From: a virus
DNA length: 64,000 bases
IMG/VR virus record: IMGVR_UViG_3300046170_000446
Coordinates: 1-64,000 of that record
Strand: one strand, 5' to 3'
In this document: in pieces, positions 1 to 64,000 of the stretch
Layout: each line of letters begins with the position of its first letter
How positions within the stretch are numbered: the first letter of the stretch is position 1
Position numbers and translations under genes: made by a program
Notes under the pieces: generated by a model
The model's input: only the letters and a program-made list of their open reading frames with translations
Database searches by the model: none
Told to the model about the DNA's origin: nothing

Positions 1-951
1 AAACCCTTGAGTCGGCATAACACTCTCTTCTCTGTTGAAAGGTGCTGTTCCCTTAACAACAGGCGCATACTGTGAAGGTAAACCGTAATCAGTGTGCTCT
101 CCGCTAGGCAGACTGTCGTTGTAGTCGTAATCTAAGAGGCTCTCATGACGATGTGCAGGGCCTCTCTCAATTAAGAAGTCTGCGGTCTTAGTGAGCCACC
201 TGTCTACAACTACCTCAGAGGCTTTCTTCTTTTGACGATCATCTCTCGAACGCTCTTTATTGGTACGATAACCAATCGCCTTCCTCCGAGTGTACCACTC
301 AGGATGTTCGTTGCGCCTCTTACGGTCTAGCTTATAAACGCCTTTGTTTTTATTACGGCGGTGTCTAATCTTCCGTAATCTCTTTTTCTTATTCCGATGA
401 CGGCGGTAGTACCTCTGATGGTAAATCTTCGCAGGGCCAGCTTGTGGTTGCTGTCTCTCCCTGAAGGTAGGCTTAACAGGACTCTTCCATTCTGTTGCTT
501 CTAAGTCCTCCGCTTCAAGATCAGAAGCCACTCTAGCCATAATATTAGCTAAGATCACATCGTGCTCACTAGCTGTCATAGTGCGCCTCTTATGAAGGTG
601 TGTCCCCTGATCAATGTAAGGATGCCCATACTGCTCGCCTTCCATCGGCTGTATACGCGCTCTCTGATGAACAGGCCGATCTCCGTTATTAGAAGAGTCC
701 GAGGGAGTCAAGAAAACACCTGGAGCTGGAATGGATTTACGATCCCTACCCTCAGGATGCCCCTCGTTAGTGACAGGTAAAGCCTGCTCTCGTCTCCGCA
801 CCGAAGAGGGAGAGGATCTGTAAGACTCATGGTTAGGGCTTTCTCCGTTAGGGAGGGCAGACGCGCCTCCTGCATTAAGCGTGTCAATCCCCTTCTGAGA
901 GCCTTCATCAACATAAGTTTTTACACCAAATAACTCAGGGCGATATGACAT
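1..951 (-). CDS. Probable virion protein, 3' end cut by window edge
   Basis: An open frame of 317 codons runs from an ATG at 951 off the left edge with no stop. The protein starts MSYRPELFGVKTYVDEG, is rich in Pro, Ser and Arg, and has a strongly basic centre of clustered Arg, Lys and His (about residues 190-240). It carries two short helices, IMARVASDLEAEDLEA near residue 143 and VVVDRWLTKTADF near residue 260, that resemble N-terminal motifs of the paralogues at 2771 and 3369. I do not recognise the family. A DNA-contacting or packaged virion protein is an inference from the basic core and the shared motif. Confidence 0.7.
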   Translation of the reverse strand, partial: MSYRPELFGVKTYVDEGSQKGIDTLNAGGASALPNGESPNHESYRSSPSSVRRREQALPVTNEGHPEGRDRKSIPAPGVFLTPSDSSNNGDRPVHQRARIQPMEGEQYGHPYIDQGTHLHKRRTMTASEHDVILANIMARVASDLEAEDLEATEWKSPVKPTFRERQQPQAGPAKIYHQRYYRRHRNKKKRLRKIRHRRNKNKGVYKLDRKRRNEHPEWYTRRKAIGYRTNKERSRDDRQKKKASEVVVDRWLTKTADFLIERGPAHRHESLLDYDYNDSLPSGEHTDYGLPSQYAPVVKGTAPFNREESVMPTQGF

Positions 952-957
952 AACGGC

Positions 958-1341
958 TTACTCCATATCATCTTCAAGATAACGGTCGCAAACTTGCTGA
1001 GCCATCTTCTTAATACGGACTCGGTTGCGGTGAGTCGTGACAGTCTCTTTAACAATCTCTCTGTCATCTATGCTCAAACGGCCTCTAAGAAACTTGTCGC
1101 CCATCTGCGTGAGCGCGTAACTTGTACGGTCTAGCTCAGACTCGATGTTATCTAATCTGCGGGGCATCCCCTCGATAATGTCACCGCCGTACTCATAGAA
1201 CGTATCTTTATGAGGAGAAGCCTCAATCATCTTCATGGCGCGGGTGACTAAATGTCTAAGACGATGCGCCTCAACTCTAGCAGTGGTTACACCTTGAGCT
1301 AAGAGCGCCCAGCTTGCCTGTGAGCTTGCTTTCTTATCCAT
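958..1341 (-). CDS. Small helical protein, unknown function
   Basis: 127 aa, almost entirely predicted helix with many Arg, Lys and Glu residues. It begins MDKKASSQASWALLAQG and ends KKMAQQVCDRYLEDDME, an ending like the RY-containing helices of neighbouring virion-like proteins. The stop lies 6 bp before the start of the next minus-strand gene at 951, so the two are probably cotranscribed. The start lies directly below a perfect 10-bp inverted repeat (1351-1380), with AAGGA and GAGAGAGG as possible ribosome sites. No family recognised; a small structural or assembly protein is a guess from context. Confidence 0.75.
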   Translation of the reverse strand: MDKKASSQASWALLAQGVTTARVEAHRLRHLVTRAMKMIEASPHKDTFYEYGGDIIEGMPRRLDNIESELDRTSYALTQMGDKFLRGRLSIDDREIVKETVTTHRNRVRIKKMAQQVCDRYLEDDME

Positions 1342-1350
1342 AATCCTTAA

Positions 1351-1387
1351 CCTCTCTCATATTAAACTTTATGAGAGAGGCATTATA
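1351..1387 (-). promoter_or_regulatory. TATAAT box plus perfect hairpin over ribosome site
   Basis: Read on the minus strand, TATAAT (1387-1382) is followed by CCTCTCTCAT, a 10-nt loop, and the exact complement ATGAGAGAGG, ending 9 bases before the ATG at 1341. The downstream arm contains the purine-rich GAGAGAGG that could serve as Shine-Dalgarno; a second AAGGA lies outside the stem. The hairpin would be in the leader of a transcript from this promoter, so it could control translation, or act as an operator dyad. Confidence 0.55.
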
Positions 1388-1393
1388 AAGAGA

Positions 1394-2623
1394 TTAAGAG
1401 ACGGCGCTACTCATCGCATTAGCTACACGCTTACGGACACCGTTAACCTCAAGAGACAGGATCTCATCGAGGATCGGATTGTCGAGATAGTTGTTAATCA
1501 AATCTGAAGCGCGTGTATTGTAATGGCGAGTCATATCCCAAACATCACCGTTACTGAGCTTAATCATACGGTCAGATATAGAATTAGGGACAGGAGCAGA
1601 GGCTTCCTCGTTTTCCTCTGAAGGAGCGAGAGTTTCTTGAAGGTCTATAGGCTCCATGTCCTCATTTATGAAAGCGGGTTCTTCTTCAAACTCTTCATCG
1701 ACCTCTACTAAGTCACCCTCGTCAAAGTCGCCAAAGAAATCAAAGTCTTCACTGAGACTCCCGTCGAGATCAAGGCTCTCATCAAAGTCATCATCGTCAA
1801 AGCCATCATCGAAAGAAAGCTCTTCAGAAGCTGTCTTTAGAAGATTAGAGCCGAGCACCTCAGCATCAGGGAGGAGGTCTTGAAACTCATTAGCGTCGTC
1901 TACGCTAACATTAGCTGACGCATCTTCCTCAATCACGGGCGCGGGTACGGGCGCAGGAGGGATCAGCAAAGTCTGCTGTGCGGTCATCATCTGAGACATC
2001 ATATCCATCATGCTCGCTAGCTGACCCTTAATCTCGTTAACCTCACCCTTAACACTCTCAAGTTCTTGATTAGCTACGGGCTCCACCTCCGCAAAAGCCT
2101 GTTGAGCCTCGTCTACGCTGAGAGACTTAGCGATTTCTTGATCCTCACGCTTAATGATGGTGGACTTAAGAGTCGTGTTGTCGAGTCGGTTGATCTCAGC
2201 ATCTACGCTAGCACCGTCCTTAAGGACAGACTTTTGCTTAGTTGCGGTCTTAACCTTACCAATCTCAACCGCGTCATCGTTAGTGTCTTTGTTCTCTACA
2301 CTCATACGGGTAGAAGAACCGACAACCTTCTCTTCATCATTAACGGTCTTAATGACGGTCTTCTCAGTGCTCTCTGAGCCAGCGTCGGTAGCTTTACGGA
2401 CGCCAATGTTTGCTGATTGAGGCACATATTTAGAAGTAGAGTCATTAGCGTCTACGAGCCAATTCTTAGACACAGCGGCTCGTAGAGAACCCAACTGAAA
2501 AGACTCGCCTCCAATCTTGAGGGTAGTGCCGTTAAACTCAACGATGTCTCCCTCGTACAAGTCTCTCTCGATCTGTCCGAGGTGGATTTTGGTGACTGCG
2601 CGATATGTCTTAAACTCGCTCAT
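1394..2623 (-). CDS. Acidic coiled-coil virion-like protein, unknown
   Basis: 409 aa. The N-terminal 60 residues (MSEFKTYRAVTKIHLGQIER, then GDIVEFNG) look like a small beta domain. A charged middle follows, then a coiled coil with Met/Gln repeats at about 190-225, a Pro-Ala linker, and a highly acidic stretch (about 235-330). A final helical domain of about 60 residues ends RKRVANAMSSAVS. GGGAGA lies 10 bases before the ATG. Domain order (beta head, coiled coil, acidic spacer, helical tail) suits a virion or assembly protein, but I do not recognise the family. Confidence 0.75.
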   Translation of the reverse strand: MSEFKTYRAVTKIHLGQIERDLYEGDIVEFNGTTLKIGGESFQLGSLRAAVSKNWLVDANDSTSKYVPQSANIGVRKATDAGSESTEKTVIKTVNDEEKVVGSSTRMSVENKDTNDDAVEIGKVKTATKQKSVLKDGASVDAEINRLDNTTLKSTIIKREDQEIAKSLSVDEAQQAFAEVEPVANQELESVKGEVNEIKGQLASMMDMMSQMMTAQQTLLIPPAPVPAPVIEEDASANVSVDDANEFQDLLPDAEVLGSNLLKTASEELSFDDGFDDDDFDESLDLDGSLSEDFDFFGDFDEGDLVEVDEEFEEEPAFINEDMEPIDLQETLAPSEENEEASAPVPNSISDRMIKLSNGDVWDMTRHYNTRASDLINNYLDNPILDEILSLEVNGVRKRVANAMSSAVS

Positions 2624-2679
2624 AAGATTAAGTCTCCCGTCATTAGGGTGGTAAAAAAGTTTGGCTTAGGATAGCCGAA

Positions 2680-2770
2680 AGTAAGACCAATGCAAGAAAA
2701 ATGCAAGCTCGGTAGGTTGACTATAAACATACACTCACAAACAGTTAAAGATTAAAGTAAGGGTCTTACT
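2680..2770 (+). promoter_or_regulatory. Leader with TATAAA box and inverted repeat ending at ATG
   Basis: AGTAAGACC (2680-2688) is exactly complementary to GGTCTTACT (2762-2770), which abuts the ATG at 2771 and overlaps the AAGGG ribosome site. The 73-nt loop contains TTGACTATAAACATACAC with a TATAAA box at 2722-2727. A transcript started in the loop would lack the upstream arm and leave the start free; a read-through transcript could hide it. The box resembles TATAAnAnACAC sequences at 10300 and 35418. Confidence 0.5.
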
Positions 2771-3352
2771 ATGAACAAGATGGCTAGCAACATTGTAGAT
2801 CGGTGGCTCGTCACCGCTTCAGATGAAGATGAGGGTATCCTTAGTGCCGACTTTAGTGAGGACGGAGACGTAGGGGCTCTCGGTGCGCGAATACCTAGTT
2901 TTATACCTACCGATGGGCCTAAAGGTAAGGCGAGCAACAAACACTACGGTAAGGGTGTCAAAGAGGATAAATACAAGTGGACACCTAAGAATAGAGGAAA
3001 AAAGTGTTGGTCAAACATTAGAAATGATGTGAGGAACGAGCATCGCAAGACATGGAAAAAAGCCAAAAAGAAGACTAAACAGACGTACAATAATAATTTT
3101 AACGATTACTTTTACGATAAAAGTAAAAAGGATAGGAGGGACGCTCTCTGCTACCATAAAAACCCTAAACAACCTGGGCAACATAAAGACCTCGCAAGCG
3201 TACCTTCAGGAAAAGCAAATAAGGCTCCTGAAGGAGGGGACTACAACAATACAGCTTACGACAAGCTGTATTGGGCGGCTCGCCTCAAGCCAGCTAAGAA
3301 AACGGCAAACGAAGAGATGGTCGCTAATATTATAGATCGCTACGAACCATAA
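2771..3352 (+). CDS. Basic protein, first of two tandem paralogues
   Basis: 193 aa, rich in Lys and aromatic residues. It begins MNKMASNIVDRWLVTASDED and ends NIIDRYEP. The core holds YKWTPKNRGKKCWS, then NFNDYFYDKSKKDRRDALCY, then HK and GQHKDL segments. The next gene (3369) repeats the same order with diverged sequence, so the pair arose by duplication; the intergenic gap is 16 bp. Two conserved Cys (KKCWS and ALCYHK) occur in both. No family recognised. Small size, positive charge and the shared N-terminal tag suggest a virion-packaged or DNA-associated protein, which is inference. Confidence 0.75.
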   Translation: MNKMASNIVDRWLVTASDEDEGILSADFSEDGDVGALGARIPSFIPTDGPKGKASNKHYGKGVKEDKYKWTPKNRGKKCWSNIRNDVRNEHRKTWKKAKKKTKQTYNNNFNDYFYDKSKKDRRDALCYHKNPKQPGQHKDLASVPSGKANKAPEGGDYNNTAYDKLYWAARLKPAKKTANEEMVANIIDRYEP

Positions 3353-3368
3353 GATTAGGAGTCTCACC

Positions 3369-3899
3369 GTGAACAAGATGGCTAGTGACATCGTAGACAG
3401 GTGGCTCGTAACTGCGTCTGCTTTTGATGAAGACGGCGACGTGGAAGCTATCGGCGCGAGGATACCTGCAAGCTCAAATACCGAAAAGCCCAAAGGCAAA
3501 AAGAGCATGGGCAACTACGGTAATAGAGGCGGTGGCGTAAATAAAAAGCGTTATAAGTGGACTCGGAAAAAAATACGAAAGTGCTGGTCTGAGAAAAGAC
3601 CTGCGCTCCTGAAGAAATATTACGCTAAGTGGAAAGAGCTCTCTAGCGAGGACAGGCGTAACTACAAAAACTTCAACGCATACTTTAAAGAGGAAACCGT
3701 AGACGATAGGGCAGATAGCCTCTGTTACCATAAAGACGAGTTTGCACCTGGAAAGCACGAAGATTTAGAAGGCGCTCCTCCCACCAAACTCAGTAAAGAC
3801 CCCAAGGCTAATAACGCGTACCAAAAGTTTTATTGGAGCAAGCGGTTAAAGAAGAAAGCCTCTCTAATCGAAAACGTAGTCAACCGATACGAGCCCTAA
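3369..3899 (+). CDS. Basic protein, second of two tandem paralogues
   Basis: 176 aa paralogue of the gene at 2771. The N-terminal tag NKMASDIVDRWLVTAS is nearly identical, and the core repeats YKWTRKKIRKCWS, NFNAYFKEE, DSLCYHKDE and GKHEDL. It ends ENVVNRYEP. The ATG or preceding GTG lies just behind a TTAGGAG ribosome site. Head and tail tags are better conserved than the middle, which suggests that the ends contact something fixed, such as capsid or protease, while the core diverged. A long inverted repeat terminator follows. Confidence 0.75.
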   Translation: MNKMASDIVDRWLVTASAFDEDGDVEAIGARIPASSNTEKPKGKKSMGNYGNRGGGVNKKRYKWTRKKIRKCWSEKRPALLKKYYAKWKELSSEDRRNYKNFNAYFKEETVDDRADSLCYHKDEFAPGKHEDLEGAPPTKLSKDPKANNAYQKFYWSKRLKKKASLIENVVNRYEP

Positions 3900-3901
3900 T
3901 A

Positions 3902-3960
3902 CGATTGAGGGGGATGCCTCACTAGACTTTCTTAGCCTAGAGCGACACCCCCCTCAATCG
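3902..3960. terminator. Bidirectional terminator-like inverted repeat
   Basis: CGATTGAGGGGG (3902-3913) pairs perfectly with CCCCCTCAATCG (3949-3960) across a 35-nt loop. It sits between the convergent gene ending at 3899 and the HU gene whose stop is at 3986. There is no T tract on either side, so an intrinsic terminator is likely but not certain. Confidence 0.6.
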
Positions 3961-3985
3961 GTAAGCAATCAACCCTGATAGGAGA

Positions 3986-4264
3986 TTAGCCGTTGACGCT
4001 CTCCTTGAGAGCCTTACCTGGCTTGAACCCTACCGTCTTAGACGCAGGGATCGTGATCGCTTCCTTAGTGCGAGGGTTGACACCCTGACGCTCAGAGCGT
4101 TGGCGAAGCTCAAACGTGCCAAAGCCTGTGAGCTGTACGTTCTCGCCGTTAGCGAGCGCATTTGAGATCTCCTCAAAGGTACGCGCCACGATATCCTTGA
4201 TGATTTGCTTGTCAAGCCCTGAGAATGAGCTTGCGATGTTAGATGACAGTTCATTTCTTGTCAT
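3986..4264 (-). CDS. HU/IHF-family DNA-bending protein
   Basis: 92 aa, the normal HU length. The start MTRNELSSNIASS follows AGGAGA with good spacing; a longer frame to 4333 has no ribosome site. Family marks are visible: helical N-terminal dimerisation part (DIVARTFEEISNAL), GFGTFELRQR before the DNA-binding arm, an arm with R-x-G-x-NPRT, then IPASKTVGFKPGKALKESVN. HU proteins bend DNA and condense it or help replication and recombination. Phage copies often replace or redirect the host protein. It is transcribed alone or with the upstream dehydrogenase on the minus strand. Confidence 0.95.
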   Translation of the reverse strand: MTRNELSSNIASSFSGLDKQIIKDIVARTFEEISNALANGENVQLTGFGTFELRQRSERQGVNPRTKEAITIPASKTVGFKPGKALKESVNG

Positions 4265-4342
4265 GTAGGTTCTCCTGATTAGGGAAAGAGGATTGGGGAG
4301 CCATATCCTTAACCACTCTAACTGAATTTGCAAGCACTTTTA

Positions 4343-5563
4343 TCAGACACCCTCAACATCAGAGTCATCTCTAAAGAGCCCACAGAAGTCATATAAGACG
4401 TTCGAGTTAGACTTAATGTAATCTTTATCAAAAGCCTTGTGCGCTGTACATACGAGCACTGTATCTGCCCAGTCTAGGGCTTCTTCTAAAGAAGGTTGAC
4501 TAACCATCTCTAGACCATGTTCTGAGATGCTAGGTACATGAGGATCATAATAAGAAATGTCCTCAAAATCAGCGCCAGTAGGGTCAAGCTCATCGTGCTT
4601 CAAGAGGAAAAGGCTCTTGAGAAGCCTTAATGACGGAGACTCCCTGTAATCTGAAATATCAGGCTTGTAAGCAACACCTAACAGCAAAACCTTGCCTAGA
4701 AGATTACTCTGAGCCATACGGACACACCGCTTAACCATGTCTTGATTAATCATCATGGCTTCGCGAACAAGGCGACTATCTGACTTGTGGAGTAGGTAGA
4801 AAGGGTCTACGGGGATGCAGTGTCCTCCGACACCTAAAGACGGGTAAAAGGCTTGAAAACCAAAAGGCTTAGTCTTAGCCGCTTCGATGACCTCCCACAC
4901 GTCAATGTCTAGCTCTTTACACATACGGGAGAAGTCATTAGCGAGCGCGATGTTTACAGCTCGGTAAGTGTTCTCAAGGAGCTTGCTTGACTCCGCGACC
5001 GCAGTAGAAGAAACCTCTTTTAAGGTGAACAGCTCTGAGTAGAAGCCTCTAGCTTTGGTTAGGGCTTCTTCGCTGTCAGCACCTAAGACTTTAGGGATGT
5101 CTTTAATCTCAAACTGCTGGTTATTAGGATCAACTCTCTCGGATGAGAAGACCACATGAGCTTGAGGGAAAAGAGGTCTAGCCATCTCTTTGGTGAAGTT
5201 GGGATAGACCGTAGACTCGATAATGACAACTGCGCCCTCTTTAACGTGAGCCTTAATGTCTTCAAGAGCCCCCATGATAGGTTTGAGGTCAGGTTTCTTG
5301 TCCCATGTCACAGGTGTAGGAACACACACAGAGATGCAATCTGCCTCAGATAAGTCTGAAGGGTCTAGCGTGGGGCTAATCTTAGCGATAATCTTAGACA
5401 GCCTCTCTGTGGGGATGTCTTCAATGTAGCTGACACCTTTATTTAAGTGACTTATCTTAGACTCATCTTTATCATAAGCGATTACATTAAACCCTCTTTC
5501 CGCAAAGAGGGTGGCGAGAGGGAGCCCGACGTAGCCGAGCCCTACTATTCCAACTTTCTTCAT
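4343..5563 (-). CDS. UDP-glucose/GDP-mannose dehydrogenase family enzyme
   Basis: 406 aa. The family performs an NAD-dependent four-electron oxidation of a nucleotide sugar C6 alcohol to a uronic acid. Visible: Rossmann GIVGLGYVGLP at the N-terminus, VCVPTP, ESTVYP, the central helix SKLLENTYRAVNIAL, the catalytic Cys in GVGGHCIPVDPFYL, and the C-terminal KVLLLGVAYKPD and DTVLVCTAH. The start MKKVGIVG has AAAGGA 7 bases upstream; an in-frame GTG/ATG 18 bases earlier is less good. The substrate cannot be read; UDP-N-acetyl sugars and UDP-glucose are both possible. It sits divergently beside a glycosyltransferase, suggesting a shared role in changing surface glycans or decorating virion or DNA. 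Confidence 0.92.
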   Translation of the reverse strand: MKKVGIVGLGYVGLPLATLFAERGFNVIAYDKDESKISHLNKGVSYIEDIPTERLSKIIAKISPTLDPSDLSEADCISVCVPTPVTWDKKPDLKPIMGALEDIKAHVKEGAVVIIESTVYPNFTKEMARPLFPQAHVVFSSERVDPNNQQFEIKDIPKVLGADSEEALTKARGFYSELFTLKEVSSTAVAESSKLLENTYRAVNIALANDFSRMCKELDIDVWEVIEAAKTKPFGFQAFYPSLGVGGHCIPVDPFYLLHKSDSRLVREAMMINQDMVKRCVRMAQSNLLGKVLLLGVAYKPDISDYRESPSLRLLKSLFLLKHDELDPTGADFEDISYYDPHVPSISEHGLEMVSQPSLEEALDWADTVLVCTAHKAFDKDYIKSNSNVLYDFCGLFRDDSDVEGV

Positions 5564-5614
5564 TATTATTCCTTTAACCATGCTTTTAAAACGGTAAGTC
5601 TGCGCGAGGGCAAC

Positions 5615-7864
5615 ATGGAAATGAGACTAAAGTGTACTCCTGCTCAGGGATGTGAAATTAAAGATAACACGATTATCTCAAGAGCCAGCGATAACAGGTC
5701 TTCTCATACTCTCAAAGTATCTCTCTATAAAGGGTTACTTGAGTTAGGGGAGTATTCTCTGTCTTGTAGCCTTAGCTTAGGGGCTCTCACAGAAAGAGTG
5801 CGTACAAGCACAAAAAAATCAAGTGTAAGAATAATGGTAGAAGAGTTGGGGACAGGAGAGACTCACTACTCTAACGCTGTAGAGTGTTTCTTAAGCAAAG
5901 ACAGCAAGGAAAAGCTAAGCCTACAGTTTACACATGGAGGACACACAGAAGTCTCGATCACACTAATCGCTCAAGGGGCGATTCGTGGAGCGCATAAGAT
6001 TAGAGTCGAGAATGCCTCAATGAGCGTGAAGAGAAACCGAAAAGAGCGCAAGGTAGCTCGTCAAACTTATAAAAGCTCTTTCGGTTTCACTCCGATTGAA
6101 GTCCCTAATCAAGCCTTAGAAGCTACCCTCACTTTAAAGAGCTTAAGGCTTACGAAAGGTCTGTATAGCGTCTATGTGCTTGCGTGCGGTAAAGGAACCC
6201 TCTCTATAGACCAAGAAGAGGGCAACCTGACTAGTATTGCCTTAAAAGAACAACACGGGGAGCAAAGTACCGATTTCCGCATAAACTCCACGAAAACAGT
6301 TACTGTCAAATTAGAAAATGCTGTAGGCACTGTACACCTCGACCGTATCCAATTTAATCGACATGAAACCTCGACATGGGATGAAGAAGAGAAAATATGC
6401 GCTGTAATACCTGCCTTTAACGCTGAAAAGACCCTTGAGAGGTCAGTCTTAAGCCTTGTCCACCAAACTCTCCCACCTCACACTATCTTCATCATTGACG
6501 ATTGCTCATCAGACAACACTTATGAGAAAGCCTTAGAGATAAGAAAGAAGCATTCAGGGCGAAAGACTAATATAGTAGTCCGAAGAAACGGCGTTAACTT
6601 AGGCCCTTACGTTACTAAGAGCAAAATCATAAAAAGCCACTTAGACCAGTATGTTTTTTGGTGTCTTCAAGATGCAGATGATTACACCTTAAGCGAAAAA
6701 ATCGCTACACAAATCAGAGGCTTTGAAAATCAGAACGTGCTAAGTTGCTACACCTTCGGAAACCGCGTTGATAGTAACGGTCGCATTATTAAAAACAGAG
6801 GGCTAGACGCACGCAGGATTTACGCAGGAGGTATGTTCCATAGAGAGCTATTTAAAAAAATCGGGTTTTTCGAGCCCGTAAAATTTGGGGCTGACGATGA
6901 GTTTTTCTGTAGGCAGTTAAATATGCTCGGTAAAAAAACCACTCTCTCCATTGAAGACCCTCTTTATAAAGCTGAAGTTTTAGAAAGCAGTCTCACTAAT
7001 AAAGAGGCTAAGATGGCTCTTAATACTGAGACAGAAGAGATCAGTCCAGTTAGGCTTCAATACCGCAATCTATTCCCTTCCCGTAAAAGCTACCAAGACC
7101 TCTTTAGCTATCAAGACGGCACACCGCATTCGATGAGGGTGTTCCCTGAAATACATATTAGGATGGCTACTTACCCTAAAAGATTTGAAGTCGCTCTAAA
7201 AACAGCAAAACACCTCTACGAAACCTGTCTTATTTTAGGCGCTCACCTACACATCTGCTTTAACGAAACAGAGATTACGCCGACCTCATTTAAAAGTTTG
7301 TTGGCTAAAGAAAACGTACATTACTACACACCTGAGAAGAACCTGAAAGATAACGGCAAGTTTGTCTGCGTCACGAAAGGAATTAACTTTTGGGTTGATG
7401 ACGATCTTCAGTATAATTTTAACTACTTTGCTCAAAGCCTGCACAGCCTTATCCGATACCCTAAAAACACTCCTATCTGTCTACACGGATATAACGGCAC
7501 TTCTACAATAGGACATGAAGAGAGGGCTCTAATACATTTCAGTACATGCAACGAAGCAGACAAGGAATGTGTCGTCGCAGGCACAGGGACAGTCTCTATG
7601 TGGCTGGAAGATGACCGACTCATAGAGAGCTTGAATAAGATTACGGAGTCTGAGCACACTGGGATGGTAGACCTAATCTTCGGCTATGTTATCGCCACAC
7701 ATGGCAAGAAGGCAGTTAACATTAGACGCGACGAGGTTCTCTTATTTGAGCAAGACCATGAAGAGGAAGAAAACCTCTTCACTACAAACATGAGTAGAAA
7801 AGCTCTATTAGAAGGCTTGCTCGCCTTAATCAACTCTATCCATTCGTTAAAACCATTAGGTTAA
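5615..7864 (+). CDS. Large multidomain glycosyltransferase (GT2 core)
   Basis: 749 aa. The ATG at 5615 has GAGGG upstream; the open frame extends earlier but only antisense to the dehydrogenase. About 250 N-terminal residues are beta-rich and unrecognised. A family 2 glycosyltransferase domain begins near 257 with CAVIPAFNAEKTLERSV, has IIDDCSSDNT, and a DXD-type LQDADDY near 350, then GADDEFF. A further domain from about 509 has IRMATYPKRFEVAL and WVDDDLQY near 592, like a second transferase fold with its own acidic metal site. It probably polymerises or attaches a sugar made with the neighbouring dehydrogenase. Its stop shares TTAA with the convergent gene. Confidence 0.85.
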   Translation: MEMRLKCTPAQGCEIKDNTIISRASDNRSSHTLKVSLYKGLLELGEYSLSCSLSLGALTERVRTSTKKSSVRIMVEELGTGETHYSNAVECFLSKDSKEKLSLQFTHGGHTEVSITLIAQGAIRGAHKIRVENASMSVKRNRKERKVARQTYKSSFGFTPIEVPNQALEATLTLKSLRLTKGLYSVYVLACGKGTLSIDQEEGNLTSIALKEQHGEQSTDFRINSTKTVTVKLENAVGTVHLDRIQFNRHETSTWDEEEKICAVIPAFNAEKTLERSVLSLVHQTLPPHTIFIIDDCSSDNTYEKALEIRKKHSGRKTNIVVRRNGVNLGPYVTKSKIIKSHLDQYVFWCLQDADDYTLSEKIATQIRGFENQNVLSCYTFGNRVDSNGRIIKNRGLDARRIYAGGMFHRELFKKIGFFEPVKFGADDEFFCRQLNMLGKKTTLSIEDPLYKAEVLESSLTNKEAKMALNTETEEISPVRLQYRNLFPSRKSYQDLFSYQDGTPHSMRVFPEIHIRMATYPKRFEVALKTAKHLYETCLILGAHLHICFNETEITPTSFKSLLAKENVHYYTPEKNLKDNGKFVCVTKGINFWVDDDLQYNFNYFAQSLHSLIRYPKNTPICLHGYNGTSTIGHEERALIHFSTCNEADKECVVAGTGTVSMWLEDDRLIESLNKITESEHTGMVDLIFGYVIATHGKKAVNIRRDEVLLFEQDHEEEENLFTTNMSRKALLEGLLALINSIHSLKPLG

Positions 7865-8970
7865 CCGAATACATGTACTAGCGGAACAAGGTGAGGTCGG
7901 AGCTCTTTCTTCTCGTAAGCTAATCTAATCATGCGCTCTCTAAGCTCAGACTGACTCGCGGTACGGTTTTGTAATAATGGAAGCACATCTGCCCTAAGCT
8001 CTGGATGGTGGCTGAGATGGATTGTTGTCGCCTGCCTAAGATTAAACAACTGCTCGCTAGCCCTACGGGTGTTAGTTGGTCTAGTCGATTTAGTTGACTT
8101 GGCAGACTTAGCCGCGCTCTCAACTACCTTAGGCTTTACGTAACCTGCTAAAGTAGATGGATTAAAAGTGCTTCGGGCATATTTCCCGAATACTGATCCT
8201 TTACGACCCACCGTATGAAGAATAAAATAAGTCGGGTGACTCGCGCTAGACCTCAGCTCTCCCTTAACCGTAAGAGAAGCCTTAATCCAGCTTGTTGAAA
8301 AGATCCCCTGTGTTAAGAGCTTGTTCATCTTACCTGGATCATACCACTTAAATGTGACAGCATTTTTTGAAGAACCTTGAAACTTAAGAGTCCCTTTATC
8401 AGGCCAGCCCCCCACTGTTACACCGCCGATCTCACCACGCTTGCCTGGTACTTTGTACTCAGATTTCTTAGCAAACTTTTTAAACGACGCTTTGATTAGA
8501 CGCTCATGGGCAGGGTGGGAAAAGTTAAGAGCTTGAGCAAGAGCCCTGTTGAGCTTCTTGTTCACCTCTCTATTAAAGAGCCCATGTTTGTCTGCGCCCT
8601 TTGCTTTATCCATTTTGTTACGGAGCTTATCTATGTCTTTACGGTAAACGCCTTTTACTTTCTCGACAAACTTCTCAATCTTACCCTCTTGGAGGTTCTC
8701 CTTTTTGTAGAGCATCTCCAAGGCTTTCTCTTTAGCCTCCTCGACGCTCTTAGCTGAGCTGACCATCGGATCGAGCTCTCTTTTTAAGCGATCCATCTCC
8801 TCGTCGAGTTTTTTGCGTTGCTTCTCAAGGTCTTTCTTCTTGAGATCTTTTTTCTCAAGCTCTTTCATTAGCTTCTCACGCTGTTTTTGCTCGCGAGCAA
8901 TGATCGCTTCTACTGTCTCCTCTAAGCCGAGTAGCTTTTTGAGATTTAGGGCTTGCTTATCCATAGACAT
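7861..8970 (-). CDS. Coiled-coil protein with C-terminal ELRP-type repeats
   Basis: 369 aa. Residues 20-70 are a dense Lys/Glu coiled coil. A middle segment (about 150-270) is globular with GGVTVGGWPDKGTLKFQG and aromatic strands. A Ser/Thr/Lys linker near 290-305 leads to two related units, TTIHLSHHPELRADVLPLLQ and MIRLAYEKKELRPHLVPLV, with the pattern LA-x4-ELR-x2-L-x-PLL. The ATG has GGAG 9 bases upstream. I do not recognise a function; it is likely a structural or injected protein. The two stop codons at 7861-7864 overlap with the convergent transferase gene. Confidence 0.75.
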   Translation of the reverse strand: MSMDKQALNLKKLLGLEETVEAIIAREQKQREKLMKELEKKDLKKKDLEKQRKKLDEEMDRLKRELDPMVSSAKSVEEAKEKALEMLYKKENLQEGKIEKFVEKVKGVYRKDIDKLRNKMDKAKGADKHGLFNREVNKKLNRALAQALNFSHPAHERLIKASFKKFAKKSEYKVPGKRGEIGGVTVGGWPDKGTLKFQGSSKNAVTFKWYDPGKMNKLLTQGIFSTSWIKASLTVKGELRSSASHPTYFILHTVGRKGSVFGKYARSTFNPSTLAGYVKPKVVESAAKSAKSTKSTRPTNTRRASEQLFNLRQATTIHLSHHPELRADVLPLLQNRTASQSELRERMIRLAYEKKELRPHLVPLVHVFG

Positions 8971-9000
8971 ATCTCGGACTCCATAAGTTTAAGTGTGTGC

Positions 9001-9297
9001 TTAACACTCGCCCTTAATAGTCTCATTATTAACGAACCCCTGCTCAAGTATCTGACTCACTTCTGACTGAGCGTAAAAGAATGTCCTCGCCTCTTCAGAG
9101 AGATTAGGCGCTTTAGAGACAGGCGCGCACTTACGGAAGTCCTTAGCTCTACTACAAAGGTTAGCTAACTCCCTCGCCTGCTTCTTGCTCACACACTCAA
9201 AGAGACACTTGATGATCTCTCCGTCCTTAAGTTTGCGCTGTCCCAACATAAAAAATTTAACCTCAGGGAGGTCTTCGACACTCTGTATCTGTCGCAC
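9001..9297 (-). CDS. Small unknown protein, GTG start
   Basis: 98 aa from a GTG at 9297, chosen because AAGGAG lies 6 bases upstream. The same frame is open to 9438, but that part would overlap the start of the plus-strand gene at 9421 and is Phe-rich without a ribosome site. The protein has four Cys residues (IKCLFECVS, NLCSR, RKCAPVS) and a helical Glu-rich C-terminus. No family recognised. Confidence 0.6.
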   Translation of the reverse strand: MRQIQSVEDLPEVKFFMLGQRKLKDGEIIKCLFECVSKKQARELANLCSRAKDFRKCAPVSKAPNLSEEARTFFYAQSEVSQILEQGFVNNETIKGEC

Positions 9298-9420
9298 GCT
9301 GTCTCCTTGTTCAAATCGTATACAGAAGAAAAATGGGTAAAGGTCTAGTGCCGATAGTGTAAACCATGCGTGAGAGATCACACAACCCTCCTTCAACCCG
9401 AACCCAAAAAGGGTCTGTTC
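9298..9420. promoter_or_regulatory. Divergent intergenic region
   Basis: This 123-bp gap separates the minus gene at 9297 from the plus gene at 9421 and must hold promoters for both. Near the plus gene, GAACCC-AAAAA-GGGTCTGTTC (9398-9418) forms a small hairpin that includes the GGGT ribosome site before the ATG at 9421. No clear -35/-10 pair was found. Confidence 0.35.
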
Positions 9421-10131
9421 ATGGATAAATATCAGCAAGAGGTGCTCGATAATCTAACCGAGCGTCTCCAAAACGGCAAGTTCAAGCACAATCAAGTTCT
9501 CAATTCATCTCAACTCGTCAGTATGGCGATCAGAGGGAAAGCCCACCTCCGTAAAGTCCTCGGTTCTTACCCTAGCGGTAAAGACCGTCTCCGTCGATAC
9601 GCATCTGTCGCCATCAGTAATCTAACAGACGGAGGTTTGCTTGAGCACATCTCACACCGCACCTACCTCTTTAAGACCCTCTCTCAACCAGCAAGCCCTC
9701 AACCTAGCCCTCAGAGCTTCGACCTCTTCTCAAATGAAGAAGATCCTGAGATGTATGACCACGTTGAGGTAAGCGAAGCTGAAGTTAATGAGGCTGAAGA
9801 AGAGCTTGAGACTATCCTTGTAGCCTGCGCTGTGGAAGAGGGAAACTCGACTGATGACGTGACTTTTGAGGATGACGTGACTTTTGAGGATGACCTGGGA
9901 GTCCTTAGAAGCCTCGTCAACAACGAAGCACTTTGTGAGGTCATGGACGTGTTGGAGAGACACACCGTGAACCTCTCTGAGATCACTGAGATCGCCAACC
10001 AAGCTCTCACCCAATACGATGCAAGAAAAGATAAGCCCGTCGAGATTACCTTCGACTCGATTAAGGATCAGCTTGAAAAGATCGCGGAGGTGTCTGCTAA
10101 AGTGACTCGGATTAAAAACCACTTCGCTTAA
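9421..10131 (+). CDS. Unknown protein with acidic tandem repeat
   Basis: 236 aa. ATG at 9421 with AGGG 8 bases upstream. The N-terminal 95 residues look like a winged-helix or HTH-type fold (SSQLVSMAIRGKAHLRKVLG, then YASVAISNLTDGGLL). A Pro/Ser linker and an acidic segment follow, with DDVTFE present twice in a row, then a helical C-terminus. A DNA-binding regulator is possible from the N-terminal pattern, but this is not certain. It lies just upstream of the recombination operon and is separated from it by a 203-bp regulatory gap. Confidence 0.7.
   Translation: MDKYQQEVLDNLTERLQNGKFKHNQVLNSSQLVSMAIRGKAHLRKVLGSYPSGKDRLRRYASVAISNLTDGGLLEHISHRTYLFKTLSQPASPQPSPQSFDLFSNEEDPEMYDHVEVSEAEVNEAEEELETILVACAVEEGNSTDDVTFEDDVTFEDDLGVLRSLVNNEALCEVMDVLERHTVNLSEITEIANQALTQYDARKDKPVEITFDSIKDQLEKIAEVSAKVTRIKNHFA
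9853..9888 (+). repeat. 18-bp tandem duplication inside CDS
   Basis: GATGACGTGACTTTTGAG is present twice without any mismatch (9853-9870 and 9871-9888), encoding DDVTFE twice. The identity at third positions suggests a recent slippage duplication. Confidence 0.9.
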
Positions 10132-10193
10132 TCGCACCCTGCCCAAATTCTATATCTGATGACCTCGCGGGCGCGTTCGCCTGTGCGCAAGGA

Positions 10194-10219
10194 CGTGTTA
10201 TTACTAATGTTATAACACG
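10194..10219. promoter_or_regulatory. Inverted repeat in intergenic gap
   Basis: CGTGTTAT (10194-10201) and ATAACACG (10212-10219) are exact complements with a 10-nt loop. There is no T tract after it, so an operator or weak terminator for the upstream gene are both possible. Confidence 0.45.
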
Positions 10220-10281
10220 CAGACCTTAATCTTAATCGAGCGACCTAAAAATACCGTTCAGACCGAGCTTTTATTAGCCGT

Positions 10282-10333
10282 GTTGCCTTGGGGATAGTGT
10301 ATAATAAACACACCCTTAAACTATCAAGGCAAC
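10282..10333 (+). promoter_or_regulatory. TATAAT promoter inside Shine-Dalgarno inverted repeat
   Basis: GTTGCCTTG (10282-10290) followed by GATAGT (10293-10298) is complementary to ACTATC plus AAGGCAAC (10320-10333). The loop contains a consensus TATAAT at 10300-10305, and the downstream arm contains the AAGG ribosome site for the ATG at 10335. A transcript from TATAAT would begin in the loop and lack the first arm. No good -35 lies 17 bp upstream, suggesting activator or phage-modified polymerase use. Confidence 0.6.
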
Positions 10334-10334
10334 C

Positions 10335-11501
10335 ATGAAGATTAAGATTGAAAACTTCCAAAGCCTGAAAGATATTGAGCTCGATGTGTCAGGGCTCACT
10401 ATTCTTACAGGCTCTAATAACACAGGTAAGAGCGCCGTCATCCGAGCCGTGAGCGGTGTCTTTAATAACACTCGCGGGAACAGCTTTGTTCGTTACGGTG
10501 AGAAACACTCTACCGTATCCGTAGAGTGGTCTGACACTGAGAAAGTCACATGGGAAAAAGGCAAGAGCACTAACCGCTACACTATCAACGGGAAAGTGTT
10601 CGACAAGGTAGGCTCTAATGCTCCTGATGAGCTTAAAGACTTAGGGGTTTATACGCTTAAAGCTGGTGGTAAAGAGGTGTCTCCCCAACTCGCCCCTCAG
10701 TTTACAGGTCAAGTTTTCTTACTCGACCAACCTGGATCAGTAATCGCAGACTGTATCGCAGACTCAGAGCGCGTAGTCGGCTTGAACAAAGCTCTTAAAG
10801 AGAGCGACAAGCAAAAGCGAGGCTTCAGCTCCATCCTCAAAGTGCGTGAGGGTGATCTACAGAAGCTAGACACTAAGCTAGAAGCCTACGAAGGTCTTGA
10901 TGAAGAGATCAAAGAGTGTGGAAGACTAAGTAAAGATGAGGCGAAGCTCGCTAAAGCTAACCGCATGATGGTGTGGGTCACAGAAAAGAGAGATGCGCTA
11001 AGAGAAGAATATGAGACACTCTCCATACTGAGCCCTGCAACCCAAATCGCAATCCCTAACCTCAGTGAGCTTAGGAGAGAAGCTGAGACTCTCGTATGGG
11101 CTCAAGACACTCTGACTAAGATTAAGGAGGCCCGATTTTGGGCAGAGGTGAGCGTCGAAGAGATTGGTATCCCTAATGTTAGCGCGTTACAAAAGAGGAT
11201 CGACCTCCTAGGGTGGCTACAAGACACCAAGCGCCAATGGGACGAGGCGACTAAGAAAGCCTCTTTAACAGACGAGATCACCATTCCGTCAGAGAGGAAG
11301 TTGAAAAAGGCTTGGGAGCTCTACAAAACTCTCTATGACCTTCGCGCCTCTTACAGCGATGTTCTCAAGAAGCTACGGCAAGATGAGTCAAGGCTCGAAG
11401 ATATTGATGCTGAGTTAAACGAGCTACGAGAAGAGATTAAAAGTGTATCAGAGGTGTGCCACGCGTGTGGTAGACCACTAGAAGGGAGTGACCATTGTTA
11501 A
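10335..11501 (+). CDS. SbcC/Rad50-like ATPase, N-terminal half with zinc hook
   Basis: 388 aa. It begins MKIKIENFQSLKDIELDVSG with a Walker A TGSNNTGKSA at residues 25-34, as in Rad50/SbcC/T4 gp46. Long coiled coil from about 150 leads to CHACGRP at 375-379, the CxxC zinc hook. The protein stops there: the returning coiled coil and Walker B half are missing and are found in a separate gene at 14954. So the ATPase is encoded as two polypeptides. The complex with SbcD (next gene) would process DNA ends for recombination. Its stop overlaps the SbcD start by 7 bp. Confidence 0.85.
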   Translation: MKIKIENFQSLKDIELDVSGLTILTGSNNTGKSAVIRAVSGVFNNTRGNSFVRYGEKHSTVSVEWSDTEKVTWEKGKSTNRYTINGKVFDKVGSNAPDELKDLGVYTLKAGGKEVSPQLAPQFTGQVFLLDQPGSVIADCIADSERVVGLNKALKESDKQKRGFSSILKVREGDLQKLDTKLEAYEGLDEEIKECGRLSKDEAKLAKANRMMVWVTEKRDALREEYETLSILSPATQIAIPNLSELRREAETLVWAQDTLTKIKEARFWAEVSVEEIGIPNVSALQKRIDLLGWLQDTKRQWDEATKKASLTDEITIPSERKLKKAWELYKTLYDLRASYSDVLKKLRQDESRLEDIDAELNELREEIKSVSEVCHACGRPLEGSDHC

Positions 11502-12466
11502 GGTTTATATGGAGAACAGATATCCACGTCTCTGATCATGCCCCTAGGCGAAGATCAGATGAATGGAATAAGGCTCTCTTAGAAAAGATTAGATGGATAG
11601 GGCGCTACGCAAAAGAAGTCGGCGCTGACGCAGTGATTGACGGAGGCGACTTTTTCGATGTGAAGTCACCTGCTAAGAATAGCCATAAACTCATTCAGCA
11701 AGTGATCGAAGCTCACGCGGATTACCCCTGCCCTGTTTACGCTAATGTCGGTAACCATGACTGCGTATACGGCGACTACAGCTTCCTCCCCCAACAACCC
11801 CTCGGAGTGCTGTTCTCAGCAGGAGTGTTTAAGCGCCTGTATGACGAACATGATCTGAGGCTCACCTCTGTAGATGGTACGTCAGTGCGGGTCTGCGGTG
11901 TGCCTTACCACGGAGTAAGGTATGACATGGGGCGCTTTAACATTAAGAAGGGCGATGAAGACTACCTTATTACAGCGGCACACGTTCTTGCCTCTAAGAC
12001 AGGAGGGAATATGTTCGAGGGTGAGGACATTGTTAAGTATAACGACCTCACTCAGTACGAAACAGACCTGTGGCTCTTCGGACATTGGCATAAAGACCAA
12101 GGGATTGCCGATATTGGAGACAATAAGAAAGCCGTAAACCTTGGGTCTTTATCAAGGGGCTCACTGAGCCAAGACAATCTTGACAGGAAGCCGAAAGTCG
12201 CTCTGATCACCGTGTCTGAGAACGGGCTAGAGGTCGAAGAGATTATCGTGCCTCACAAGCCAGCTTCTGAAGTCTTCAATGTTGAGCAAAAGGTCAGAGA
12301 GGAAGCTGAAGAGGGGCGGATCGCCTCGTTTGTGGAGAGTTTAAAAGTCCTCTCTAATCAAAGCGCCGCGAAGCTACCTATTAAGGATAAGATTAAGAGC
12401 CTTGACATTGGCGAGGAGGTCAAAGAAAAGGCTTATTTACTACTAGAACAGTTTGATGTGAGGTGA
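11495..12466 (+). CDS. SbcD/Mre11/gp47-like exonuclease subunit
   Basis: 323 aa calcineurin-like metallophosphoesterase. Motifs in order: D9-x-H11 (RTDIHVSDH), GGDFFD with D52, GNHDC at 86-90, and GHWH near residue 195. TTG start with GGGAG upstream, overlapping the Rad50-like gene. Mre11-type nucleases use two metals to cut DNA ends and act with a Rad50-type ATPase. It contains an in-frame CCC-TGC (11726-11731) that must be read without frameshift, because GNHD follows in the same frame; this is a useful control for the +1 sites described elsewhere. Confidence 0.93.
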   Translation: MLRFIWRTDIHVSDHAPRRRSDEWNKALLEKIRWIGRYAKEVGADAVIDGGDFFDVKSPAKNSHKLIQQVIEAHADYPCPVYANVGNHDCVYGDYSFLPQQPLGVLFSAGVFKRLYDEHDLRLTSVDGTSVRVCGVPYHGVRYDMGRFNIKKGDEDYLITAAHVLASKTGGNMFEGEDIVKYNDLTQYETDLWLFGHWHKDQGIADIGDNKKAVNLGSLSRGSLSQDNLDRKPKVALITVSENGLEVEEIIVPHKPASEVFNVEQKVREEAEEGRIASFVESLKVLSNQSAAKLPIKDKIKSLDIGEEVKEKAYLLLEQFDVR

Positions 12467-12469
12467 GTG

Positions 12470-13408
12470 ATGAGAAGACCTTTTACACTCTATTGGTCAT
12501 CCTTAGAGAAGTACGAAGAATGCCCTCAAAAGTTTTTATGGTATCGTGGTTGGCAAGGTATCGACTGCGGCGGTGGTGAGGGGAAGAAGAAACCTATCCC
12601 TGAGCGCAAGTCAGAGCACCACCTGCTCATGGGTATCGTCATCGCAGAGGCTGTAGAGCACCTCTATAATGACGAGTTGTGGAAACACCCTAAAGACCTT
12701 AAGACGCGCCTTGAAGAGATCGTCAACAGGTCGTTCAAATGGCAGATTGAGAAGCGGTACATCAATTGGGAGGAGTCCCCTCCTCAGAGCCAGCTTAGGC
12801 AAGTCTGTCTTGACGGCGCGATTAACTACCTTAAGACGATGAAACACAACAAGCTCTTAGGCCCTTATGCGCGGTCTGAAGTAGACTTGCTTGCTTATGT
12901 CGATGATTACACTCCCATCGGCGGGAGAGCAGATAAGATTATCCGTAGAGACGACACAGGGATCACCATCATCGACGGTAAGAATAGCTCATCGGTAGGT
13001 AAGTATACTAACCCTGATCAACTCAAGTGGTACGCGCTATGCTTCTACCTGGCATACCACAAGCTCCCCGACCATCTTTTCTTCTGCTACTACCGTTACC
13101 CTTACGGTAGCCCTCCTGATGGAGTCGATGAGGAAGCATGGACAGGGCTTGTTGAGGTGAGCTTTGAAGAAGCAGACATTAAAGAGCTGGCTCTAAGAGC
13201 ACAGAAGACCTTTAAAGCGATGAACCAAGGCAAATTTGAAGCCACACCTAGCGGTAAGTCATGTCGCTTCTGCGAGTATGAGTCCGTGTGTCCTGAGAGG
13301 CAGAGCACTAAAAGGACAAGAGGGCCGTCTAAGACAGAAAAGGCAATCGTTGAAGCTACTCAAGAAAGTGGAGATGGGGTTAAGTTATTTAGCCTCGATG
13401 ACCTCTAA
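12470..13408 (+). CDS. PD-(D/E)XK nuclease, Cas4/RecB-like with Cys cluster
   Basis: 312 aa. ATG at 12470 with AGGTG upstream (a GTG three bases earlier is also possible). N-terminal YEECPQKFLWYRGW is the typical RecB/Cas4-like start with its first Cys. The active-site segment is GGRADKII then TIIDGKN, matching D and (D/E)xK. The C-terminus has CRFCEYESVC, giving with the first Cys four residues suited to a 4Fe-4S cluster, as in Cas4, AddB and DNA2. It lies in the recombination operon, so a role in end resection or single-strand processing is likely. Confidence 0.88.
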   Translation: MRRPFTLYWSSLEKYEECPQKFLWYRGWQGIDCGGGEGKKKPIPERKSEHHLLMGIVIAEAVEHLYNDELWKHPKDLKTRLEEIVNRSFKWQIEKRYINWEESPPQSQLRQVCLDGAINYLKTMKHNKLLGPYARSEVDLLAYVDDYTPIGGRADKIIRRDDTGITIIDGKNSSSVGKYTNPDQLKWYALCFYLAYHKLPDHLFFCYYRYPYGSPPDGVDEEAWTGLVEVSFEEADIKELALRAQKTFKAMNQGKFEATPSGKSCRFCEYESVCPERQSTKRTRGPSKTEKAIVEATQESGDGVKLFSLDDL

Positions 13409-13454
13409 ATAGTGTAAAGAAGGCACACCTAAGACACAGCAAAGGAGCACCAAG

Positions 13455-13730
13455 GTGGACTTGAAAGAGACAATCGAGGAGATGTTCGCTCGGCAGAACG
13501 CTCTCGCAACAGAAAAGGCTCGTATACAGGGTCGAGTAGAGGAAGCTAAGGAGCGCCTCAAGTCACTCGAAGACGCTTGCACTGAGAAGGGCATTGACCC
13601 TAACGCTTTGGATGAGGTCATCGAAAAGCTCGACCGAAAGATCAAAGACATGACTCATAAGTTTGAGTCGGAGATCGCTTCTGCGGAAGACCGCATCAAC
13701 ACCATCCTAAACAACGTAAATGAGAGGTAA
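13455..13730 (+). CDS. Small coiled-coil protein
   Basis: 91 aa, GTG start with AGGAG 8 bases upstream. The whole sequence is heptad-like helix rich in Glu, Lys and Arg with one Cys, broken once by KGIDPNALDE. It lies between the nuclease and the clamp and overlaps the clamp frame start region slightly. It could supply part of the coiled-coil arm or serve as linker of the split Rad50-like complex, but that is speculation; no family recognised. Confidence 0.7.
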   Translation: MDLKETIEEMFARQNALATEKARIQGRVEEAKERLKSLEDACTEKGIDPNALDEVIEKLDRKIKDMTHKFESEIASAEDRINTILNNVNER

Positions 13731-13731
13731 C

Positions 13732-14961
13732 ATGAAGATTACAACAACCCCTTCTAACCTTAACAACACACTTAAGCTCATCTCCCCCACAGTCTCTAAC
13801 ATTGATGAGATCACTCAGAATGTTTCTTTTCATGTAGAAGGAGGTAATGTAACCCTCGCCTCTACAAACTACACAGGCTTCTCTAAGGCTACACTTGAGT
13901 GTTCTGTTGAAGGGGAAGACACCAGCTTCACCATTGAGTACAAGCGCCTCAGTATGTGGCTCAAGGCTTCCGCTAAGAAAGCTGAGGTGAACCTAACTTT
14001 CAAAGACTCCTCAGTCACTGCTACGGCTAAGGGCTCGAAGTCTCGCGTGACTTTCCCGTCTCTCTCTGAAGACAGCCTCTTTAAGTTCCCTGAGACGCTT
14101 GATGAAGAGCAAGAGACGGTCAAGTGTAAGACAGACCGTCTCTACAACGCGCTTAAGTATATTAGAAGCGCCGTGTACAAAGACGACGACCGCCCAACGC
14201 TTAACCTTGTCGAGTGTCGCGACGGCTCACTCCTGGGCTCAGACAGCGTGGCTATGGCGACCCTATCACTTGAGGGCTTTGAGAACTGTAAGATTAAGGT
14301 GCAGGCTCAAGAGCTCGGTAATCTAATCAACTTCCTAGGCGGGCAAGGTGAAGCTGATGTCTCTGTCAGAGAAGGCGATACCTCTACTCACTTCGTAACG
14401 GAGAGCGCGGTGTTCGGACTCTCTCACTACAACTCTTCTTTCCCATCTTTCAATCCTGAAGAAGAAGGTGTTGAGTGGACTTCTTGGGCGGTAGACTGCG
14501 AAGAGTTGAAAGAGGCTCTCGCAATCCTCTCTGCCTCTGCGGATTTCGACGTTAAGCATGATCAACAATGCGCAGACTTAACAAAGAGCGAAGAGTCGAT
14601 CCGCGTTGAGATGATCGGAGCAGATGGTAAAGTAGGGTTTGCTGATATCCCCCTCTTAAACGAAGAGGAGGAGGAGGGGGAAGAAGCGAGCGAGGCTGAA
14701 GATGTAGATGCCACTATTGAGTCAGCCATTGGTGAAGACTTCTGCGACAGCGAAGAAAGCGACGAGGAAGAAACTAATGAAGAGGTTACTACCTTCTCTA
14801 TCTCGACCAAGAGGCTCGGAGAGCTTCTAAACAAGCACCTCTCAGACACGATTACCCTCGACCTTATGGCGAAAGGCAATGGAGGTATGCTTCGTGTTCA
14901 GACCAGCGTAGGAGAAGACCTCTACTCATCTTACCTCGCATGGATGAAGAGACGTGCTTGA
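13732..14961 (+). CDS. DnaN-like sliding clamp with acidic insertion
   Basis: 409 aa. Start MKITTTPSNLNNTLKLI at 13732 with AGAGG upstream. The pattern of repeated beta-alpha-beta units fits the bacterial beta clamp: NIDEITQNVSFHVEGG, SFTIEYKRLSMWL, KTDRLYNALKYIRSAV, and a final FSISTKRLGELLNKHL. It is longer than the usual 366 residues because of a very acidic insertion of about 50 residues (around 305-350, EEEEEGEEASEAED). The clamp holds polymerase on DNA and pairs with the DnaX-like loader at 18770. The last codons overlap the next gene. Confidence 0.75.
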   Translation: MKITTTPSNLNNTLKLISPTVSNIDEITQNVSFHVEGGNVTLASTNYTGFSKATLECSVEGEDTSFTIEYKRLSMWLKASAKKAEVNLTFKDSSVTATAKGSKSRVTFPSLSEDSLFKFPETLDEEQETVKCKTDRLYNALKYIRSAVYKDDDRPTLNLVECRDGSLLGSDSVAMATLSLEGFENCKIKVQAQELGNLINFLGGQGEADVSVREGDTSTHFVTESAVFGLSHYNSSFPSFNPEEEGVEWTSWAVDCEELKEALAILSASADFDVKHDQQCADLTKSEESIRVEMIGADGKVGFADIPLLNEEEEEGEEASEAEDVDATIESAIGEDFCDSEESDEEETNEEVTTFSISTKRLGELLNKHLSDTITLDLMAKGNGGMLRVQTSVGEDLYSSYLAWMKRRA

Positions 14962-15572
14962 TCTCAAGGAAAAAGTGTCTAACCTCAAGGCGCTCAGAGA
15001 GAATGACTTGAGGGACAGAGACGCTCTTCGCCTTGAGATCGAAGATTTAAGATTACAGAGAGAGACGCTTGAGAAGGTGTCTACCCTCTTCCGTAAGCTC
15101 ATAGACGATGAGGTTAATGATGGAGTCGCCTCTATTGAACACCTACAGACAGAAGGCTTGCGGGCTGTGTTTGAGGATCAAGACCTCTCCGTCAAGGCTG
15201 AGGTGTCAGAGTCTCGCGGTAAGATTAGCGTTAACTTAACCACGATCCAAAAGAAGGGCGGAGAGATCACAGAGGCTCACTCGCTGGATGCTTTCGGTGG
15301 CGCGGTCACTACCGTACAATCTGTGTTGATGCGGGTAGGAGTCATTATGACTCAAGGTATGCGCCCCCTTGTCCTGCTAGACGAGTCACTCCCCTGCTTT
15401 CGATGACCATTACGTCCACAACATGATGCATTTCTTATCAGACTTGTGTAGCCGTCTTAATTTTGACATCCTCCTCGTCACACACAACCAAAGCATTGTC
15501 GAGAGCGCAGACAAAGCATACCGACTTGTACGCAAAGGCGATGAGGTTAAGGTGCAGACGATAAAGGGCTAG
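14954..15572 (+). CDS. Rad50-like C-terminal half, read through a +1 frameshift
   Basis: GTG start overlapping the clamp gene. Frame 0 encodes 150 aa: a coiled coil returning to the head, then SLDAFGGAVTTVQ (signature-like) and Walker B PLVLLDES at about 138-145, stopping at TGA 15404. If one base is skipped at CTC-CCC-TGC (15389-15397), translation continues as SLPAFDDHYVHNMMHF and FDILLVTHNQSIVES, the D-loop and switch His of SMC/Rad50 ATPases, to TAG at 15570. Without the shift the ATPase is not functional. This half complements the Walker A half at 10335. Programmed recoding or a sequencing error are the two explanations. Confidence 0.8.
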
Positions 15573-15575
15573 ATA

Positions 15576-15980
15576 ATGAAAACCCCTAGAGAGATCAGGC
15601 ACAAGATCAAACAAGCAAGATACCGCCACTTGAAACGTGCTATAAGAAAAGGGCTCTCTAGGAAGCCTTGCAACTGCTTCTTTAATCGCTCAGTGCGCCC
15701 CCCTAATCAGCCCAACCTAGGTGTCTGTATGAAAGGGTCGCAAGACTTAGCTACGTGGAAAGGTGTCGTGTGTGATGAAGCACACGGAGGGCTCGGTAAA
15801 GCCTCTAACTGCCCTTTCTTCAAAGAGCGCCACACTAAAGAAGAAATTACCGCTAAGTTTGAGGTTTCCTTAGAAGGCGCTACCTTTGTCGAAGTAGCTG
15901 AGAAATACCCTGACATGGCGGCTCTAATGTGGGTACTCACTGAGAGCGAGCAAGATACTAATGAAGAAGATGAGGACTAA
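15576..15980 (+). CDS. Cys-rich conserved phage-type protein
   Basis: 134 aa. Basic N-terminus, then Cys at 32, 34, 51, 66 and 79 in the order KPCNCFFN, GVCMKG, VVCDEAHGG and SNCPFF, which suggests zinc or iron-sulfur binding. I have the impression of similar proteins in other large phages, with the same CNC...CDE...CPFF order, but know no function. It begins 3 bp after the Rad50-like C half and precedes primase-operon genes, so a link to DNA replication is plausible. Confidence 0.75.
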   Translation: MKTPREIRHKIKQARYRHLKRAIRKGLSRKPCNCFFNRSVRPPNQPNLGVCMKGSQDLATWKGVVCDEAHGGLGKASNCPFFKERHTKEEITAKFEVSLEGATFVEVAEKYPDMAALMWVLTESEQDTNEEDED

Positions 15981-15983
15981 CCC

Positions 15984-16490
15984 ATGCTTTTAAATGAACA
16001 CAAACTGACAGCTAAAGAAGAGAAGGCGTTATTCCTGGAGTTTCCTGTAGACACACGCTGTGCTCCGTTTCTTATAACAGCTACTCAGAAGTTGATGTGG
16101 GTGAGCAAGACAAATGCTTCAGGCAATATCCGATCCGCTTTCCAAAACCCTAAAGACACAGGTCTAATGTACTCTAATATTATAGATGAGATTATGAGCA
16201 AGTCTGAAGAGAGCGATTGGGGGCTGGTGTTCCCCAAATCAAAAGAGGGGCTCAAGCAAGCATTAGAGCGAATGGCTTACTATGAGATAGACGATATAGA
16301 ATTTATAGCCCCTGCGGAGGAGTCAGGTGATTTGATCCCTGACAACGCTCAGAGAGTTTCTTGGCTCCAAGGCTGTATCCTAATCGTCCCCAAAAACCGA
16401 GACTATCTCGGAAACTTATTAACTACACCTCGCAATAAGACAATGGCACTAGTCCATAATGCGAGCAGAGGGATTTGTATCTTACAATGA
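15984..16490 (+). CDS. Unknown protein upstream of primase
   Basis: 168 aa, mixed alpha/beta, no signal peptide or membrane segment. Recognisable local features are DTRCAPFLITATQKLMWVSK, QGCILIVPKNRDYLGN and a C-terminal VHNASRGICIL. The stop TGA overlaps the ATG of the primase gene (ATGA), indicating translational coupling. No family recognised. The location inside the replication operon makes a replication accessory role likely by context only. Confidence 0.75.
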   Translation: MLLNEHKLTAKEEKALFLEFPVDTRCAPFLITATQKLMWVSKTNASGNIRSAFQNPKDTGLMYSNIIDEIMSKSEESDWGLVFPKSKEGLKQALERMAYYEIDDIEFIAPAEESGDLIPDNAQRVSWLQGCILIVPKNRDYLGNLLTTPRNKTMALVHNASRGICILQ

Positions 16491-17207
16491 AGGAAGAGGA
16501 TTGGCTCAAAGACACCTTCGACAACTTCTTAGAGTTAGACGAAGGCCATGAAGACTACCTACTAGGTCGCGGGGCAAAGTCCTCTACGATACGAGAGCTT
16601 AACATTAAGAGTTGGGAGCGCCCTTTTGAGCCCTCTCCCTCTAATAGCTTCACAGAGAAATACGGGCAATACGGGGAGAGGTTAGAGGGAATGCTAGCGA
16701 TCCCCTTGTATTCGCCAAGAAATCAAATCGTCGGTGTCGAGTTTAGGTCTACTGAAGAGAAGCGAGTCATGGAGTACCGCACACCTAGAGCTCAGTGGAA
16801 CGCAGTCTTCGCTGGGTTAAAGAACGCACTTCCTAATATTATAAACGGCGGAAGCGTTTACATTACAGAAGGCATCTTCGACCTGTTCGCGCTTGAGTGG
16901 GTAGTCTCTGAAGACAGTGCTGTAATCAGCACAATAGGGGCTAGGCTCTCTAAGAACCACGTAAACTTCTTATCTCGCTTCGCCCAAAAGAGCGTTAACA
17001 TGGTATACGACAATGACGAGACAGGGAAAAATGCAACTTGGGGGGTAAAGACTGACGACGGAAAGTGTAAAGTAGGCGCAGTCGAGCTACTTGAAAGAAG
17101 AGGGCTCGATGTGAGAGCGATACAATATCATGGGGCTAAAGACCCCTGGAGAAATATGGGATCGAGGTGGCGCAAACGCTCTCTACGAAGCCTTCCCCAA
17201 CCTATAA
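16487..17207 (+). CDS. TOPRIM primase-like protein, C-terminus reached by +1 frameshift
   Basis: ATG at 16487 overlaps the preceding stop. The TOPRIM fold is clear: SVYITEGIFDLFALEW with the acidic Glu-Gly, then NMVYDNDETGKNA with the metal-binding D-x-D, as in DnaG and phage primases. Frame 0 ends in an unlikely Trp/Arg-rich tail at 17212. Skipping one base at GAC-CCC-TGG (17141-17149) gives KDPGEIWDRGGANALYEAFP and a stop at 17205, matching the expected KDPG-x-IW-(D/x)-x-GG ending of TOPRIM primases. No zinc finger is present, so it is a short catalytic primase or works with another protein. 239 aa after the shift. Confidence 0.82.
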
Positions 17208-17223
17208 ACTAGGAGAATAAAAC

Positions 17224-17676
17224 ATGGCAGACCTTTGGACAGCACGATTAGACGACGGGGTGTGGAGCATCATCAGCCACCTCATCGGAAACTACCACCC
17301 ACACTTGGCAGGAGTCTCTCAAGAGATTGTTGTCCTCTTCCGAGACAAGGCGTCTAAGAGTGGTGGTAAAGAAATCCTTGGTACGACACGTAAGGTGTCA
17401 AAGAAAACGAATGCTATCGCTGGCACTGAGTACGCTTTTGAAATCGAGCTTGCTTACGATAAGTGGATCGGGCTCTCAGAAGCCCAAAAGACTGCGCTGA
17501 TTGACCACCACCTGTGTGCGATGAACGCTGAAGAGGATGAGCAGACCGCAGAGCTTAAGTGTTCAGTGCGCCCACCTGATGTCTTCTACTATCACGGTGA
17601 GATTGAGCGCCACGGAGATTGGCGACCACGCGAAGAGGAAGAGTCTGAGGACGGCGAGGGAGGCGACGATGAGTAA
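17224..17676 (+). CDS. Phage putative metallopeptidase-like protein, degenerate motif
   Basis: 150 aa. ATG with AGGAG upstream. The order of features, AYDKWIGLSEAQKTALIDHHLCAM then VFYYHGEIERHGDWRP, agrees with a family of phage proteins that carry a zinc-peptidase HELCH motif followed by an ERHG-W-RP segment. Here HExxH is replaced by HHLCA, so the catalytic Glu and second His are missing. The protein is probably not a peptidase but may keep the fold. Very acidic C-terminus. Overlaps the MazG gene by 8 bp. Confidence 0.65.
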   Translation: MADLWTARLDDGVWSIISHLIGNYHPHLAGVSQEIVVLFRDKASKSGGKEILGTTRKVSKKTNAIAGTEYAFEIELAYDKWIGLSEAQKTALIDHHLCAMNAEEDEQTAELKCSVRPPDVFYYHGEIERHGDWRPREEEESEDGEGGDDE

Positions 17677-17992
17677 GGATTTCTCAGAATACCAAAAGGA
17701 GACTCGTCAGACTGCGATCTACCCTAAGGACAAGGCTCTCGAATACCTCTGTTTAGGACTCGCGAGTGAGGCGGGAGAAGTCGCAGGGAAGCTAAAGAAG
17801 GTGATCAGAGACACGCCTGAAGAGTTTCCTAAGAAAGACATGATCTCCGAGCTTGGCGATGTACTGTGGTATCTCGCACGTATCGCAGATGAGCTGGACG
17901 TAGACCTCTCTAATGTTGCGCAGGGTAACATTAACAAGCTCCGCGACCGCAAGAATAAGGGGACTATCAAGGGAAGCGGAGACAACCGATAA
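17669..17992 (+). CDS. MazG-type nucleotide pyrophosphohydrolase
   Basis: 107 aa from ATG 17669 (the open frame extends further upstream through the previous gene). SEAGEVAGKLKKVIRD and ISELGDVLWYLARIADEL carry the paired acidic helices of the MazG/all-alpha NTP pyrophosphatase fold that bind Mg. Such enzymes hydrolyse dNTPs or ppGpp-type nucleotides to monophosphate and pyrophosphate. In phages they are thought to clean the nucleotide pool or blunt the stringent response. It sits with primase and near a methyltransferase remnant. Confidence 0.9.
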   Translation: MSKDFSEYQKETRQTAIYPKDKALEYLCLGLASEAGEVAGKLKKVIRDTPEEFPKKDMISELGDVLWYLARIADELDVDLSNVAQGNINKLRDRKNKGTIKGSGDNR

Positions 17993-18159
17993 ATGAAACT
18001 TGATCAAATCTTGGAGGGGGATAAAGTAGAAATCTTAAAAAACTTTCCGAATGACTGTGTAGATTTAATTGTCACTTCCCCTCCTTACAATAACTGGAGA
18101 AATAGGAGGACTCAAAAAAAAGAGAAGCCTATTGGAATAGGACAAATACTGTGACCTAA
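17993..18159 (+). pseudogene. Remnant of a DNA methyltransferase (N-terminal motif only)
   Basis: Directly after the MazG stop, an ATG opens MKLDQILEGDKVEILKNFP and VDLIVTSPPYNNWRNRRTQ, the catalytic motif IV (SPPYN) region of amino-type DNA methyltransferases. Frame 0 stops at 18154. A -1 shift in the run of eight A (18114-18121) gives a better match, REAYWNRTN, before a stop at 18157-18159. Either way, the remaining roughly 200 residues, including the SAM-binding FxGxG motif, are absent, and another gene starts at once. It is a decayed gene or a deliberately short fragment. Confidence 0.75.
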
Positions 18160-18425
18160 TGTTAAAAGTGGTCGCTAGCTACGAAGACCCTTTTGAAATA
18201 ACCTCCCTTACGTTTAACGGAGACAAGTTGCTCGCGGGTATGTTTAAGGAGCACTACAGCCGACCTATAACAGGCTACTTTATAGGGAAGGCTTCTAAGA
18301 AAAATATCCAAAACGTAAAAAAAGTGCTCAGGAGGATGGCTCTTGAAGTGGAAGGGATACAGGTTAGCTCAGAAAACTACCCTGACCTCATACCCCCTGC
18401 GGATAAAGAAGGCGCTAAATATTAG
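18159..18425 (+). CDS. Small unknown protein
   Basis: 88 aa, ATG at 18159 overlapping the methyltransferase remnant. Alpha/beta pattern with LTFNGDKLLAGMFKEHYS and FIGKASKKNIQNVKKVLRRM. No motif recognised. The frame is the +1 frame of the remnant, so it could also be the 3' part of a rearranged reading unit, but no methyltransferase motif is seen in it. Confidence 0.55.
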   Translation: MLKVVASYEDPFEITSLTFNGDKLLAGMFKEHYSRPITGYFIGKASKKNIQNVKKVLRRMALEVEGIQVSSENYPDLIPPADKEGAKY

Positions 18426-18636
18426 CGCCGTTAAATCTAGCCTGGTTCTCCAAATAAAGCCTCGCCGATTTCGATATCTCCACTACATCTACCCTTGCAG
18501 TTTTGAGCGCATTTTCTTGCTCAACCTTCTCCGCGCTCTTCTCTGCGAGTAATCTTAGAGAGTATGCCTTCTCTACTTGCCCCCTGTGTGTGCCGTATAA
18601 CGGTTGACCTGTGGTAGAGTTGCGAACGTAATACAT
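18415..18636 (-). CDS. Possible small helical protein on opposite strand
   Basis: 73 aa, MYYVRNSTTGQPLYGTHRGQ then a helix rich in Ala, Glu and Lys with SLRLLAEKSAEKVEQEN. Composition looks protein-like and the competing plus-strand frame is poorer. The ribosome site is weak (GTGGGA). It is isolated between plus-strand operons and overlaps the end of the gene at 18159 by 11 bp. Confidence 0.4.
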   Translation of the reverse strand: MYYVRNSTTGQPLYGTHRGQVEKAYSLRLLAEKSAEKVEQENALKTARVDVVEISKSARLYLENQARFNGANI

Positions 18637-18769
18637 AATATTCCCACACTTTCTTGCGCGTCTTTTTGTAGGTAATCAACAGTTTGTCGCGCTAACTTTT
18701 TTTAGGACGTGTTCCCTGTGTAATAGGGTATAGAGTGTACCTACATCTTACCATTCACATGGAGACCTT

Positions 18770-20149
18770 ATGAGCTTAGACACCAAATACCGCCCCTCAT
18801 CATTCAATGACGTGCTCGGTCAAGAGGGCTCAATCCGAGTCTTAAGAGAGTATGTCAAGACAGGCACAGGGTTTCATCAGTCTTACCTCTTCGCAGGCCC
18901 TTTCGGGTCAGGTAAGACCACCCTCGCCCGTATTCTTGCAAGGGCGCTCCTCTGCGATAATGTCTCCGATAAAGGCGATCCTTGTAATGTCTGCCCCTCA
19001 TGTACAGACATATTAAACAATGGCGCGAGCGCCAACTTTGTCGAGATTGACGCGGCGACTAATAGCGGTAAGCAAAACGTCAAGAACATCGTAGACCGCC
19101 TCAGCTACTCTTCTATGAATGGTAAGAAGACCCTTTACCTCTTCGATGAAGCACATAGACTCACTACAGAGGCGCTGGATGGGCTCCTAAAACCGATGGA
19201 GGACAATGACGCAGGGTCTGAGAACAAGAAACTCGTCTGTATCTTCTGCACGACTGAGCCTGAAGGGATGCGTCAGACAATCCTCTCCCGATGCGCCCCT
19301 GCTTTTATCATCAAACAGGTTGCCCCTACCAAGATCGCAGACCGTTTAGAGTATGTTTGCGGTGAGGAGAGCTTACCTTTTGAGCGAGAGGCGCTAGAGC
19401 TTATCGGAGAGGTCAGCGATTGCCATATTCGCGATGCGCTGAAAGCGGTTGAAGGTGTCTCCATGTTAGGAGAGGTCAACCTAAAGAATACTCGCGACTA
19501 CCTCCAAGTAGGGAAGCGTAATGCGCTGATTGATGTGTTACGCTATGTGGGAGAAAACCTCTCCAAATCACTTACCGCGCTTAACCTAGTCAAAGAATAC
19601 ATGAGCCCCGCGATCTGTTACGACTACTTGCTAGACCTATGTATGGAAGCAATCAAGCTGGAGCATGGTGTAGGTAAGGTCAAAGCGTTTTGGGAGAAAG
19701 ACAAAATAGAAGATCTCGTACAGGCGCGTAAAGACTATTTAGCTTTGATTATGAGCCATATCTCATCAAAGCCTTTTAAGCCTACTTTTCCTATAATTGT
19801 CTCCGATATTGTGTTTTTGCATAATCTTATAGATAATGGTACGTTGCCTCATCAAATAGTCCTCCCTGCTACCGCTACAAAGGCAGGGGAGTCTAGTAAT
19901 CCGCCTGAGCAAGCGAAAAAAACGGAGGGTGTCGATGCCGAGAGCCTACCTGTGCCTTACGTCAACAAAGACAAAGTGTTTGTTGACCCTAGAGCGGTTA
20001 GAAAGAGTGCTCCCTCTACTAACGCTAAGAAAAGCCTCGACTTCACAACAAAAGAGAGCTTGGGTGTCCAAGAGTTCCTCCGACTTGTCGGTATGCGAAT
20101 GTCGGAGGAAATGAAGACATGGACAGACGAGACAAACCAACATGGGTAG
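18770..20149 (+). CDS. DnaX-like clamp loader ATPase
   Basis: 459 aa. KYRPSSFNDVLGQEGSIRVL is the typical DnaX start. Walker A GPFGSGKTT lies near 43-51, the zinc module CNVCPSC follows, Walker B is YLFDEAHRL, sensor 1 CTTEPEGM, and SRC carries the arginine finger, then the lid and collar domains. Length is between gamma and RFC small subunits. It loads the DnaN-like clamp (13732). ATG preceded by GGAG and by an AT-rich region with GGTATAGAGTGTACC (about 18728-18743) that may hold the promoter. No separate delta subunit was seen in the window. Confidence 0.95.
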   Translation: MSLDTKYRPSSFNDVLGQEGSIRVLREYVKTGTGFHQSYLFAGPFGSGKTTLARILARALLCDNVSDKGDPCNVCPSCTDILNNGASANFVEIDAATNSGKQNVKNIVDRLSYSSMNGKKTLYLFDEAHRLTTEALDGLLKPMEDNDAGSENKKLVCIFCTTEPEGMRQTILSRCAPAFIIKQVAPTKIADRLEYVCGEESLPFEREALELIGEVSDCHIRDALKAVEGVSMLGEVNLKNTRDYLQVGKRNALIDVLRYVGENLSKSLTALNLVKEYMSPAICYDYLLDLCMEAIKLEHGVGKVKAFWEKDKIEDLVQARKDYLALIMSHISSKPFKPTFPIIVSDIVFLHNLIDNGTLPHQIVLPATATKAGESSNPPEQAKKTEGVDAESLPVPYVNKDKVFVDPRAVRKSAPSTNAKKSLDFTTKESLGVQEFLRLVGMRMSEEMKTWTDETNQHG

Positions 20150-20670
20150 TTGTAGAAGCCAATAACTTAGCGGAAGAAAAAATATATGACGGACGTTTCC
20201 TCTCAAGCGTCCGTAATGCGTTAAGGGTAGGGGAGGAACACGAAATCTTCACACCTTGGGAGCTGGTCAAAAACTCAAGGTCTGTAGAGCTTGTTGAGGT
20301 GATGGAGGGATATTTCTTCGTGCGCACAGGATTGCCTGAGCACGAATACTTTAACCTAGAGCGGTTAGACTTTGTTGAGAGAGTCCTATGCACACCTAGC
20401 TCATCGCGTATGCGGATCATACAGGTGATAGGCAACGATAACGTAGAGGAGCTGAAAAAAAAGCTCAAGGTCATGCTCACTTGCGACCTCCAAAAGGGAG
20501 AGCGGATCGTTGTCAGTGAAGGTAACCTGACGAACCTAGAGGGTGAGGTCTTAGAAGTCCTTAACGATGAAGAGGTGCTCATCTACTTCGAGTTTAGATC
20601 ACTCAAGCTCGTCATCACCATGCCCAAGTTTTTCCTTAAACGCGTCGAAGAGGAGGAAGAGGATGAGTAA
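20119..20670 (+). CDS. NusG-like transcription elongation factor
   Basis: 183 aa. The N-terminal TWVVVEANNLAEEKIYDGRF followed by helix resembles the NGN domain that binds RNA polymerase. The C-terminus GERIVVSEGNLTNLEGEVLE then VLIYFEFRS and LVITMPKFFLKRV is a KOW domain. NusG/RfaH paralogues alter elongation and termination, so this protein may act as phage antiterminator. It overlaps the clamp-loader end by 31 bp and is followed by a sigma-like gene, forming a regulatory pair. Acidic C-terminal tail. Confidence 0.75.
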   Translation: MDRRDKPTWVVVEANNLAEEKIYDGRFLSSVRNALRVGEEHEIFTPWELVKNSRSVELVEVMEGYFFVRTGLPEHEYFNLERLDFVERVLCTPSSSRMRIIQVIGNDNVEELKKKLKVMLTCDLQKGERIVVSEGNLTNLEGEVLEVLNDEEVLIYFEFRSLKLVITMPKFFLKRVEEEEEDE

Positions 20671-21262
20671 ATGGTCTGTAATCGGTAATGTTGACCCTCA
20701 CATATTAGCATCAAGGTACTCCAATGAAGACAGCTTCGGTACTCTTGATACACCGACAGAAGAACCTGACGAGATCTCCTTAGCCCAGTCTAGCGAGATC
20801 AAGAAAGTCCTCCACATGCTCCCCGCTCGCGAGGCTGACTTCGTAGAGCTATACTTTTTCAAACACCTCAAGCAAACAGATATCGCGATCCTCTACCGCG
20901 TATCTCAGCCCACTGTGTGTTACCGACTACAGAGGGCTGTTGAGCGCATCAAGTACCTCATCGCGATCCCTCATTTGAGCCAAGAGAAGATTAAAAAGGA
21001 CTTACAGCCCTTCCTAAAAAATCAGGTGGATATCGACATTATGGCTCTAATGTATCTCACCACCTGCCAATCTGAAACCGCTAAACTCTTGGGTGTCACA
21101 CAGGGTCTTATCAGGCATCGCTTCCTGAGGTCTATTAAGACCCTAAAGAAAGAGCCTGACGCCAAGGTCTACTACGAGCTGTTTTACAAGCTCTCTAACA
21201 ATCTCAACATTCTAAGAGAAATCCATAAGGACTCTAATAAGATTGACTTCATCATTCTTTAA
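20663..21262 (+). CDS. Sigma-70 region 4-like double HTH regulator
   Basis: 199 aa from ATG 20663, overlapping the NusG-like stop. LPAREADFVELYFFKHLKQT followed by DIAILYRVSQPTVCYRLQRA is a sigma region 4/LuxR-type HTH. A second unit, MALMYLTTCQSETAKLLGVT then QGLIRHRFLRSI, repeats the fold. No region 2 (-10 recognition) is present, so it is not a full sigma factor. It may bind DNA and polymerase as activator of phage promoters, like late regulators. It lies just upstream of the structural genes, directly above an SD-covering inverted repeat. Confidence 0.75.
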   Translation: MSKWSVIGNVDPHILASRYSNEDSFGTLDTPTEEPDEISLAQSSEIKKVLHMLPAREADFVELYFFKHLKQTDIAILYRVSQPTVCYRLQRAVERIKYLIAIPHLSQEKIKKDLQPFLKNQVDIDIMALMYLTTCQSETAKLLGVTQGLIRHRFLRSIKTLKKEPDAKVYYELFYKLSNNLNILREIHKDSNKIDFIIL

Positions 21263-21312
21263 CGCTCCTTATTCTGCCTATTAAAGAGGTAGATATAGAT
21301 CAAAGGAGCGTT
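21261..21312 (+). promoter_or_regulatory. Perfect inverted repeat covering AAGGAG
   Basis: AACGCTCCTT (21261-21270) and AAGGAGCGTT (21303-21312) are exact complements around a 32-nt AT-rich loop with GATATAGAT. The downstream arm is the Shine-Dalgarno of the gene at 21320. The left arm overlaps the end of the preceding gene, so read-through mRNA would fold while mRNA started in the loop would not. Confidence 0.6.
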
Positions 21313-21319
21313 ATATCTG

Positions 21320-21724
21320 ATGTCTGAAGCCCCTAAAAAATCCCCAAAAACTAAGAGTACGCCGAAAACTAAGAGTAAGCCGAGCCCTAAAAAGGTAGCC
21401 TCTGCTCAAAAGGCTGTGCTCAAGAAGAGAACCAAGATGGCAAGGGGGATCGCCACAAAATGGGTGCTCGCTAACGTTAGACCTGAGTTTCGGTTTACCG
21501 CTTACATTAACGGCGGAGAGACTGAGATTAGAAAGTTTTCTAATCTTATAAAAGGCTTCCGAGACGGCAACATCGGCATAAAAGGCGTTATCCACAAAAA
21601 AGAGATAGGGATCGAAGAGGGCTTTGACTCAATCACCTTTTGGGGATCTGATCTGTCTTGCATAAAGACTTTATGTGAGTGGTTTGAAAGTAAAGGTCAC
21701 GGCACGACAGGAATATGGTGGTGA
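21320..21724 (+). CDS. Lys-rich tail plus small domain, unknown
   Basis: 134 aa. The first 45 residues are a Lys/Pro/Ser/Thr-rich basic tail (SPKTKSTPKTKSKPSPKK), like histone-type tails. The rest is a compact alpha/beta domain with FRFTAYINGGETEIRKFS and ITFWGSDLSCIKTLCEWF, ending GTTGIWW. Nucleic acid binding is plausible from the tail. ATG at 21320; the next gene starts 1 bp after its stop. Confidence 0.75.
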   Translation: MSEAPKKSPKTKSTPKTKSKPSPKKVASAQKAVLKKRTKMARGIATKWVLANVRPEFRFTAYINGGETEIRKFSNLIKGFRDGNIGIKGVIHKKEIGIEEGFDSITFWGSDLSCIKTLCEWFESKGHGTTGIWW

Positions 21725-21725
21725 T

Positions 21726-22259
21726 ATGAGCAACTTCGAGAGCTATTTAGAGAGTGGCGGGTTTTACAAAGGCGCGTCCTCTGACCCAATCTCCGAACAC
21801 CTGGGTGGCACAGTACACCGACTTACGGAACACTACCGTAAGAATAATCCCCTTAAGGGCAGTCTTAAGAGTGGCTCTAGAGTAATGATGTCCCAAAATA
21901 CAGGTACGCTACTCACCTACGACTTCCTCCCTGAACCGAACACTCAAGGCACAGTCGTTAAGGTTAGGACAAGTGAAGGAGACACAATCTCCCATGAGGG
22001 ACGCTTCTTCATTAAGTGGGATAGCGGAGAGTTGACAGCAGCGCTACCTGAGCACTTAGAGATGAGCCGTCAAAAACTCTCTTCTGCTGTTCGCATGAAC
22101 GTCCGTACCGCCTTTGACCTTCAAGACTTTATGAAGAGCTCCTCAGATAACGAGCTCGTCCATAAAGCCTCTAGAGACTTGTGGAAGATGAGTAAAGATG
22201 GAGATCAGATCATCATCGAGCGCCTGTTTGACGAAGACGGCGAACCTCTAAAGGTGTAA
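21726..22259 (+). CDS. Unknown virion-like protein with SH3-like segment
   Basis: 177 aa from ATG 21726. After a Gly/Ser-rich N-terminus, LKSGSRVMMSQNTGTLLTYD and TQGTVVKVRTSEGDTIS then GRFFIKWDSGELTAALPEHL form a KOW/SH3-like barrel. The C-terminal half is helical. Similar small barrels occur in the protein at 38189. Position at the head of a run of structural genes suggests a virion role. Confidence 0.7.
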   Translation: MSNFESYLESGGFYKGASSDPISEHLGGTVHRLTEHYRKNNPLKGSLKSGSRVMMSQNTGTLLTYDFLPEPNTQGTVVKVRTSEGDTISHEGRFFIKWDSGELTAALPEHLEMSRQKLSSAVRMNVRTAFDLQDFMKSSSDNELVHKASRDLWKMSKDGDQIIIERLFDEDGEPLKV

Positions 22260-22263
22260 GAAT

Positions 22264-23652
22264 ATGGCTACTAAGTTTAATCTAAAAACTATGGAGTTCC
22301 CACAAGAAGCTCCTCTAAGGATCAATATCCCTTGGGGCGACCCGCCTAAGCCCAATGCTTTTGTCGCAGTAATGCAAAACCAAACAGCGCAAAAAGAAAA
22401 ACTCGTAGCGTATGACGTGAAGAGCCCGCTCATCGACGTTGACAACGATACCGTGTTTCTCACTTTTGAAAAGCCCCTATCAGACTACCCTACCCTGAAA
22501 ATGAAGCTAAGCTATGAAAAGGACGGCTTTTTTTATAACTATGAGAGAGCGATTTCCGATTGCACACTCACAGAGCCACAGCTCTTAGCCTACTTGAGGG
22601 TTTTTTGGGAAAAGAACAGAGAAAAGCTGAAACATACTCTAATCGCTAAGGGTGCGCGAGTTGCCTCCGACCTGAGCGAGTACCAAGTAGACCCGTTGTT
22701 CTCTAATATAAGAAATCAAGAGGTGCGAGATATGAAGGTAGCTTCTAGCGGAACAGATATTATGTGGGGTGACCCTCCTAAACCCAATGTGTGGAAGGTA
22801 GAGAAACTACCTTGGAAGCCTAACACTGGAGGGGGAGAGTATTACGTTATTAGATCACCTCTCATGGAGGGTGCGCTCCTCGCTCACTTTGATAGAGTGC
22901 AAGGCATAGATCGAGACGATATGTATGTCACCATCCGAGACGGGGAAAACTACACAGATAGAGTCATTGCGGAGGTCAAAATCCACAACGGTGTGCCACA
23001 CCTCGCTCGCATTGACAAAAACTACGGCACATGGTTAACAGAGCTGTGGCGGAGAAGCCGAACGCTCCAAGATCTGGTCAGAAGCCGACTCAAACCTAAC
23101 ATTAAGCTCGCGTCTAATCTTAGCCAATATCAGATAGACCCGCGCTTCGTTAAGCCAGCACCTAAGAAAATGACGAGGACTGCTGGTGAGGTTCGCTTCG
23201 TTAAAGATAACTCTAATGACGCAAGCTCTTGGGCTTGGGGAGACACTGGCGCGAGCGAGCGCCGTATCCCCGCTGACTTCGTGTTCAAGAAGAATGCTCA
23301 GAAAGCCCTCGCTAAAACGATGAGGTCTAGCTTATCTGCAATGGGTCATGCGCTCTCGGCTTACCACACCTTCACTAAGATTAAGAGCGCAGATGTTTCT
23401 CCTGACGGCGCTCTCGGTGGTCGTGGCTACATTCAAAAGGTCGCGCACATGAGAAGAGCTTACATGAACGTAGCTGAAGCCCTCTCCGCCCTCAGCGATA
23501 CCATTTACGATGAGATTAACGCACCTCATTGGAATGACGCTGGCACTCCGAAAGAGGTTAAAGAGATCATCGAGGAAGCGGAAGAGATTAGAGAAGACCC
23601 TGAGGCTTGGGCTGAGGAGCAGGAAAACTCCAAAGACGAAAGCGAGTCCTAA
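22264..23652 (+). CDS. Virion-like protein with internal duplication
   Basis: 462 aa. Two copies of a unit of about 125 residues: the first has PWGDPPKPNAFVAV, DVKSPLIDVD and ends GARVASDLSEYQVDPLF; the second has MWGDPPKPNVWKVE, VIRSPLMEGA and ends IKLASNLSQYQIDPRF. A third partial region with SWAWGDTGASERR and a helical C-terminus follow. The repeated RVASDLSEYQ-type helix resembles the KVA/KAS helices in other proteins of this block. ATG 5 bp after the preceding gene. No family recognised. Confidence 0.8.
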   Translation: MATKFNLKTMEFPQEAPLRINIPWGDPPKPNAFVAVMQNQTAQKEKLVAYDVKSPLIDVDNDTVFLTFEKPLSDYPTLKMKLSYEKDGFFYNYERAISDCTLTEPQLLAYLRVFWEKNREKLKHTLIAKGARVASDLSEYQVDPLFSNIRNQEVRDMKVASSGTDIMWGDPPKPNVWKVEKLPWKPNTGGGEYYVIRSPLMEGALLAHFDRVQGIDRDDMYVTIRDGENYTDRVIAEVKIHNGVPHLARIDKNYGTWLTELWRRSRTLQDLVRSRLKPNIKLASNLSQYQIDPRFVKPAPKKMTRTAGEVRFVKDNSNDASSWAWGDTGASERRIPADFVFKKNAQKALAKTMRSSLSAMGHALSAYHTFTKIKSADVSPDGALGGRGYIQKVAHMRRAYMNVAEALSALSDTIYDEINAPHWNDAGTPKEVKEIIEEAEEIREDPEAWAEEQENSKDESES

Positions 23653-23672
23653 TAATAAGACTATTATTAGGA
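23647..23672 (+). terminator. AT-rich perfect hairpin over stop codon
   Basis: TCCTAATAATA (23647-23657), loop AGAC, TATTATTAGGA (23662-23672): 11 bp without mismatch, covering the TAA at 23650. AT-rich and without T tract, it may be a processing site or weak terminator rather than an intrinsic terminator. Confidence 0.5.
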
Positions 23673-23701
23673 AGGTTAAAACTACTTAAGGGGCGAGCAT
23701 T

Positions 23702-26155
23702 ATGAGCGACAAGAAATCAGAGTCTAACCTCCCAAATGGAGGCTATATCCTAACTGACGGTAGCAACTACGGGCTAGATGGCTTTCAGTTTGACACCGAA
23801 TACGGCGGAGGTGTCCTTGAGAAGGCTCGCCTACCCGAAGCCCACGGACTCAGTAGCTTACCCGAAGGTATCTTCCGTGAAGAAAATCAAATCGGACTCA
23901 GTGATCTCCCCGTAGGGATCGAGCAAGAGGAGGGTGTAGGCGATCTTGGAAGCTACCTCAAAGAGGCTTCCGCGACACTCAGCGACCTCAATTGGTTAGA
24001 GGGTGTTCAACAAGACCCTGAGCGCCTACCCATTAATAATCCTCATGAGATCATCAAAGAGCTAGAAGAGGCTTGGGGAGTCCATAATCGCACCAACGGG
24101 AAAGAGCTTGTTCCTAATAAAGTCGTGCGCCCTTATGAGAGAGACGTTTACCCTGAGTCTAAGCTACCTGGCTATGATGAGCGTAGAGCATATGCTCAGC
24201 TCGCAATGGAGAAAGCTCTCCGTGAACAGTTGCTAGGACATAGCGAAGAAAAGATCATCGCGAAGCTCGAAAAGGTCTTAAGCGGTGGAGAGCTTGCAGA
24301 GGCGCGGAGAACTCTCTTAGAAGATAAAGGGCTCGTCGGTAATGTTTACCTAAGAGCAAAAGCCTTTCCAGGTCTGCATAGGACTTCAAAGTGGGATAGT
24401 CTCATCCCTAAACTCAAGAGAGCTCAGTACATTCTTACAGACGACCCTAAACTCTTAGAGGTCGGTCGGGCTTATGGTAAGAAGATCGTCGCGTCTATCC
24501 CTTGGGGAGAGGCTTTCAAAGCCTACGCGCCTCGCCTTAATATTAAGCTCAACAGGAAGCTCGCTAGCTCTAACAAGAGGGAAGCTCTCCGTGAGGCATT
24601 TTTAGCACAAGAAAACATCCATGTGCGCGAGTCTCACCTACCCGTACAAGCAGACCCCTCGAATTCTATAAGTTTGAAGACCGCTAAGTCTAATCTTAGA
24701 GTGGCGGAGGTACATCAAGAGGTTTTCCGTAAGCTCTCCGCTGAGGAACAGCTCCGTACTAAGGTAGACGCTCAAATCTCTAAGTGGGCTTCGCAGGGGC
24801 TCTTAGACGAGCGGGCTCAAAAGAGACTCGCGAAAGGAAACGCAGACGCAAAAGAGACTCTGCGCGTTGCCGCTTCTCTTGTACAACTCAAAGTCGCTAA
24901 GTCTGCTCGCTTCCGTAAATACGCAGGTGAGGGTGTCAACTATCAGCCTCTTAATATTAGAGAGGCTTCACAGGCTTGGGAAGCTCTAGAGCAGTTTGAG
25001 GCACAGGCTGAAGACAAGATGCTCCGCCAAGCAAAAGAGTTTGTCGATGAGCTTGTAGACACAGGGATGATCAAAGGCTCTCAAGGCCGTAAGATACTCG
25101 CCTCTGACCTCAACGGCAAAGATCGACTCAAGGTAGCCAGCGCAGTGCTCGCTAAGAATATGGCGAGAGCGGATCAGAGAGTCGCTAAGATTAAGGTCGC
25201 TAACTATGATGGACTTGGTAATGAAGTTACTGAGCACATCTCTAAGATTAAGACTCACACTGAAAGCGATCTCGCAAGCCTTGAAGACCAGCGCGTAAAG
25301 CTCGCACAGCTTCAAGCTCTCGACGGAGATAACCAAGCCTTGATCACTAAACAGGCTTCTGAGTATCTTGAGCGAGCGCGGAAGAGCGGGCTCGTCAACA
25401 AGTCTCAATACAAGAAGTTAGCTTCTCTTGATGCCTCTCCTGAGCGTAAGATTAGCCTGATTACTGCTGTAATCGAGCATAGCACCCGCACTAAGGTTGC
25501 GAGTAGCACACCTGTCGCAGAGAAGAAAACCTATGAGGGTGTCGCCTTTACTGCCCACGTCAGTGAAAAGGTAGAGAAGGTAGCCTCTCAGAAAGAGCTG
25601 TCTGCGGTCAACAACTGGGTATCCCGTCAGATGAACGAGGGCGCTATCGGTAATGAGCTAGATCAGCTCATCCACGCTAAGTTTAGCGACCAAATGATTA
25701 AGCAAGCCTCTGAGCAGATTGACTCACTCCGTAAAGCACATGAAGGGCTTGCAGGAGTTGTCTACGTAGACGCTAAAGCGTATGCCTCTAAAGACGGCAC
25801 TACGGGTTGTGATGAGGGCGCTCTGCGCCATAGGGCTAACCCGATCAAGTTTCTTCTCAAGATGGATAAGTGCAAAGGCTGTGTATTCGCTAATGCCGAT
25901 GGTGTCTGTCAGAAGTACAATAAGACTCTCGTTAAGGATGTTCCTGTAGAGGACAGAGAAGGCTATCAGCGCGAGAGCATAAGATTAGCCAATGCTCCTG
26001 ACCATGAGATCACCGCATCTCTGTTCGGAAACAGCTATGACCCTAACGAGTTTAATCTAGCTAACAGTGACTTTGATAGCATCGGTTATAACTCTGAGAA
26101 GAAAGCTCAAGACAAGCTCTCTGAGGTGTTATTCGGAGGCTTTGAGATTGACTGA
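23702..26155 (+). CDS. Large repeat-rich virion-like protein with Cys motif
   Basis: 817 aa. From about 355 to 690 there are four diverged units with the pattern G(L/M/A)I-x-KLAS-x-A...L-V-A, for example QGLLDERAQKRLAKGN, TGMIKGSQGRKILASD, SGLVNKSQYKKLASLD and EGAIGNELDQLIHAKF, separated by helical Lys/Ala/Glu linkers. Near 695-770 a Cys-containing domain has GCDEGALRHRANPIKF and KCKGCVFANADGVCQKY, likely binding metal. I have the impression that the last motif recurs in large-phage virion proteins but know no function. It may be an internal or tail-length type protein. The frame ends overlapping the next gene. Confidence 0.8.
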   Translation: MSDKKSESNLPNGGYILTDGSNYGLDGFQFDTEYGGGVLEKARLPEAHGLSSLPEGIFREENQIGLSDLPVGIEQEEGVGDLGSYLKEASATLSDLNWLEGVQQDPERLPINNPHEIIKELEEAWGVHNRTNGKELVPNKVVRPYERDVYPESKLPGYDERRAYAQLAMEKALREQLLGHSEEKIIAKLEKVLSGGELAEARRTLLEDKGLVGNVYLRAKAFPGLHRTSKWDSLIPKLKRAQYILTDDPKLLEVGRAYGKKIVASIPWGEAFKAYAPRLNIKLNRKLASSNKREALREAFLAQENIHVRESHLPVQADPSNSISLKTAKSNLRVAEVHQEVFRKLSAEEQLRTKVDAQISKWASQGLLDERAQKRLAKGNADAKETLRVAASLVQLKVAKSARFRKYAGEGVNYQPLNIREASQAWEALEQFEAQAEDKMLRQAKEFVDELVDTGMIKGSQGRKILASDLNGKDRLKVASAVLAKNMARADQRVAKIKVANYDGLGNEVTEHISKIKTHTESDLASLEDQRVKLAQLQALDGDNQALITKQASEYLERARKSGLVNKSQYKKLASLDASPERKISLITAVIEHSTRTKVASSTPVAEKKTYEGVAFTAHVSEKVEKVASQKELSAVNNWVSRQMNEGAIGNELDQLIHAKFSDQMIKQASEQIDSLRKAHEGLAGVVYVDAKAYASKDGTTGCDEGALRHRANPIKFLLKMDKCKGCVFANADGVCQKYNKTLVKDVPVEDREGYQRESIRLANAPDHEITASLFGNSYDPNEFNLANSDFDSIGYNSEKKAQDKLSEVLFGGFEID

Positions 26156-26735
26156 GGTTACCCTCGACTTAAGCTCTTTTAAGAGGAGGTTGAGTCGCTC
26201 TGTGATCGAGCTCTACAGCAAGAGCCTTGAGGTGATTGAGTCAGGCTTACGTAGAGCTCGATCTGCGGAGGGTGCTCTTGATGCGATAGAGGACACTTTA
26301 GGGGTAGAGGTTTGCCAGCTCATCAAAGAGGGTAAGCTCGCCACTGTATTAGAGCAGACTAAGATTAGTGAGCTAGCTCAGGTGCTCCCTGAGATTAACT
26401 ACATCCACTGCGCACGTTACAAGAGCACAGACAACCTGCTTGAGGAGTTTCTGTCGGAAGCGGAAGAAACGGTAGGGAGTCTGTGTAAGCAGGTGATGAA
26501 GTCTTTCGCCAAGTTTGAGCGCGACAGACTAATGTTAGAGTTAGACAGTAGAGGATTAAAAGGTGAGTTTATTGCCTCACCTCTATTCGACACCCAGCTT
26601 AACAAGATACCGTCTGCTTATGTGGTAAAAGACGTGAACGGATATGTATTCTTTACGTTCGACTGTCAGACTTCCTACGCCATTGAAGACCTTACGTTTT
26701 TGTGGGCTAACCTAAACTTGTCTACACTGAGATAA
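26148..26735 (+). CDS. Helical protein, unknown
   Basis: 195 aa from TTG 26148, chosen because GGAGG lies about 10 bases upstream and the longer frame lies inside the preceding gene. Helix-rich with repeated Leu/Glu; ends FTFDCQTSYAIEDLTFLWAN. It overlaps the 23702 gene by 8 bp, implying coupling. No recognised motif. Confidence 0.7.
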   Translation: MTEVTLDLSSFKRRLSRSVIELYSKSLEVIESGLRRARSAEGALDAIEDTLGVEVCQLIKEGKLATVLEQTKISELAQVLPEINYIHCARYKSTDNLLEEFLSEAEETVGSLCKQVMKSFAKFERDRLMLELDSRGLKGEFIASPLFDTQLNKIPSAYVVKDVNGYVFFTFDCQTSYAIEDLTFLWANLNLSTLR

Positions 26736-26808
26736 GGCTATATTTATCCTCCTATAAGTCACTAGTGGTTAAAAGATAGTAACCCTAGTTTATATGTGAG
26801 GTGGAGCC

Positions 26809-29064
26809 TTGTTATCTGTCAGCATTGAGAATTGGTCTAAGATATTTAAAGAGATCAGCCAAGGCGATATTAGCGTATCTGTGTCTGAGCTCCCTAATGC
26901 GATCCAGCAGGTAGTACATAGCGAGTTTGGCGATATAGACAGCCTGAGCTACGGGACGTGGTTAGAGATTTTCGCCCGTCTCGACACTGATAAGACAGGA
27001 GTCCTGGACATCTCAGGCTTCAGCAAGTTTGCGGCTAAGAAGAAGAATAATAAGTCTAAAGGTGGCGAGACTGTAACAGTCGAGTCAGGAGTGAAGTCAT
27101 TAGGTCATCTCACCAAAGATGACAAAGAGCACATGAAAAAGCGATTGGAGGAGGGGGCTTCTAAAGGAGATGTCAGGAAAGAGATCGCAGAGAAACGTAA
27201 AGAGCGCAAAGACAAGAAGAAAGAAAAGTCTAAAGAGACGAGAGGCAATTTTGATGACGAGGGGGAAGGTGTAGTACAAGACGGGGGCGACGACAAAGAT
27301 GACTACAAAACGAAGGGGAAAACCGACAAAGGTAACCCCTTCGGAGGCATTATAAACTTTGTCATCACAGAGCTCTTTGAGAAGATTTCAGGGGACAGGA
27401 CAGTTGATAGCCCTTTCCGAAAAAACATGAATGTCACTTATACCACTGTCTTAAACAACTACACCCCGAAAAAACTAGACGCACAAGAAGTAGGACTTAA
27501 AAAAGCAGAGGTGGAGGCTCTTAAAAAGAAGGAGTCCTTAGAGACAGAGGAAGAGAAGAAAAAGTATCAGAAATACGTCAGTAGAGCAAAAAATCAACTT
27601 GACGCTTTCACAAGAGGCAGATCCAAAGCAGAGGCTCACCTAAAGAAGGTCTTGAGGGCAAGACAGCGGTTTTACACCAAGATGAAAAACAACGATAGAG
27701 TCAAGGCGATTGCAGAACGCTACGCTCAAAACTATGTATCAAAAAAGTCTGAGACAGCTAAAAGAAATCGAGATGCCTTAAAACGAGAACAAACAGGGCG
27801 TACAGATACCAAATTCCTGAAACGTCTTATCAAAGCAGAGATGGACGGCAATGACATTAGTGACATGAAGCCGACCTTTAATGAAGAAAGCGGCTCGAAG
27901 AAGAAGGCTTCTGCTGACCTCACGCACGCGCACGCGCAGGCACTCGTAGACTTATACAGCTTCAAGGTAAGATTAGCGAAGCTCAGAGGCGAGCCGACTC
28001 AACAGCACCTCAATGCGCTCACCTTAGCTAAAGCGGCTAAGAGGCTCATGCGTAAACGTGCTAAAGACGACGAAACAATGTCTAATAATCTAGCCCAAAG
28101 AAACGAGACTTACGGAGAAGCAGGGATAAATTTTTCTTATGCCGTAGGGTCTAAACCAAGCATACTAAAAGAACAATCGACCAACGTTGTAAGACTAATA
28201 ACAAGAAGAGCGGAGAGCGCAGACAAAGACGCTCTGGAAGCAGTTCGTGAATGGAAAAAAGGATTAGAGGACTTCGGTCTAAAAAACAATAGAGGCGAGT
28301 GGGAATACGACAGCGACTTTTGGGACAAAGACAGCAATGGAGACTACACTGTAAAAGAAGACCGTTTAAACGAAGATGGTACAGTAAACCGTGATTGGGA
28401 TAAGGCTCAAGAGGAAGAGGAGGAGTCTCAAGATGAAGAAGAGACTCAAGAGGACGAGAAGCCTAAGCGCACTAAGCAAGAGGGCTACAAAACTCTTATG
28501 AAGAGGTTCACTAACTTCTTCTTGGACGCGGTGCTTGAGGAATTCGGCCCGAAAGACTCACGGTACGAGTCACCTTTCAGAATTGGTGCAAAGCTGACGT
28601 TTGAGTCTTTAAAAACCTACAGCACTGATAGGTATTGGGAAAAAGAGCTAGAGAACACAAAGAAGCGTCATAAGGAGTTAGAAGCTCAAGATAAAAAGCC
28701 AAGGAAGGAGCTCAACATTATCGAGGGAGAATATGAGACAAAGAAAGGTAAAGCTAAAGAGCTTTACGAGTTAGCTCTTAAAGACCTCGGTAAAGCTAGA
28801 GAGAAATACGCCAAAAACGCGAGAAAAGTTTACGATCTCGCTCAAGATAAGATGGATCTCAAAGGCCAAGACGAGAACGACAGAGGCTGGACTTGTGCTG
28901 GACTCGTAGCAGGTATCCAAAACAAGTATGGCGATGCGAAGGATAAGAAAGCTCAGACCATTAACGAAGAGCTAAGTCTTAATCTTAAGTCTAAGAAGAA
29001 AGATGGGGATAAGGGCGAGGGTGGAGACACATCTAAGAGCACCAAGAGCACCAAGAGCACCTGA
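26809..29064 (+). CDS. Lys/Glu-rich virion-like protein with EF-hand loops
   Basis: 751 aa, TTG start behind GTGGAGCC. Residues 59-70 (DTDKTGVLDISG) resemble an EF-hand loop, and about 506-517 (DKDSNGDYTVKE) is a textbook EF-hand loop with D1, D3, N5, G6 and E12. Two regions share ...FGGIINFVITELFEKISG... and ...FTNFFLDAVLEEFGPKDS..., each followed by a SPF/KLTFESL-type segment and coiled coil, indicating an internal duplication. The end is KSTKSTKST. If translation moved +1 at ACC-TGA (29059-29064), it would add PESKS and seven-fold KG repeats up to TAA 29122. Calcium-binding structural protein is an inference. Confidence 0.75.
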   Translation: MLSVSIENWSKIFKEISQGDISVSVSELPNAIQQVVHSEFGDIDSLSYGTWLEIFARLDTDKTGVLDISGFSKFAAKKKNNKSKGGETVTVESGVKSLGHLTKDDKEHMKKRLEEGASKGDVRKEIAEKRKERKDKKKEKSKETRGNFDDEGEGVVQDGGDDKDDYKTKGKTDKGNPFGGIINFVITELFEKISGDRTVDSPFRKNMNVTYTTVLNNYTPKKLDAQEVGLKKAEVEALKKKESLETEEEKKKYQKYVSRAKNQLDAFTRGRSKAEAHLKKVLRARQRFYTKMKNNDRVKAIAERYAQNYVSKKSETAKRNRDALKREQTGRTDTKFLKRLIKAEMDGNDISDMKPTFNEESGSKKKASADLTHAHAQALVDLYSFKVRLAKLRGEPTQQHLNALTLAKAAKRLMRKRAKDDETMSNNLAQRNETYGEAGINFSYAVGSKPSILKEQSTNVVRLITRRAESADKDALEAVREWKKGLEDFGLKNNRGEWEYDSDFWDKDSNGDYTVKEDRLNEDGTVNRDWDKAQEEEEESQDEEETQEDEKPKRTKQEGYKTLMKRFTNFFLDAVLEEFGPKDSRYESPFRIGAKLTFESLKTYSTDRYWEKELENTKKRHKELEAQDKKPRKELNIIEGEYETKKGKAKELYELALKDLGKAREKYAKNARKVYDLAQDKMDLKGQDENDRGWTCAGLVAGIQNKYGDAKDKKAQTINEELSLNLKSKKKDGDKGEGGDTSKSTKSTKST

Positions 29065-29119
29065 GAGCAAGAGCAAGGGCAAGGGCAAGGGCAAGGGCAA
29101 GGGCAAGGGCAAGAGCAAA
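29065..29119 (+). repeat. GGGCAA hexanucleotide tandem repeat
   Basis: Just behind the stop of the 26809 gene, AGGGCA units repeat six times, flanked by variant GAGCAA units. In the +1 frame they read as a Lys-Gly tail followed by TAA. It is therefore either a decayed basic tail or one reached by frameshift. Confidence 0.85.
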
Positions 29120-29178
29120 TAAGCCTCCTATGTCTCATATCTAATACTTATTTACCACTTTGAGAAAGAGTGACACCC

Positions 29179-29652
29179 ATGAATAAGACAGCTAAGATTA
29201 ATAATCTTATGGTGCGCCTTGCACGCCTCCAAAAGATCGCTAAAATACCTGCTATCGACGTTGTGCTTTGGTCTGAAAATACCGACATGCGCCACCGAGA
29301 TTTACAAGAGCACCACCGACAGAAAGTCAAAATCACCTCTCTTCCGCGTGTACTCGCCTCTATCGTAGGGAACATGGGTAACCGCATCCATGAAGAAGAT
29401 GATTGGAGCGACAGCGGGTTTGAAGTTGAAGGATGGGAAGAAAACCCTGTTTGGACTAACTCAAATGACATCTCTCTTGTCATCTCAAACCCTGATTTCC
29501 ACCGTACAGGTGAGGCTCTCTCTCTCTCTATCCGCAACTCTGATTACTACAAGATGTATGGCAAGCATCTGCCTCAGCCGATCATCGAAGAAATCGAGCA
29601 AGTGTTTGGCATTACAGGTAGAGATAAACTCACTTGGAGACAAGACCGATGA
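29179..29652 (+). CDS. Virion-region protein, unknown
   Basis: 157 aa from ATG 29179 (a GTG at 29170 is the alternative). A short helical N-terminus with NKTAKINNLMVRLARLQKIAK resembles the KVA/RLA helices of the block. The body is acidic alpha/beta with DDWSDSGFEVEGWEEN and ISNPDFHRTGEALSLSI. It overlaps the next gene by 4 bp. No family recognised. Confidence 0.7.
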   Translation: MNKTAKINNLMVRLARLQKIAKIPAIDVVLWSENTDMRHRDLQEHHRQKVKITSLPRVLASIVGNMGNRIHEEDDWSDSGFEVEGWEENPVWTNSNDISLVISNPDFHRTGEALSLSIRNSDYYKMYGKHLPQPIIEEIEQVFGITGRDKLTWRQDR

Positions 29653-30272
29653 GAAGACCACTTACAGTACAGCCCCCTTTCAAGACCTTAGTCTCTAATC
29701 TTAAAGGCGGGTCAGACCCTAGCAAAGGCGCAAGCGGTAATCCTCAAAAGTCCCGCATAGGCTTTAACCAGTCCAACATCGTAGGCGCTCGTCTACATAG
29801 CGGTATTAAAGTCACCAACGGCGCGGTGATAGACGTAGCAGATAGCCTCACCTATGACTTAACTGTTAAGGTGGTTGAAGGTGGCGGATACTCTGTCCCT
29901 AACAACTTGGAAGGCGACTCCGTTTTCTTAGGCGACGTAGAGATCAAAGAAGGTCTGCATTACGACGGGACTGCTGGTGACGATAACGCTACGGCTACAT
30001 CTCTCGCTACAGCGATTAATCGGATCAACGGCTATCGAGCAACCGCCGATAACAATGTCGTATATGTGGCGGGTTCTTTCGGTACAGACAGACCTAACCA
30101 ATATGAGGCGAAGATTATCACTCGTATAGGTGCGGCTAACTTCACGGTGTCTAACGATGACTCAGTGTATTCTAATCGCACTTTCGCTTTGAGTCGTGGT
30201 ACATATAATGGGGCAGGAACAGACGCAGGCTCTCACCTCAATAACATTAGGGGGCCTGAGATCATTACTTAA
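29649..30272 (+). CDS. Beta-rich virion-like protein
   Basis: 207 aa from ATG 29649, which overlaps the preceding stop. Gly, Asn and Thr-rich with many predicted strands: GARLHSGIKVTNGAVIDVAD, DSVFLGDVEIKEGLHYDG, ATSLATAINRINGYRATADN. The segment DVEIKEGLHYDG-x-AGDDNATAT followed by SLATAIN is like repeats of phage baseplate, tail or neck proteins that build filamentous beta structures. Function unassigned. It sits immediately before the terminase genes. Confidence 0.72.
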   Translation: MRRPLTVQPPFKTLVSNLKGGSDPSKGASGNPQKSRIGFNQSNIVGARLHSGIKVTNGAVIDVADSLTYDLTVKVVEGGGYSVPNNLEGDSVFLGDVEIKEGLHYDGTAGDDNATATSLATAINRINGYRATADNNVVYVAGSFGTDRPNQYEAKIITRIGAANFTVSNDDSVYSNRTFALSRGTYNGAGTDAGSHLNNIRGPEIIT

Positions 30273-30284
30273 TATGGAGTAGCG

Positions 30285-30947
30285 ATGAGCAAGCATTACG
30301 ACCCTAATCTTATCCCTAGAGGATCAGCTCGTATCAGGCTAACTGACGAAAAGGGTAAGCAACGGTGGAAAAGCACTGACGAAATCATGCCTACTGATCA
30401 GCTCCATATTAATCCAAAGACTGGCTTATATTACGGCATGAAGGGATCGCCTGGAAGAAAGAGCATCGTAGCTCTCAAACCTGCCTCCCCTGTAGTCGCA
30501 GAGCTCGTAAAGCGTAGATCAGTTGCGCTAGAGCAAGATGAAATCTTCCAAGCTACCCAACGTGACCCACAAAGCTCTCAAGTGCTCCATGAGGTTATGT
30601 TAGGGCTCATCGAGGAGACTGCTGTACTTAAGTTTGAGCGCGAAGAAGCAGAGCGCCAAGGTGAAGCTACGTCATCTCTATCTATGAGGCGAGTGCAAGC
30701 CCTTAAAGCGGTCGCTGATACATGGCTCAAAAGAAAAGAGCAGGTCAGCTCTAACATGATCGACCTAGAGTCAGACACCTTTGGGGCGCTCTTCGGACTT
30801 ATCTCTGAGACGTTTAAACAAGCGTGTACTGACTCAGGCTTACGCTCTGAGATGATAGACATGATCTTTGCTAAGTTTGCGAGTGCTCTTAATGAGGAGT
30901 GGGCTAGCGAAGCCAAAGCACGCATGAAGCGTAGCTCGGAGGACTAA
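30285..30947 (+). CDS. Possible small terminase subunit or packaging protein
   Basis: 220 aa, ending one base before the large terminase ATG. N-terminal part basic with ARIRLTDEKGKQRW, then helices with many Glu and Lys (VLHEVMLGLIEETAVLKFER, MRRVQALKAVADTWLKRKEQ). Gene order just upstream of the large subunit and the helical oligomer-like build suggest the small terminase, but no HTH could be identified with confidence. Confidence 0.6.
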   Translation: MSKHYDPNLIPRGSARIRLTDEKGKQRWKSTDEIMPTDQLHINPKTGLYYGMKGSPGRKSIVALKPASPVVAELVKRRSVALEQDEIFQATQRDPQSSQVLHEVMLGLIEETAVLKFEREEAERQGEATSSLSMRRVQALKAVADTWLKRKEQVSSNMIDLESDTFGALFGLISETFKQACTDSGLRSEMIDMIFAKFASALNEEWASEAKARMKRSSED

Positions 30948-32768
30948 ATGGGTATGGGATTAAGTAGCCTCGCGCTAAAAGCTAATCAAGGAGGCGGGTC
31001 TGATGCAAAAGAAATCGCCCCTATCACGGAGTATATCGAAGCCCCTTGGGGGCTCAATATGCGCCTATTTCCTGTCCAAAAGGTGATCCTTAAAGCCCAC
31101 TATGGGCTAGAGCTTAGCGATAAAGACACTTTTGACGTTACGGATTGGCGAAGGTCTAATCCCCTTAAGCTCACAGAGAAACAATATCTCGAATATCTCT
31201 ACAACGAAGGGCGCTGTAATATTAAAGAGGTCATACCTGGGGTTGAGCGCCGAGAGATGATCCTGTCTATTGGTCGCCGTAGCGGTAAGACTACTATCTC
31301 TGCGTGCATCGCGGCTTATGAGACTTATAAGCTCATCTCTAAAGGCGATCCTCAGAAGTATTACGGACTGCCTAAGTCTAATAATATTCAGATTATCAGC
31401 GTAGCGACGGATAAAGACCAAGCAGGGCTCTTGTACCAAGAGGTGTCGGGTCACTACAAAAACTGCTCTTTCTTTGGCCCTTACACGGCTAACAACACCA
31501 TGTCGTATGCGAGGTTTCAGACTCCAATAGACATTGAGCGGTACGGTTCCTACTCAGAGGATCAGAACGCTAAGGCTACGATTAAGATTACGTTTAGGTC
31601 TTGCGTAGCAAAAGGTCTGCGTGGTGCTGGTAACATCGTGGTGATCCTTGACGAGGTAGCGCACTTTACTGACGCAGGGCAATCAGGAGCCGATGCGGTG
31701 TACAACGCGGTAGTCCCTTCTACCTCAGCGTTTTCACCTAAAGACCCCAAGGACTCTCGCGTGCCTATAGGGGAAGTTGAAGGTCGCGTAATCTTAATCT
31801 CTTCTCCTCTTGGTAAGCAGGGGATGTTTTATAAACTCTTCCAAATCGGCATGGGTAGCTCAGAAGCCGCTAAGAATATGCTTTGTGTGCAAGCGCCCAC
31901 ATGGGAAGTAAACCCTACTGTACCTGCGAGCGAGTTTGAGAAGCACTATCAGAAAGATGCTACGGTATTCTTTACCGAGTACGGCGGTGTATTCACTGAC
32001 CGCACTAGAGGTTGGTTAGAGGACTCTAAAGACCTAGACGCGTGTATAGATGACTCTTTAAAGCCTCAGAGCCGAGGAGCTTTCCGCCAGTCTTACTTTA
32101 TGGGGATTGACTTAGGGCTTGTGGGTGACGGTACTGCTATTGCCATAGGTCATGTGAACCATGAGGGCAAGATCGTCCTCGACCTCGTAGATCAGATTAA
32201 AGCTGGCGAGGGAGCACATGAGAGCAGAGAGAGATTAGACTTTGATGATGTAGCGGATTGGATCGAGGGCTACACTAAGAAGTTTCTTATCCAAGAGGGC
32301 ATCTTCGACCAATGGGCAGGTATTCCGCTAGAGCAAGCGTTAGAGAAGCGAGGGCTCAAACAGATGAAGTCGGTACACTTAACTAAGACGCTCAACTCTC
32401 AAATGTACCAAAACTTTAAAGACATGATATGGGACAAGCGCATTTCCTTTTACAATGCGCCCGTTAAAGACGGGGATGAATACTGCGACTACCTGAAAGA
32501 GCTTTTAGAGCTCCAGGCTGATAGGCAGAGTAAACACGTTGTGATTGTAGAAGCTCCTCAGCTAGCAGGGAAGCACGATGATCGCTCTGACGCGATAGCG
32601 CGTATGATATGGTTAGCGACTCAAAAGCTAGGTAAACAAGCATATGTCTCTAAAGGCGGGAACGCTGATCCTCGTATACAAAGTGCTTTAAGGAGGAAGG
32701 CTTCTTTGAGAGCGAGACGATCAGGTAGTCATTCCTCACGTATGATACCTAAGAAACGCAGGAGATGA
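30948..32768 (+). CDS. Terminase large subunit
   Basis: 606 aa. ATPase domain: adenine-binding region LFPVQKVILKAHYG, Walker A SIGRRSGKTT near 107-116, Walker B VVILDEVAHF near 230-239, and coupling motif ISSPLG. Nuclease domain: GIDLGLVGDGTAIAIG near 386 and the acidic HDDRSDAIARM near 543 (RNase H-like). It cuts and pumps DNA into the prohead through the portal. The C-terminal 30 residues are Arg/Ser-rich. The start adjoins the preceding gene without gap. Confidence 0.97.
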   Translation: MGMGLSSLALKANQGGGSDAKEIAPITEYIEAPWGLNMRLFPVQKVILKAHYGLELSDKDTFDVTDWRRSNPLKLTEKQYLEYLYNEGRCNIKEVIPGVERREMILSIGRRSGKTTISACIAAYETYKLISKGDPQKYYGLPKSNNIQIISVATDKDQAGLLYQEVSGHYKNCSFFGPYTANNTMSYARFQTPIDIERYGSYSEDQNAKATIKITFRSCVAKGLRGAGNIVVILDEVAHFTDAGQSGADAVYNAVVPSTSAFSPKDPKDSRVPIGEVEGRVILISSPLGKQGMFYKLFQIGMGSSEAAKNMLCVQAPTWEVNPTVPASEFEKHYQKDATVFFTEYGGVFTDRTRGWLEDSKDLDACIDDSLKPQSRGAFRQSYFMGIDLGLVGDGTAIAIGHVNHEGKIVLDLVDQIKAGEGAHESRERLDFDDVADWIEGYTKKFLIQEGIFDQWAGIPLEQALEKRGLKQMKSVHLTKTLNSQMYQNFKDMIWDKRISFYNAPVKDGDEYCDYLKELLELQADRQSKHVVIVEAPQLAGKHDDRSDAIARMIWLATQKLGKQAYVSKGGNADPRIQSALRRKASLRARRSGSHSSRMIPKKRRR

Positions 32769-32772
32769 GACA

Positions 32773-33033
32773 ATGGCTAAGTTAGACGCAGACTATCCTT
32801 ACAGGGCTTACCACAGACACATTCAGTATATCCTCAAGCAGTACGGTAATGGGAGTAAGATTATCCATGAGCCAGCCAAGTACGAGAAGATTAATGTGGT
32901 GTTTAAACGCATGGGAGGCTCATGGGAGGGTGTCTTTAAGGGCAACCCTGATGACATTACACTCCTTAAGAAGGTCATTAAGATCGCGATTAAGAAGAAA
33001 ATCTTCACACCTAATACAAAGTTGAAGCCATGA
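32773..33033 (+). CDS. Small basic unknown protein
   Basis: 86 aa, Lys/Tyr-rich: YPYRAYHRHIQYILKQYGNG then GGSWEGVFKGNPDD and a final lysine-rich helix. ATG 5 bp after terminase, preceded by GGAGATGAG. Its stop overlaps the following ATG. Between terminase and portal, so a packaging or neck role is possible; no family recognised. Confidence 0.7.
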   Translation: MAKLDADYPYRAYHRHIQYILKQYGNGSKIIHEPAKYEKINVVFKRMGGSWEGVFKGNPDDITLLKKVIKIAIKKKIFTPNTKLKP

Positions 33034-33287
33034 GACGACCTCGTTCATATTTACTCAAATCTAAGTTTGATGTAGAGATTGACTCTTATATTACGAACGC
33101 TCTGAGGGAGTTATCTAGGGCAGAGGAGGCTTGCAAAGGCTTCACTAAAACCAAAGATAACGCAGGGGTGACTCGTAGAAGAGCTCAGAGGGTACAGGAA
33201 GATATACAGCGTGCTGTTAGCCTGTTAAATAGCCTAAAGACAATATACCCTCTGTATGACTTAACAGATAAAGACCTCAAGGATTAA
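33030..33287 (+). CDS. Small helical unknown protein
   Basis: 85 aa, Arg-rich start MRRPRSYLLKSKFDVEIDSY and then two helices with RRRAQRVQEDIQRAVSLLNS. ATG overlaps the previous stop by 4 bp, and the portal gene follows 2 bp later, so the three are one translation unit. No family recognised. Confidence 0.7.
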   Translation: MRRPRSYLLKSKFDVEIDSYITNALRELSRAEEACKGFTKTKDNAGVTRRRAQRVQEDIQRAVSLLNSLKTIYPLYDLTDKDLKD

Positions 33288-33289
33288 GC

Positions 33290-34975
33290 ATGAAAAATCA
33301 GCAGGACGCAGACGAGATTAGAAAGATCCCGAAGCGGGCGAGTGTCCATGTAGGTAAGCCTCAAAAGATCGTTAAGACGGCAATGCTGTCTAAAACGGCT
33401 TTCGGTGCGTCCTCGGTCGGCGGTTCTGCGATGGGGTCAGGCGGTAACTTCTACTCTCCTGAGCTATCTACAGACTTTCTTGAGTTACCTCAGTCATTAG
33501 ACGAACAGCGTAACTATTACCGCTTCTTCTATCGGAACGACCCGTTCGTAGGTCAAGCTATTGACCTCCACACCGAGCTCCCCTTATCTAAGCTAAGATT
33601 AGGTATGCCTAAGGCAGAGAACAGAGCTATTGCAGAGCAGGCACTCAACTTCTGTGTGCGCTGGGCTAAGCGCGTAGGACTCTTACACCGTATGATTGAA
33701 ATCGTACATGATTACCACTTGGTGGGTGAGGTCTTTACTTTCTGCGAAGACACTTCACCTGATATGCCTGAAGATATCACTTACGAGGTCAAACGCGAGC
33801 TAGATAAGAAGGGCAACCCTGTCGAGAAAAAGGTAAAGCGTGAAGACCACGTAGAGCGTGAGGTCGCGTGGCTAAAGAAAAACTATAAAGGGTGGACGGC
33901 TATACGCGTATTGCCACCTGAACAAATACACATGGAGTCGTTCCCTTTCACAGATCAGAAGCTCATACAGCTTATACCTGACTCTAAAACAAAAGATCTG
34001 ATCTCTAGAGCAGATATGGGCGACCCCTCGGCTAAAACCGTAGCTAAGACGATGCCTGAAGATGTGATCAAAGCGATCCGTAGCGGTGATAATATACCAC
34101 TCAACACTGACCCTGACGCAGGGAGCTTCGTCCACTATATGGCGAGGAAGAAATCTCAATATGAGCCGAGAGGTCACTCAATCTTAGAGCGGTGTATTCG
34201 CACGCTTGTATATAGAGACAAGCTACGACAGGCGCAAACCTCTATCGCCTCAAGGCACATGACTCCTATCAGGATTGTGTACGCTGAGGACATGGACGCA
34301 ACAGATGTTGAGGAGCTGAGAGATCAGATTGACCTCGCGCTCGCTGACCCTGATTACTCGATTGTGGCTAACTACCAAATCAACTGGGAAGAGATGGGTG
34401 CAGACTCACGTCTCCTCAATCTAGACGGAGAGTATGAACTGTCTAATCGGCAACTCTACGCAGGGTTAGGAGTGACCGAGGGCTTGTTGAGCGGTGAGTC
34501 TAGCCACAGCGGTGAGCGCATCTCCCTTGAGGTAATCAACACTCGTTATATGCTCCTCCGAGAGCTTCTACAGGATATGGTAGAAGAAAATATGCTGAAG
34601 CCGATGTGTCGTCGCATGGGCTTCATTGAGACTAGAGATGGTGAAGATCAAGTCATCTACCCAACCCTTAGCTTTACCCGCCTCGCGATTAGAGATAATC
34701 GAGACACTTTTGACGCGCTCTTTAATCTTTATCAGAAGGGCTCTCTTGATGTAGACGTAATCTTAGAGCTCCTAAACATCGACCCAGTGATGACGAGAGA
34801 GAAGCTCAAGAAAGACCTGTTCACTCTCCAAGACTCTACATTTAATGAGGTCTTGCGTAGCGTGTACGGGGATGCCGCTCGCGATGTGGCGGAAAACTCA
34901 GACGCGGCTCAACGGATTGCGGCAGAGCTGGGGCTCATCTATGAAAAGAAGGAAGAGGACACAAACCGCTTCTAA
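33290..34975 (+). CDS. Portal protein
   Basis: 561 aa. Called from order (directly after terminase) and typical portal features: QRNYYRFFYRNDPFVGQAID near the N-terminus, a clip/stem region with charged inserts, RGHSILERCIRTLVYRDKLR, the segment GVTEGLLSGESSHSGERISL, and RLAIRDNRDTFDALFNLYQK. Portals form a dodecameric ring at one capsid vertex, through which DNA passes. The N-terminal 45 residues are basic and low in structure. Confidence 0.88.
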   Translation: MKNQQDADEIRKIPKRASVHVGKPQKIVKTAMLSKTAFGASSVGGSAMGSGGNFYSPELSTDFLELPQSLDEQRNYYRFFYRNDPFVGQAIDLHTELPLSKLRLGMPKAENRAIAEQALNFCVRWAKRVGLLHRMIEIVHDYHLVGEVFTFCEDTSPDMPEDITYEVKRELDKKGNPVEKKVKREDHVEREVAWLKKNYKGWTAIRVLPPEQIHMESFPFTDQKLIQLIPDSKTKDLISRADMGDPSAKTVAKTMPEDVIKAIRSGDNIPLNTDPDAGSFVHYMARKKSQYEPRGHSILERCIRTLVYRDKLRQAQTSIASRHMTPIRIVYAEDMDATDVEELRDQIDLALADPDYSIVANYQINWEEMGADSRLLNLDGEYELSNRQLYAGLGVTEGLLSGESSHSGERISLEVINTRYMLLRELLQDMVEENMLKPMCRRMGFIETRDGEDQVIYPTLSFTRLAIRDNRDTFDALFNLYQKGSLDVDVILELLNIDPVMTREKLKKDLFTLQDSTFNEVLRSVYGDAARDVAENSDAAQRIAAELGLIYEKKEEDTNRF

Positions 34976-34993
34976 CATGATTGACATAAGATT

Positions 34994-35057
34994 AAACCCT
35001 TTCTAAGATTAGTGTCGGCATTTGCCACTACACACATACACAACACAGAAAGGGTTT
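34994..35057 (+). promoter_or_regulatory. 11-bp perfect inverted repeat over ribosome site
   Basis: AAACCCTTTCT (34994-35004) is the exact complement of AGAAAGGGTTT (35047-35057). The downstream arm holds the AAAGGG ribosome site for ATG 35063. The 42-nt loop ends with CACTACACACATACACAACAC, similar to ACAC-rich stretches downstream of the TATAAA-like boxes elsewhere. Two TAAGATTA words (34987 and 35003) flank the left arm. Confidence 0.6.
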
Positions 35058-35062
35058 GACTC

Positions 35063-35380
35063 ATGTCAAAACTCAAAGGTGATCTTTTAAAGTCTACATC
35101 AGGTAGGACTCCATACGAGGTTCGTCTCGAAGTTCTCCGCTTGGCTCAACACATTGCCGAAGATAAAGCTGAACGGCAGTTACAATACCTCCACACGCAA
35201 AACGACATCGCCCATAACTTTCTTCACCGAGACTATGAAGAGGGAGTTACGAGTGACAGAGCACAAGAGCTTGTCCAAACAGCTAAGGCGAACATTGACC
35301 AAATGTCTATGCCACAAATGGGCGTCGAAGAAGTCTTGAAAATCGCCAAGAAACTGAATAAGTTTATCTCAGAGGGATGA
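35063..35380 (+). CDS. Small unknown virion-region protein
   Basis: 105 aa, helical and charged: RTPYEVRLEVLRLAQHIAED, RQLQYLHTQNDIAHNFLHRD, then QELVQTAKANIDQMSMPQMG and a final helix. Stands alone between two SD-covering inverted repeats, so it may have its own expression time. Short scaffold-like proteins in this position are known in other phages, but no homology can be claimed. Confidence 0.7.
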   Translation: MSKLKGDLLKSTSGRTPYEVRLEVLRLAQHIAEDKAERQLQYLHTQNDIAHNFLHRDYEEGVTSDRAQELVQTAKANIDQMSMPQMGVEEVLKIAKKLNKFISEG

Positions 35381-35395
35381 ACATTAGAGGGTGAT

Positions 35396-35451
35396 CTCTC
35401 CTGCTCGCTTAACCTTGTATAAAATACACAGAGGTAAAGTGAGCAGGAGAG
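35396..35451 (+). promoter_or_regulatory. TATAAAAT promoter inside SD-covering inverted repeat
   Basis: CTCTCCTGCTCGCTT (35396-35410) pairs with AAGTGAGCAGGAGAG (35437-35451) at 14 of 15 positions. The loop contains TTGTATAAAATACACAG with TATAAAAT at 35418-35425, and the downstream arm is the AGGAGAG ribosome site, 9 bases before ATG 35461. Same architecture as at 10282-10333. Confidence 0.65.
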
Positions 35452-35460
35452 TATTATCTT

Positions 35461-37239
35461 ATGAAGCCATACGAGTTTACAGGGGAACTCTACCCCATAA
35501 TGTCTCCCAAGTTTAATCTCAGAGAGATATGTAAGCAGATCGTCTTATTAGAAGACCACCTCAATCAAGTTAAGAAGAGGTGTCCTGACTGCATAAGAAA
35601 ACACCTCCTCACGATAGAAGGGCTCTTTGAAGAGGCGATCAGTTTAGATACTGAGGGTACACTCGCTAAGCAGATAGAGCGAGCGCCTGATTACTTTAGA
35701 TACCTACAAGAGCGTTGGGTGGACGGGGCTGACGAGCGCAAGATTGCTCAAGCGATCCGTAAGATTAGGAAAGGGCTCTCCCCCCTATGCTTCGACATGA
35801 GGAAGACAGCCAGCTCATACGAGCCCCCTCTCAATCAAGTCTTACTCAAGCAAGCGAGCAGAAACCTGGAGAGGTTTGTAGGCGCTAGCCCTTCAAGAGT
35901 CGCTCTCAGGTTTATCGTAGCGTCTAAGACAGAAGCCGAGAAAGAGGACAAAGAAATCGGCACGAAGGTTCGTAAAGAGCCCCGTAAGCTCCCTCCTCAC
36001 GTAGGCACACGTAGCAAGTACATTGGTAAAGACGTAGACTCTCGCGACCCTGACATGGAAGGAGTAGGCAAGAGTGAAGGAGGTGACCCTGACCTTTTCC
36101 GCAAAAGAAAAGCAGGGCAGAGACGTAAAAAAAAGATAATCACTCGCTTCCCCAACCAATTCTATAAAGACTTAGCTGACGTTAAGGTTAAAAACCCTAA
36201 TACTAAGCGCGAAGTGCTCTTATCTTCCCTTAAGCCTAAAGAGGATGCTAAACATCAAAAGATTGTCCAGCGATATTACGAGAAGTGGAAAGCTGAGAGG
36301 AAAAAGAAGAAGCGAGAGACTAACGTAGACCTCTCTAGAGGTATAGGTGTGGCTTTTGGTGATGTCAGGGCTATGTCTAAAGAGAACAGAGAGAAAGCCT
36401 ACGACAACGCGCACGACTTATTTGTAAAGAAGAAAAGCACTACAGGCGGGGCGCTGATGAAGAAGGTTGCTCTCTTAGGAGTAGCTCAGATTGTAGAGGG
36501 CGACAAAGAGACAGAGTTTACAGTCGCAGACGGTGCGATTAAGAGGCTCATCGCTAATGCAGAGAAAAAGGGCAAAACGCGAAGAGAGAGAGGGCTCGCT
36601 GTTAAGCAAGCAACACAGCTCTATACGAACCCTTTATCAGAAGAGTCCCGCCAGGCGATGATTGCGAGTATGGACGGGATGTCTATAAGCGAGATTACAG
36701 GGCTGACAGACTCAAAAGCCGTAGGCGACATTGAGGATATGATAAAGGATTTCGACCAAGAAGACCCTTACGGTCGGAATAATCTTAAGCTCACTAATGA
36801 GCAAAGGAAGATTAATAAGAAAGACCATGAAGACGCTCGCAACAGGATGATTGACATTCTGAAGAAAGCCGCCGCCTCAGGGATGCTCGAAGAGTGTTTA
36901 AAGGTTTACAATGAGATGGAAAAAATCATGCAGGGGAAGAAGACTACTGGAAAGGGAAGCACTAAGTCGAAGTCTCAAAGCTCCTCTCCGTCTTCGAGTA
37001 AACCAGCAAAGTCTAAAAGTAAAACTTTAACGAAGTCTAAGATTAAGCCTCTAACAAGGTCGCAACTTAAAGACTTTAAGAGTATACAATTGAAGATGCT
37101 TGAGGAGCTCAAAGAAAAAGCAACATGGCTATCTTCTGAGCAAAGACGAGCTTTAAACAAGGCTCTTCGTGAAAGAGAGCCGAAACTCTTTTACGACTCA
37201 CACCCAAGCGCCGAAGAGGTATTAGCAGAGAGAAAATGA
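35461..37239 (+). CDS. Virion-associated protein with CPDC N-terminal domain
   Basis: 592 aa. The N-terminal 115 residues hold KFNLREICKQIVLLEDHLNQ and RCPDCIRKHLLTIEGLFEEA, a domain with CxxC and His that I think recurs in proteins of large phages. A KAS/KTAS-rich helical stretch follows (LLKQASRNLERFVGASPSRV), then a charged middle with RKRKAGQRRKKK, a helical domain from about 290 to 480, and a Ser/Lys-rich linker before a final helix. Cleavage by the prohead protease after the N-terminal part is possible. Function unknown. Confidence 0.78.
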   Translation: MKPYEFTGELYPIMSPKFNLREICKQIVLLEDHLNQVKKRCPDCIRKHLLTIEGLFEEAISLDTEGTLAKQIERAPDYFRYLQERWVDGADERKIAQAIRKIRKGLSPLCFDMRKTASSYEPPLNQVLLKQASRNLERFVGASPSRVALRFIVASKTEAEKEDKEIGTKVRKEPRKLPPHVGTRSKYIGKDVDSRDPDMEGVGKSEGGDPDLFRKRKAGQRRKKKIITRFPNQFYKDLADVKVKNPNTKREVLLSSLKPKEDAKHQKIVQRYYEKWKAERKKKKRETNVDLSRGIGVAFGDVRAMSKENREKAYDNAHDLFVKKKSTTGGALMKKVALLGVAQIVEGDKETEFTVADGAIKRLIANAEKKGKTRRERGLAVKQATQLYTNPLSEESRQAMIASMDGMSISEITGLTDSKAVGDIEDMIKDFDQEDPYGRNNLKLTNEQRKINKKDHEDARNRMIDILKKAAASGMLEECLKVYNEMEKIMQGKKTTGKGSTKSKSQSSSPSSSKPAKSKSKTLTKSKIKPLTRSQLKDFKSIQLKMLEELKEKATWLSSEQRRALNKALREREPKLFYDSHPSAEEVLAERK

Positions 37240-37304
37240 AGTCTCGTTTTATCTTCTATTAAAGCCCCTTTTAGTAAAACACCATTCCCACAGGAGTAAT
37301 CCCT

Positions 37305-38165
37305 ATGTCTAGGATCATCACCGCGTCACAAAGAAACAAGATCGCATCGACTCTCGACCACATTGCAGAGATTTTCGAGAAGAGTGCTTCTCAGCTCGGC
37401 ATCCCTCAGAGCGTTGGTACTGATTTCGCTTACCGTTGCGACCTCCTCTCAGACGCTATTGAGAAGAACGCAAGCAAGAACACCACCATGACTGAAGCAC
37501 GTAGATTTGACCCTTCACAGGTCGGTCAGCGCACTCAAGGCCCTCTTCGCATGGACGACGAGGACACTTACCTCAGCAATGAGTTTACAGGTGAGGAGTT
37601 CTCAGCTCTCTCAGACATGATTGAGCATGGTCACAACTTCCATGAGGTTTCTCTCCTTGAGGGTGAGACTGAGGAAGAGGATAACTTCCTCGTAGACGAG
37701 AAAGCACTCTCTAAGATGGCTTTTGATCTCTTTGCCTCTGACGAAGACGAAGAGGATGAGGATGAGGACGAAGAGGATGAGGGCGAGGATGAGGACGAGG
37801 ACGAAGAGGATGAGGGCGAGGATGAGGACGAGGATGAGGACGAGGATGAGGATGAGGACGAGAAGACTCAAAAGAAAGCTCGCCTGATCCTCGCGGCACT
37901 TAATCTTATCGCCTCTGAAGAGGACGACGAAGATGAGGACGAGGATGAGGACGACGAAGATGAAGACGACGAGGATGAAGACGACGAGGATGAAGACGAC
38001 GATGGTAAATCTGCCGTCCAGCACCTCAAGCCTGCTCACCGCCGAAAGCTCAGCCAGTCTGCGAAGAAAGCTCACAGAAGCACTCGTAAGAAGCAAACAC
38101 AGTCTACGCGCACTCAGCAGAACAAAGCCCGTAAGCGTTCACGCTCTCGCGGAGCAAACGTCTAA
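37305..38165 (+). CDS. Protein with poly-(Asp/Glu) core and basic tail
   Basis: 286 aa. ATG with AGGAG upstream. Helical N-terminus (SQRNKIASTLDHIAEIFEKS), then two acidic blocks built of DED/EEDEG-type units (about residues 146-185 and 206-233) split by KKARLILAALNLIAS. The end is strongly basic (HRRKLSQSAKKAHRSTRKK). A charge-separated protein near portal and protease suits a scaffold or core protein that is degraded or expelled during maturation. That role is inferred from composition and location only. Confidence 0.75.
   Translation: MSRIITASQRNKIASTLDHIAEIFEKSASQLGIPQSVGTDFAYRCDLLSDAIEKNASKNTTMTEARRFDPSQVGQRTQGPLRMDDEDTYLSNEFTGEEFSALSDMIEHGHNFHEVSLLEGETEEEDNFLVDEKALSKMAFDLFASDEDEEDEDEDEEDEGEDEDEDEEDEGEDEDEDEDEDEDEDEKTQKKARLILAALNLIASEEDDEDEDEDEDDEDEDDEDEDDEDEDDDGKSAVQHLKPAHRRKLSQSAKKAHRSTRKKQTQSTRTQQNKARKRSRSRGANV
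37741..38001 (+). repeat. Low-complexity GA-rich coding repeat
   Basis: Two runs of GAGGAT/GAGGAC/GACGAA-type units on the plus strand code for Asp/Glu tracts, separated by about 60 bp of normal sequence. Nearly all-purine strand; likely prone to slippage, so length may vary among relatives. Confidence 0.85.
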
Positions 38166-38188
38166 TATTAAGGCGCTAAGGTAAGATT

Positions 38189-38512
38189 ATGAGAAAGCAC
38201 AGCCACTATACAAACTATCAGCAGTCTGCTCTCCGCTTCTCAGTAGGAGATACCGTCAGACCCAGCGTTAACGGTATATCAGACAACGCTATATACGGTG
38301 AGGTAGTTGCTGTCTTTCCCGCTATCGGTATGGTTGACGTACAGTATACAGAAGGTGTGAAAAGACACCCTGTAGAAGACGTAGCACATACTGATAAGAG
38401 GCCACTCGGATTAGATGACACCCCCGCTGGCGGTCAAGGTGTCTCTTTACCGAACAGCTCATTAGTAAGAAAAGTGGCTTCTCGATATTTGCGTATACTC
38501 GCTGAGAAGTAA
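38189..38512 (+). CDS. Small SH3/KOW-like virion-region protein
   Basis: 107 aa. SVGDTVRPSVNGISD and AIYGEVVAVFPAIGMVDVQY then GVKRHPVEDV give a small beta barrel of KOW/SH3 type. A Gly/Pro linker leads to SLVRKVASRYLRILAEK, the KVA-RYL helix shared by many proteins here. It precedes the protease and may be a head-completion or assembly factor. Confidence 0.7.
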   Translation: MRKHSHYTNYQQSALRFSVGDTVRPSVNGISDNAIYGEVVAVFPAIGMVDVQYTEGVKRHPVEDVAHTDKRPLGLDDTPAGGQGVSLPNSSLVRKVASRYLRILAEK

Positions 38513-38527
38513 GAGGCGGTAATAGAT

Positions 38528-40063
38528 ATGGCATTTCTTAAATACGCACGCGCTCAGATTGTGAAGCCCCACGTTGAGGGCTTACATTGGCGTAAGGTTA
38601 TTACTGCCTCTGATAGAGGTATGAGGAATGTCACGGAGCAGGCTTCCAAAGTTTTGGGAGAGTCCTTCGACCCCTCAAAATATCTACTTACGCACGCCAC
38701 TATTATGGCGAGTGTTCAAGTAGAAGAAGTCCCTAACGCAGACCTGGGTAAGATTACCCACGAAGGTAAAACAATACACCGCAAGTATAGTGATTACCGC
38801 ATCTCTGCTGACACGGACAAATATATCAATAACAACTTAGACGCGTGGTCTAAGGAAGCCCTGCTTAAGTCTTACAAGACCTTTATCGGCGCACACAACT
38901 TTGTGGAGCACGTTCAAATAGAGGACTTGAGTAAGGGGCGCATTATAGATGCTGTGCCGAGAGATATCGGAGACAGCATTTATATTGATATTCTTGTCGC
39001 TACCAACCGCAAACATAAAGACCTCATCGAGTCAATAGAGTCAGGTAAGATGTCAGGTATGAGCATGGGTTGCTCAGTTGATTTTACGATATGTTCTTAC
39101 TGCGGTAATGTTGCCTCTGATGAGACTCAGATGTGTGAGCACATCAAGTATCAAAAGGGGAACGTCTTTTACGATGAGAAGGGCGGTCAGCACCGTATAG
39201 CTGAACTATGTGGACACAAGACGATTGACCCTACAGGAGCGGTTAACTTTGTAGAGGCTTCATGGGTTGCTGTCCCTGCTTTTAGAGGAGCGGTTGCTCG
39301 TAATATATTGTCATGGAGTAAAGAAGAAGAGACAGCGCCTCTAAACGCTGTACCTGAGGAATGGGGGGGCGAGGCTACTGATAGTAAGCCAGTGCTCTCT
39401 AGCCTCCCTACAGGAGAAGATACTCCACTCTTAGCAAAGGTAGCCTTCTTAAAAGAGGCTGGTCTTTGGGATGATGTTGAAGACGCGCTCGAAGAAGAAG
39501 AAGAGTCAGAAGACGGCGAAGACTCTGACGATAGCGACGGAGAGTCAGAAGACGGCGAAGACTCTGACGATAGCGACGGAGAGTCCTCTGATAAAAAGAA
39601 GGGTAAGAAAAACAAGAAGGAAGACCCTACTAAGAAACTCAAAGACCTAGAGAATGATGTCTACGATGAGGTTGTCGGTCGAGTTAAAAACCGCATTAAG
39701 ATCGACCTTAATAAAATGGAGACACCTAAAGGATTAGGCCCTGAAGACAGCACTACCCATATGAATGATACGATCATTAAAGAAGGTAGTGTAAGCAAGC
39801 TCGCCTACGTATCAGCAGTTGAGATGATCAGTAAAACAGCTTCCGACAATCGAGAGATGGTGAGTCTCTTAGAAGATTACAATAAAAAAGTTGGGGTTAA
39901 TATTGAACAATCTCTCTATATGACCGCCTTAAAATTAGGCTCAGATACTAACTATGAGTCGTTAGGCGCTTTTCACAAGTCAGCTTCCTTTTTTCTTGGG
40001 ACTGACCCTAGCCCAACACAGTTAAGAGTCCTTATACGGCTCAGCAAACTACTCAGACATTAA
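38528..40063 (+). CDS. Prohead protease with zinc-finger insert and acidic tail
   Basis: 511 aa. Just upstream of the capsid genes. KTFIGAHNFVEHVQ (His 123/128) and SGKMSGMSMGCSVDFTIC (Ser 176/179) are arranged like the His and Ser of herpes-type assembly proteases found in phages. An insert with C189-x2-C192 and C203-x-H205 looks like a zinc site. EASWVAVPAFRGAVARNI closes the protease domain. The rest has a repeated ESEDGEDSDDSDG block and a helical C-terminus, so protease and scaffold-like part may be fused. The catalytic assignment is by pattern only. Confidence 0.72.
   Translation: MAFLKYARAQIVKPHVEGLHWRKVITASDRGMRNVTEQASKVLGESFDPSKYLLTHATIMASVQVEEVPNADLGKITHEGKTIHRKYSDYRISADTDKYINNNLDAWSKEALLKSYKTFIGAHNFVEHVQIEDLSKGRIIDAVPRDIGDSIYIDILVATNRKHKDLIESIESGKMSGMSMGCSVDFTICSYCGNVASDETQMCEHIKYQKGNVFYDEKGGQHRIAELCGHKTIDPTGAVNFVEASWVAVPAFRGAVARNILSWSKEEETAPLNAVPEEWGGEATDSKPVLSSLPTGEDTPLLAKVAFLKEAGLWDDVEDALEEEEESEDGEDSDDSDGESEDGEDSDDSDGESSDKKKGKKNKKEDPTKKLKDLENDVYDEVVGRVKNRIKIDLNKMETPKGLGPEDSTTHMNDTIIKEGSVSKLAYVSAVEMISKTASDNREMVSLLEDYNKKVGVNIEQSLYMTALKLGSDTNYESLGAFHKSASFFLGTDPSPTQLRVLIRLSKLLRH
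39503..39580 (+). repeat. 39-bp perfect tandem duplication
   Basis: The unit starting GAGTCAGAAGACGGCGAAGA is present twice (39503-39541 and 39542-39580) without mismatch, coding ESEDGEDSDDSDG twice within the acidic linker of the protease-like gene. It continues partly into a third copy. Confidence 0.88.
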
Positions 40064-40075
40064 GGAGACACTAAT

Positions 40076-41710
40076 ATGTCTAGGAACCGATTGACTTGGC
40101 GAAGTGCTTCAGCACACCCTGCCACTCCTTGGGAGGGTCACACCCACCCTGCATCTTACGAAGACCCTGTAGAGGATGCTTACGGGATCGACTCTGACTT
40201 TGGCGCAGAGGTAACCGAAGGCCCTTACAGCAACGGTATGCCTCCTGCTTCACAGGGTTGGGTTTCTGACCACCCTGCGTCACGTCGCCACCTTGAGCGT
40301 AAGGCTTCGCGCTGTATTCAAATCGCACAATCAATGCTCGGTAAGACTGCAAGCGCCCTTGAGATTGAAGACCAAGCTCTCGCACTTATGGACTTGAGCG
40401 ACGGTGAGGTTAACCGTACTCTGTCTCGCGTAGCTTCTTCTTTCATGGTCGCTGAGGACATGGAGGATGACGTTGAGGCTGGAATGTTCGCTGAGGACAT
40501 GGAGGCTCACGATCTCTTCGACGCGTATGACGTTGAGGGAAACGGCATGATTAGCCGTAACGAGTTTGGTGGCTCTGATGATGTCTTCGACGCAATCGAC
40601 CTCGATAATGACGAGATGCTCTCACCTTACGAGGTAAGCCAAGGTCTTGGTCAAGGTTTCTCAAGAGAAGACGACCTCTCTAACGTAGAGAATGAGCTCG
40701 ACTACCTTGAGGATGAGGTCGAGGCTCTTGAGGATGAGCTCGGTATTACTGCGGAAGATATCGAAGCTGACCGCAAATGGGGTATGAAAGGCCCTCGCGG
40801 TAAGTACAAAGGTGGCAAAGGCTACTTCTCCGCTCCTAAAGCTCGCAAAGGCATTAAGCAACCTCTTAAGCCTTGGGTTCGCGGTGGCGCAAACAAAGCT
40901 ATGAAGCAGTACAACCGCCAATACGGTGCTACCTACCTTGATGATAGCGGTCAGCGTAAGACTAAGGGTCGTAAGAAGCTCAGAAGAAACAAGAAGGCTT
41001 CTGAAGAGCTGGCTACTTACATGGATCTTCCTCAGAACCACGCGCACGCTTTCTACTCAGACGATGAGTCTAACAACTTCGAGATAACCGCAAGTGATAT
41101 CGAGGCTGAGCTCGCTTCTATCGCAGACGAGATCGAGGCTTGTGAAGCAGAGATGCAAATGGCAAACGAGATTGAGGCTTGCGGTATGTATGCTGAGGAC
41201 ACTGAGGCTATGCACACGGCTGAGGACATCGAGGCTGACCTTTTCGCTGAGGATGTTGATGCTATGCACTGCGCTGACGACGACGACGACGACGACAGCG
41301 ACGTTGAGGCTATGCTCGCAGAGATGCTTGCTGAGCTAGACGGAGACACTGAGGCTTGTACTGCTGAGGATACTGAGGCTATGCAGATGGCTGAGGACAC
41401 CGACCTTAACGCATCTCTTGAGCCCCACGCAGATGACAACATGGGACTCAACGCTGGCGATATGGAAGCTGACGAAACTCTCGCGGCTCTCTTCAAAGCG
41501 GCATCTGACGATGATGACGAAGACGAAGACGAGACTCAAGACGAGGACGAGTCTGAGGGTACTTCTAAGAAAGCATCTCTCAAGCCACAAGGTCGCAAGT
41601 CTAGCGAGGGCGTTAAGTCACTCGGCGCGATCAACAAAGAGGCTTCAAGCGAGGTTAATGATCTCGCTAAACTTTGGGAGTCTGCACCTGACGTAAAGGC
41701 TTTCTTCTGA
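40076..41710 (+). CDS. Acidic protein with paired EF-hands and AED-EA repeats
   Basis: 544 aa. Residues about 151-162 (DVEGNGMISRNE) and 174-185 (DLDNDEMLSPYE) form two EF-hand loops with the expected acidic positions, 23 residues apart. Around them and in the C-terminal half, units like FAEDMEA, TAEDIEA, YAEDTEA and AEDTEAM recur at least eight times. A basic section (about 235-305) separates them. The gene lies between protease and capsid and is followed by a strong terminator. Scaffold or internal core protein is a reasonable inference; calcium binding needs testing. Confidence 0.78.
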   Translation: MSRNRLTWRSASAHPATPWEGHTHPASYEDPVEDAYGIDSDFGAEVTEGPYSNGMPPASQGWVSDHPASRRHLERKASRCIQIAQSMLGKTASALEIEDQALALMDLSDGEVNRTLSRVASSFMVAEDMEDDVEAGMFAEDMEAHDLFDAYDVEGNGMISRNEFGGSDDVFDAIDLDNDEMLSPYEVSQGLGQGFSREDDLSNVENELDYLEDEVEALEDELGITAEDIEADRKWGMKGPRGKYKGGKGYFSAPKARKGIKQPLKPWVRGGANKAMKQYNRQYGATYLDDSGQRKTKGRKKLRRNKKASEELATYMDLPQNHAHAFYSDDESNNFEITASDIEAELASIADEIEACEAEMQMANEIEACGMYAEDTEAMHTAEDIEADLFAEDVDAMHCADDDDDDDSDVEAMLAEMLAELDGDTEACTAEDTEAMQMAEDTDLNASLEPHADDNMGLNAGDMEADETLAALFKAASDDDDEDEDETQDEDESEGTSKKASLKPQGRKSSEGVKSLGAINKEASSEVNDLAKLWESAPDVKAFF

Positions 41711-41755
41711 GATTAGCCTGACAGTGCGCACCTAACCTTATAACGGTTAGGCTCG

Positions 41756-41806
41756 AAAAAAGGTGAGGGCTCAGGGACTTAGTTTCCCTGAGCCCTCACC
41801 TTTTTT
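41756..41806 (+). terminator. Strong intrinsic terminator
   Basis: A 22-bp perfect stem: AAAAAAGGTGAGGGCTCAGG... (41756-41777) against its complement at 41785-41806, loop CTTAGTT, ending in six T. It closes the operon before the capsid genes. A smaller CTAACC/GGTTAG hairpin lies just upstream at 41732-41750. Confidence 0.93.
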
Positions 41807-41915
41807 CAATAACTGATAAATACTCTGACCTAATATTAACGAGTATTACTCACAGAGCTTATTTCACATTACACTTGCTCTCTGAACAGGGAGTATCAGC
41901 GAAAGGTTTAATCCT

Positions 41916-42587
41916 ATGGCTATGCTTGGACAGGCAAGTGGTGGTTTCACAGAGTCTTCATCTTCATTGCGTCTTCTTCACGTCGGTGTCCGTAACACCG
42001 TCGGTGTTTTGACTGATGATGCGTTTACTCAGACGAACCCACCCGTCGTTAGTACCGCAGGTACTGTCTCAGATAACGTCCCCACCACCGTACTTGGTGT
42101 TCTTGGTGGCTCAGTTGCTTTCTCACGTCCTGACGCAGGTTCAAACTTCGTCGGTGGCAACGTAGAAGGTCTTGCTGTCGCTACTCAAGAGACTTTTGTA
42201 CGTCCTCTTGGTGTCTTTCTTAACAACGCGAATGGTCGCCCATTCGAGAACCTTCCTGCTCAGGCGAGCGGTAAAGGCCCTTACGTTTCTGCGCAGGGTA
42301 CTTACGCAAACTCTCTCTTTGAGACTCAGGCTCTCGACACTGACGGTGCGAACGTCGCTCAAGGCGCTGACCTCACCTACACCGTAGGTGCAGAGCTCAT
42401 CGCTTCTCGTAACGGCTACCTCATGCCTCGTAACACCATCGACTCAGCAGGCGCTGTCGCATCTATCGACATCGCGGCTATTTCGGCTGAGGTTGAGCAT
42501 GGTCGTACTGCTTCTACCACCATCGGTATCCTTAAGATGCCTGCTGACTCGACTCAAAACGAGTTGGTCTACGACCAGCGCATTTAA
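41916..42587 (+). CDS. Probable capsid decoration or minor capsid protein
   Basis: 223 aa, Gly/Ala/Thr/Val-rich and beta-predicted, with few charges: MAMLGQASGGFTESSSSLRL, GVRNTVGVLTDDAFTQTN, AELIASRNGYLMPRNTID. It shares an operon with the major capsid protein (15 bp upstream of it) and begins right after a strong terminator and an AT-rich leader with AATACTC/GAGTATT inverted repeat at 41820-41848. Codon use is visibly biased to highly expressed forms, as for the capsid gene. Called from position and composition. Confidence 0.65.
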   Translation: MAMLGQASGGFTESSSSLRLLHVGVRNTVGVLTDDAFTQTNPPVVSTAGTVSDNVPTTVLGVLGGSVAFSRPDAGSNFVGGNVEGLAVATQETFVRPLGVFLNNANGRPFENLPAQASGKGPYVSAQGTYANSLFETQALDTDGANVAQGADLTYTVGAELIASRNGYLMPRNTIDSAGAVASIDIAAISAEVEHGRTASTTIGILKMPADSTQNELVYDQRI

Positions 42588-42602
42588 TAGGAGGACAGTA
42601 AC

Positions 42603-43481
42603 ATGAGCGCACCAGTAACTAACGCAGTTAAATCTAAGATTATCAGCGATTACATTAAGACTCCGCAGGGTCGTGCGAAGCTCGCCGCTTCAATGACTCA
42701 GCCACTTCGTACTCGCCGTGACTATAGCTCTGTCGGACGTAAGACTTTCTTGGTCGAGCAACTCCCTGACGGCGCACTTCCGATCTACGACAAAGACCCT
42801 GACGTGACCGCGTTCGTGGTTGGTGAAGAGGGCGAGAACATTCTTGCTATCACCAAGCCACGTCGTGTGATCTTCCCTCTTTTCGAGATCGCATCAAACC
42901 CTGAGATCCCTCTCACGCAGATTAAAGAGCGCCGTTTCGACCTCATCGAGCGTGCTCAGGATCTCGCTCGCGCACAGATCCAGGCGGCAGAGGACGAGCG
43001 CGTCTTCAGCATCCTCGATGCTATCGCGACTGAGGGCTTTGACAGCCTCCCAGGTGGTACTAACGCAGACATCCCTGTCGTTGCACCTATCAGTGGGTCT
43101 GTTCTTGCTGACGCATACAGCCTCATCGAGCGCCACGATCTCCGTGTTGCACGCGTCTTCATGAACGCACGCGATTACGCAGACGTTCGTAAGTTTGGTC
43201 GCGACATTCTCGACATCGAGTCTCAGGCAACTCTCCTCAAGACTGGTCTTCAGGCTAGCCTTTGGGGTGCTCAGATCATCACTAGCCGTATCGTACCTGT
43301 TGGTACTGTTTACGTCTGCTGTGAGCCTGAGATGTTCGGTCGCATCCCTGTCCGTACTGAGCTTACTGTCCTCAGCGCAGATGACCCTAAGGCTCGTACT
43401 GTCGGTTTCTCTTGCTTCGAGAACCTCGGTATCGGTGCATTCAACCCTCGCGGGCTCGTTCGCCTCACTATCACTCGCTAA
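42603..43481 (+). CDS. Major capsid protein
   Basis: 292 aa. GGAGG 8 bases before ATG. Order after protease and before a terminator, high-expression codon choice, and a sequence typical of HK97-fold coat proteins: TQPLRTRRDYSSVGRKTFLV, FPLFEIASNPEIPLTQIKER, EDERVFSILDAIATEGFDSL (spine helix region), HDLRVARVFMNARDYADV and the P-domain RIPVRTELTVLSADDPKA. Short for a large phage coat protein; no N-terminal scaffold (delta) domain is evident, fitting separate scaffold genes upstream. Confidence 0.85.
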   Translation: MSAPVTNAVKSKIISDYIKTPQGRAKLAASMTQPLRTRRDYSSVGRKTFLVEQLPDGALPIYDKDPDVTAFVVGEEGENILAITKPRRVIFPLFEIASNPEIPLTQIKERRFDLIERAQDLARAQIQAAEDERVFSILDAIATEGFDSLPGGTNADIPVVAPISGSVLADAYSLIERHDLRVARVFMNARDYADVRKFGRDILDIESQATLLKTGLQASLWGAQIITSRIVPVGTVYVCCEPEMFGRIPVRTELTVLSADDPKARTVGFSCFENLGIGAFNPRGLVRLTITR

Positions 43482-43537
43482 TATTAACAGCTTGTGATTA
43501 GGCGCTCTCCTTAGGGAAGCGCATAAGGGTTAAGAAG

Positions 43538-43568
43538 AAACCCTGTCTCTCTCTGAGGGGCAGGGTTT
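43538..43568 (+). terminator. Intrinsic terminator after major capsid gene
   Basis: AAACCCTG (43538-43545) pairs with CAGGGTTT (43561-43568), followed by a run of T. Loop of 15 nt rich in CT. It ends the capsid transcript. Confidence 0.85.
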
Positions 43569-43623
43569 TTTCGTTTTTCCAACCATATTAAAAGTCCTGT
43601 AGGTTAAACGAAAGGACACCACT

Positions 43624-44151
43624 ATGATGAGGATCTTAGCCCTATTAATACTCTCTCTCCCTATTAGCTCTTATGCTAATGACCACAACCCTTGGGAAGT
43701 GAGCTTAGGCACTACTCAAATGTTCTTTGGGTGGTATGGTGAGGACTCCTCTCAAGTGCCTACCTCCTCTGCTACTCTAATCTTATCGAGAGAGCTTATC
43801 GGAGGTCTTTCCGCATGGGGAGTATTCAACTTGCCTCTAACTCCTAACAAAAGAGTTACCGCAGAGGGTGTGATTGAGGACACCATTACACTGCCTACCC
43901 TAATGTTAGGTCTAAGCTATGAGGCTCTGAGTTATCAATACGACGAGCGCAAAAGAATAGGCTTAGACGCAGGGCTTTCTGTAGGAAGACCGCTAACTCT
44001 AAAGGGTCAAGTGTTCCCTGTAGGGGCTTTTCGCCTCAAGCTCGTTAAAGATAACGAGAACACTGTCTACGTAGGGTTGACCACCTCACCTTACAACCCT
44101 GAAGGTGATTTGGTTTGGGGACTAATCTACGGAATGGGTACTAAATTTTAA
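43624..44151 (+). CDS. Secreted outer-membrane beta-barrel-like protein
   Basis: 175 aa. N-terminal signal peptide MMRILALLILSLPISSYA, with likely cleavage before NDHNPW. The mature part alternates hydrophobic and polar residues in strands (TLILSRELIGGLSAWGVFNL, LPTLMLGLSYEALSY, YVGLTTSPYNP) and ends WGLIYGMGTKF; a C-terminal Phe is the usual signal for outer-membrane insertion. An inverted repeat (TTCGTTT/AAACGAA) lies in the leader. A phage-coded outer-membrane protein could block receptors against superinfection or modify the envelope; this is inference. It converges with glutamine synthetase, with 4 bp overlap. Confidence 0.75.
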   Translation: MMRILALLILSLPISSYANDHNPWEVSLGTTQMFFGWYGEDSSQVPTSSATLILSRELIGGLSAWGVFNLPLTPNKRVTAEGVIEDTITLPTLMLGLSYEALSYQYDERKRIGLDAGLSVGRPLTLKGQVFPVGAFRLKLVKDNENTVYVGLTTSPYNPEGDLVWGLIYGMGTKF

Positions 44152-45174
44152 AGTCCACAGGTGCTCTCTAAAAGCACTCTAGCTACCTCATAAGGGTCAG
44201 CGTTAGCGTTAGGTCGCCTGTCTTCTAAATACCCACAACCTGCGTCATAAACATTAGCAGGGATACGAACAGAAGCGGTGCGGTCTGACACTCCCCACTT
44301 AAACTCGTCGTAGCGACACGTCTCATGGTGGCCTGTAAGTCGGATTTCGTACCCTGCGCCGTACACATCTAAGTGCTCTTGTACGCGACCGCTAATCTTA
44401 AACAGTGCGTCCTCGATATGTGTCATCCCGTTTTCTTGCCTCATAGCTTCAGTAGAGAAGTTAGTGTGCATACCCGCGCCGTTCCAATCACCAGGTACAG
44501 GCTTAGGGTCTAAGGTTGCAGAGAGCCCGTAATCTTCACCCAAGCGGTATAATAACCAACGTGCTATCCACAGATCATCACTTGCCCTGAGCGCATCTCC
44601 TTCAGGGCCTCCGATTTGAAACTCCCACTGTCCAGGCATGACCTCAGCATTAATGCCTGTTAACATTAGGTCTGCCTCTAAGCAAACTTTCATGTGATGC
44701 TCTACGAGAGCTCGACCGTACACCTCATCAGCGCCTACTCCACAATAATAAGGGCCTTGCTCAGCGGGAAAACGTCTCTCTGAAGGGAAGCCCAACGGAC
44801 GAGAGCCTTTATAGAGAGTGTACTCTTGCTCGAAGCCGAACCAAGCCTTTTCTTTATCTGCTCCGTTAGACAAGACCTCTCTTAAGAGCGCCCTTGTGTT
44901 GGTAGAGTGAGGTTTCTTATCTGCCCCATAGACTTCGCACATTAAGAGGATAGCTCCTTCTCCCCTAATAGGGTCTTTATATGCTCTCACGGGCTTCAAG
45001 ATGCAATCTGAGCTCCCTCCCTCCGCCTGTGAGGTAGAAGACCCATCAAACTGCCACTCAGGGAGGTTTACCGCTAGAGGGACGACCTCACCCCCCGATG
45101 ATCTTTGTCTTAGAACGTAATCTAGCGGTAGGCTTAGATCCGTCAACCCATATGTATTCAACTGCTCTTTTCAT
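44148..45174 (-). CDS. Type II (eukaryote-like) glutamine synthetase, +1 frameshift near N-terminus
   Basis: ATP + glutamate + ammonia to glutamine. The true start is ATG 45174 with GAGG upstream, encoding EYIWVDGSKPTARLRSKTKI, the standard GSII N-terminus. That frame stops at TGA 45090-45088 after GGG-GGG. Skipping one G joins it to GGEVVPLAVNLPEWQFDGSS and the rest: GFEQEYTL, GPYYCGVGADEVYGR, NAEVMPGQWEFQIGGPEG, GDWNGAGMHTN, HHETCRYDEFKWGVSDR, GYLEDRRPNANADPY. All substrate and metal-binding motifs are kept, 341 aa in total. A separate TTG start at 45161 would lose the N-terminal domain. GSII is unusual in phages. It may feed nucleotide synthesis. Confidence 0.9.
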
Positions 45175-45251
45175 TAATGCCTCGTTTTTTTCTTATCCTT
45201 TGAACCTTGTAGTAACCTATGCCCCTACTCTACGGGAGGGAAAATATTATT

Positions 45252-45575
45252 ATGGATTTTCACGTAAGATTAGCAAGACTTAATGAGAGGCTAGAAACCC
45301 TTCAAGAAGGCTTAAACGGTAGAACCGCAGGCTTTCCCTCTAGTTTTGAAAAGTTGGTAAGAGGTAGAGTCGAGAACCCTCGGAAGCGACAAAGGATTAT
45401 GGCGTTGAAAGCTCGCCTCGATAATGGGGATTACTCAGGATCATTTGAGAGACGAGAGATCCACCTTGAGATCCAGCATCTTCTTCTCCCCCCAAAAGAT
45501 CATTACAAGGCAAAGATGACCTCACCAAGACCCTCACGTCAAGGATATGCGAATGTTTATAAGCGAAATCAATAA
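45252..45575 (+). CDS. Small unknown protein
   Basis: 107 aa from ATG 45252, with GGGAGGG upstream at long spacing. The N-terminus MDFHVRLARLNERLETLQEG resembles the RIASLQIRLASL helix of the next gene. The rest is Arg/Lys-rich with a Pro-rich end. Probably expressed from the divergent region shared with glutamine synthetase. No function recognised. Confidence 0.6.
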   Translation: MDFHVRLARLNERLETLQEGLNGRTAGFPSSFEKLVRGRVENPRKRQRIMALKARLDNGDYSGSFERREIHLEIQHLLLPPKDHYKAKMTSPRPSRQGYANVYKRNQ

Positions 45576-45630
45576 GATATCTATTTACCTTTCTTAATAT
45601 AAAAACCTCCAACTTAAAAGGAGCTCAGTT

Positions 45631-46074
45631 ATGAGTTTTGAACGACGTATCGCAAGTCTACAAATCCGCCTCGCAAGCCTAAAGTCTAACCTCTCAGGTG
45701 TTGGTAAGATGCACTACTGCCAGTTGCCCAATGGAAGCAGACTCGGCGTTATGGCACTCCAAGGCGCTGGTCAATTGAGACTCGGCTTCCAATATGGGAA
45801 TGGCGCTTACTCACATCAAGACACTGTTTCTAATCTCAGAGACTGTCTGAAAGATATGAAGAGAGACGGAGCGCTCGCCTCACTTGGAAAAGAATACCGA
45901 GGCCCGATGTGCTCATTCTTGCTCCCTAATGGACAACAGTTTGGGATGTATGTAATTTGCGGTCGTATGGGCGATTGCCGTCTCGGTTTCCAGTGTGGCA
46001 ATGGCTCATACTCACACCTTGGCACTCTTGAAGACATGAGAGCAATCATCGACGACGGTATCCTAGACCACTAA
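45631..46074 (+). CDS. Two-copy small domain protein, unknown
   Basis: 147 aa. After an amphipathic N-terminal helix, a domain of about 50 residues occurs twice: CQLPNGSRLGVMALQGAGQL then RLGFQYGNGAYSHQDT, and FLLPNGQQFGMYVICGRMGD then RLGFQCGNGSYSHLGT. The PNG-x-x-G and LGFQ-GNG-YSH signatures are almost unchanged. The second copy has extra Cys. AAGGAG upstream of ATG. It could be a small binding module; no family recognised. Confidence 0.72.
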   Translation: MSFERRIASLQIRLASLKSNLSGVGKMHYCQLPNGSRLGVMALQGAGQLRLGFQYGNGAYSHQDTVSNLRDCLKDMKRDGALASLGKEYRGPMCSFLLPNGQQFGMYVICGRMGDCRLGFQCGNGSYSHLGTLEDMRAIIDDGILDH

Positions 46075-46151
46075 GAAAAATACCGTTCCCCTTAAAAGCC
46101 TATAAAGTCTTCTCCATAGCGTCCTAATTCTATACGTAAGGCGGTGTGGAG

Positions 46152-47049
46152 ATGACTCATAAGATACATAAGCAGAGCTGTGTCATCGCGGTAAGCGAAA
46201 AAGAAGACAAGCCTATCCTCTTTAAGATTAGAGATCGCAAATACGTCCCTAAACTAAGAGTCTACCATGAGCTTGTGAACGGTGTAGAAGTCCTATACGT
46301 CAAAGACGAGATCACCGCATGGATAGAGGGCATTAACGAGTATGGTATCGGTGTGATTAACTCCGCCCTACTCGTTAAGCGTGACGAGAACGAACATCTC
46401 AACCCTATCCGAAGAAAACGGCAAGGTAGGGTAATGTCTAGAGACGGCAACCGAGTTTTAAAGATACTCGCTAGCCGTAATATTGAAGAAGCCCTAGACA
46501 TGACACTCAAATATGATGACGGGATCAAAGGACACACCTTCATCTCTGACGGCACAACCACGTATGCAGTAGAGCACACTAGTAAACTCAAGCCTAAGCA
46601 CCGTAAGCTCAGAGGTAAAGCCACCCATGTGCGCACCAATCACGGGCTACTCTACCCCTGGAGCGGGCTACTCAGGAGGCGCACCTCTTGAGTCTTCTGT
46701 ACAGCGTAAGAAAATGGTTGAGCGCGTACTCAGGAAGTCTGAGAAGATTAAAGACATTAGCCCTGACCTCTTTAACGAGAGCTTAAAGTCTAAGCAAAAC
46801 TTTAACTCTGCTGTGCGTAAAGGTAAGGGGGAGATGTTCACCTCCTCCCTCATGGCGATCAACCTTAAAGAGCTTAAAATTATGCTCTACATATTAGAAG
46901 ACAAAGGCGACTACCTCGGATACCGAAATCACATCAACGGGCAGACTAAATGCACCTTTGATGTGTATCGGTTCAACAAGAAAAACAAGATAGAGAGGCT
47001 AGGTAACAAGCCTGATCAGTTTGTCGAAGACGTGCCTAAAGATATGTAG
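46152..47049 (+). CDS. NTN-hydrolase-like protein (acyltransferase/C45 type), +1 frameshift
   Basis: Starts near ATG 46152 (GTG 46146 alternative). KQSCVIAVSEKEDKPILFKIRDR and EITAWIEGINEYGIGVINSA resemble N-terminal nucleophile Cys hydrolases (acyl-CoA:6-APA acyltransferase/peptidase C45-like) seen in phages. Frame 0 runs to RTNHGLLYPWSG and stops at 46689. Skipping one base at TAC-CCC-TGG (46653-46661) gives RTNHGLLYPGAGYSGGAPLE, the expected TNHG...SGAP-ES motif, then a helical C-terminus to 47049 (298 aa). So the conserved motif itself spans the shift. Substrate unknown; amide or acyl bond hydrolysis is the family chemistry. Confidence 0.75.
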
Positions 47050-47118
47050 CCTAACGCTCTAATCTTTTTATGAGCTTCATTAAGTTAGAAAACACCATAT
47101 GCAAAGAGGTACAGGATT

Positions 47119-48060
47119 ATGAAGAAAGTCGCCGCTAGTAAACTAAGGAAGATAGCTAAAGCGAGCAGAGAAGTAGGTGCTTCAGACGTTGAACATCTCG
47201 CTCTCTTCGCTTTAGGGGAGATCGGCACTACAGACGGGCTCTCTAAGCACGCAAGTTCTAATCTTATCGCGGGCATTAAAATAAAGATGCTCGATGGGAT
47301 TGCTAAGTTTAGTATGAAGGCATCTAAGTTTTCTCAGGAAGACCCTACGGTTAAAAAGATTAGAGATTTCATCCACAAAGAGAAGCTCGTAAGTCGGATC
47401 TACCATTCAGTTCACAGCAAAGCCTATGACAAAATGGAGCAACCTTCAAACTGGGTAGAGAAGCGCATTAAGAAGTACCTAATGAGCATGACCTCCACTT
47501 CTGATCTCCTCCGAGCTTGTGCATCTCTCATCTCAGCACGAAACATAGAAGAGCTCTCAGAGTCTATCGGTGTTAGCTCACTTACGCTAAAAAAACACCT
47601 AGACCCTAATCTCGACACTCAGAGCAAGTTTAAGAAGTACACTCCTGCGGTAATAGAGCACGCAATTGATTACTTCGCCGTTGTCAAAGACGCTCAGATC
47701 TTCGGTGTGAAACTTGCGATCATCCTCTTTAAAGGGATGGTCGTCGGAGGTATCTACGCGCTTTTCACAGGTAAGGCAATGTCTGTAGTGCTTGCAGGAG
47801 TCGGCGTGACTTTTGGATGGTTCTTAGCAGGGGTCGTCTTAGGTCTTTTATTTACGAGCCATAAGAGCACCGCGTCGTTCCTTAGGAAGTCAGGAGTATT
47901 TTTTGGGCTCATACCTCTAGCTATCTTAAATGACCTAGTTTCCTTCATAGGATGGTCGAAAGAAAAAATCGCTGGTATTATGCGGGCTATCTCAGGGCGC
48001 TTGGCTGAGGCTAAAGCGAACCTAACTCAGTCAGAAAGCCAGTCTCAATACGCTTATTAA
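47119..48060 (+). CDS. Membrane-associated protein, unknown
   Basis: 313 aa. N-terminus MKKVAASKLRKIAKASREVG, of the KVA type shared with virion proteins. Helical middle, then two or three hydrophobic segments at about 200-285 (AIILFKGMVVGGIYALFTG, VVLAGVGVTFGWFLAGVVLG, GVFFGLIPLAILNDLVSFIG). The C-terminus is soluble with Gln/Ser. Could be a virion protein that enters the host membrane during DNA entry, or a membrane effector. It converges with the next gene (4 bp overlap). Confidence 0.72.
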   Translation: MKKVAASKLRKIAKASREVGASDVEHLALFALGEIGTTDGLSKHASSNLIAGIKIKMLDGIAKFSMKASKFSQEDPTVKKIRDFIHKEKLVSRIYHSVHSKAYDKMEQPSNWVEKRIKKYLMSMTSTSDLLRACASLISARNIEELSESIGVSSLTLKKHLDPNLDTQSKFKKYTPAVIEHAIDYFAVVKDAQIFGVKLAIILFKGMVVGGIYALFTGKAMSVVLAGVGVTFGWFLAGVVLGLLFTSHKSTASFLRKSGVFFGLIPLAILNDLVSFIGWSKEKIAGIMRAISGRLAEAKANLTQSESQSQYAY

Positions 48061-48935
48061 TAAGACGCCTTTTGTCTCATAGACTCACCTTTACGGTTGA
48101 ATACTTCAAAGCCGTCTAGATGAAAAACGACGAGGAAATCTAAGTCTTTTATTTCTCTCAGATAGCTGTTCGTCTTTACTGAGCCGTCTCGCATATATAA
48201 GTTGATTAAACTTTGAAAACGACTCGGAGGGGTTGCTCCTTCTGATCCAGAATTCTGCTCTTCTTCCGCTCTCATCTTCGCTATCTTACTTCTAAAAGAA
48301 GGCCCGATAACAAAGTTAAGAGGAGCATGGACGACCATACCTGAAGGCTCCCCTGACACATAACCGTGTCTTCTTGTCTGAATGTAAACACCGATACGAG
48401 ATCTCTTCGATGCGTTACCCATAGACTGACCGAAAGACTCTCTATGAATAACCTCCCCGTTACCTCCAGGTCTTTCCCCTACTAAGATAAAGTGTTCTAC
48501 GCCACCGCCATACTGCTCTAATAAGTTACGGAGTCTCGGTATATCTGCCTCTGTATAATGACCTTCGATCTCATCGAGGGTCGCTAAAGACCCTAAGAAC
48601 TGAAAAGCCATCCAGTTAGTAATCACGTCTTCGTTAGCGTAATGCTTTTCAAAAACGTCCTTGTCGAAACGATGGACACGTAGAAAAGACCGCCCTTTCC
48701 AAGTCCCGTCGATAGCAAAGGTCACCTTGTCTTCTTCGCTCGCTGACTTTACGAGGTATTGAAAAGCCACTCTCTTTGCAGAAGCAGTTTTCTTAGCAGG
48801 CTTGTTAGACCCTGAGCTGATTGAATACTGCTCTTGGCTATCAAGCCACTTTTGCTGATCTTCCTTACTCAAACCGTTAAACCACTTCTTAAACGCTTTT
48901 TTGTCGCCTTTAGCGAACCTTGCTGATCTTCTCAT
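48057..48935 (-). CDS. Unknown virion-like protein
   Basis: 292 aa from ATG 48935, with AGAGAGG 9 bases upstream. Start MRRSARFAKGDKKAFKKWFN is basic; then KKTASAKRVAFQYLVKSASE, another KAS/RVA-YL helix, followed by a globular alpha/beta region with VTFAIDGTWKGRSFLRVHRF, IVHR-type ESFGQSMGNASKRSRIGVYI and FLVVFHLDGFEVFNRKG. The leader has CTCTCT/AGAGAG complementarity flanking TATATTATG. Possibly a mono-ADP-ribosyltransferase-like or other enzyme, but I cannot assign it. Confidence 0.72.
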   Translation of the reverse strand: MRRSARFAKGDKKAFKKWFNGLSKEDQQKWLDSQEQYSISSGSNKPAKKTASAKRVAFQYLVKSASEEDKVTFAIDGTWKGRSFLRVHRFDKDVFEKHYANEDVITNWMAFQFLGSLATLDEIEGHYTEADIPRLRNLLEQYGGGVEHFILVGERPGGNGEVIHRESFGQSMGNASKRSRIGVYIQTRRHGYVSGEPSGMVVHAPLNFVIGPSFRSKIAKMRAEEEQNSGSEGATPPSRFQSLINLYMRDGSVKTNSYLREIKDLDFLVVFHLDGFEVFNRKGESMRQKASY

Positions 48936-48965
48936 AATCTTAAACCTCTCTAAGAGCATAATATA

Positions 48966-49007
48966 CTCAGAGAGTATATAGGCTCTTTATACCTGTGCTC
49001 AGAGAGT
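48966..49007. repeat. Direct repeat in divergent intergenic region
   Basis: CTCAGAGAGT occurs at 48966-48975 and 48998-49007, 32 bp apart (about three helical turns), between divergent genes. This spacing suits a pair of operator sites. TATATA/TTTATA boxes lie between them. Confidence 0.45.
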
Positions 49008-49013
49008 CAAGAT

Positions 49014-49505
49014 ATGGTAAATAATCCTCCTAAAAAGGAAGGCCACAACAAGATGAAATGTCTAATCAGCGTCTTTAACCAAGAAGGCAAAATCGTATGG
49101 GTCTGTAACAGCGAAGTTGGTAGCCCTGTAAAGAACAATGTTAGCCGTGACCGATGCTGGAAGTACAACTGCAAAGGCCGAAGGCACATACCCCAAAAAG
49201 AAATCGACTTACTAACCGTAGACAGTCCTACGGAGTGTCTAAGTAGGGAGTGTTCAAACAATCTACCTAGCAACAGGAAGAAGTTTTGCTCTACGGAGTG
49301 CAGGATCGTTGAAAACCGCGCTCGCCACAGAGACAAGAACAAAATAAAGCCCCGTAAAAGGCATCTCTTCTGCAATAATATTAAATGCCGAGAAGAGATG
49401 CCTAAAGACCGTTTCAAATACTGTAGCTTTGAATGTGAGCGCCTAGAGAACGCGAGACGCAAAAGGCAAAAGAGAGAAGACCTCAAGAAAGAAAACAGTC
49501 AATGA
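49014..49505 (+). CDS. Double zinc-finger protein
   Basis: 163 aa. Two treble-clef-like Cys modules repeat: ECLSRECSNNLPSNRKKFCS followed by TECR, and FCNNIKCREEMPKDRFKYCS followed by FECER, with CxxxC...C-x3-C spacing. An N-terminal third Cys pair (WVCNSE, RCWKYNCK) may form another finger. Very basic. Either ATG 49014 or 49053 (AAGGAAGG upstream of MKCLISV) may be used. Likely binds nucleic acid. It runs opposite to its neighbours. Confidence 0.72.
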   Translation: MVNNPPKKEGHNKMKCLISVFNQEGKIVWVCNSEVGSPVKNNVSRDRCWKYNCKGRRHIPQKEIDLLTVDSPTECLSRECSNNLPSNRKKFCSTECRIVENRARHRDKNKIKPRKRHLFCNNIKCREEMPKDRFKYCSFECERLENARRKRQKREDLKKENSQ

Positions 49506-49900
49506 GACTTTAAAACGTAGACCTCTACATCAACATCGCCATTCCCATGCGTGGCTTTACGCACTGAGTATTGAAGAAGTTTCAACCTATTCCATTTGTA
49601 AAGAACCTCTTCAGTAGGCTTTTTCATTTGATACCCTCTCTCGAAGTTGTAAGTGCTCACCTTAACTAACCTTTTAAGACGGTCGTAGTAACACTTGTGT
49701 ATCTGTGAGTAAGGGACGATGTGCTCCATCTCTGTTTTTATGTGCCTTACTTCTTTTACAGGGAAGGTACAACCTTTCGATTTGGGTACAGACCAAACTA
49801 CAACCTTAGGTTCGTTTAAGCTGATTTCCGCCAACACAAAAATACTCATTGCTAATGAAAGCATTGAGAGAGCAGAAAATATACCCATTTCCATTTTCAT
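49499..49900 (-). CDS. Small exported or membrane-anchored protein
   Basis: 133 aa. N-terminal hydrophobic segment MGIFSALSMLSLAMSIFVLA followed by a soluble domain with a Cys pair (KGCTF, HKCYYDRL) and a basic C-terminus. AGGTGG upstream. Could be periplasmic, anchored or secreted. It overlaps the zinc-finger gene tail by 7 bp on the opposite strand. No family recognised. Confidence 0.65.
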   Translation of the reverse strand: MKMEMGIFSALSMLSLAMSIFVLAEISLNEPKVVVWSVPKSKGCTFPVKEVRHIKTEMEHIVPYSQIHKCYYDRLKRLVKVSTYNFERGYQMKKPTEEVLYKWNRLKLLQYSVRKATHGNGDVDVEVYVLKSH

Positions 49901-49919
49901 CGTTCACCACCTAATCGTT

Positions 49920-50096
49920 TTAGGTGAGCTGTCTTATTTTATCAGAGACAGCTTTATTCTCCACGGCTGATCCCTGAGTAGGCTCAGCCGTCTTTAGAGT
50001 CTCTACGATCTCTTTATAGAGAGCCTTAGCGAGTTTCTTAGTGTCAGGGTCACAGGGCTCCACTAAGAGCTTATACAGCTTATTCTCGTCCACCAT
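49920..50096 (-). CDS. Small soluble protein of 58 aa
   Basis: ATG 50096 to TAA 49920: MVDENKLYKLLVEPCDPDTK followed by a helix KLAKALYKEIVETLKTAE and a polar end. It overlaps the stop of the upstream minus gene (50080) by 17 bp and continues the row of small genes. No motif recognised. Confidence 0.6.
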   Translation of the reverse strand: MVDENKLYKLLVEPCDPDTKKLAKALYKEIVETLKTAEPTQGSAVENKAVSDKIRQLT

Positions 50097-50358
50097 TTGA
50101 TTTCCTCTTCCGCACGTTTTCGTAAGTCCTGTCTCTGAGGCTATACCATTGGCGCTTAGTCATCAACTTACTCGCACATCTATTAGAAGAGGGAAAATCT
50201 GAAGACTTAATCTCCCCTATGCCGAAATAGGTAACTTTATCCCCATTCGCGCATAAAGTTACTCGCACCTCCCGCCTTGAGTCCATCAAGTAAAGCACTG
50301 TAAAAAATGAAATAACGACTACTAGGAAGTTAAGATTATCATTGTTCTTAAACTTCAA
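50080..50358 (-). CDS. Small single-pass membrane protein, paralogue of next gene
   Basis: 92 aa. One N-terminal transmembrane segment (NFLVVVISFFTVLYLM) with basic residues after it, then a domain with VTLCANGDKVTYFGIGE and CASKLMTKRQWYSLRDRTYE. The gene at 50355 repeats this order. Both have two Cys in the outer part, which may form a disulfide in the periplasm. Role unknown; lysis or envelope interaction is possible. Confidence 0.68.
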   Translation of the reverse strand: MKFKNNDNLNFLVVVISFFTVLYLMDSRREVRVTLCANGDKVTYFGIGEIKSSDFPSSNRCASKLMTKRQWYSLRDRTYENVRKRKSNGGRE

Positions 50359-50639
50359 CGGACACCTCTAGGTCTTGGGAAACCTGGATAGGTTTGACCT
50401 AAAAGCCTTTTAATCTCAAACCATTCATTTTTTGTCATAACGTGCTCTTCACATTCAAAGTTTTTCATCTGAGGTAAAGACTTTGTGAGGTCGAAGTAAT
50501 CTCTCTCTCGCCCGATAAAATGATAGCCTGCTTCGCTGGGACACATCACGACAGTAATCTCCTGTGTGTAGTAAAAGTATGCTATTAAAGCAGAGACGGA
50601 GAGGATTAACACGACTCCTAAAAGGTTATCTAAGTCCAT
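50355..50639 (-). CDS. Small single-pass membrane protein, paralogue
   Basis: 94 aa. N-terminal transmembrane helix LLGVVLILSVSALIAYFYY, then VVMCPSEAGYHFIGRERDYF and CEEHVMTKNEWFEIKRLLGQ, matching the C...FxG-x-E...C...MTK-x-x-W pattern of the gene at 50080, and a Pro/Arg-rich end. Its stop overlaps the ATG of that gene by 4 bp. The pair is probably an old duplication. Confidence 0.68.
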   Translation of the reverse strand: MDLDNLLGVVLILSVSALIAYFYYTQEITVVMCPSEAGYHFIGRERDYFDLTKSLPQMKNFECEEHVMTKNEWFEIKRLLGQTYPGFPRPRGVR

Positions 50640-50675
50640 TTTCTTTTTTCTTTATGCGTATGTGTGTGCAAAGGA

Positions 50676-50748
50676 TGGGCAGTCAGGGATTTGAACCCTG
50701 GATCGCTCGTTTATGAGACGAGAGCCTTAACCGCTTGGCTAACTGCCC
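50676..50748 (-). tRNA. tRNA with CAT anticodon (Met or lysidine-Ile)
   Basis: Read on the minus strand: acceptor GGGCAGT pairs with ACTGCCC, D arm GCC/GGC, anticodon stem CTCGT/ACGAG with loop CTCATAA, T arm CAGGG/CCCTG with TTCAAAT. Discriminator A; CCA is not encoded. Elongator Met and Ile2 cannot be separated by eye. Confidence 0.93.
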
Positions 50749-50978
50749 ATAACTGATTTCTCTACACTAGAAGTCTCTAAGAGAGTGTCTACTTTTTCAA
50801 TTTCTTCAGAGCTGAAGTATTTAGTCGAGCGCATGACGGCTTCTGTGGTCAACTCTAAAAGCCCGTACTTTGTCTTCAAATACTGACCTCCGACAATCAC
50901 GCACTCAGTACCTTTAGGTAAGACTACGTACTCTACGCTACCTTTCTTCCTCAGCGCCACTGCTTCCTTCACCCACAT
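50739..50978 (-). CDS. Small unknown protein overlapping tRNA 5' end
   Basis: 79 aa, MWVKEAVALRKKGSVEYVVL then TECVIVGGQYLKTKYGLLEL and a helical end. Beta-rich start looks like a small barrel. The TAG stop is formed within the first bases of the tRNA on the same strand, so the mRNA and tRNA overlap by 10 bp. It overlaps the upstream gene by 41 bp. No family recognised. Confidence 0.6.
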   Translation of the reverse strand: MWVKEAVALRKKGSVEYVVLPKGTECVIVGGQYLKTKYGLLELTTEAVMRSTKYFSSEEIEKVDTLLETSSVEKSVMGS

Positions 50979-51342
50979 CTTCTACCTCCTCCAAAAACAC
51001 ATCTAAATCTTCACGAGATACGTAAATAGGATAACCCGCTCCTAGAGAGCCCTCGATATTGTAATAGTAATACTCAAGAGCTTCTTCATACGCGGTGTCT
51101 TCAGACTCCCCGTAAGTAGGGTCACTTAGCCAAGACTTAGCGAGTATATCTATTATCCTATCCTTATCGTAGACAGCTACCCTGTACCCATTAACGTGAG
51201 ACATTCCTACTAGGGCGCTGTCGTACATTTTTCTTGGTAAAAAAACAACATTATCGCCGTCGTAATCTAATAGCTCAGGGGTGGGGCGCGCGCTCTGAGA
51301 CTCAGGGGCATTCATCTTCTTTATGACCTCAAGACACCACAT
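50938..51342 (-). CDS. Small acidic unknown protein
   Basis: 134 aa. AAAGGA 8 bases before ATG. Acidic and Tyr-rich: ELLDYDGDNVVFLPRKMYDS, YEEALEYYYYNIEGSLGAGY, YVSREDLDVFLEEVEDVGEG. Lies between two tRNA genes on the same strand, with 41 bp overlap into the next gene. No recognised function; acidic DNA-mimic type proteins are possible but not shown. Confidence 0.65.
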   Translation of the reverse strand: MWCLEVIKKMNAPESQSARPTPELLDYDGDNVVFLPRKMYDSALVGMSHVNGYRVAVYDKDRIIDILAKSWLSDPTYGESEDTAYEEALEYYYYNIEGSLGAGYPIYVSREDLDVFLEEVEDVGEGSSGAEEER

Positions 51343-51365
51343 AGTGCTTATCCTTTGCGTAAGAA

Positions 51366-51437
51366 TGGGTCGTCAGGGACTCGAACCCTGAACCAATGGA
51401 TTAAAAGTCCACTGCTCTACCATTGAGCTAACAACCC
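51366..51437 (-). tRNA. tRNA-Lys (TTT)
   Basis: Minus strand: acceptor GGGTTGT with ACGACCC (one G-T pair), D arm AGCTC/GAGC, anticodon loop CTTTTAA, T arm CAGGG/CCCTG with TTCGAGT, discriminator A. It reads AAA and AAG codons. CCA is not encoded. Confidence 0.94.
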
Positions 51438-51482
51438 AAAAGGGCTTTCAGTTAATGCCCTGAAGTGTATCCTGTCAAGACG

Positions 51483-51569
51483 TTACTTTAAAACGTGATA
51501 AAGTATCGTGCTTACGGTCAAGATGTAAAAAAACACGGAGATGTTAGGCAGTATCTGTTCAGCAGGCAT
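51483..51569 (-). CDS. Possible 28-aa membrane peptide
   Basis: ATG 51569 to TAA 51483: MPAEQILPNISVFFYILTVS followed by TILYHVLK. Almost all one hydrophobic helix. The start lies 4 bp behind the TGA of the gene at 51573; ribosome site weak (GAGAG close, AGGA farther). Small hydrophobic peptides are common in phage accessory regions but may be chance. Confidence 0.35.
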   Translation of the reverse strand: MPAEQILPNISVFFYILTVSTILYHVLK

Positions 51570-51572
51570 CTC

Positions 51573-51830
51573 TCAATAGTCCTCAAAGCCCTTAGCTTGA
51601 AGATTAGACACCTTCACGTCTTGAGAAGAAGCGACCTCTGAAAACACCTCTTCGGCGCTCTCCCTTGACTTACACGACAAAGACATTCCGAAAAGAAATT
51701 CTTCACCGTTACCGTAAACATCAATGAAGCAGGTGTTATTGGGAGTTGTTGTTAAAGTAACCGCTACCTCTGTACACCTCTCACCCCACGCAACGTCCGT
51801 AGTAGGAGCGGTCTGCTTCTTAACTATCAT
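51573..51830 (-). CDS. Small unknown protein
   Basis: 85 aa. AGGAG 6 bases before ATG. Beta-rich first half (EVAVTLTTTPNNTCFIDVYG), GMSLSCKSRESAEEVFSEVA helix, ends AKGFEDY. Two or three Cys. It overlaps the start of the gene at 51969 tail by 11 bp. No family recognised. Confidence 0.65.
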   Translation of the reverse strand: MIVKKQTAPTTDVAWGERCTEVAVTLTTTPNNTCFIDVYGNGEEFLFGMSLSCKSRESAEEVFSEVASSQDVKVSNLQAKGFEDY

Positions 51831-51969
51831 TTGATCTCCTAATTTTCTTTACTACTCGCTCTAAGATTATAACAAGCCTTGAAGACACTCGATGTATTTG
51901 AACACCTAACAATACAAACCCTGCACTGGATAACATAGCAAAGAGCGCGTCGAGGTCTACACCGTCCAC
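51820..51969 (-). CDS. 49-aa protein with hydrophobic helix, GTG start
   Basis: GTG 51969 with AAGGAG 9 bases upstream: VDGVDLDALFAMLSSAGFVL then LGVQIHRVSSRLVIILERVV and a basic tail. The frame also reads through the tRNA-Arg gene to 52104, but that part is the tRNA sequence translated and can be discounted. One transmembrane or amphipathic helix. Confidence 0.55.
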   Translation of the reverse strand: MDGVDLDALFAMLSSAGFVLLGVQIHRVSSRLVIILERVVKKIRRSNDS

Positions 51970-51986
51970 TTTTAGGGCTCCTTTTA

Positions 51987-52058
51987 CGCGCCTGGCAGGG
52001 GTCGAACCTGCGACCAATGGCTTAGAAGGCCACTGCTCTTCCACTGAGCTACAAACGC
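51987..52058 (-). tRNA. tRNA-Arg (TCT)
   Basis: Minus strand: acceptor GCGTTTG with CAGGCGC (two G-T pairs), D arm AGCTC/GAGC, anticodon loop CTTCTAA, T arm GCAGG/CCTGC with TTCGACC, discriminator G. It reads AGA, a codon often used in these genes and rare in many hosts. CCA is not encoded. Confidence 0.93.
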
Positions 52059-52141
52059 CTAGAGTTAGATTAAAGCACCGCCTTAAGCCATGCTCCGTAA
52101 ACATCTATACCACCCCGACCAAGACCGTCAACCCTAATCGC

Positions 52142-53380
52142 TTAAATCTTACGCACCCTGCCTCTCTTGTCTACAAGGTAAGGCTGATCCTTCAAATAAA
52201 TCATATCTAGCGTTACGTCTAAGAAACGATAACCTTGAGTGAAACGATTGTAGGGGAAGCGCCCTCTTACTCGCCCTTTCCTGTAAGGGAAGCCTTTAAC
52301 CACTCTAAAACAAGCCGTAACAGCCTCTCCCTCAAGTGGAAGCCCATCCTCTTCACTTACTTTGAGGAACGTGCGAGAAACAACAGGACGGCGACCACTC
52401 TTAGTAATCTTAGGCTTGCCTAAATTGAAGAACCTCAAGCTACCTGGGATCTCTTTAAACGATCCAAAGAGAGTTGGGTTCTTTATCTCAAGACCTTTAT
52501 GCTTAAGTGAATAGGTGCTCAGACGGCTTGGGAAACAGAACAGCTTAGAGGGGAGAGCTTTCCGCTGTCTCTTCATATCGCTTAGAAGAGCTTTGTGCTC
52601 TCGACTCTTCCTAAAAGTCTTCCTTTGTAGAGGAGTCATAGGCTTGGTAAGGAACTGTTTTCTGCTCACAGCATCTAGTTTACGGAAGTCACGTAAGCCT
52701 TTAAAGAAACACCTAGCCTTCTCGTAAGAGTAATATCTTGAAGAGAGGTAGGTGGTGTGGGATGCGCAAGAGGGTAGGTATTTGAGAAAATTAAGATCAG
52801 AAGAATACCTCGACTCCTTAAAGACCTGAGCCGACTCAGGGATCGTGAGCTTTATAATACCGCTCTCTTGGTTAATCTCTACTTGTGCGTGCTCAATCCT
52901 GTCGGAGATTAAGGTAGGGAATACGATCTCCCAACGAGCTATCGTAGGTACAGAACGGCTTAAAACCCTCTGTCTAATATCTTTAAAGCTCCCTGCCCGT
53001 AAAAGTGGGGTAGACTCTCCCTCGTATAAGATAGGGACTATTCCGCTTAAGACTTGGAAGTACCTCTCTGCCGTTAAATCTTTAGGCTCTGAGGGTATTT
53101 CTTCCCTGTAGGGCTCTAAGCGCCTCCCGTCTTCGTAAGTGGTAGCCTCTAACCTAACAAATAGATAAACGGAGATCGCCACCCGATTAAGATTACTTGA
53201 TACCTTAATCTTGTATTTGACTGTAAAGAGGCGCTCTTCAAAGTAATCCTCGGAAGGTGATTTCTCAGTGATTGAAGGCGGGAGGCTTGGGACATGGATG
53301 CGTAAAACCTCAGCAGAAGCGGTGAGTGTTATTACAGACGCCAGCGCCGTTGTAAGGACTAATCTACAATATGGGGACAA
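52142..53380 (-). CDS. Secreted protein with signal peptide, unknown
   Basis: 412 aa. TTG start with AGGAGG upstream. Signal peptide LVLTTALASVITLTASAEV. Mature N-terminal half is beta-rich (ERLFTVKYKIKVSSNLNRVA, ARWEIVFPTLISDRIEHAQV), the C-terminal half Arg/Lys-rich with PLQRKTFRKSREHKALLSDM and many Phe/Tyr, and with a Cys pair (LPSCASH, ARCFFKG). An exported protein this long is rare in phages outside lysis and exclusion functions. I do not recognise the family. Confidence 0.7.
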   Translation of the reverse strand: MSPYCRLVLTTALASVITLTASAEVLRIHVPSLPPSITEKSPSEDYFEERLFTVKYKIKVSSNLNRVAISVYLFVRLEATTYEDGRRLEPYREEIPSEPKDLTAERYFQVLSGIVPILYEGESTPLLRAGSFKDIRQRVLSRSVPTIARWEIVFPTLISDRIEHAQVEINQESGIIKLTIPESAQVFKESRYSSDLNFLKYLPSCASHTTYLSSRYYSYEKARCFFKGLRDFRKLDAVSRKQFLTKPMTPLQRKTFRKSREHKALLSDMKRQRKALPSKLFCFPSRLSTYSLKHKGLEIKNPTLFGSFKEIPGSLRFFNLGKPKITKSGRRPVVSRTFLKVSEEDGLPLEGEAVTACFRVVKGFPYRKGRVRGRFPYNRFTQGYRFLDVTLDMIYLKDQPYLVDKRGRVRKI

Positions 53381-53418
53381 AAGATCCCTCCTTTAAGAAA
53401 AATGAAAAGAGCCAGATT

Positions 53419-53707
53419 TCACTCAAAAGAAGACACGGCTTGAGCTTGCCCGCCTTTCGTGAGCATCAGGCTTTTGATTTTGCATCTGACCTGCTCAGAC
53501 CTTAAATCACAGAGGTGGGCGGAAAAGAAAACAATAAAACCCAAACCTGAGAGCACGCCTGCTCCGCGTATACTGCCCACCGAAGCAGAAAAAAAGCACA
53601 CCTGAGAGGATTAGCCAGCCCATAGTCTTCAAGGCTAAGCTAGCTCGATCTGCCTTAATCTTCTCTAACATTAGTAGTCTCAAGTTTTCCACGTATTCGG
53701 AGCTCAT
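53419..53707 (-). CDS. Small two-helix membrane protein, possibly frameshifted
   Basis: Frame 0 from ATG 53707: MSSEYVENLRLLMLEKIKAD then a transmembrane helix TMGWLILSGVLFFCFGG and an Arg/Phe tail to TGA/TAA at 53507. The +1 frame, entered in the run of seven T before CTGC (about 53594-53604), gives a second hydrophobic helix GAGVLSGLGFIVFFSAHLCD and a polar C-terminus to 53419. The joined product would be a two-helix protein like many holin-like or envelope proteins. The shift site again precedes TG. Evidence is weaker than for the four enzymes. Confidence 0.5.
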
Positions 53708-53774
53708 CTATCTTTACCTTAATCCTTAAGCGCGTTAGGTTGTCTTAACCTGTAAATATCCGAGGCGACAGAGC

Positions 53775-54752
53775 ATGGTCAATATGATTGAGAAGTCTAA
53801 CCTTAAAACTTTTTTTTTGAGACTCGTAAAAAGTAAAGGAGGCTTCGTGTGTCACCACGCGCACCTAGACAAAGCCTACTTGGTGACGCCCTATAACCTC
53901 AAACTGTCTCAAAACAGCCTGCAAGAAAAGTGGAATATCTACAGAGAGCTCAAATTTCGCTATACCGAAAACTCTCTTGTAAGCAGGATGGAGATGGGTA
54001 TCGCCTCTCTTAAAGAGCAGGGAGTCACCAAATGCAGAACCTTCATTGACGCAGACCCTATCGTCGGGCTCACACCAATGAAAGTAGCTCAAAAATTGAA
54101 GGAAAAACACGCTAAAGAAGGTTTTGACCTCCAACTCGCCGTACAGCCTTTGGAAGGTGTCGTACAGCCTGAAGCGCGGAGAATATTTACAGAGGCTTGC
54201 GAGATAGCCGATGTGGTAGGTGGACTCCCCGATAGAGACGAGTCTCCCTCTTTACACATGGACATCATTTTATCCATAGCTAAAGAAATGTCGAAACCCG
54301 TAGACGTACACGTAGGGCAAAACAACATTCCGTCAGAGAAGGAGTCCGAGATGGTGGCGGATAAAGTCTCTGAGTATGGTTTAGAAGGTGAGGTTAATCT
54401 CGTCCACGCTATTTCTTTAGCCTGCCAGCAGAAGAGTGATCGGGAGCGCGTGATCTCTAAGATTAGAGACGCGGGTATAGGTGTCATAGTGTGTCCGAGC
54501 GCCGCTTTAAGCATGAAGCAACAGAGCGACCTGACCGCGCCCATCCACAACTCTATAGCTCCCGTGATGGAGTTAATCGAAGGGGGAGTAGACGTAATGT
54601 TAGGAGTGGATAACATCGCTGACTTATTCATGCCTCTAGTCGATGGTGACTTGTGGTTTGAGAGCCGTATCTTAATGGAGGCTATTCGATGTTATGATTT
54701 GGAGCTCATCTCAAATATTGTGTCTAATCCGCGAGGCTTCTCAACTACGTAG
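53775..54752 (+). CDS. Cytosine-deaminase-like amidohydrolase
   Basis: 325 aa. Metal and active-site motifs of the CodA branch of the amidohydrolase superfamily are present: CHHAHLDKAYL (His 28 and 30), DADP, VDVHVGQNN with His near 179, LVHAISLACQQ with His, VCPSAALSM, and GVDNIADLFMPLVDGDLW with the metal Asp. It lacks the N- and C-terminal beta-sandwich of many hydrolases, so it is short. Candidate reactions are deamination of cytosine or a related ring amine; substrate is not readable. A nucleobase-salvage or base-modification role would fit a phage with its own RNR. ATG 53775 or 53784. Confidence 0.8.
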   Translation: MVNMIEKSNLKTFFLRLVKSKGGFVCHHAHLDKAYLVTPYNLKLSQNSLQEKWNIYRELKFRYTENSLVSRMEMGIASLKEQGVTKCRTFIDADPIVGLTPMKVAQKLKEKHAKEGFDLQLAVQPLEGVVQPEARRIFTEACEIADVVGGLPDRDESPSLHMDIILSIAKEMSKPVDVHVGQNNIPSEKESEMVADKVSEYGLEGEVNLVHAISLACQQKSDRERVISKIRDAGIGVIVCPSAALSMKQQSDLTAPIHNSIAPVMELIEGGVDVMLGVDNIADLFMPLVDGDLWFESRILMEAIRCYDLELISNIVSNPRGFSTT

Positions 54753-54832
54753 CTCACGTCGAAAAAACGATCAGGTTTTCTCCCTCTATCCTCTAGTTGA
54801 AAATACGAGTGAAGGCTGGAGAGGGTAGGGAC

Positions 54833-55234
54833 ATGAGCATAACTGACTATATCAACTTCTTATACAGAGGATTTATCCACTGCTGTCAAAGAAAAAGCTC
54901 TCTTCATGAGAGCTTTAAGATTATGTGGCTTTTCTTAGACTGTTGGTTTACAGGCCACCTTGAAGACTTCGTAGACGTGTGCTCTGAGAACCTTGTTTTC
55001 GGCTTAAAAGACATCAGACCGTTACCCAAAGTCGATGACCTTCAGGACTTTGCCATAATTCTATGTTGGAACAGATCTTGTACTCTTTGGTTTTGTCCGA
55101 ATACAAGATTAACCACTGTTAAAGAGGGATCAGAGGCGCTAATCCGCCATTGGGAATGGAAGATCGCGAGCGGTGACTTAGAGGTGGTCGAGATAGACCC
55201 TCTTATTGTTCAGGATATCCTTAACCCTGAATAA
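54833..55234 (+). CDS. Unknown Cys-rich helical protein
   Basis: 133 aa from ATG 54833, with GGAGAGGG just upstream. MSITDYINFLYRGFIHCCQR, then WLFLDCWFTGHLEDFVDVCS and FAIILCWNRSCTLWFC: seven or more Cys, many aromatic residues. The leader shows CCCTCT/AGAGGG complementarity that includes the ribosome site. Its end overlaps the convergent minus gene by 14 bp. No family recognised. Confidence 0.65.
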   Translation: MSITDYINFLYRGFIHCCQRKSSLHESFKIMWLFLDCWFTGHLEDFVDVCSENLVFGLKDIRPLPKVDDLQDFAIILCWNRSCTLWFCPNTRLTTVKEGSEALIRHWEWKIASGDLEVVEIDPLIVQDILNPE

Positions 55235-55463
55235 CCCAATCAGGCTTCTCGCGCTCTCCGAGCTTGACTCCTCGACCCCAAGCGTAACCTTCTTTGAAGG
55301 CAACCGCTTTGTCGCTCAAGTCGCTTTCTTCGTACTTATCTTGCTCACTCAAGGTGTAGCCCCAAATGTAGCCTTGCTGGAAAGCGAGAGGGTCTTTAGA
55401 GGGTAGCTCTCCCATGTTCATGCGGAGTATCTGAGGTGTATTTGACGTTTTCATCATTGGCAT
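55221..55463 (-). CDS. Small acidic unknown protein
   Basis: 80 aa, MPMMKTSNTPQILRMNMGEL then two similar segments, AFQQGYIWGYTLSEQDKYEE and AFKEGYAWGRGVKLGEREKP, an internal repeat of AF-x-x-GY-(I/A)-WG. GGGAG upstream. It is the last gene of the RecA-RuvC-SSB-like minus operon. Function unknown. Confidence 0.68.
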   Translation of the reverse strand: MPMMKTSNTPQILRMNMGELPSKDPLAFQQGYIWGYTLSEQDKYEESDLSDKAVAFKEGYAWGRGVKLGEREKPDWVIQG

Positions 55464-55483
55464 GGCGAGTGCTCCCGTTAGTC

Positions 55484-56662
55484 TTAGTCATCCTCTAATC
55501 CGTCGAGAATAGACGGATCAGCGCCCTCGTCGGGTTCGACCTCTCCGTCTCCAAACTGTTGAGTAAGTAACGGAGAGATGTGACTAAACAAAGTGTCGCT
55601 CAAACCTTTCTCATCAATCGCAGAGCGGAAAGCCGCGTAACCACAGCATTTGATCTCCTCCCCATCAGGAGTCACCCACGTATACCACGCGCCTTTCTTG
55701 CTGATAACATTATAGTTAGTGCCTACCTCGATGATAGAGCGCACGTCATCAATCCCGCTCCCATGCGAAAGCCAATACTTCATCTCATGGAACACGGATG
55801 AGCTGACTTTACACTTATCGAGCTTCGCAATGACATTAGTAGCTGTTACTTGCTCCTCAGCCTTACCTAAAAGAGGGTTGAACATCTTCGCCCGCTCTTT
55901 ACCTGCGACACGTAAGCCCATACGGACACAAGAATAATACTGCCAAGCCTTACCTCCCTGCACTTCCGTAGTCGGCCCCATACCCATACCACCAATCTTA
56001 GAACGGAGTTGAGAGATCGCGATGACCGCTGTACCGCTCTTTGTGATAAGGCGCTTGAAGCGAGGGAGGAAGTTAGACCACTTTGAAGCGAGCAAGCCGA
56101 TGCGACCCTGCTGACCAATTTCTTCGTCTTTGGCACGAAACCATTGCTCAGGCACACCCGCGCCTACAGAGTCGATAACAATAAGACTTACACCAGCTTT
56201 CGCATAAGCCCACATCAGGCGGAAACCCTCTTCAAGGGTATCAGGTTGATCAAGGATGAAATGGTTCTCGTCTGCGATAGGGATACCGATAGCCGCCGCA
56301 TAAGAAGGATCAACCTCGTTCTCAAAGTCGATATAAGCGCAAGCCTCTCCCATGCGGATTACAGAAGCGCAGGCTTCAAGTGCCGCTGTAGTCTTACCTG
56401 CGCCTGGATTGCCGTAAACATTAGAGATACGACCGCGAGGCCAACCTGGACATGGAGGCACACCAAACTGATTAGGACGACCGCCGATGAGGTAGTCTAA
56501 TATTACGCTCCCTGTAGGGATATGGGGCGCTGGCTCTCTTAAAAGATCGTCGTTGAGAGGTACTTTAGAGTCCTCGTAGTTCTTACCCAACGACTTTTTG
56601 AGCCCTTCGCGAGCTTTTTGGATGGGAGAGATAGGCTTACTTTCTGTCTTCTTTTTTGGCAT
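55484..56662 (-). CDS. RecA/UvsX-type recombinase
   Basis: 392 aa. IPTGSVILDYLIGG then GRISNVYGNPGAGKTTAALE (Walker A), the catalytic-Glu region YIDFENEVDP, Walker B SLIVIDSVGAG, VIAISQLRSKIGG (L1/Q sensor and loop 2 start), and a C-terminal acidic tail. It forms filaments on single-stranded DNA and pairs strands for repair and for recombination-dependent replication, with SbcCD-type nuclease, RuvC and SSB-like partners nearby. Start codon overlaps the RuvC stop by 1 bp. Confidence 0.95.
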   Translation of the reverse strand: MPKKKTESKPISPIQKAREGLKKSLGKNYEDSKVPLNDDLLREPAPHIPTGSVILDYLIGGRPNQFGVPPCPGWPRGRISNVYGNPGAGKTTAALEACASVIRMGEACAYIDFENEVDPSYAAAIGIPIADENHFILDQPDTLEEGFRLMWAYAKAGVSLIVIDSVGAGVPEQWFRAKDEEIGQQGRIGLLASKWSNFLPRFKRLITKSGTAVIAISQLRSKIGGMGMGPTTEVQGGKAWQYYSCVRMGLRVAGKERAKMFNPLLGKAEEQVTATNVIAKLDKCKVSSSVFHEMKYWLSHGSGIDDVRSIIEVGTNYNVISKKGAWYTWVTPDGEEIKCCGYAAFRSAIDEKGLSDTLFSHISPLLTQQFGDGEVEPDEGADPSILDGLEDD

Positions 56663-57315
56663 TACACATCGCCTTCATCATTAGACCAAAGGAAGAAACG
56701 ATCCTCTTCTCTGTGGATCAGACCGCTCTTGACTGTTTGACCTGCTCTCTTACCGCGAGAGAAGGTGTGTTCTCTACAGAACATTTTTTTCTCGACCTCA
56801 CTGAGATCGTCTGCTGTTAATACACTATCTAGATGTAAAAAGAACCGCCCCGCTGAACGAGCGACCAAGTAGGCATCTGCTTCATTGTGGTTCCAGCGAG
56901 CTTTTGTGTTGGTATCTTTCTTCGCTGTATCCACCATATCAGCCTTCAACATCTTCCATCCTTTCGGTCTACCCAAGGACTCTCTCGCTAGAGCTTTGAC
57001 TTGCGGGGGGGTGAAGAAAACAACATCGGCCTTAGACTCATACAGTGCCTCACACGAATAGAGAAAGAGCCCATACATACCCTCAGACCACAGGGCGTTA
57101 AAGATCGGGTACTCGATACCAACCCGATCAACATTGTGCTCTGTAATCAGCGAAATGAGGCGTTGTCGCATCTCCATATAACGCGTAACGAAGAGTTGCT
57201 TCTTCTTTGTTTGCCACCTCCCTCTAGCGACACACCTACCAGCTTCCTTAGCTTCCGTATCGTGTACCGCCCAACCGAAGTTGGTTAAGGAGGGGTCTAA
57301 TCCTAACACTCTCAT
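56662..57315 (-). CDS. RuvC-like Holliday junction resolvase
   Basis: 217 aa from ATG 57315 (AAAGG upstream). MRVLGLDPSLTNFGWAV has the first Asp (D7), VGIEYPIFN the Glu, and ARWNHNEADAYLVARSA the final acidic pair, in RNase H fold order. FFTPPQVKALARESLGRPKG is typical of the RuvC family. The C-terminus is extended by about 45 residues with an FSRGKRAG basic region. It resolves recombination junctions before packaging. Confidence 0.9.
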   Translation of the reverse strand: MRVLGLDPSLTNFGWAVHDTEAKEAGRCVARGRWQTKKKQLFVTRYMEMRQRLISLITEHNVDRVGIEYPIFNALWSEGMYGLFLYSCEALYESKADVVFFTPPQVKALARESLGRPKGWKMLKADMVDTAKKDTNTKARWNHNEADAYLVARSAGRFFLHLDSVLTADDLSEVEKKMFCREHTFSRGKRAGQTVKSGLIHREEDRFFLWSNDEGDV

Positions 57316-57338
57316 AAAAACCTTTCTTACATACGAAG

Positions 57339-57373
57339 AAGGGGGATGAGCCCATCGTGAGCCCACCCCCCTT
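57339..57373. terminator. GC-rich hairpin between SSB-like and RuvC genes
   Basis: AAGGGGG (57339-57345) pairs with CCCCCTT (57367-57373), with further partial pairing inside and the near-repeat GAGCCCA in both arms. On the minus strand no T run follows, so it may attenuate rather than end transcription between the SSB-like gene and RuvC. Confidence 0.5.
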
Positions 57374-57415
57374 TTAATCTAAAACCTTAGTGCCTGCTCT
57401 TAATCTTAAAGACTA

Positions 57416-58135
57416 TCAGTCATCGTCTAAGATGTCTCCGAGCATATCATCAATCTCGCCTGAAGAAGCGCCGACGCTACCAGTAGGATTAGCGACCTCA
57501 AGACCGAGCTTCTCCTTGAACTGATCAAGCGTATAGTCATTAGCGAGAGTGTTGTTGATGTTCTCAACGACGTTCTGAGCCTTCGTGATCACGTCCTTAG
57601 CGATTGAGCTGTCCTTGCTCAAGAGCGTAGCGAAAAGATTATCGCGAGTGATCGAAAAGTCCATCTTCTGAAACTGCGTGTCGGTACAAGCGATGGTGAG
57701 ATCATGCTCAGAGAGAGGCCACTCTTGGTGCTTGCGAAGGATTGACTTTACCTTGTCCTCGGAGAAGACCCAAGGCATGACCTTGTACTCACCGTTAGCG
57801 AGCGCAGTCTTGTCAGGGCGACCGTCCTTGAGAGGCCAAGAGACGATCACAGTGCCGATTGCGAGACGAGCCTTCTTCACCTTAGGATCAACTTGCTGTG
57901 CAACACGGAGAAACTCAGGCCCCTTGTCGAGCACATAACCAGCGCCCTGCACATACATACGGTGGCAAGAAGCGAACTGAGGAGAATTCTCCATGAGAGG
58001 AGTACCGTCTTCGATGCCCTTCCACCAAAGGAAAGAAACGCGGTACTCCTTGCCCTCCTCGCCTTTAAAGCGATCTGACTTGTAAGAGCTAGGCACTGAG
58101 CCTGGGTTGTCGAGTGTGAATGTCGAGAATGACAT
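57416..58135 (-). CDS. Single-strand DNA-binding-like protein with acidic tail
   Basis: 239 aa. CGGAGG 8 bases before ATG. Beta-rich N-terminal two thirds with YRVSFLWWKGIEDGTPL, LAIGTVIVSWPLKDGR and YKVMPWVFSEDKV, a helix DYTLDQFKEKLGLEV, a flexible linker and the acidic end IDDMLGDILDDD. An OB-type core with an acidic tip and location between recombinase and helicase genes fit a phage SSB (gp32-like role). No single motif proves it. A longer leader with CACGTC/GACGTG and GTGTATAT (58224-58248) precedes it. Confidence 0.62.
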   Translation of the reverse strand: MSFSTFTLDNPGSVPSSYKSDRFKGEEGKEYRVSFLWWKGIEDGTPLMENSPQFASCHRMYVQGAGYVLDKGPEFLRVAQQVDPKVKKARLAIGTVIVSWPLKDGRPDKTALANGEYKVMPWVFSEDKVKSILRKHQEWPLSEHDLTIACTDTQFQKMDFSITRDNLFATLLSKDSSIAKDVITKAQNVVENINNTLANDYTLDQFKEKLGLEVANPTGSVGASSGEIDDMLGDILDDD

Positions 58136-58261
58136 AATGTAAACCTCCGAAAGGGGGGTGTGTGGTTAATGAGTGGGTTTTTAGGCTTGGGTCGAAAGTG
58201 ACAAAAGAAAGAAACTAGCCTCCCACGTCTCATATACACTTTGACGTGAGAATGTTGACCA

Positions 58262-59020
58262 TTAAAAATCAAAATCTTCTAAAATGTCGTCCAAGTCGAA
58301 GTTTGAGAAGTTGTTAGAGTTAGGGAGCACCTCAGCCTTTTGAGGCTCGCTACCACAAAAGGCTTCTGCGCTATCGTCTTTGTTTGGAGCCTCTTCTATC
58401 ATGTCAGAGGTCATCAAATGAGGCTCAGTAAAGATAGGGAGAGGGATCTCTGCCCTCCCCTCCTGCGACGGGCTTTTCTTCACAAAGCCACTAACGATAG
58501 CTTGGTTCTTGCCTGGGATCAGCTCTACAGCTTGAGCTTCAAGATTACCCCACTTAGTGCCGAGGTTAATCTCTTCCTGTATGAGCTTAATCTGATCTCT
58601 CAAGCGCCCTTGTATGTCCTTAAGGTCAGAACGCTTAGCTTTGATGACCGTCAAACAAGCCTCCACCTCTTCGATAAAGAGGGTAAGATCATTAATCTTA
58701 CGGTGCTCTACCTCTAGCTTCATCGTAGCGATAGCTTCACGGTCTTTAAGGTTACGACCAGCTCTGACCTCAGGGTCATTGGCGAGTAAGTGCTTCATCT
58801 GAAGGCTAAAGTCAGCCTCAGCTAGTCTGCTCTCTCGCTTCACTCTTGAGAGCTCTTGAGACAAGTCTAAGAAAATAGACTCGCATTTTGAAAGCTGAGC
58901 CCTACTCTCAGCAACCTTACCGTTAAGGCGCTTCGGGCCGTATTGAATAGGGTCAGGGTCTAACGGCACGTCCATGACGCGGAGCGCGTCGTAGATGCCG
59001 TCAAAGTCAATCGTTGTCAT
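58262..59020 (-). CDS. Coiled-coil protein with SSB-type acidic tip
   Basis: 252 aa. Helical coiled coil from about 35 to 165 (LSQELSRVKRESRLAEADFS, IQGRLRDQIKLIQEEINLGT), then a Pro-rich flexible region and the end FDLDDILEDFDF, closely like the DMLGDILDDD end of the adjacent SSB-like protein and bacterial SSB tips ending in acidic-Phe. Could be a recombination mediator that shares or competes for the same partners. Its end overlaps the upstream gene by 4 bp. Confidence 0.65.
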   Translation of the reverse strand: MTTIDFDGIYDALRVMDVPLDPDPIQYGPKRLNGKVAESRAQLSKCESIFLDLSQELSRVKRESRLAEADFSLQMKHLLANDPEVRAGRNLKDREAIATMKLEVEHRKINDLTLFIEEVEACLTVIKAKRSDLKDIQGRLRDQIKLIQEEINLGTKWGNLEAQAVELIPGKNQAIVSGFVKKSPSQEGRAEIPLPIFTEPHLMTSDMIEEAPNKDDSAEAFCGSEPQKAEVLPNSNNFSNFDLDDILEDFDF

Positions 59021-59403
59021 TTTTTCAATGCCTCCAAAATAAGTTGGTCGTAGTTAGCTTTAATCTGTCGGACTGCTTGCTGGTAGTGCTCAGAAGAAAT
59101 CGAACCACCCGATACCGCGTGCTCATAAGCGGCGAGGTCTGCCTCCCTAGCGACAATCTTAGAAGCGATAACAGCCTCTTTCATGGTCATCGCGTTTAAG
59201 GACTGTGCCTCATCTATGTCACCGACATTCTCAAGATCATGCGTACCGTCATCTTGAATGGTGTCCCAAGACGCAGAAAAGCCAACGTAGCTGTCGCCCC
59301 CTCGACCTTTGACGGATCGGGTGCAGACCACCTTGGTAATACGGATCTTCTTTTTAATATCACGCAGTCTTGCGCGGATCGCTTGAAGCTCTTTGTCTTC
59401 CAT
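59017..59403 (-). CDS. Small unknown protein in recombination operon
   Basis: 128 aa from ATG 59403 with AAAGGAGGG upstream. Basic helix start MEDKELQAIRARLRDIKKKI, a beta segment VVCTRSVKGRGGDSYVGFSA, then a long helix (AMTMKEAVIASKIVAREADL). The first gene of the minus operon leading to SSB-like, RuvC and RecA. No family recognised. Confidence 0.7.
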   Translation of the reverse strand: MEDKELQAIRARLRDIKKKIRITKVVCTRSVKGRGGDSYVGFSASWDTIQDDGTHDLENVGDIDEAQSLNAMTMKEAVIASKIVAREADLAAYEHAVSGGSISSEHYQQAVRQIKANYDQLILEALKK

Positions 59404-59467
59404 CTTGCCCTCCTTTGTGGCGGTTGAAAGGTTCAAGAGCTATACACTTTTAAGTCTCCTCAGAGTC

Positions 59468-62092
59468 CTATTTTTTCCACCAAGCCTTCTCTCCCTCTAT
59501 CTCTTCCAAGGGCAGAGCCTCGTAAACATCATCAGGTAAGCTGTCGATACCTTGTAAAGAAAACCACTCACCCTTAAGGCGATGAGAGCCTAGTTTAATG
59601 TGCAAATCAGACTCCCTCCAACCCCAACCCTCGTAAGAAGCGATCAGCTTAATCTCTTCACTGTTACCTGTTTGAAGCTGGGCTACCCTCGCTTTAGGGT
59701 CTTTAGCTCTACCTATCTTCAAGTGTCCGTTACCTGATGATTGCATAATGTAAAGGTAATCCCCATTACGCTCTTTCTGAGAGCTCTGAGCCTCAGCCCA
59801 TAAGAGGCGAGATTTAATGCGAGCACTTAAGTGTGTATTCCTGTGTTCATCTTGAGAGTTAAGCACAGCCTTTTGGATCGCCCCCTCATTAGAGAGTAAG
59901 ATTACTTTCTTCTTAGCTCTCGTCACCGCTGTATACAGAAGATTTCTCTGTAACTGGTTATGGAAAGCACTAATCATAGGGATTACAACAACATCGTATT
60001 CCTGACCTTGGCTCTTATGGATTGTCATCGCATACGCAAGGCGCAAGAGGCTCGACGCTTCTGAAAACTTAATCCGCACATACCGAGCAGGGGTATCGTG
60101 GAGCTTAATCTCTATCTCAGAGCTTTTCGTGTCGATCTGATTAACCTTACCCACATCGCCATTGTAAACACCGAGCTTGTAGTTATTCTTGACCACCATC
60201 ACACGGTCTTGCTCTCGGAGCGTATCGTTACCAATGCGCCACTCTCTGAGCCCTGCATTTGCAGGATTAATGCGCTCTCTAATCGAGCTATTCAAACTCG
60301 TCACTCCTGCGTCTCCTTTATGTCTAGGAGAGAGCACTTGGAAGTTGACGCGATCTCGGTAGAGCTTCGTAGCAATCTCGACAATCTTCCCTTGAGCATC
60401 CTTACCTGTATGGCACTCGTCTAATATGAAGTCAGAGTAGTTTGAGTAGTCAGGCATCAATCCTTTATGGATAGCGTGAGACGCATACACAATATCTGAG
60501 GTGTTCTCTTGCCTGAAAATCTCCTCTAAAGACACAACAGGGAACACTCCACAAGAAATAACCTCCTTGAGCACATTACCCGCCCCTACTGAAGGAAGCT
60601 GATTAACGTCGCCCACGAATACGAGCCTACACCCAGGCTTGGTGCTGTGTGTGATCCGATACAGCAAGTGTTGATCAAGCATCGAAGACTCATCAATCAC
60701 TACCACATCAGCAGGATGAGGATCTGTAGGCGTATAGCCCCACTCCTCTTTAGACCCGTCTGTGTTTAAGCCTCCATCGGTATCGCCTGTAATCCCTGCG
60801 TAAGAGCTTTCGCGCTCTCCCCCTGTATTAAGATTTTTGGCGCTAAAAGCTCTGTGTACTGTAGAGGCTGAGCAACCGCACACACTCGCGACCCTCTTAG
60901 CCGCAATCCCTGTAGGCGCTATGAGGAGCACTTGCTGACCCGCATCTCTCAATAAGCTCACAAGCATCTTTAAGGATGTAGTCTTACCTGTGCCAGGTAA
61001 CCCTGTGATTACGGACACTGGAGCTAACACAGCGTTTCTTACGCCTTCGAGTTGCTTATCTGTTAATGTTAAGGAAGCCTTGTAGCGGTCTAAATACATA
61101 TCAAGAGCTAACTCAAGGTCGCCCCAAACCTCTTGGTTTTGGGGGTTGAGGCTTCTCGCAATCTCTAATCTTGACGTGTCGCTGAGCTTTGCGTCTGTTA
61201 ATCTCCTCACCAGCGTCTGAGAGGCAGAGTTTTCGATCTTGTAGTTCCACAGATCGTAAATACTCACTTGACTGCCGATACGGTCTATGACGAGGCGCTT
61301 TTCTTTATGAAGCTCTTTAAGCAAAGCACCAATCTCTCCATCTGTGACGCTCGACCCGCAGAAACTACGTACTTGTTGAGCGAGGTACGCGCTACCAATG
61401 TAAAGATGTCCGAAGCCTCCCCCCTCACGCACAACATAATGGATTGAACCTCTTATCCTGTTAGGATTGCCGTTTAGTTTGACACCGTATTTCTGAGCTA
61501 TGGTGTCACACTGTTCAAACTTGACCCCGCGCACCTTAAGCAAAGACCAAGGGTTAGCTTTAATCTTACTAGCGCAATCATCTCCAAAAGTGCGCCAAAT
61601 AGTCCTAATCTTTTCAGAAGAGAGCCCTAAGCCGTTGAGGAAGTCGAGCGTTTGAAAGAAGTTTTTAACAAACAGCCACTTTACATTAACGTGTTGCGCT
61701 GACACCTCAGTGAGCCCACACTGAGTCTGCAAGAAATCAACATCGCCTAACGACTTTAGGAAGTCTTCATCAGAGAGTGTCTTACGTAACTGTGCGAGAG
61801 TCCAAGCACCTACGCCATACGAGACGAGCGCCTTTTCAGCGGTGTCTGCTGTCCACTCGCCCTTTACGCAAGGCGCGTTTTTGATGGTAAACTGCCGACC
61901 CCACTTAGGGTCTGTTTTCCAAAAGCCCTCAAAGCCAAACCATGTGCCGACTTGAACGTCAATACCTGGAACATTCCCTTTAACATCGACAAGTTGCCCT
62001 GTGTTGTCGAGCTTCATTTTTAGGATATAAAAGTTTTGAGCGGGATTTTTAAACTTTACCGAGTGGACAGTACCACTTTCATATGCCTTCAT
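59468..62092 (-). CDS. RecD2-like helicase fused to T5orf172/GIY-YIG-like domain
   Basis: 874 aa from ATG 62092 (CAGGAG upstream). N-terminal OB-like domain (GTVHSVKFKNPAQNFYILKM) and helix-hairpin region as in RecD2. Helicase domain: Walker A TGLPGTGKTTS near 362, VVIDESSMLDQHL, GDVNQLPSVGAG, then MVVKNNYKLGVYNGDVGKVN (SH3 insert) and AMTIHKSQGQEYDVVVIP, and YTAVTRAKKKV. The last 98 residues (from about 777) form a separate domain with YLYIMQSSGNGHLKIGRAKD, ARVAQLQTGN and RLKGEWFSL, the T5orf172/MUG113 type of the GIY-YIG superfamily. It unwinds DNA 5' to 3'; the extra domain could nick or bind DNA. Confidence 0.9.
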   Translation of the reverse strand: MKAYESGTVHSVKFKNPAQNFYILKMKLDNTGQLVDVKGNVPGIDVQVGTWFGFEGFWKTDPKWGRQFTIKNAPCVKGEWTADTAEKALVSYGVGAWTLAQLRKTLSDEDFLKSLGDVDFLQTQCGLTEVSAQHVNVKWLFVKNFFQTLDFLNGLGLSSEKIRTIWRTFGDDCASKIKANPWSLLKVRGVKFEQCDTIAQKYGVKLNGNPNRIRGSIHYVVREGGGFGHLYIGSAYLAQQVRSFCGSSVTDGEIGALLKELHKEKRLVIDRIGSQVSIYDLWNYKIENSASQTLVRRLTDAKLSDTSRLEIARSLNPQNQEVWGDLELALDMYLDRYKASLTLTDKQLEGVRNAVLAPVSVITGLPGTGKTTSLKMLVSLLRDAGQQVLLIAPTGIAAKRVASVCGCSASTVHRAFSAKNLNTGGERESSYAGITGDTDGGLNTDGSKEEWGYTPTDPHPADVVVIDESSMLDQHLLYRITHSTKPGCRLVFVGDVNQLPSVGAGNVLKEVISCGVFPVVSLEEIFRQENTSDIVYASHAIHKGLMPDYSNYSDFILDECHTGKDAQGKIVEIATKLYRDRVNFQVLSPRHKGDAGVTSLNSSIRERINPANAGLREWRIGNDTLREQDRVMVVKNNYKLGVYNGDVGKVNQIDTKSSEIEIKLHDTPARYVRIKFSEASSLLRLAYAMTIHKSQGQEYDVVVIPMISAFHNQLQRNLLYTAVTRAKKKVILLSNEGAIQKAVLNSQDEHRNTHLSARIKSRLLWAEAQSSQKERNGDYLYIMQSSGNGHLKIGRAKDPKARVAQLQTGNSEEIKLIASYEGWGWRESDLHIKLGSHRLKGEWFSLQGIDSLPDDVYEALPLEEIEGEKAWWKK

Positions 62093-62129
62093 TGTCTGTA
62101 CTCCTGATTGAGTTATGAGTACAGACAAT
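62091..62129 (-). promoter_or_regulatory. 13-bp perfect inverted repeat covering helicase start
   Basis: Minus strand: ATTGTCTGTACTC (62129-62117), 13-nt loop, GAGTACAGACAAT (62103-62091), whose last AT belongs to the ATG start. The ribosome site GGAG lies at the loop-arm border. CATAAATAGGG just upstream resembles a T4 late TATAAATA box. The hairpin would hide both ribosome site and start codon. Confidence 0.6.
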
Positions 62130-62157
62130 ACCCTATTTATGGCTGAAAGTAGCCTCC

Positions 62158-63135
62158 TTATTTAGCCATACTCCAGTCAAACTCGCCCGTCATACCGCTT
62201 GCATTGTAATCAGTTACCGTACCCTCAAAGAAATTCTTGAAGCTGTCCCCTGCGATTACCCAATCGAGCCAAGGAAGAGGGTTAGTCTTTTGTTTAAAGA
62301 TAGGCTTAAGTCCTAGCTGTAATAATCTGCGGTCTGCCAAATATCGAACATACGTCTTAACATCAGAAATCGAAAGCTCGTTTACGGTTTCTTCTTCTCC
62401 GTAAATCAGCTCAACCAGCGCGTCCTCAAGCTCTACCGCCTTCTCAAAGTTACGGTAAACGTAAGCCTTAAGATTATCGTTAACCACATGAGGGTTCTCA
62501 AGGCAGTATTCGTGGAAGAGCTTAGTCATCCCCTCAACGTGCATCGACTCGTCGCGGATCGACCACTCCACTACCTCGCACATTCCCCTCATCTTACCAA
62601 ATCTTTGGTAGTTAAGTAACATTACAAAAGCACTAAACAGGCTCATGCCTTCATTACAGACGGTGCGGGCAAGATGATAAGCAAGCTCTTCATCCCTGTT
62701 CTCAACCTGATCAGGCGGATTAAGCATAAAATCAATCTTATCCCTCATCTCATCAAAAGAAAGAAATTTAGTATACTCGCTCTCATGTAAGCCAAGCGTA
62801 TCATTGAGGAGCGCATAAGCGCGTTGGTGCGTGCCTTCGCGATTAGCGAAGCTCAAGAGCATATTCCTGATCTCGTTGTTTTTGAACGCAGGGATAAACA
62901 GAGAGCAGTAGTTGCCCCCCACCGCTACGTCAGATTGAGTGAACACCCTTAAGATTTGAGTAATATAACTCTTCTCAGAGTCGCTAATCCTACCGCCTTT
63001 CCATTGAGACAAGTCTTCTTGTAATCGGACTTCCCATGTCCCCCAATGGATTTTCTCATGTTCCTCAGCGATCTGCATCGCCCACGGAGCAGAGAAAGGT
63101 TTATAGGTGGTACTGTATTCGGTCAACCTTGGCAT
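62158..63135 (-). CDS. nrdB: Ribonucleotide reductase class I beta subunit
   Basis: 325 aa from ATG 63135 (AGGAG upstream). Di-iron and radical residues are in place: TQSDVAVGGNY with Asp, NREGTHQRAYALL giving E-x2-H-x3-Y (the radical Tyr), CNEGMSLFSAF, and WSIRDESMHVEGM with E-x2-H. Ends DYNASGMTGEFDWSMAK. It makes the tyrosyl radical that NrdA uses to reduce ribonucleotides. Overlaps the nrdA stop by 13 bp, so the two are coupled. Confidence 0.95.
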   Translation of the reverse strand: MPRLTEYSTTYKPFSAPWAMQIAEEHEKIHWGTWEVRLQEDLSQWKGGRISDSEKSYITQILRVFTQSDVAVGGNYCSLFIPAFKNNEIRNMLLSFANREGTHQRAYALLNDTLGLHESEYTKFLSFDEMRDKIDFMLNPPDQVENRDEELAYHLARTVCNEGMSLFSAFVMLLNYQRFGKMRGMCEVVEWSIRDESMHVEGMTKLFHEYCLENPHVVNDNLKAYVYRNFEKAVELEDALVELIYGEEETVNELSISDVKTYVRYLADRRLLQLGLKPIFKQKTNPLPWLDWVIAGDSFKNFFEGTVTDYNASGMTGEFDWSMAK

Positions 63136-64000
63136 GAGAGGCACTCCTCAATCTTATAATCACTCAATTTCTTACGCTCAACCCTTTGGCTGACTTTATC
63201 CGCTGTCACTCCTGCGTCGGTGCGCAAATAGTAAAGAGCCTTAAGCCCTTTCTTATATGCGCTGAGGTGAACAGCGTTAACATAGTTTACGTCTACCCCC
63301 GCAGGGAAGAATAGGTTCACACTCTGACCTTGACAGATATACTCTTGTCTCGCAGAAGCGTGCTCAATGACCCACATTTGATCCAGCTCTGAAGCGGTCT
63401 TAAAGACCTCCTTCTCTTGATCAGTCAGACAATCGAGGTGTTGCACAGAGCCCTTATGGGCAATCACGCTCTTGATGATCCCATCCACATCTACGTCGCG
63501 AGCTTCCAAGAGTTTAACGAGATATTTATTCGTATGAAGGAACGTCCCTGCCCTCGAACGATAAGTAAACGCATTAGAGCTGACGGGCTCAATGCTCGGT
63601 GAGGTGTCCAAGATGATCGCTGAGTTTGCATTAGGGGCAACAGCTAACAAGTGGCTGTTCCTCATTCCTGTGCCGACACCATCCCGATACTCACCGCGCT
63701 CCTCAGCCAATCTACGAGAAGCCTTAACCGCTCTCTCCTTAATCAAAGAAAATACTTGATGATTAAGGCTCTGAGCAAACATACTCTCAAAAGCAATGCC
63801 TCTACGCTGTAAAAGAGCGTGGAAGCCCATAGCGCCTAACCCAAGACTGCGCTCGCGCTCGGCACTCTTAATAGCAAGCTCTAACGAAGCAGGAGCGTTC
63901 TCAATGAAATACTGAAGCACGTCGTCAAGAAACTCGATTAAGTCTTCCACGATGGTGGTGTTTTTCCACTCGTCATAATATTCGAGGTTCAGCGAGCTCA
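63123..64000 (-). CDS. nrdA: Ribonucleotide reductase class I alpha subunit, 5' end outside window
   Basis: About 292 codons of the C-terminal part, open through the right edge (SSLNLEYYDEWKNTTIVEDL). Visible: RERSLGLGAMGFHALLQRRG, RNSHLLAVAPNANSAIILDT and SPSIEPVSSNAF (phosphate-binding and active-site loop), YICQGQSVNLFFPAGVDVNY, KGLKALYYLRTDAG (radical-transfer Tyr pair) and the C-terminal redox pair ECLSCQG. Supplies dNTPs for phage replication. Confidence 0.96.
   Translation of the reverse strand, partial: SSLNLEYYDEWKNTTIVEDLIEFLDDVLQYFIENAPASLELAIKSAERERSLGLGAMGFHALLQRRGIAFESMFAQSLNHQVFSLIKERAVKASRRLAEERGEYRDGVGTGMRNSHLLAVAPNANSAIILDTSPSIEPVSSNAFTYRSRAGTFLHTNKYLVKLLEARDVDVDGIIKSVIAHKGSVQHLDCLTDQEKEVFKTASELDQMWVIEHASARQEYICQGQSVNLFFPAGVDVNYVNAVHLSAYKKGLKALYYLRTDAGVTADKVSQRVERKKLSDYKIEECLSCQG

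Follow-up and report, generated by a model that had tools for sequence, protein, structure and literature searches.

A NusG paralogue paired with a sigma region 4-like protein: a candidate late-transcription module of large phages

A three-gene unit ahead of the structural genes

The window analysed here is a stretch of 64,000 nucleotides of viral DNA (positions 1 to 64,000 of the IMG/VR record IMGVR_UViG_3300046170_000446). Between its replication and structural genes it carries a gene for a NusG paralogue, followed by a gene for a protein with two HTHs, the first of which resembles region 4 of sigma factors (referred to below as the sigma-4 protein). The features of the locus and of the structural block are as follows.

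2710..2725 (+): CGGTA-N6-YCTAT box, the third copy in the window to exceed 11 bits
18770..20149 (+): gene for a DnaX-like clamp-loader subunit, with which the overlapping unit begins
20119..20670 (+): NusG paralogue, 183 aa (NGN at about residues 8-121, KOW at about 125-178)
20663..21262 (+): double-HTH protein, 199 aa (sigma region 4-like HTH at about 39-103, second conserved HTH at about 121-162)
21260..21313 (+): hairpin with 11-bp arms (21260-21270 and 21303-21313)
21267..21282 (+): box copy CCTTATTCTGCCTATT, candidate late promoter, in the same place as the group-wide box behind the sigma-4 gene
21320..21724 (+): conserved gene of no known family, first behind the box, with orthologues in L001-L003, G003, G004, G005 and G019
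30948..32768 (+): terminase large subunit, TerL (phrog_2, E 8.8e-22)
33290..34975 (+): portal protein (phrog_16240, E 1.2e-32)
37245..37260 (+): second box copy, ahead of ORF 37305
38528: protease, a recognisable gene of the structural block
42603..43481 (+): major head protein (phrog_2522, E 4.1e-50)

The clamp-loader gene (phrog_5846 clamp loader, E 6.4e-51; DNA_pol3_delta2, 2.3e-24) lies directly 5' of nusG in the window phage and in G003, G004, G005 and G019. Because nusG overlaps both this gene, by 31 nt, and the start of the sigma-4 gene, by 8 nt, the unit is best described as dnaX-nusG-sig4. The sigma-4 gene begins with the ATG at 20663, the listed ORF start at 20567 being an in-frame ATG further upstream. 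An earlier sequence-only reading had placed a NusG-like and a sigma region 4-like gene in one unit, and both ORFs are indeed real, in place and overlapping; the overlap also suggests the translational coupling that this reading proposed. The unit sits at the boundary between replication and structural genes, and its place and order are kept across many phages. The further statement that the pair directly precedes the first structural operon holds in so far as the unit lies just ahead of structural genes, but the ORFs that come first, from 21320 to 26155, gave no convincing family match in PHROG and Pfam searches, and the structural genes that can be recognised are those for TerL, portal, protease and major head protein.

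The two proteins and their constant association

Searched as a single sequence, the NusG-like protein gives Pfam matches below cut-off (KOW2_Spt5, E 1.3e-4; NusG, 0.062) and a weak match to the antiterminator family phrog_6386 (E 0.008). The family alignment comprises 80 of 81 NusG sequences plus the window (L128 was left out). A profile of the family matches positions 7-157 of T. maritima NusG (2lq8) with an E of 8e-8, and the AlphaFold2 model (pLDDT 93) matches NusG, RfaH and Spt5 chains in Foldseek with E values down to 1e-8. The model, the Foldseek matches and the 2lq8 profile agree on an NGN fold followed by a KOW domain, the arrangement that defines NusG and Spt5. Residues G64, Y65 and F67 are invariant in 81 sequences and belong to a GY.FV motif that aligns with FPGYVLV of E. 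coli NusG, a region of the NGN domain that we take to be the clamp-helix binding motif. The profile alignment with E. coli NusG stops at residue 161, short of the KOW residues that bind Rho and S10.

The protein encoded downstream matches Sigma70_r4 above its cut-off (E 4.2e-9), and with a profile SigF in 8jzt is matched with an E of 4.2e-8. The alignment of this family comprises 68 of 77 non-redundant sequences plus the window, with nine partial or long ones left out. The first HTH of the protein superposes on region 4 of SigF at 0.9 A over 52 aligned columns. The model has a pLDDT of 84, with the N-terminal part to about residue 38 mostly of low confidence; its best fold match is RpoE in 9n9q (Foldseek E 0.015), and comparison with region 4 of WhiG, SigF and SigR yields Z scores of 10-11 and an rmsd of 1.1-2.8 over 62-65 residues. 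Among the VIA-align matches listed, which the region 4 half fills, the second HTH has none of its own. No match to region 2 (PF04542) was found in the 105-kb record of the window phage, and the sigma-4 protein, lacking region 2, does not on its own amount to a sigma factor.

Of 18 large records, 11, among them G020, encode a separate, complete sigma factor with regions 2 and 4 (3mzy SigH, E 3e-9). It was not found in the other seven, which may be incomplete and all of which carry the sigma-4 gene. The idea that these phages have no region 2 was dropped, as sub-threshold region 2 matches belong to this complete sigma family. Searches for RNA polymerase found no match to beta in four phage records and none to beta' in eight, with 14/14 controls recovered in each case, and the host polymerase must therefore be used.

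The association of the two genes is nearly invariant. Wherever a locus was found with the NusG profile, the sigma-4 gene lies downstream (78/78), and wherever a viral locus was found with the sigma-4 profile, nusG lies upstream (58/58). Overall the sigma-4 gene is present at 144 of 145 loci, the exception beginning at a contig end; the locus sets overlap, and at 90% identity 77 sigma-4 and 81 NusG sequences remain. Relatives with the pair include phages of 485-619 kb. In a distant subgroup the two genes lie 0.9-2.9 kb apart, and box matches are weak or missing. In the 619-kb phage, the chain of a second sigma-4 protein includes a KOW domain (profile i-E 0.0013); this fusion, a single case with a modest KOW score, hints, as a Rosetta-stone pointer, at a link between the two genes. 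In the literature searched, outside which most subscription papers lie, no title named a phage NusG/sigma pair.

A recurrent box behind the pair

The box CGGTA-N6-YCTAT follows the sigma-4 gene with a score above 8 bits at 66 of 76 loci, the other ten not exceeding this value, and it is retained even where the downstream gene differs. Motif training by EM gave a log-likelihood of 419, compared with 78-93 for three shuffled sets. Sites ahead of genes number 4, 12, 21, 11 and 14 in five genomes, against permuted means of 0.4-1.3, and 0 of 300 permutations reached such counts; at most one site per set came from the training data. Held-out phages behave alike, with 10 boxes in G019 (0.76 when permuted) and 17 in G020 (0.47), and 50 kb of T4 and phiKZ contain none (0.17 expected). 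The record of G020 holds no sigma-4 gene, its contig starting within the structural order, beyond the module's place. The strongest part of the 66 sites is TAT, no -35 element was found beside them, and the spacing to the start codon is short and even, mostly 20-45 nt.

In three genomes the 55-kb block after nusG contains 3/12, 6/21 and 3/11 of the late boxes, as opposed to 0/51, 4/55 and 0/23 of the other promoter-like boxes (Fisher 0.006, 0.023 and 0.028). Of 62 boxes, 22 were called as lying in divergent gaps, none of them with another promoter-like box upstream and six with less than 40 bp of room; the orientation labels come from mechanical gene calls and include at least one error (G004 277503). 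A transcript must begin in such gaps. CGGTA-N6-YCTAT is a candidate group-wide promoter; the missing -35 and the bias to the structural block would fit a late promoter of the T4 type, whereas its sequence differs from that of T4, and its position suggests the label "late". The window phage itself is a less convincing case. Its copy at 21267 has a degenerate CGG part, and its 105 kb contain only four boxes above 11 bits, with two antisense ones in the same stretches, which speaks against a late module. The orthologue of ORF 37305 is, like that ORF, box-preceded in G003, G004 and G020.

These phages have, besides the late box, a second, phage-specific two-box promoter array. In LR745208 it reads TAAA-N16-CCGATAG (51 sites) and looks like the sigma-28 consensus. 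The proposal that the sigma-4 protein acts on it was rejected: the arrays of other phages differ, the window record is without one, and the structural block is avoided. A motif search of 63 upstream regions in that record returned ribosome-site-like patterns only. The sequence TATAAnAnACAC, earlier proposed as the promoter of the system, proved to be a two-copy motif, with two exact copies (10300 and 35418; 0.11 expected) and, with one mismatch allowed, three copies against 2.99 expected. Both exact copies lie within other Shine-Dalgarno hairpins, neither of them at the nusG/sigma-4 unit.

The hairpin over the start site of ORF 21320, also part of the sequence-only reading, is real. Its 3' arm contains the Shine-Dalgarno AAGGAG (21303-21308) of this ORF, part of the box lies in the 5' arm and most of it in the loop, and the leader has a folding z of -3.7. 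As a group-wide device the hairpin is not supported: at 62 loci where the box exceeds 8 bits and a start can be recognised, 2.65 Shine-Dalgarno bases are paired compared with 2.20 when the 5' part is shuffled. Stems of at least 9 bp, at 1.7% of genes in G003 (control 0.8%) and 1.2% in LR745208 (control 1.1%), are not clearly supported.

A possible route to late transcription

The reading that we favour, at a probability of about one half, is that the pair forms a phage module that adapts the host RNA polymerase to the transcription of late (structural) genes, in a T4-like manner with a built-in NusG paralogue. From protein families, gene order, co-occurrence and box spread, all read from sequence, we infer its binding, timing and promoter activity. 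The sigma-4 protein would sit on the beta flap in place of sigma region 4, with its HTHs contacting DNA upstream of the promoter, and the NusG paralogue would move onto the beta' clamp-helix seat after sigma region 2 leaves. Region 2 for opening would come from another protein, either the separate complete phage sigma or a host sigma. A polymerase started at CGGTA-N6-YCTAT would remain phage-marked and processive along the long structural operons. In the window phage, the hairpin would block translation of read-through RNA, and RNA begun at the box would be without the 5' arm, in the manner of T4 gene e. Two papers describe an NGN site analogous to the sigma site (PMC7819879) and a host NusG that could occupy the clamp helices once gp55 leaves, with gp33 staying (PMC7892883). 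The compact early-to-late switch proposed earlier survives in weakened form: an early-to-late role can be argued because the box behind the pair recurs before genes throughout these phages and is commoner in the structural block than other promoter-like boxes.

The absence of a -35 element counts against the sigma-4 protein reading the box, because region 4 would bind at -35. In one alternative, which we consider rather unlikely and which the missing -35 would fit, the NusG paralogue acts as an RfaH-type antiterminator: the box would be an ops-like leader element, the paralogue would read CGGTAG in the non-template strand of a paused polymerase with help from the sigma-4 protein at the flap, and the result would be read-through into structural genes. 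The box core CGGTAG resembles ops (GGCGGTAGCGTG), and of the two partners NusG is the one that never varies. According to PMC7819879, non-template DNA can be read by NGN domains, and leaders are where ops sites are located. This reading is difficult to reconcile with the boxes in divergent gaps, above all the six with less than 40 bp of room, with TAT as the strongest part of the box, unlike ops, or with the short and even distance to the start codon. Reading of non-template DNA might instead serve initiation, and in this still less probable proposal the pair is a two-part initiation factor, in which the NGN domain, on the clamp helices in the region 2 seat, would read the melted CGGTA...TAT non-template strand, and the flap and the DNA upstream would be held by the sigma-4 protein. 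If true, the same NusG would continue into elongation, with one protein for both steps and no sigma exchange.

It is doubtful, too, that the separate complete sigma, or a host sigma, reads the late box alone while the pair regulates other steps, e.g. host shut-off or middle genes. Such a sigma is at hand in 11 of the 18 large records, including G020 with its 17 boxes; it was not found in seven that carry the sigma-4 gene, the phage-specific two-box array would suit it, and the box keeps its fixed position directly behind the pair. Finally, the two genes might do no more than share a replication operon; the sigma-4 protein could then be an ordinary DNA-binding repressor or activator that uses the adjacent box to control the operon it belongs to. 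Two HTHs without region 2 and an operator-like box at the end of the pair would fit, but with the box at 4-21 places per genome, the pair together at 144/145 loci and a sigma-4/KOW fusion in existence, this explanation is improbable.

Phages without their own RNA polymerase must redirect that of the host, and the favoured module, if real, would be a second way of doing so besides that of T4, in phages that reach 619 kb and about whose transcription there has been little work. It would link an elongation factor with a domain that reads promoters and offers a test of whether one phage unit can use both the NusG and the sigma seats on the polymerase. CGGTA-N6-YCTAT is in addition a concrete, searchable candidate late box for annotating these genomes.

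Several known systems share parts of this arrangement. RfaH, LoaP and ActX are likewise NGN and KOW proteins beside genes they possibly serve; the paralogue described here differs in that a phage encodes it and that it has a sigma-4 protein as its partner. The same fold is seen in distant phage proteins that carry NusG or antiterminator annotations (phrog_6386; A0A6J5PZH6 in BFVD). SigO/RsoA of Bacillus subtilis is a split sigma with region 4 on its own protein, as here, but the partner in the phages is a NusG and not a region 2 protein. Group 2 jumbo phages, with a minimal single-HTH sigma and gp33 orthologues, also have no RNA polymerase of their own and supply the beta flap with a sigma-4-like HTH, whereas two HTHs and a NusG partner are found here (PMC7824862; NusG, KOW and antitermin have 0 occurrences in the main text). 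A further parallel is T4 late transcription, in which gp33 (on the beta flap, with a C-terminal motif that binds the clamp), gp55 (which has region 2) and the clamp gp45 act on host RNA polymerase: shared are phage proteins on the host enzyme, a compact late promoter without a -35 (a candidate in the present case), genes that adjoin clamp or clamp-loader genes and, in T4 gene e, a hairpin with an internal promoter that hides the Shine-Dalgarno (PMC3014915). The T4 late promoter is TATAAATA, in contrast to CGGTA-N6-YCTAT. Moreover, gp33 is structurally unrelated to region 4 and T4 depends on host NusG (both from PMC7892883), whereas the pair described here has a true region 4 fold and a phage-made NusG.

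The gene pair and its conservation

The virus record is 105,117 bp long, and the window, which covers its bases 1-64000, runs from replication genes through a NusG-like and a sigma region 4-like (sigma-4-like) gene to TerL, portal, protease and major head protein. The claim that the pair lies ahead of the structural genes is borne out by its place between the replication genes and the TerL, portal and head genes. The NusG-like ORF overlaps both the clamp-loader ORF before it and the sigma-4-like ORF after it.

Genes of the window (window positions)
10335 and 11495: SbcC/SbcD-like replication genes
12467: exonuclease gene
13720: clamp gene
16475: primase gene
18770: clamp loader gene
20119-20670, +: NusG-like gene
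20663-21262, +: sigma-4-like double-HTH gene
30948: TerL gene
33290: portal gene
38528: protease gene
42603-43481: major head protein gene

The order dnaX-nusG-sig4-...-TerL-portal-...-head protein is also found in the large related phage genomes LR745208 (an uncultured phage of 485 kb), G003, G004, G005 and G019. Between phages whose remaining shared proteins mostly have 23-68% identity, the major head proteins have 87-89%. A 53-aa ORF (window 17993-18154) matches the start of DNA methyltransferase families and is apparently a gene that has been truncated or broken, a structural-region gene (window 40076-41710) contains an EF-hand motif, and the LR745208 clamp-loader gene (L001:12550-14436) seems by eye to be interrupted close to the Walker B region by an insert resembling an intein.

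Searched as a single sequence, the NusG-like protein gives weak scores. The profile of its 81-sequence family matches bacterial NusG and Spt5 KOW domains (2lq8, E 8e-8, positions 7-157), and the PDB structures that best fit the predicted model (pLDDT 93) are those of NusG, RfaH and Spt5; VIA-align superposes the model on the RfaH NGN domain 8pen with Z 8.6, rmsd 3.3 and 97 aligned. Profile and model thus confirm the elongation-factor paralogue proposed in the sequence-only reading. The partner had been read as a double-HTH protein resembling sigma region 4, and this holds: it contains a region 4 HTH (WhiG 6pfj, Z 11.1, rmsd 1.1, 62 aligned) and a second HTH, similar in sequence and as strongly conserved, the invariant residues of the family being concentrated in both. 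Residues 1-38 of its predicted model are mostly of low confidence, and no region 2 was found in this protein.

A single-protein query with the sigma-4-like sequence matched one record among 50,697 phage records, LR745208, to which the NusG query also led. Profile scans of IMG/VR yielded 58 loci with the sigma-4 profile and 78 with the NusG profile, and a scan of bacterial genome contigs yielded 3; these loci are redundant, many contigs having been found twice, and 77 sigma-4 and 81 NusG sequences are left at 90% identity. In 78/78 NusG-found loci a sigma-4 gene follows on the same strand, NusG lies upstream in 58/58 viral loci found with the sigma-4 profile, and both genes are present in 144 of the 145 loci having sigma-4, the exception (L145) starting at a contig end. 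The gap between them (n = 144) is at most 60 nt in 90 loci, 61-150 nt in 36 and more than 800 nt in 18, the last being a distant set with a gene that by eye is 5'-3' exonuclease-like between nusG and sig4. Sigma-4 is present in 13/14 records tested, as well as in LR745208, G003, G004 and G005. The pair is a real, conserved module, of which no earlier description was met in the literature searched.

In G004, a 619-kb phage, a second double-HTH protein (572491-573159; sigma-4 profile E 8.8e-33) runs on into a KOW domain resembling that of the NusG partner (NusG profile i-E 0.0013 on KOW columns 122-165), the single case of such a fusion found. A second double-HTH protein also occurs in LR745208 (L155, 153829-154695, +); it is longer, and a KOW domain was not recognised in it, and the double-HTH unit appears by eye to be duplicated in the sigma-4 protein at L147:7971-9002.

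The CGGTA box and the Shine-Dalgarno hairpins

Directly 3' of the sigma-4 stop codon most loci carry a short element, and the remaining spacer, at times also the next gene, varies. Expectation maximisation on 76 post-sigma-4 regions returned CGgTA-N6-yyTAT (log-likelihood 419 vs 78, 86 and 93 in shuffled sets), with 66/76 regions scoring above 8 bits.

Copies of the box in the window include
21267..21282: box behind the sigma-4-like gene
37245..37260: box ahead of ORF 37305

Above 11 bits, gene-upstream stretches hold 4 sites in the own record, 12 in LR745208, 21 in G003, 11 in G005 and 14 in G004. Matrices with permuted columns gave means of 0.4-1.3 and never reached the observed counts in 300 trials per genome; on their antisense strand these stretches hold 2, 5, 4, 2 and 3 sites. 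Outside the training set, G019 has 10 sites vs 0.76 and G020 17 vs 0.47; in G019 one copy, of 16.6 bits, follows the sigma-4 gene. The pair is absent from the G020 record, whose contig starts inside the structural order, beyond the module's place, with a box immediately ahead of the ORF 37305 orthologue; a box also precedes this gene in the window, G003 and G004. The 50-kb stretches of T4 and phiKZ scanned with the matrix gave none. When the sites are aligned, no -35 is seen, and GGTAGG, which resembles a ribosome site, follows TAT by about 15 nt.

The box could be a promoter or a leader signal. Divergent-gene gaps hold 22/62 boxes (by mechanical gene calls, at least one label being wrong), of which 0/22 have the other type of promoter-like box upstream and 6/22 have less than 40 bp of room, and the sequence context therefore favours a promoter. 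The core CGGTAG resembles the ops element of RfaH, so the box may instead be read at the elongation stage in RfaH/ops fashion.

In the window phage the box lies inside a hairpin that masks the following gene's Shine-Dalgarno with its 3' arm, so the hairpin described ahead of the first gene behind the pair is indeed present; tested group-wide, it is not a general feature of the post-sigma-4 site. Stems of at least 9 bp with the 3' arm over the Shine-Dalgarno occur in 15/107 own-record genes vs 1.1% in controls, and show no clear excess in G003 or LR745208. Both copies of TATAAnAnACAC, the promoter box first proposed, sit in loops of such hairpins, and several own-record stems have ACAC-rich loops.

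Genes with a stem over the Shine-Dalgarno include
10335, 21320, 35461: window starts
102239 (+), 77179 (-), 62092 (-): own record

These stems may be a phage-specific translation-control device. A hairpin of this type also covers the Shine-Dalgarno of T4 gene e, where it silences read-through RNA and late RNA is without the 5' arm (PMC3014915).

Other promoter-like arrays and sigma factors

Besides the CGGTA box, the large relatives have strong two-box promoter-like arrays of their own: TAAA-N16-CCGATAG in LR745208 (51 sites including spacings 15-17), CTTACTT...GCGTAGAT in G003 and TAAACTT...GCGTAGAG in G005. The 51 LR745208 sites (L148-L172) are near-identical, CGATTTC-n-CTAAAAAGT...CCGATAGGG, with a conserved extra upstream box and a spacing that resembles the sigma-28 consensus. 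GCGTAGA is common to the G003 (L174-L193) and G005 (L194-L213) arrays, and their upstream boxes differ. Within a 55-kb structural block, set by us to begin at NusG, lie 0/51, 4/55 and 0/23 array sites of LR745208, G003 and G005 vs 3/12, 6/21 and 3/11 CGGTA boxes (Fisher 0.006, 0.023 and 0.028, uncorrected); "early" and "late" are labels from position alone.

A separate protein family has sigma regions 2 and 4 (3mzy SigH, E 3e-9) and occurs in 11/18 large records; the joined own record, which is incomplete, gave no match to it. This family is divergent, with a conserved N-terminal part, and has 19 IMG/VR loci.

Complete sigma proteins
L227:2340-3644, -
L203:16552-17733, +
L189:5990-6982, -
L151:14150-14953, -

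RNAP beta had no match in 4 records and beta' none in 8, with positive controls in 14/14 genomes in both searches.

A possible role in late transcription

The beta' clamp helices seat sigma region 2 and the beta flap seats region 4 (PMC7892883), NGN domains bind the clamp helices in competition with sigma (PMC7819879), and in T4 host NusG may replace gp55 while gp33 remains on the flap (PMC7892883). With a flap protein and a NusG of its own, the phage would keep host RNAP marked from the start to the end of the late operons, a role for the pair to which we give roughly even odds. Factors by which phages redirect the RNAP of the host to late genes are a known kind, and the pair described here would be a variant of it.
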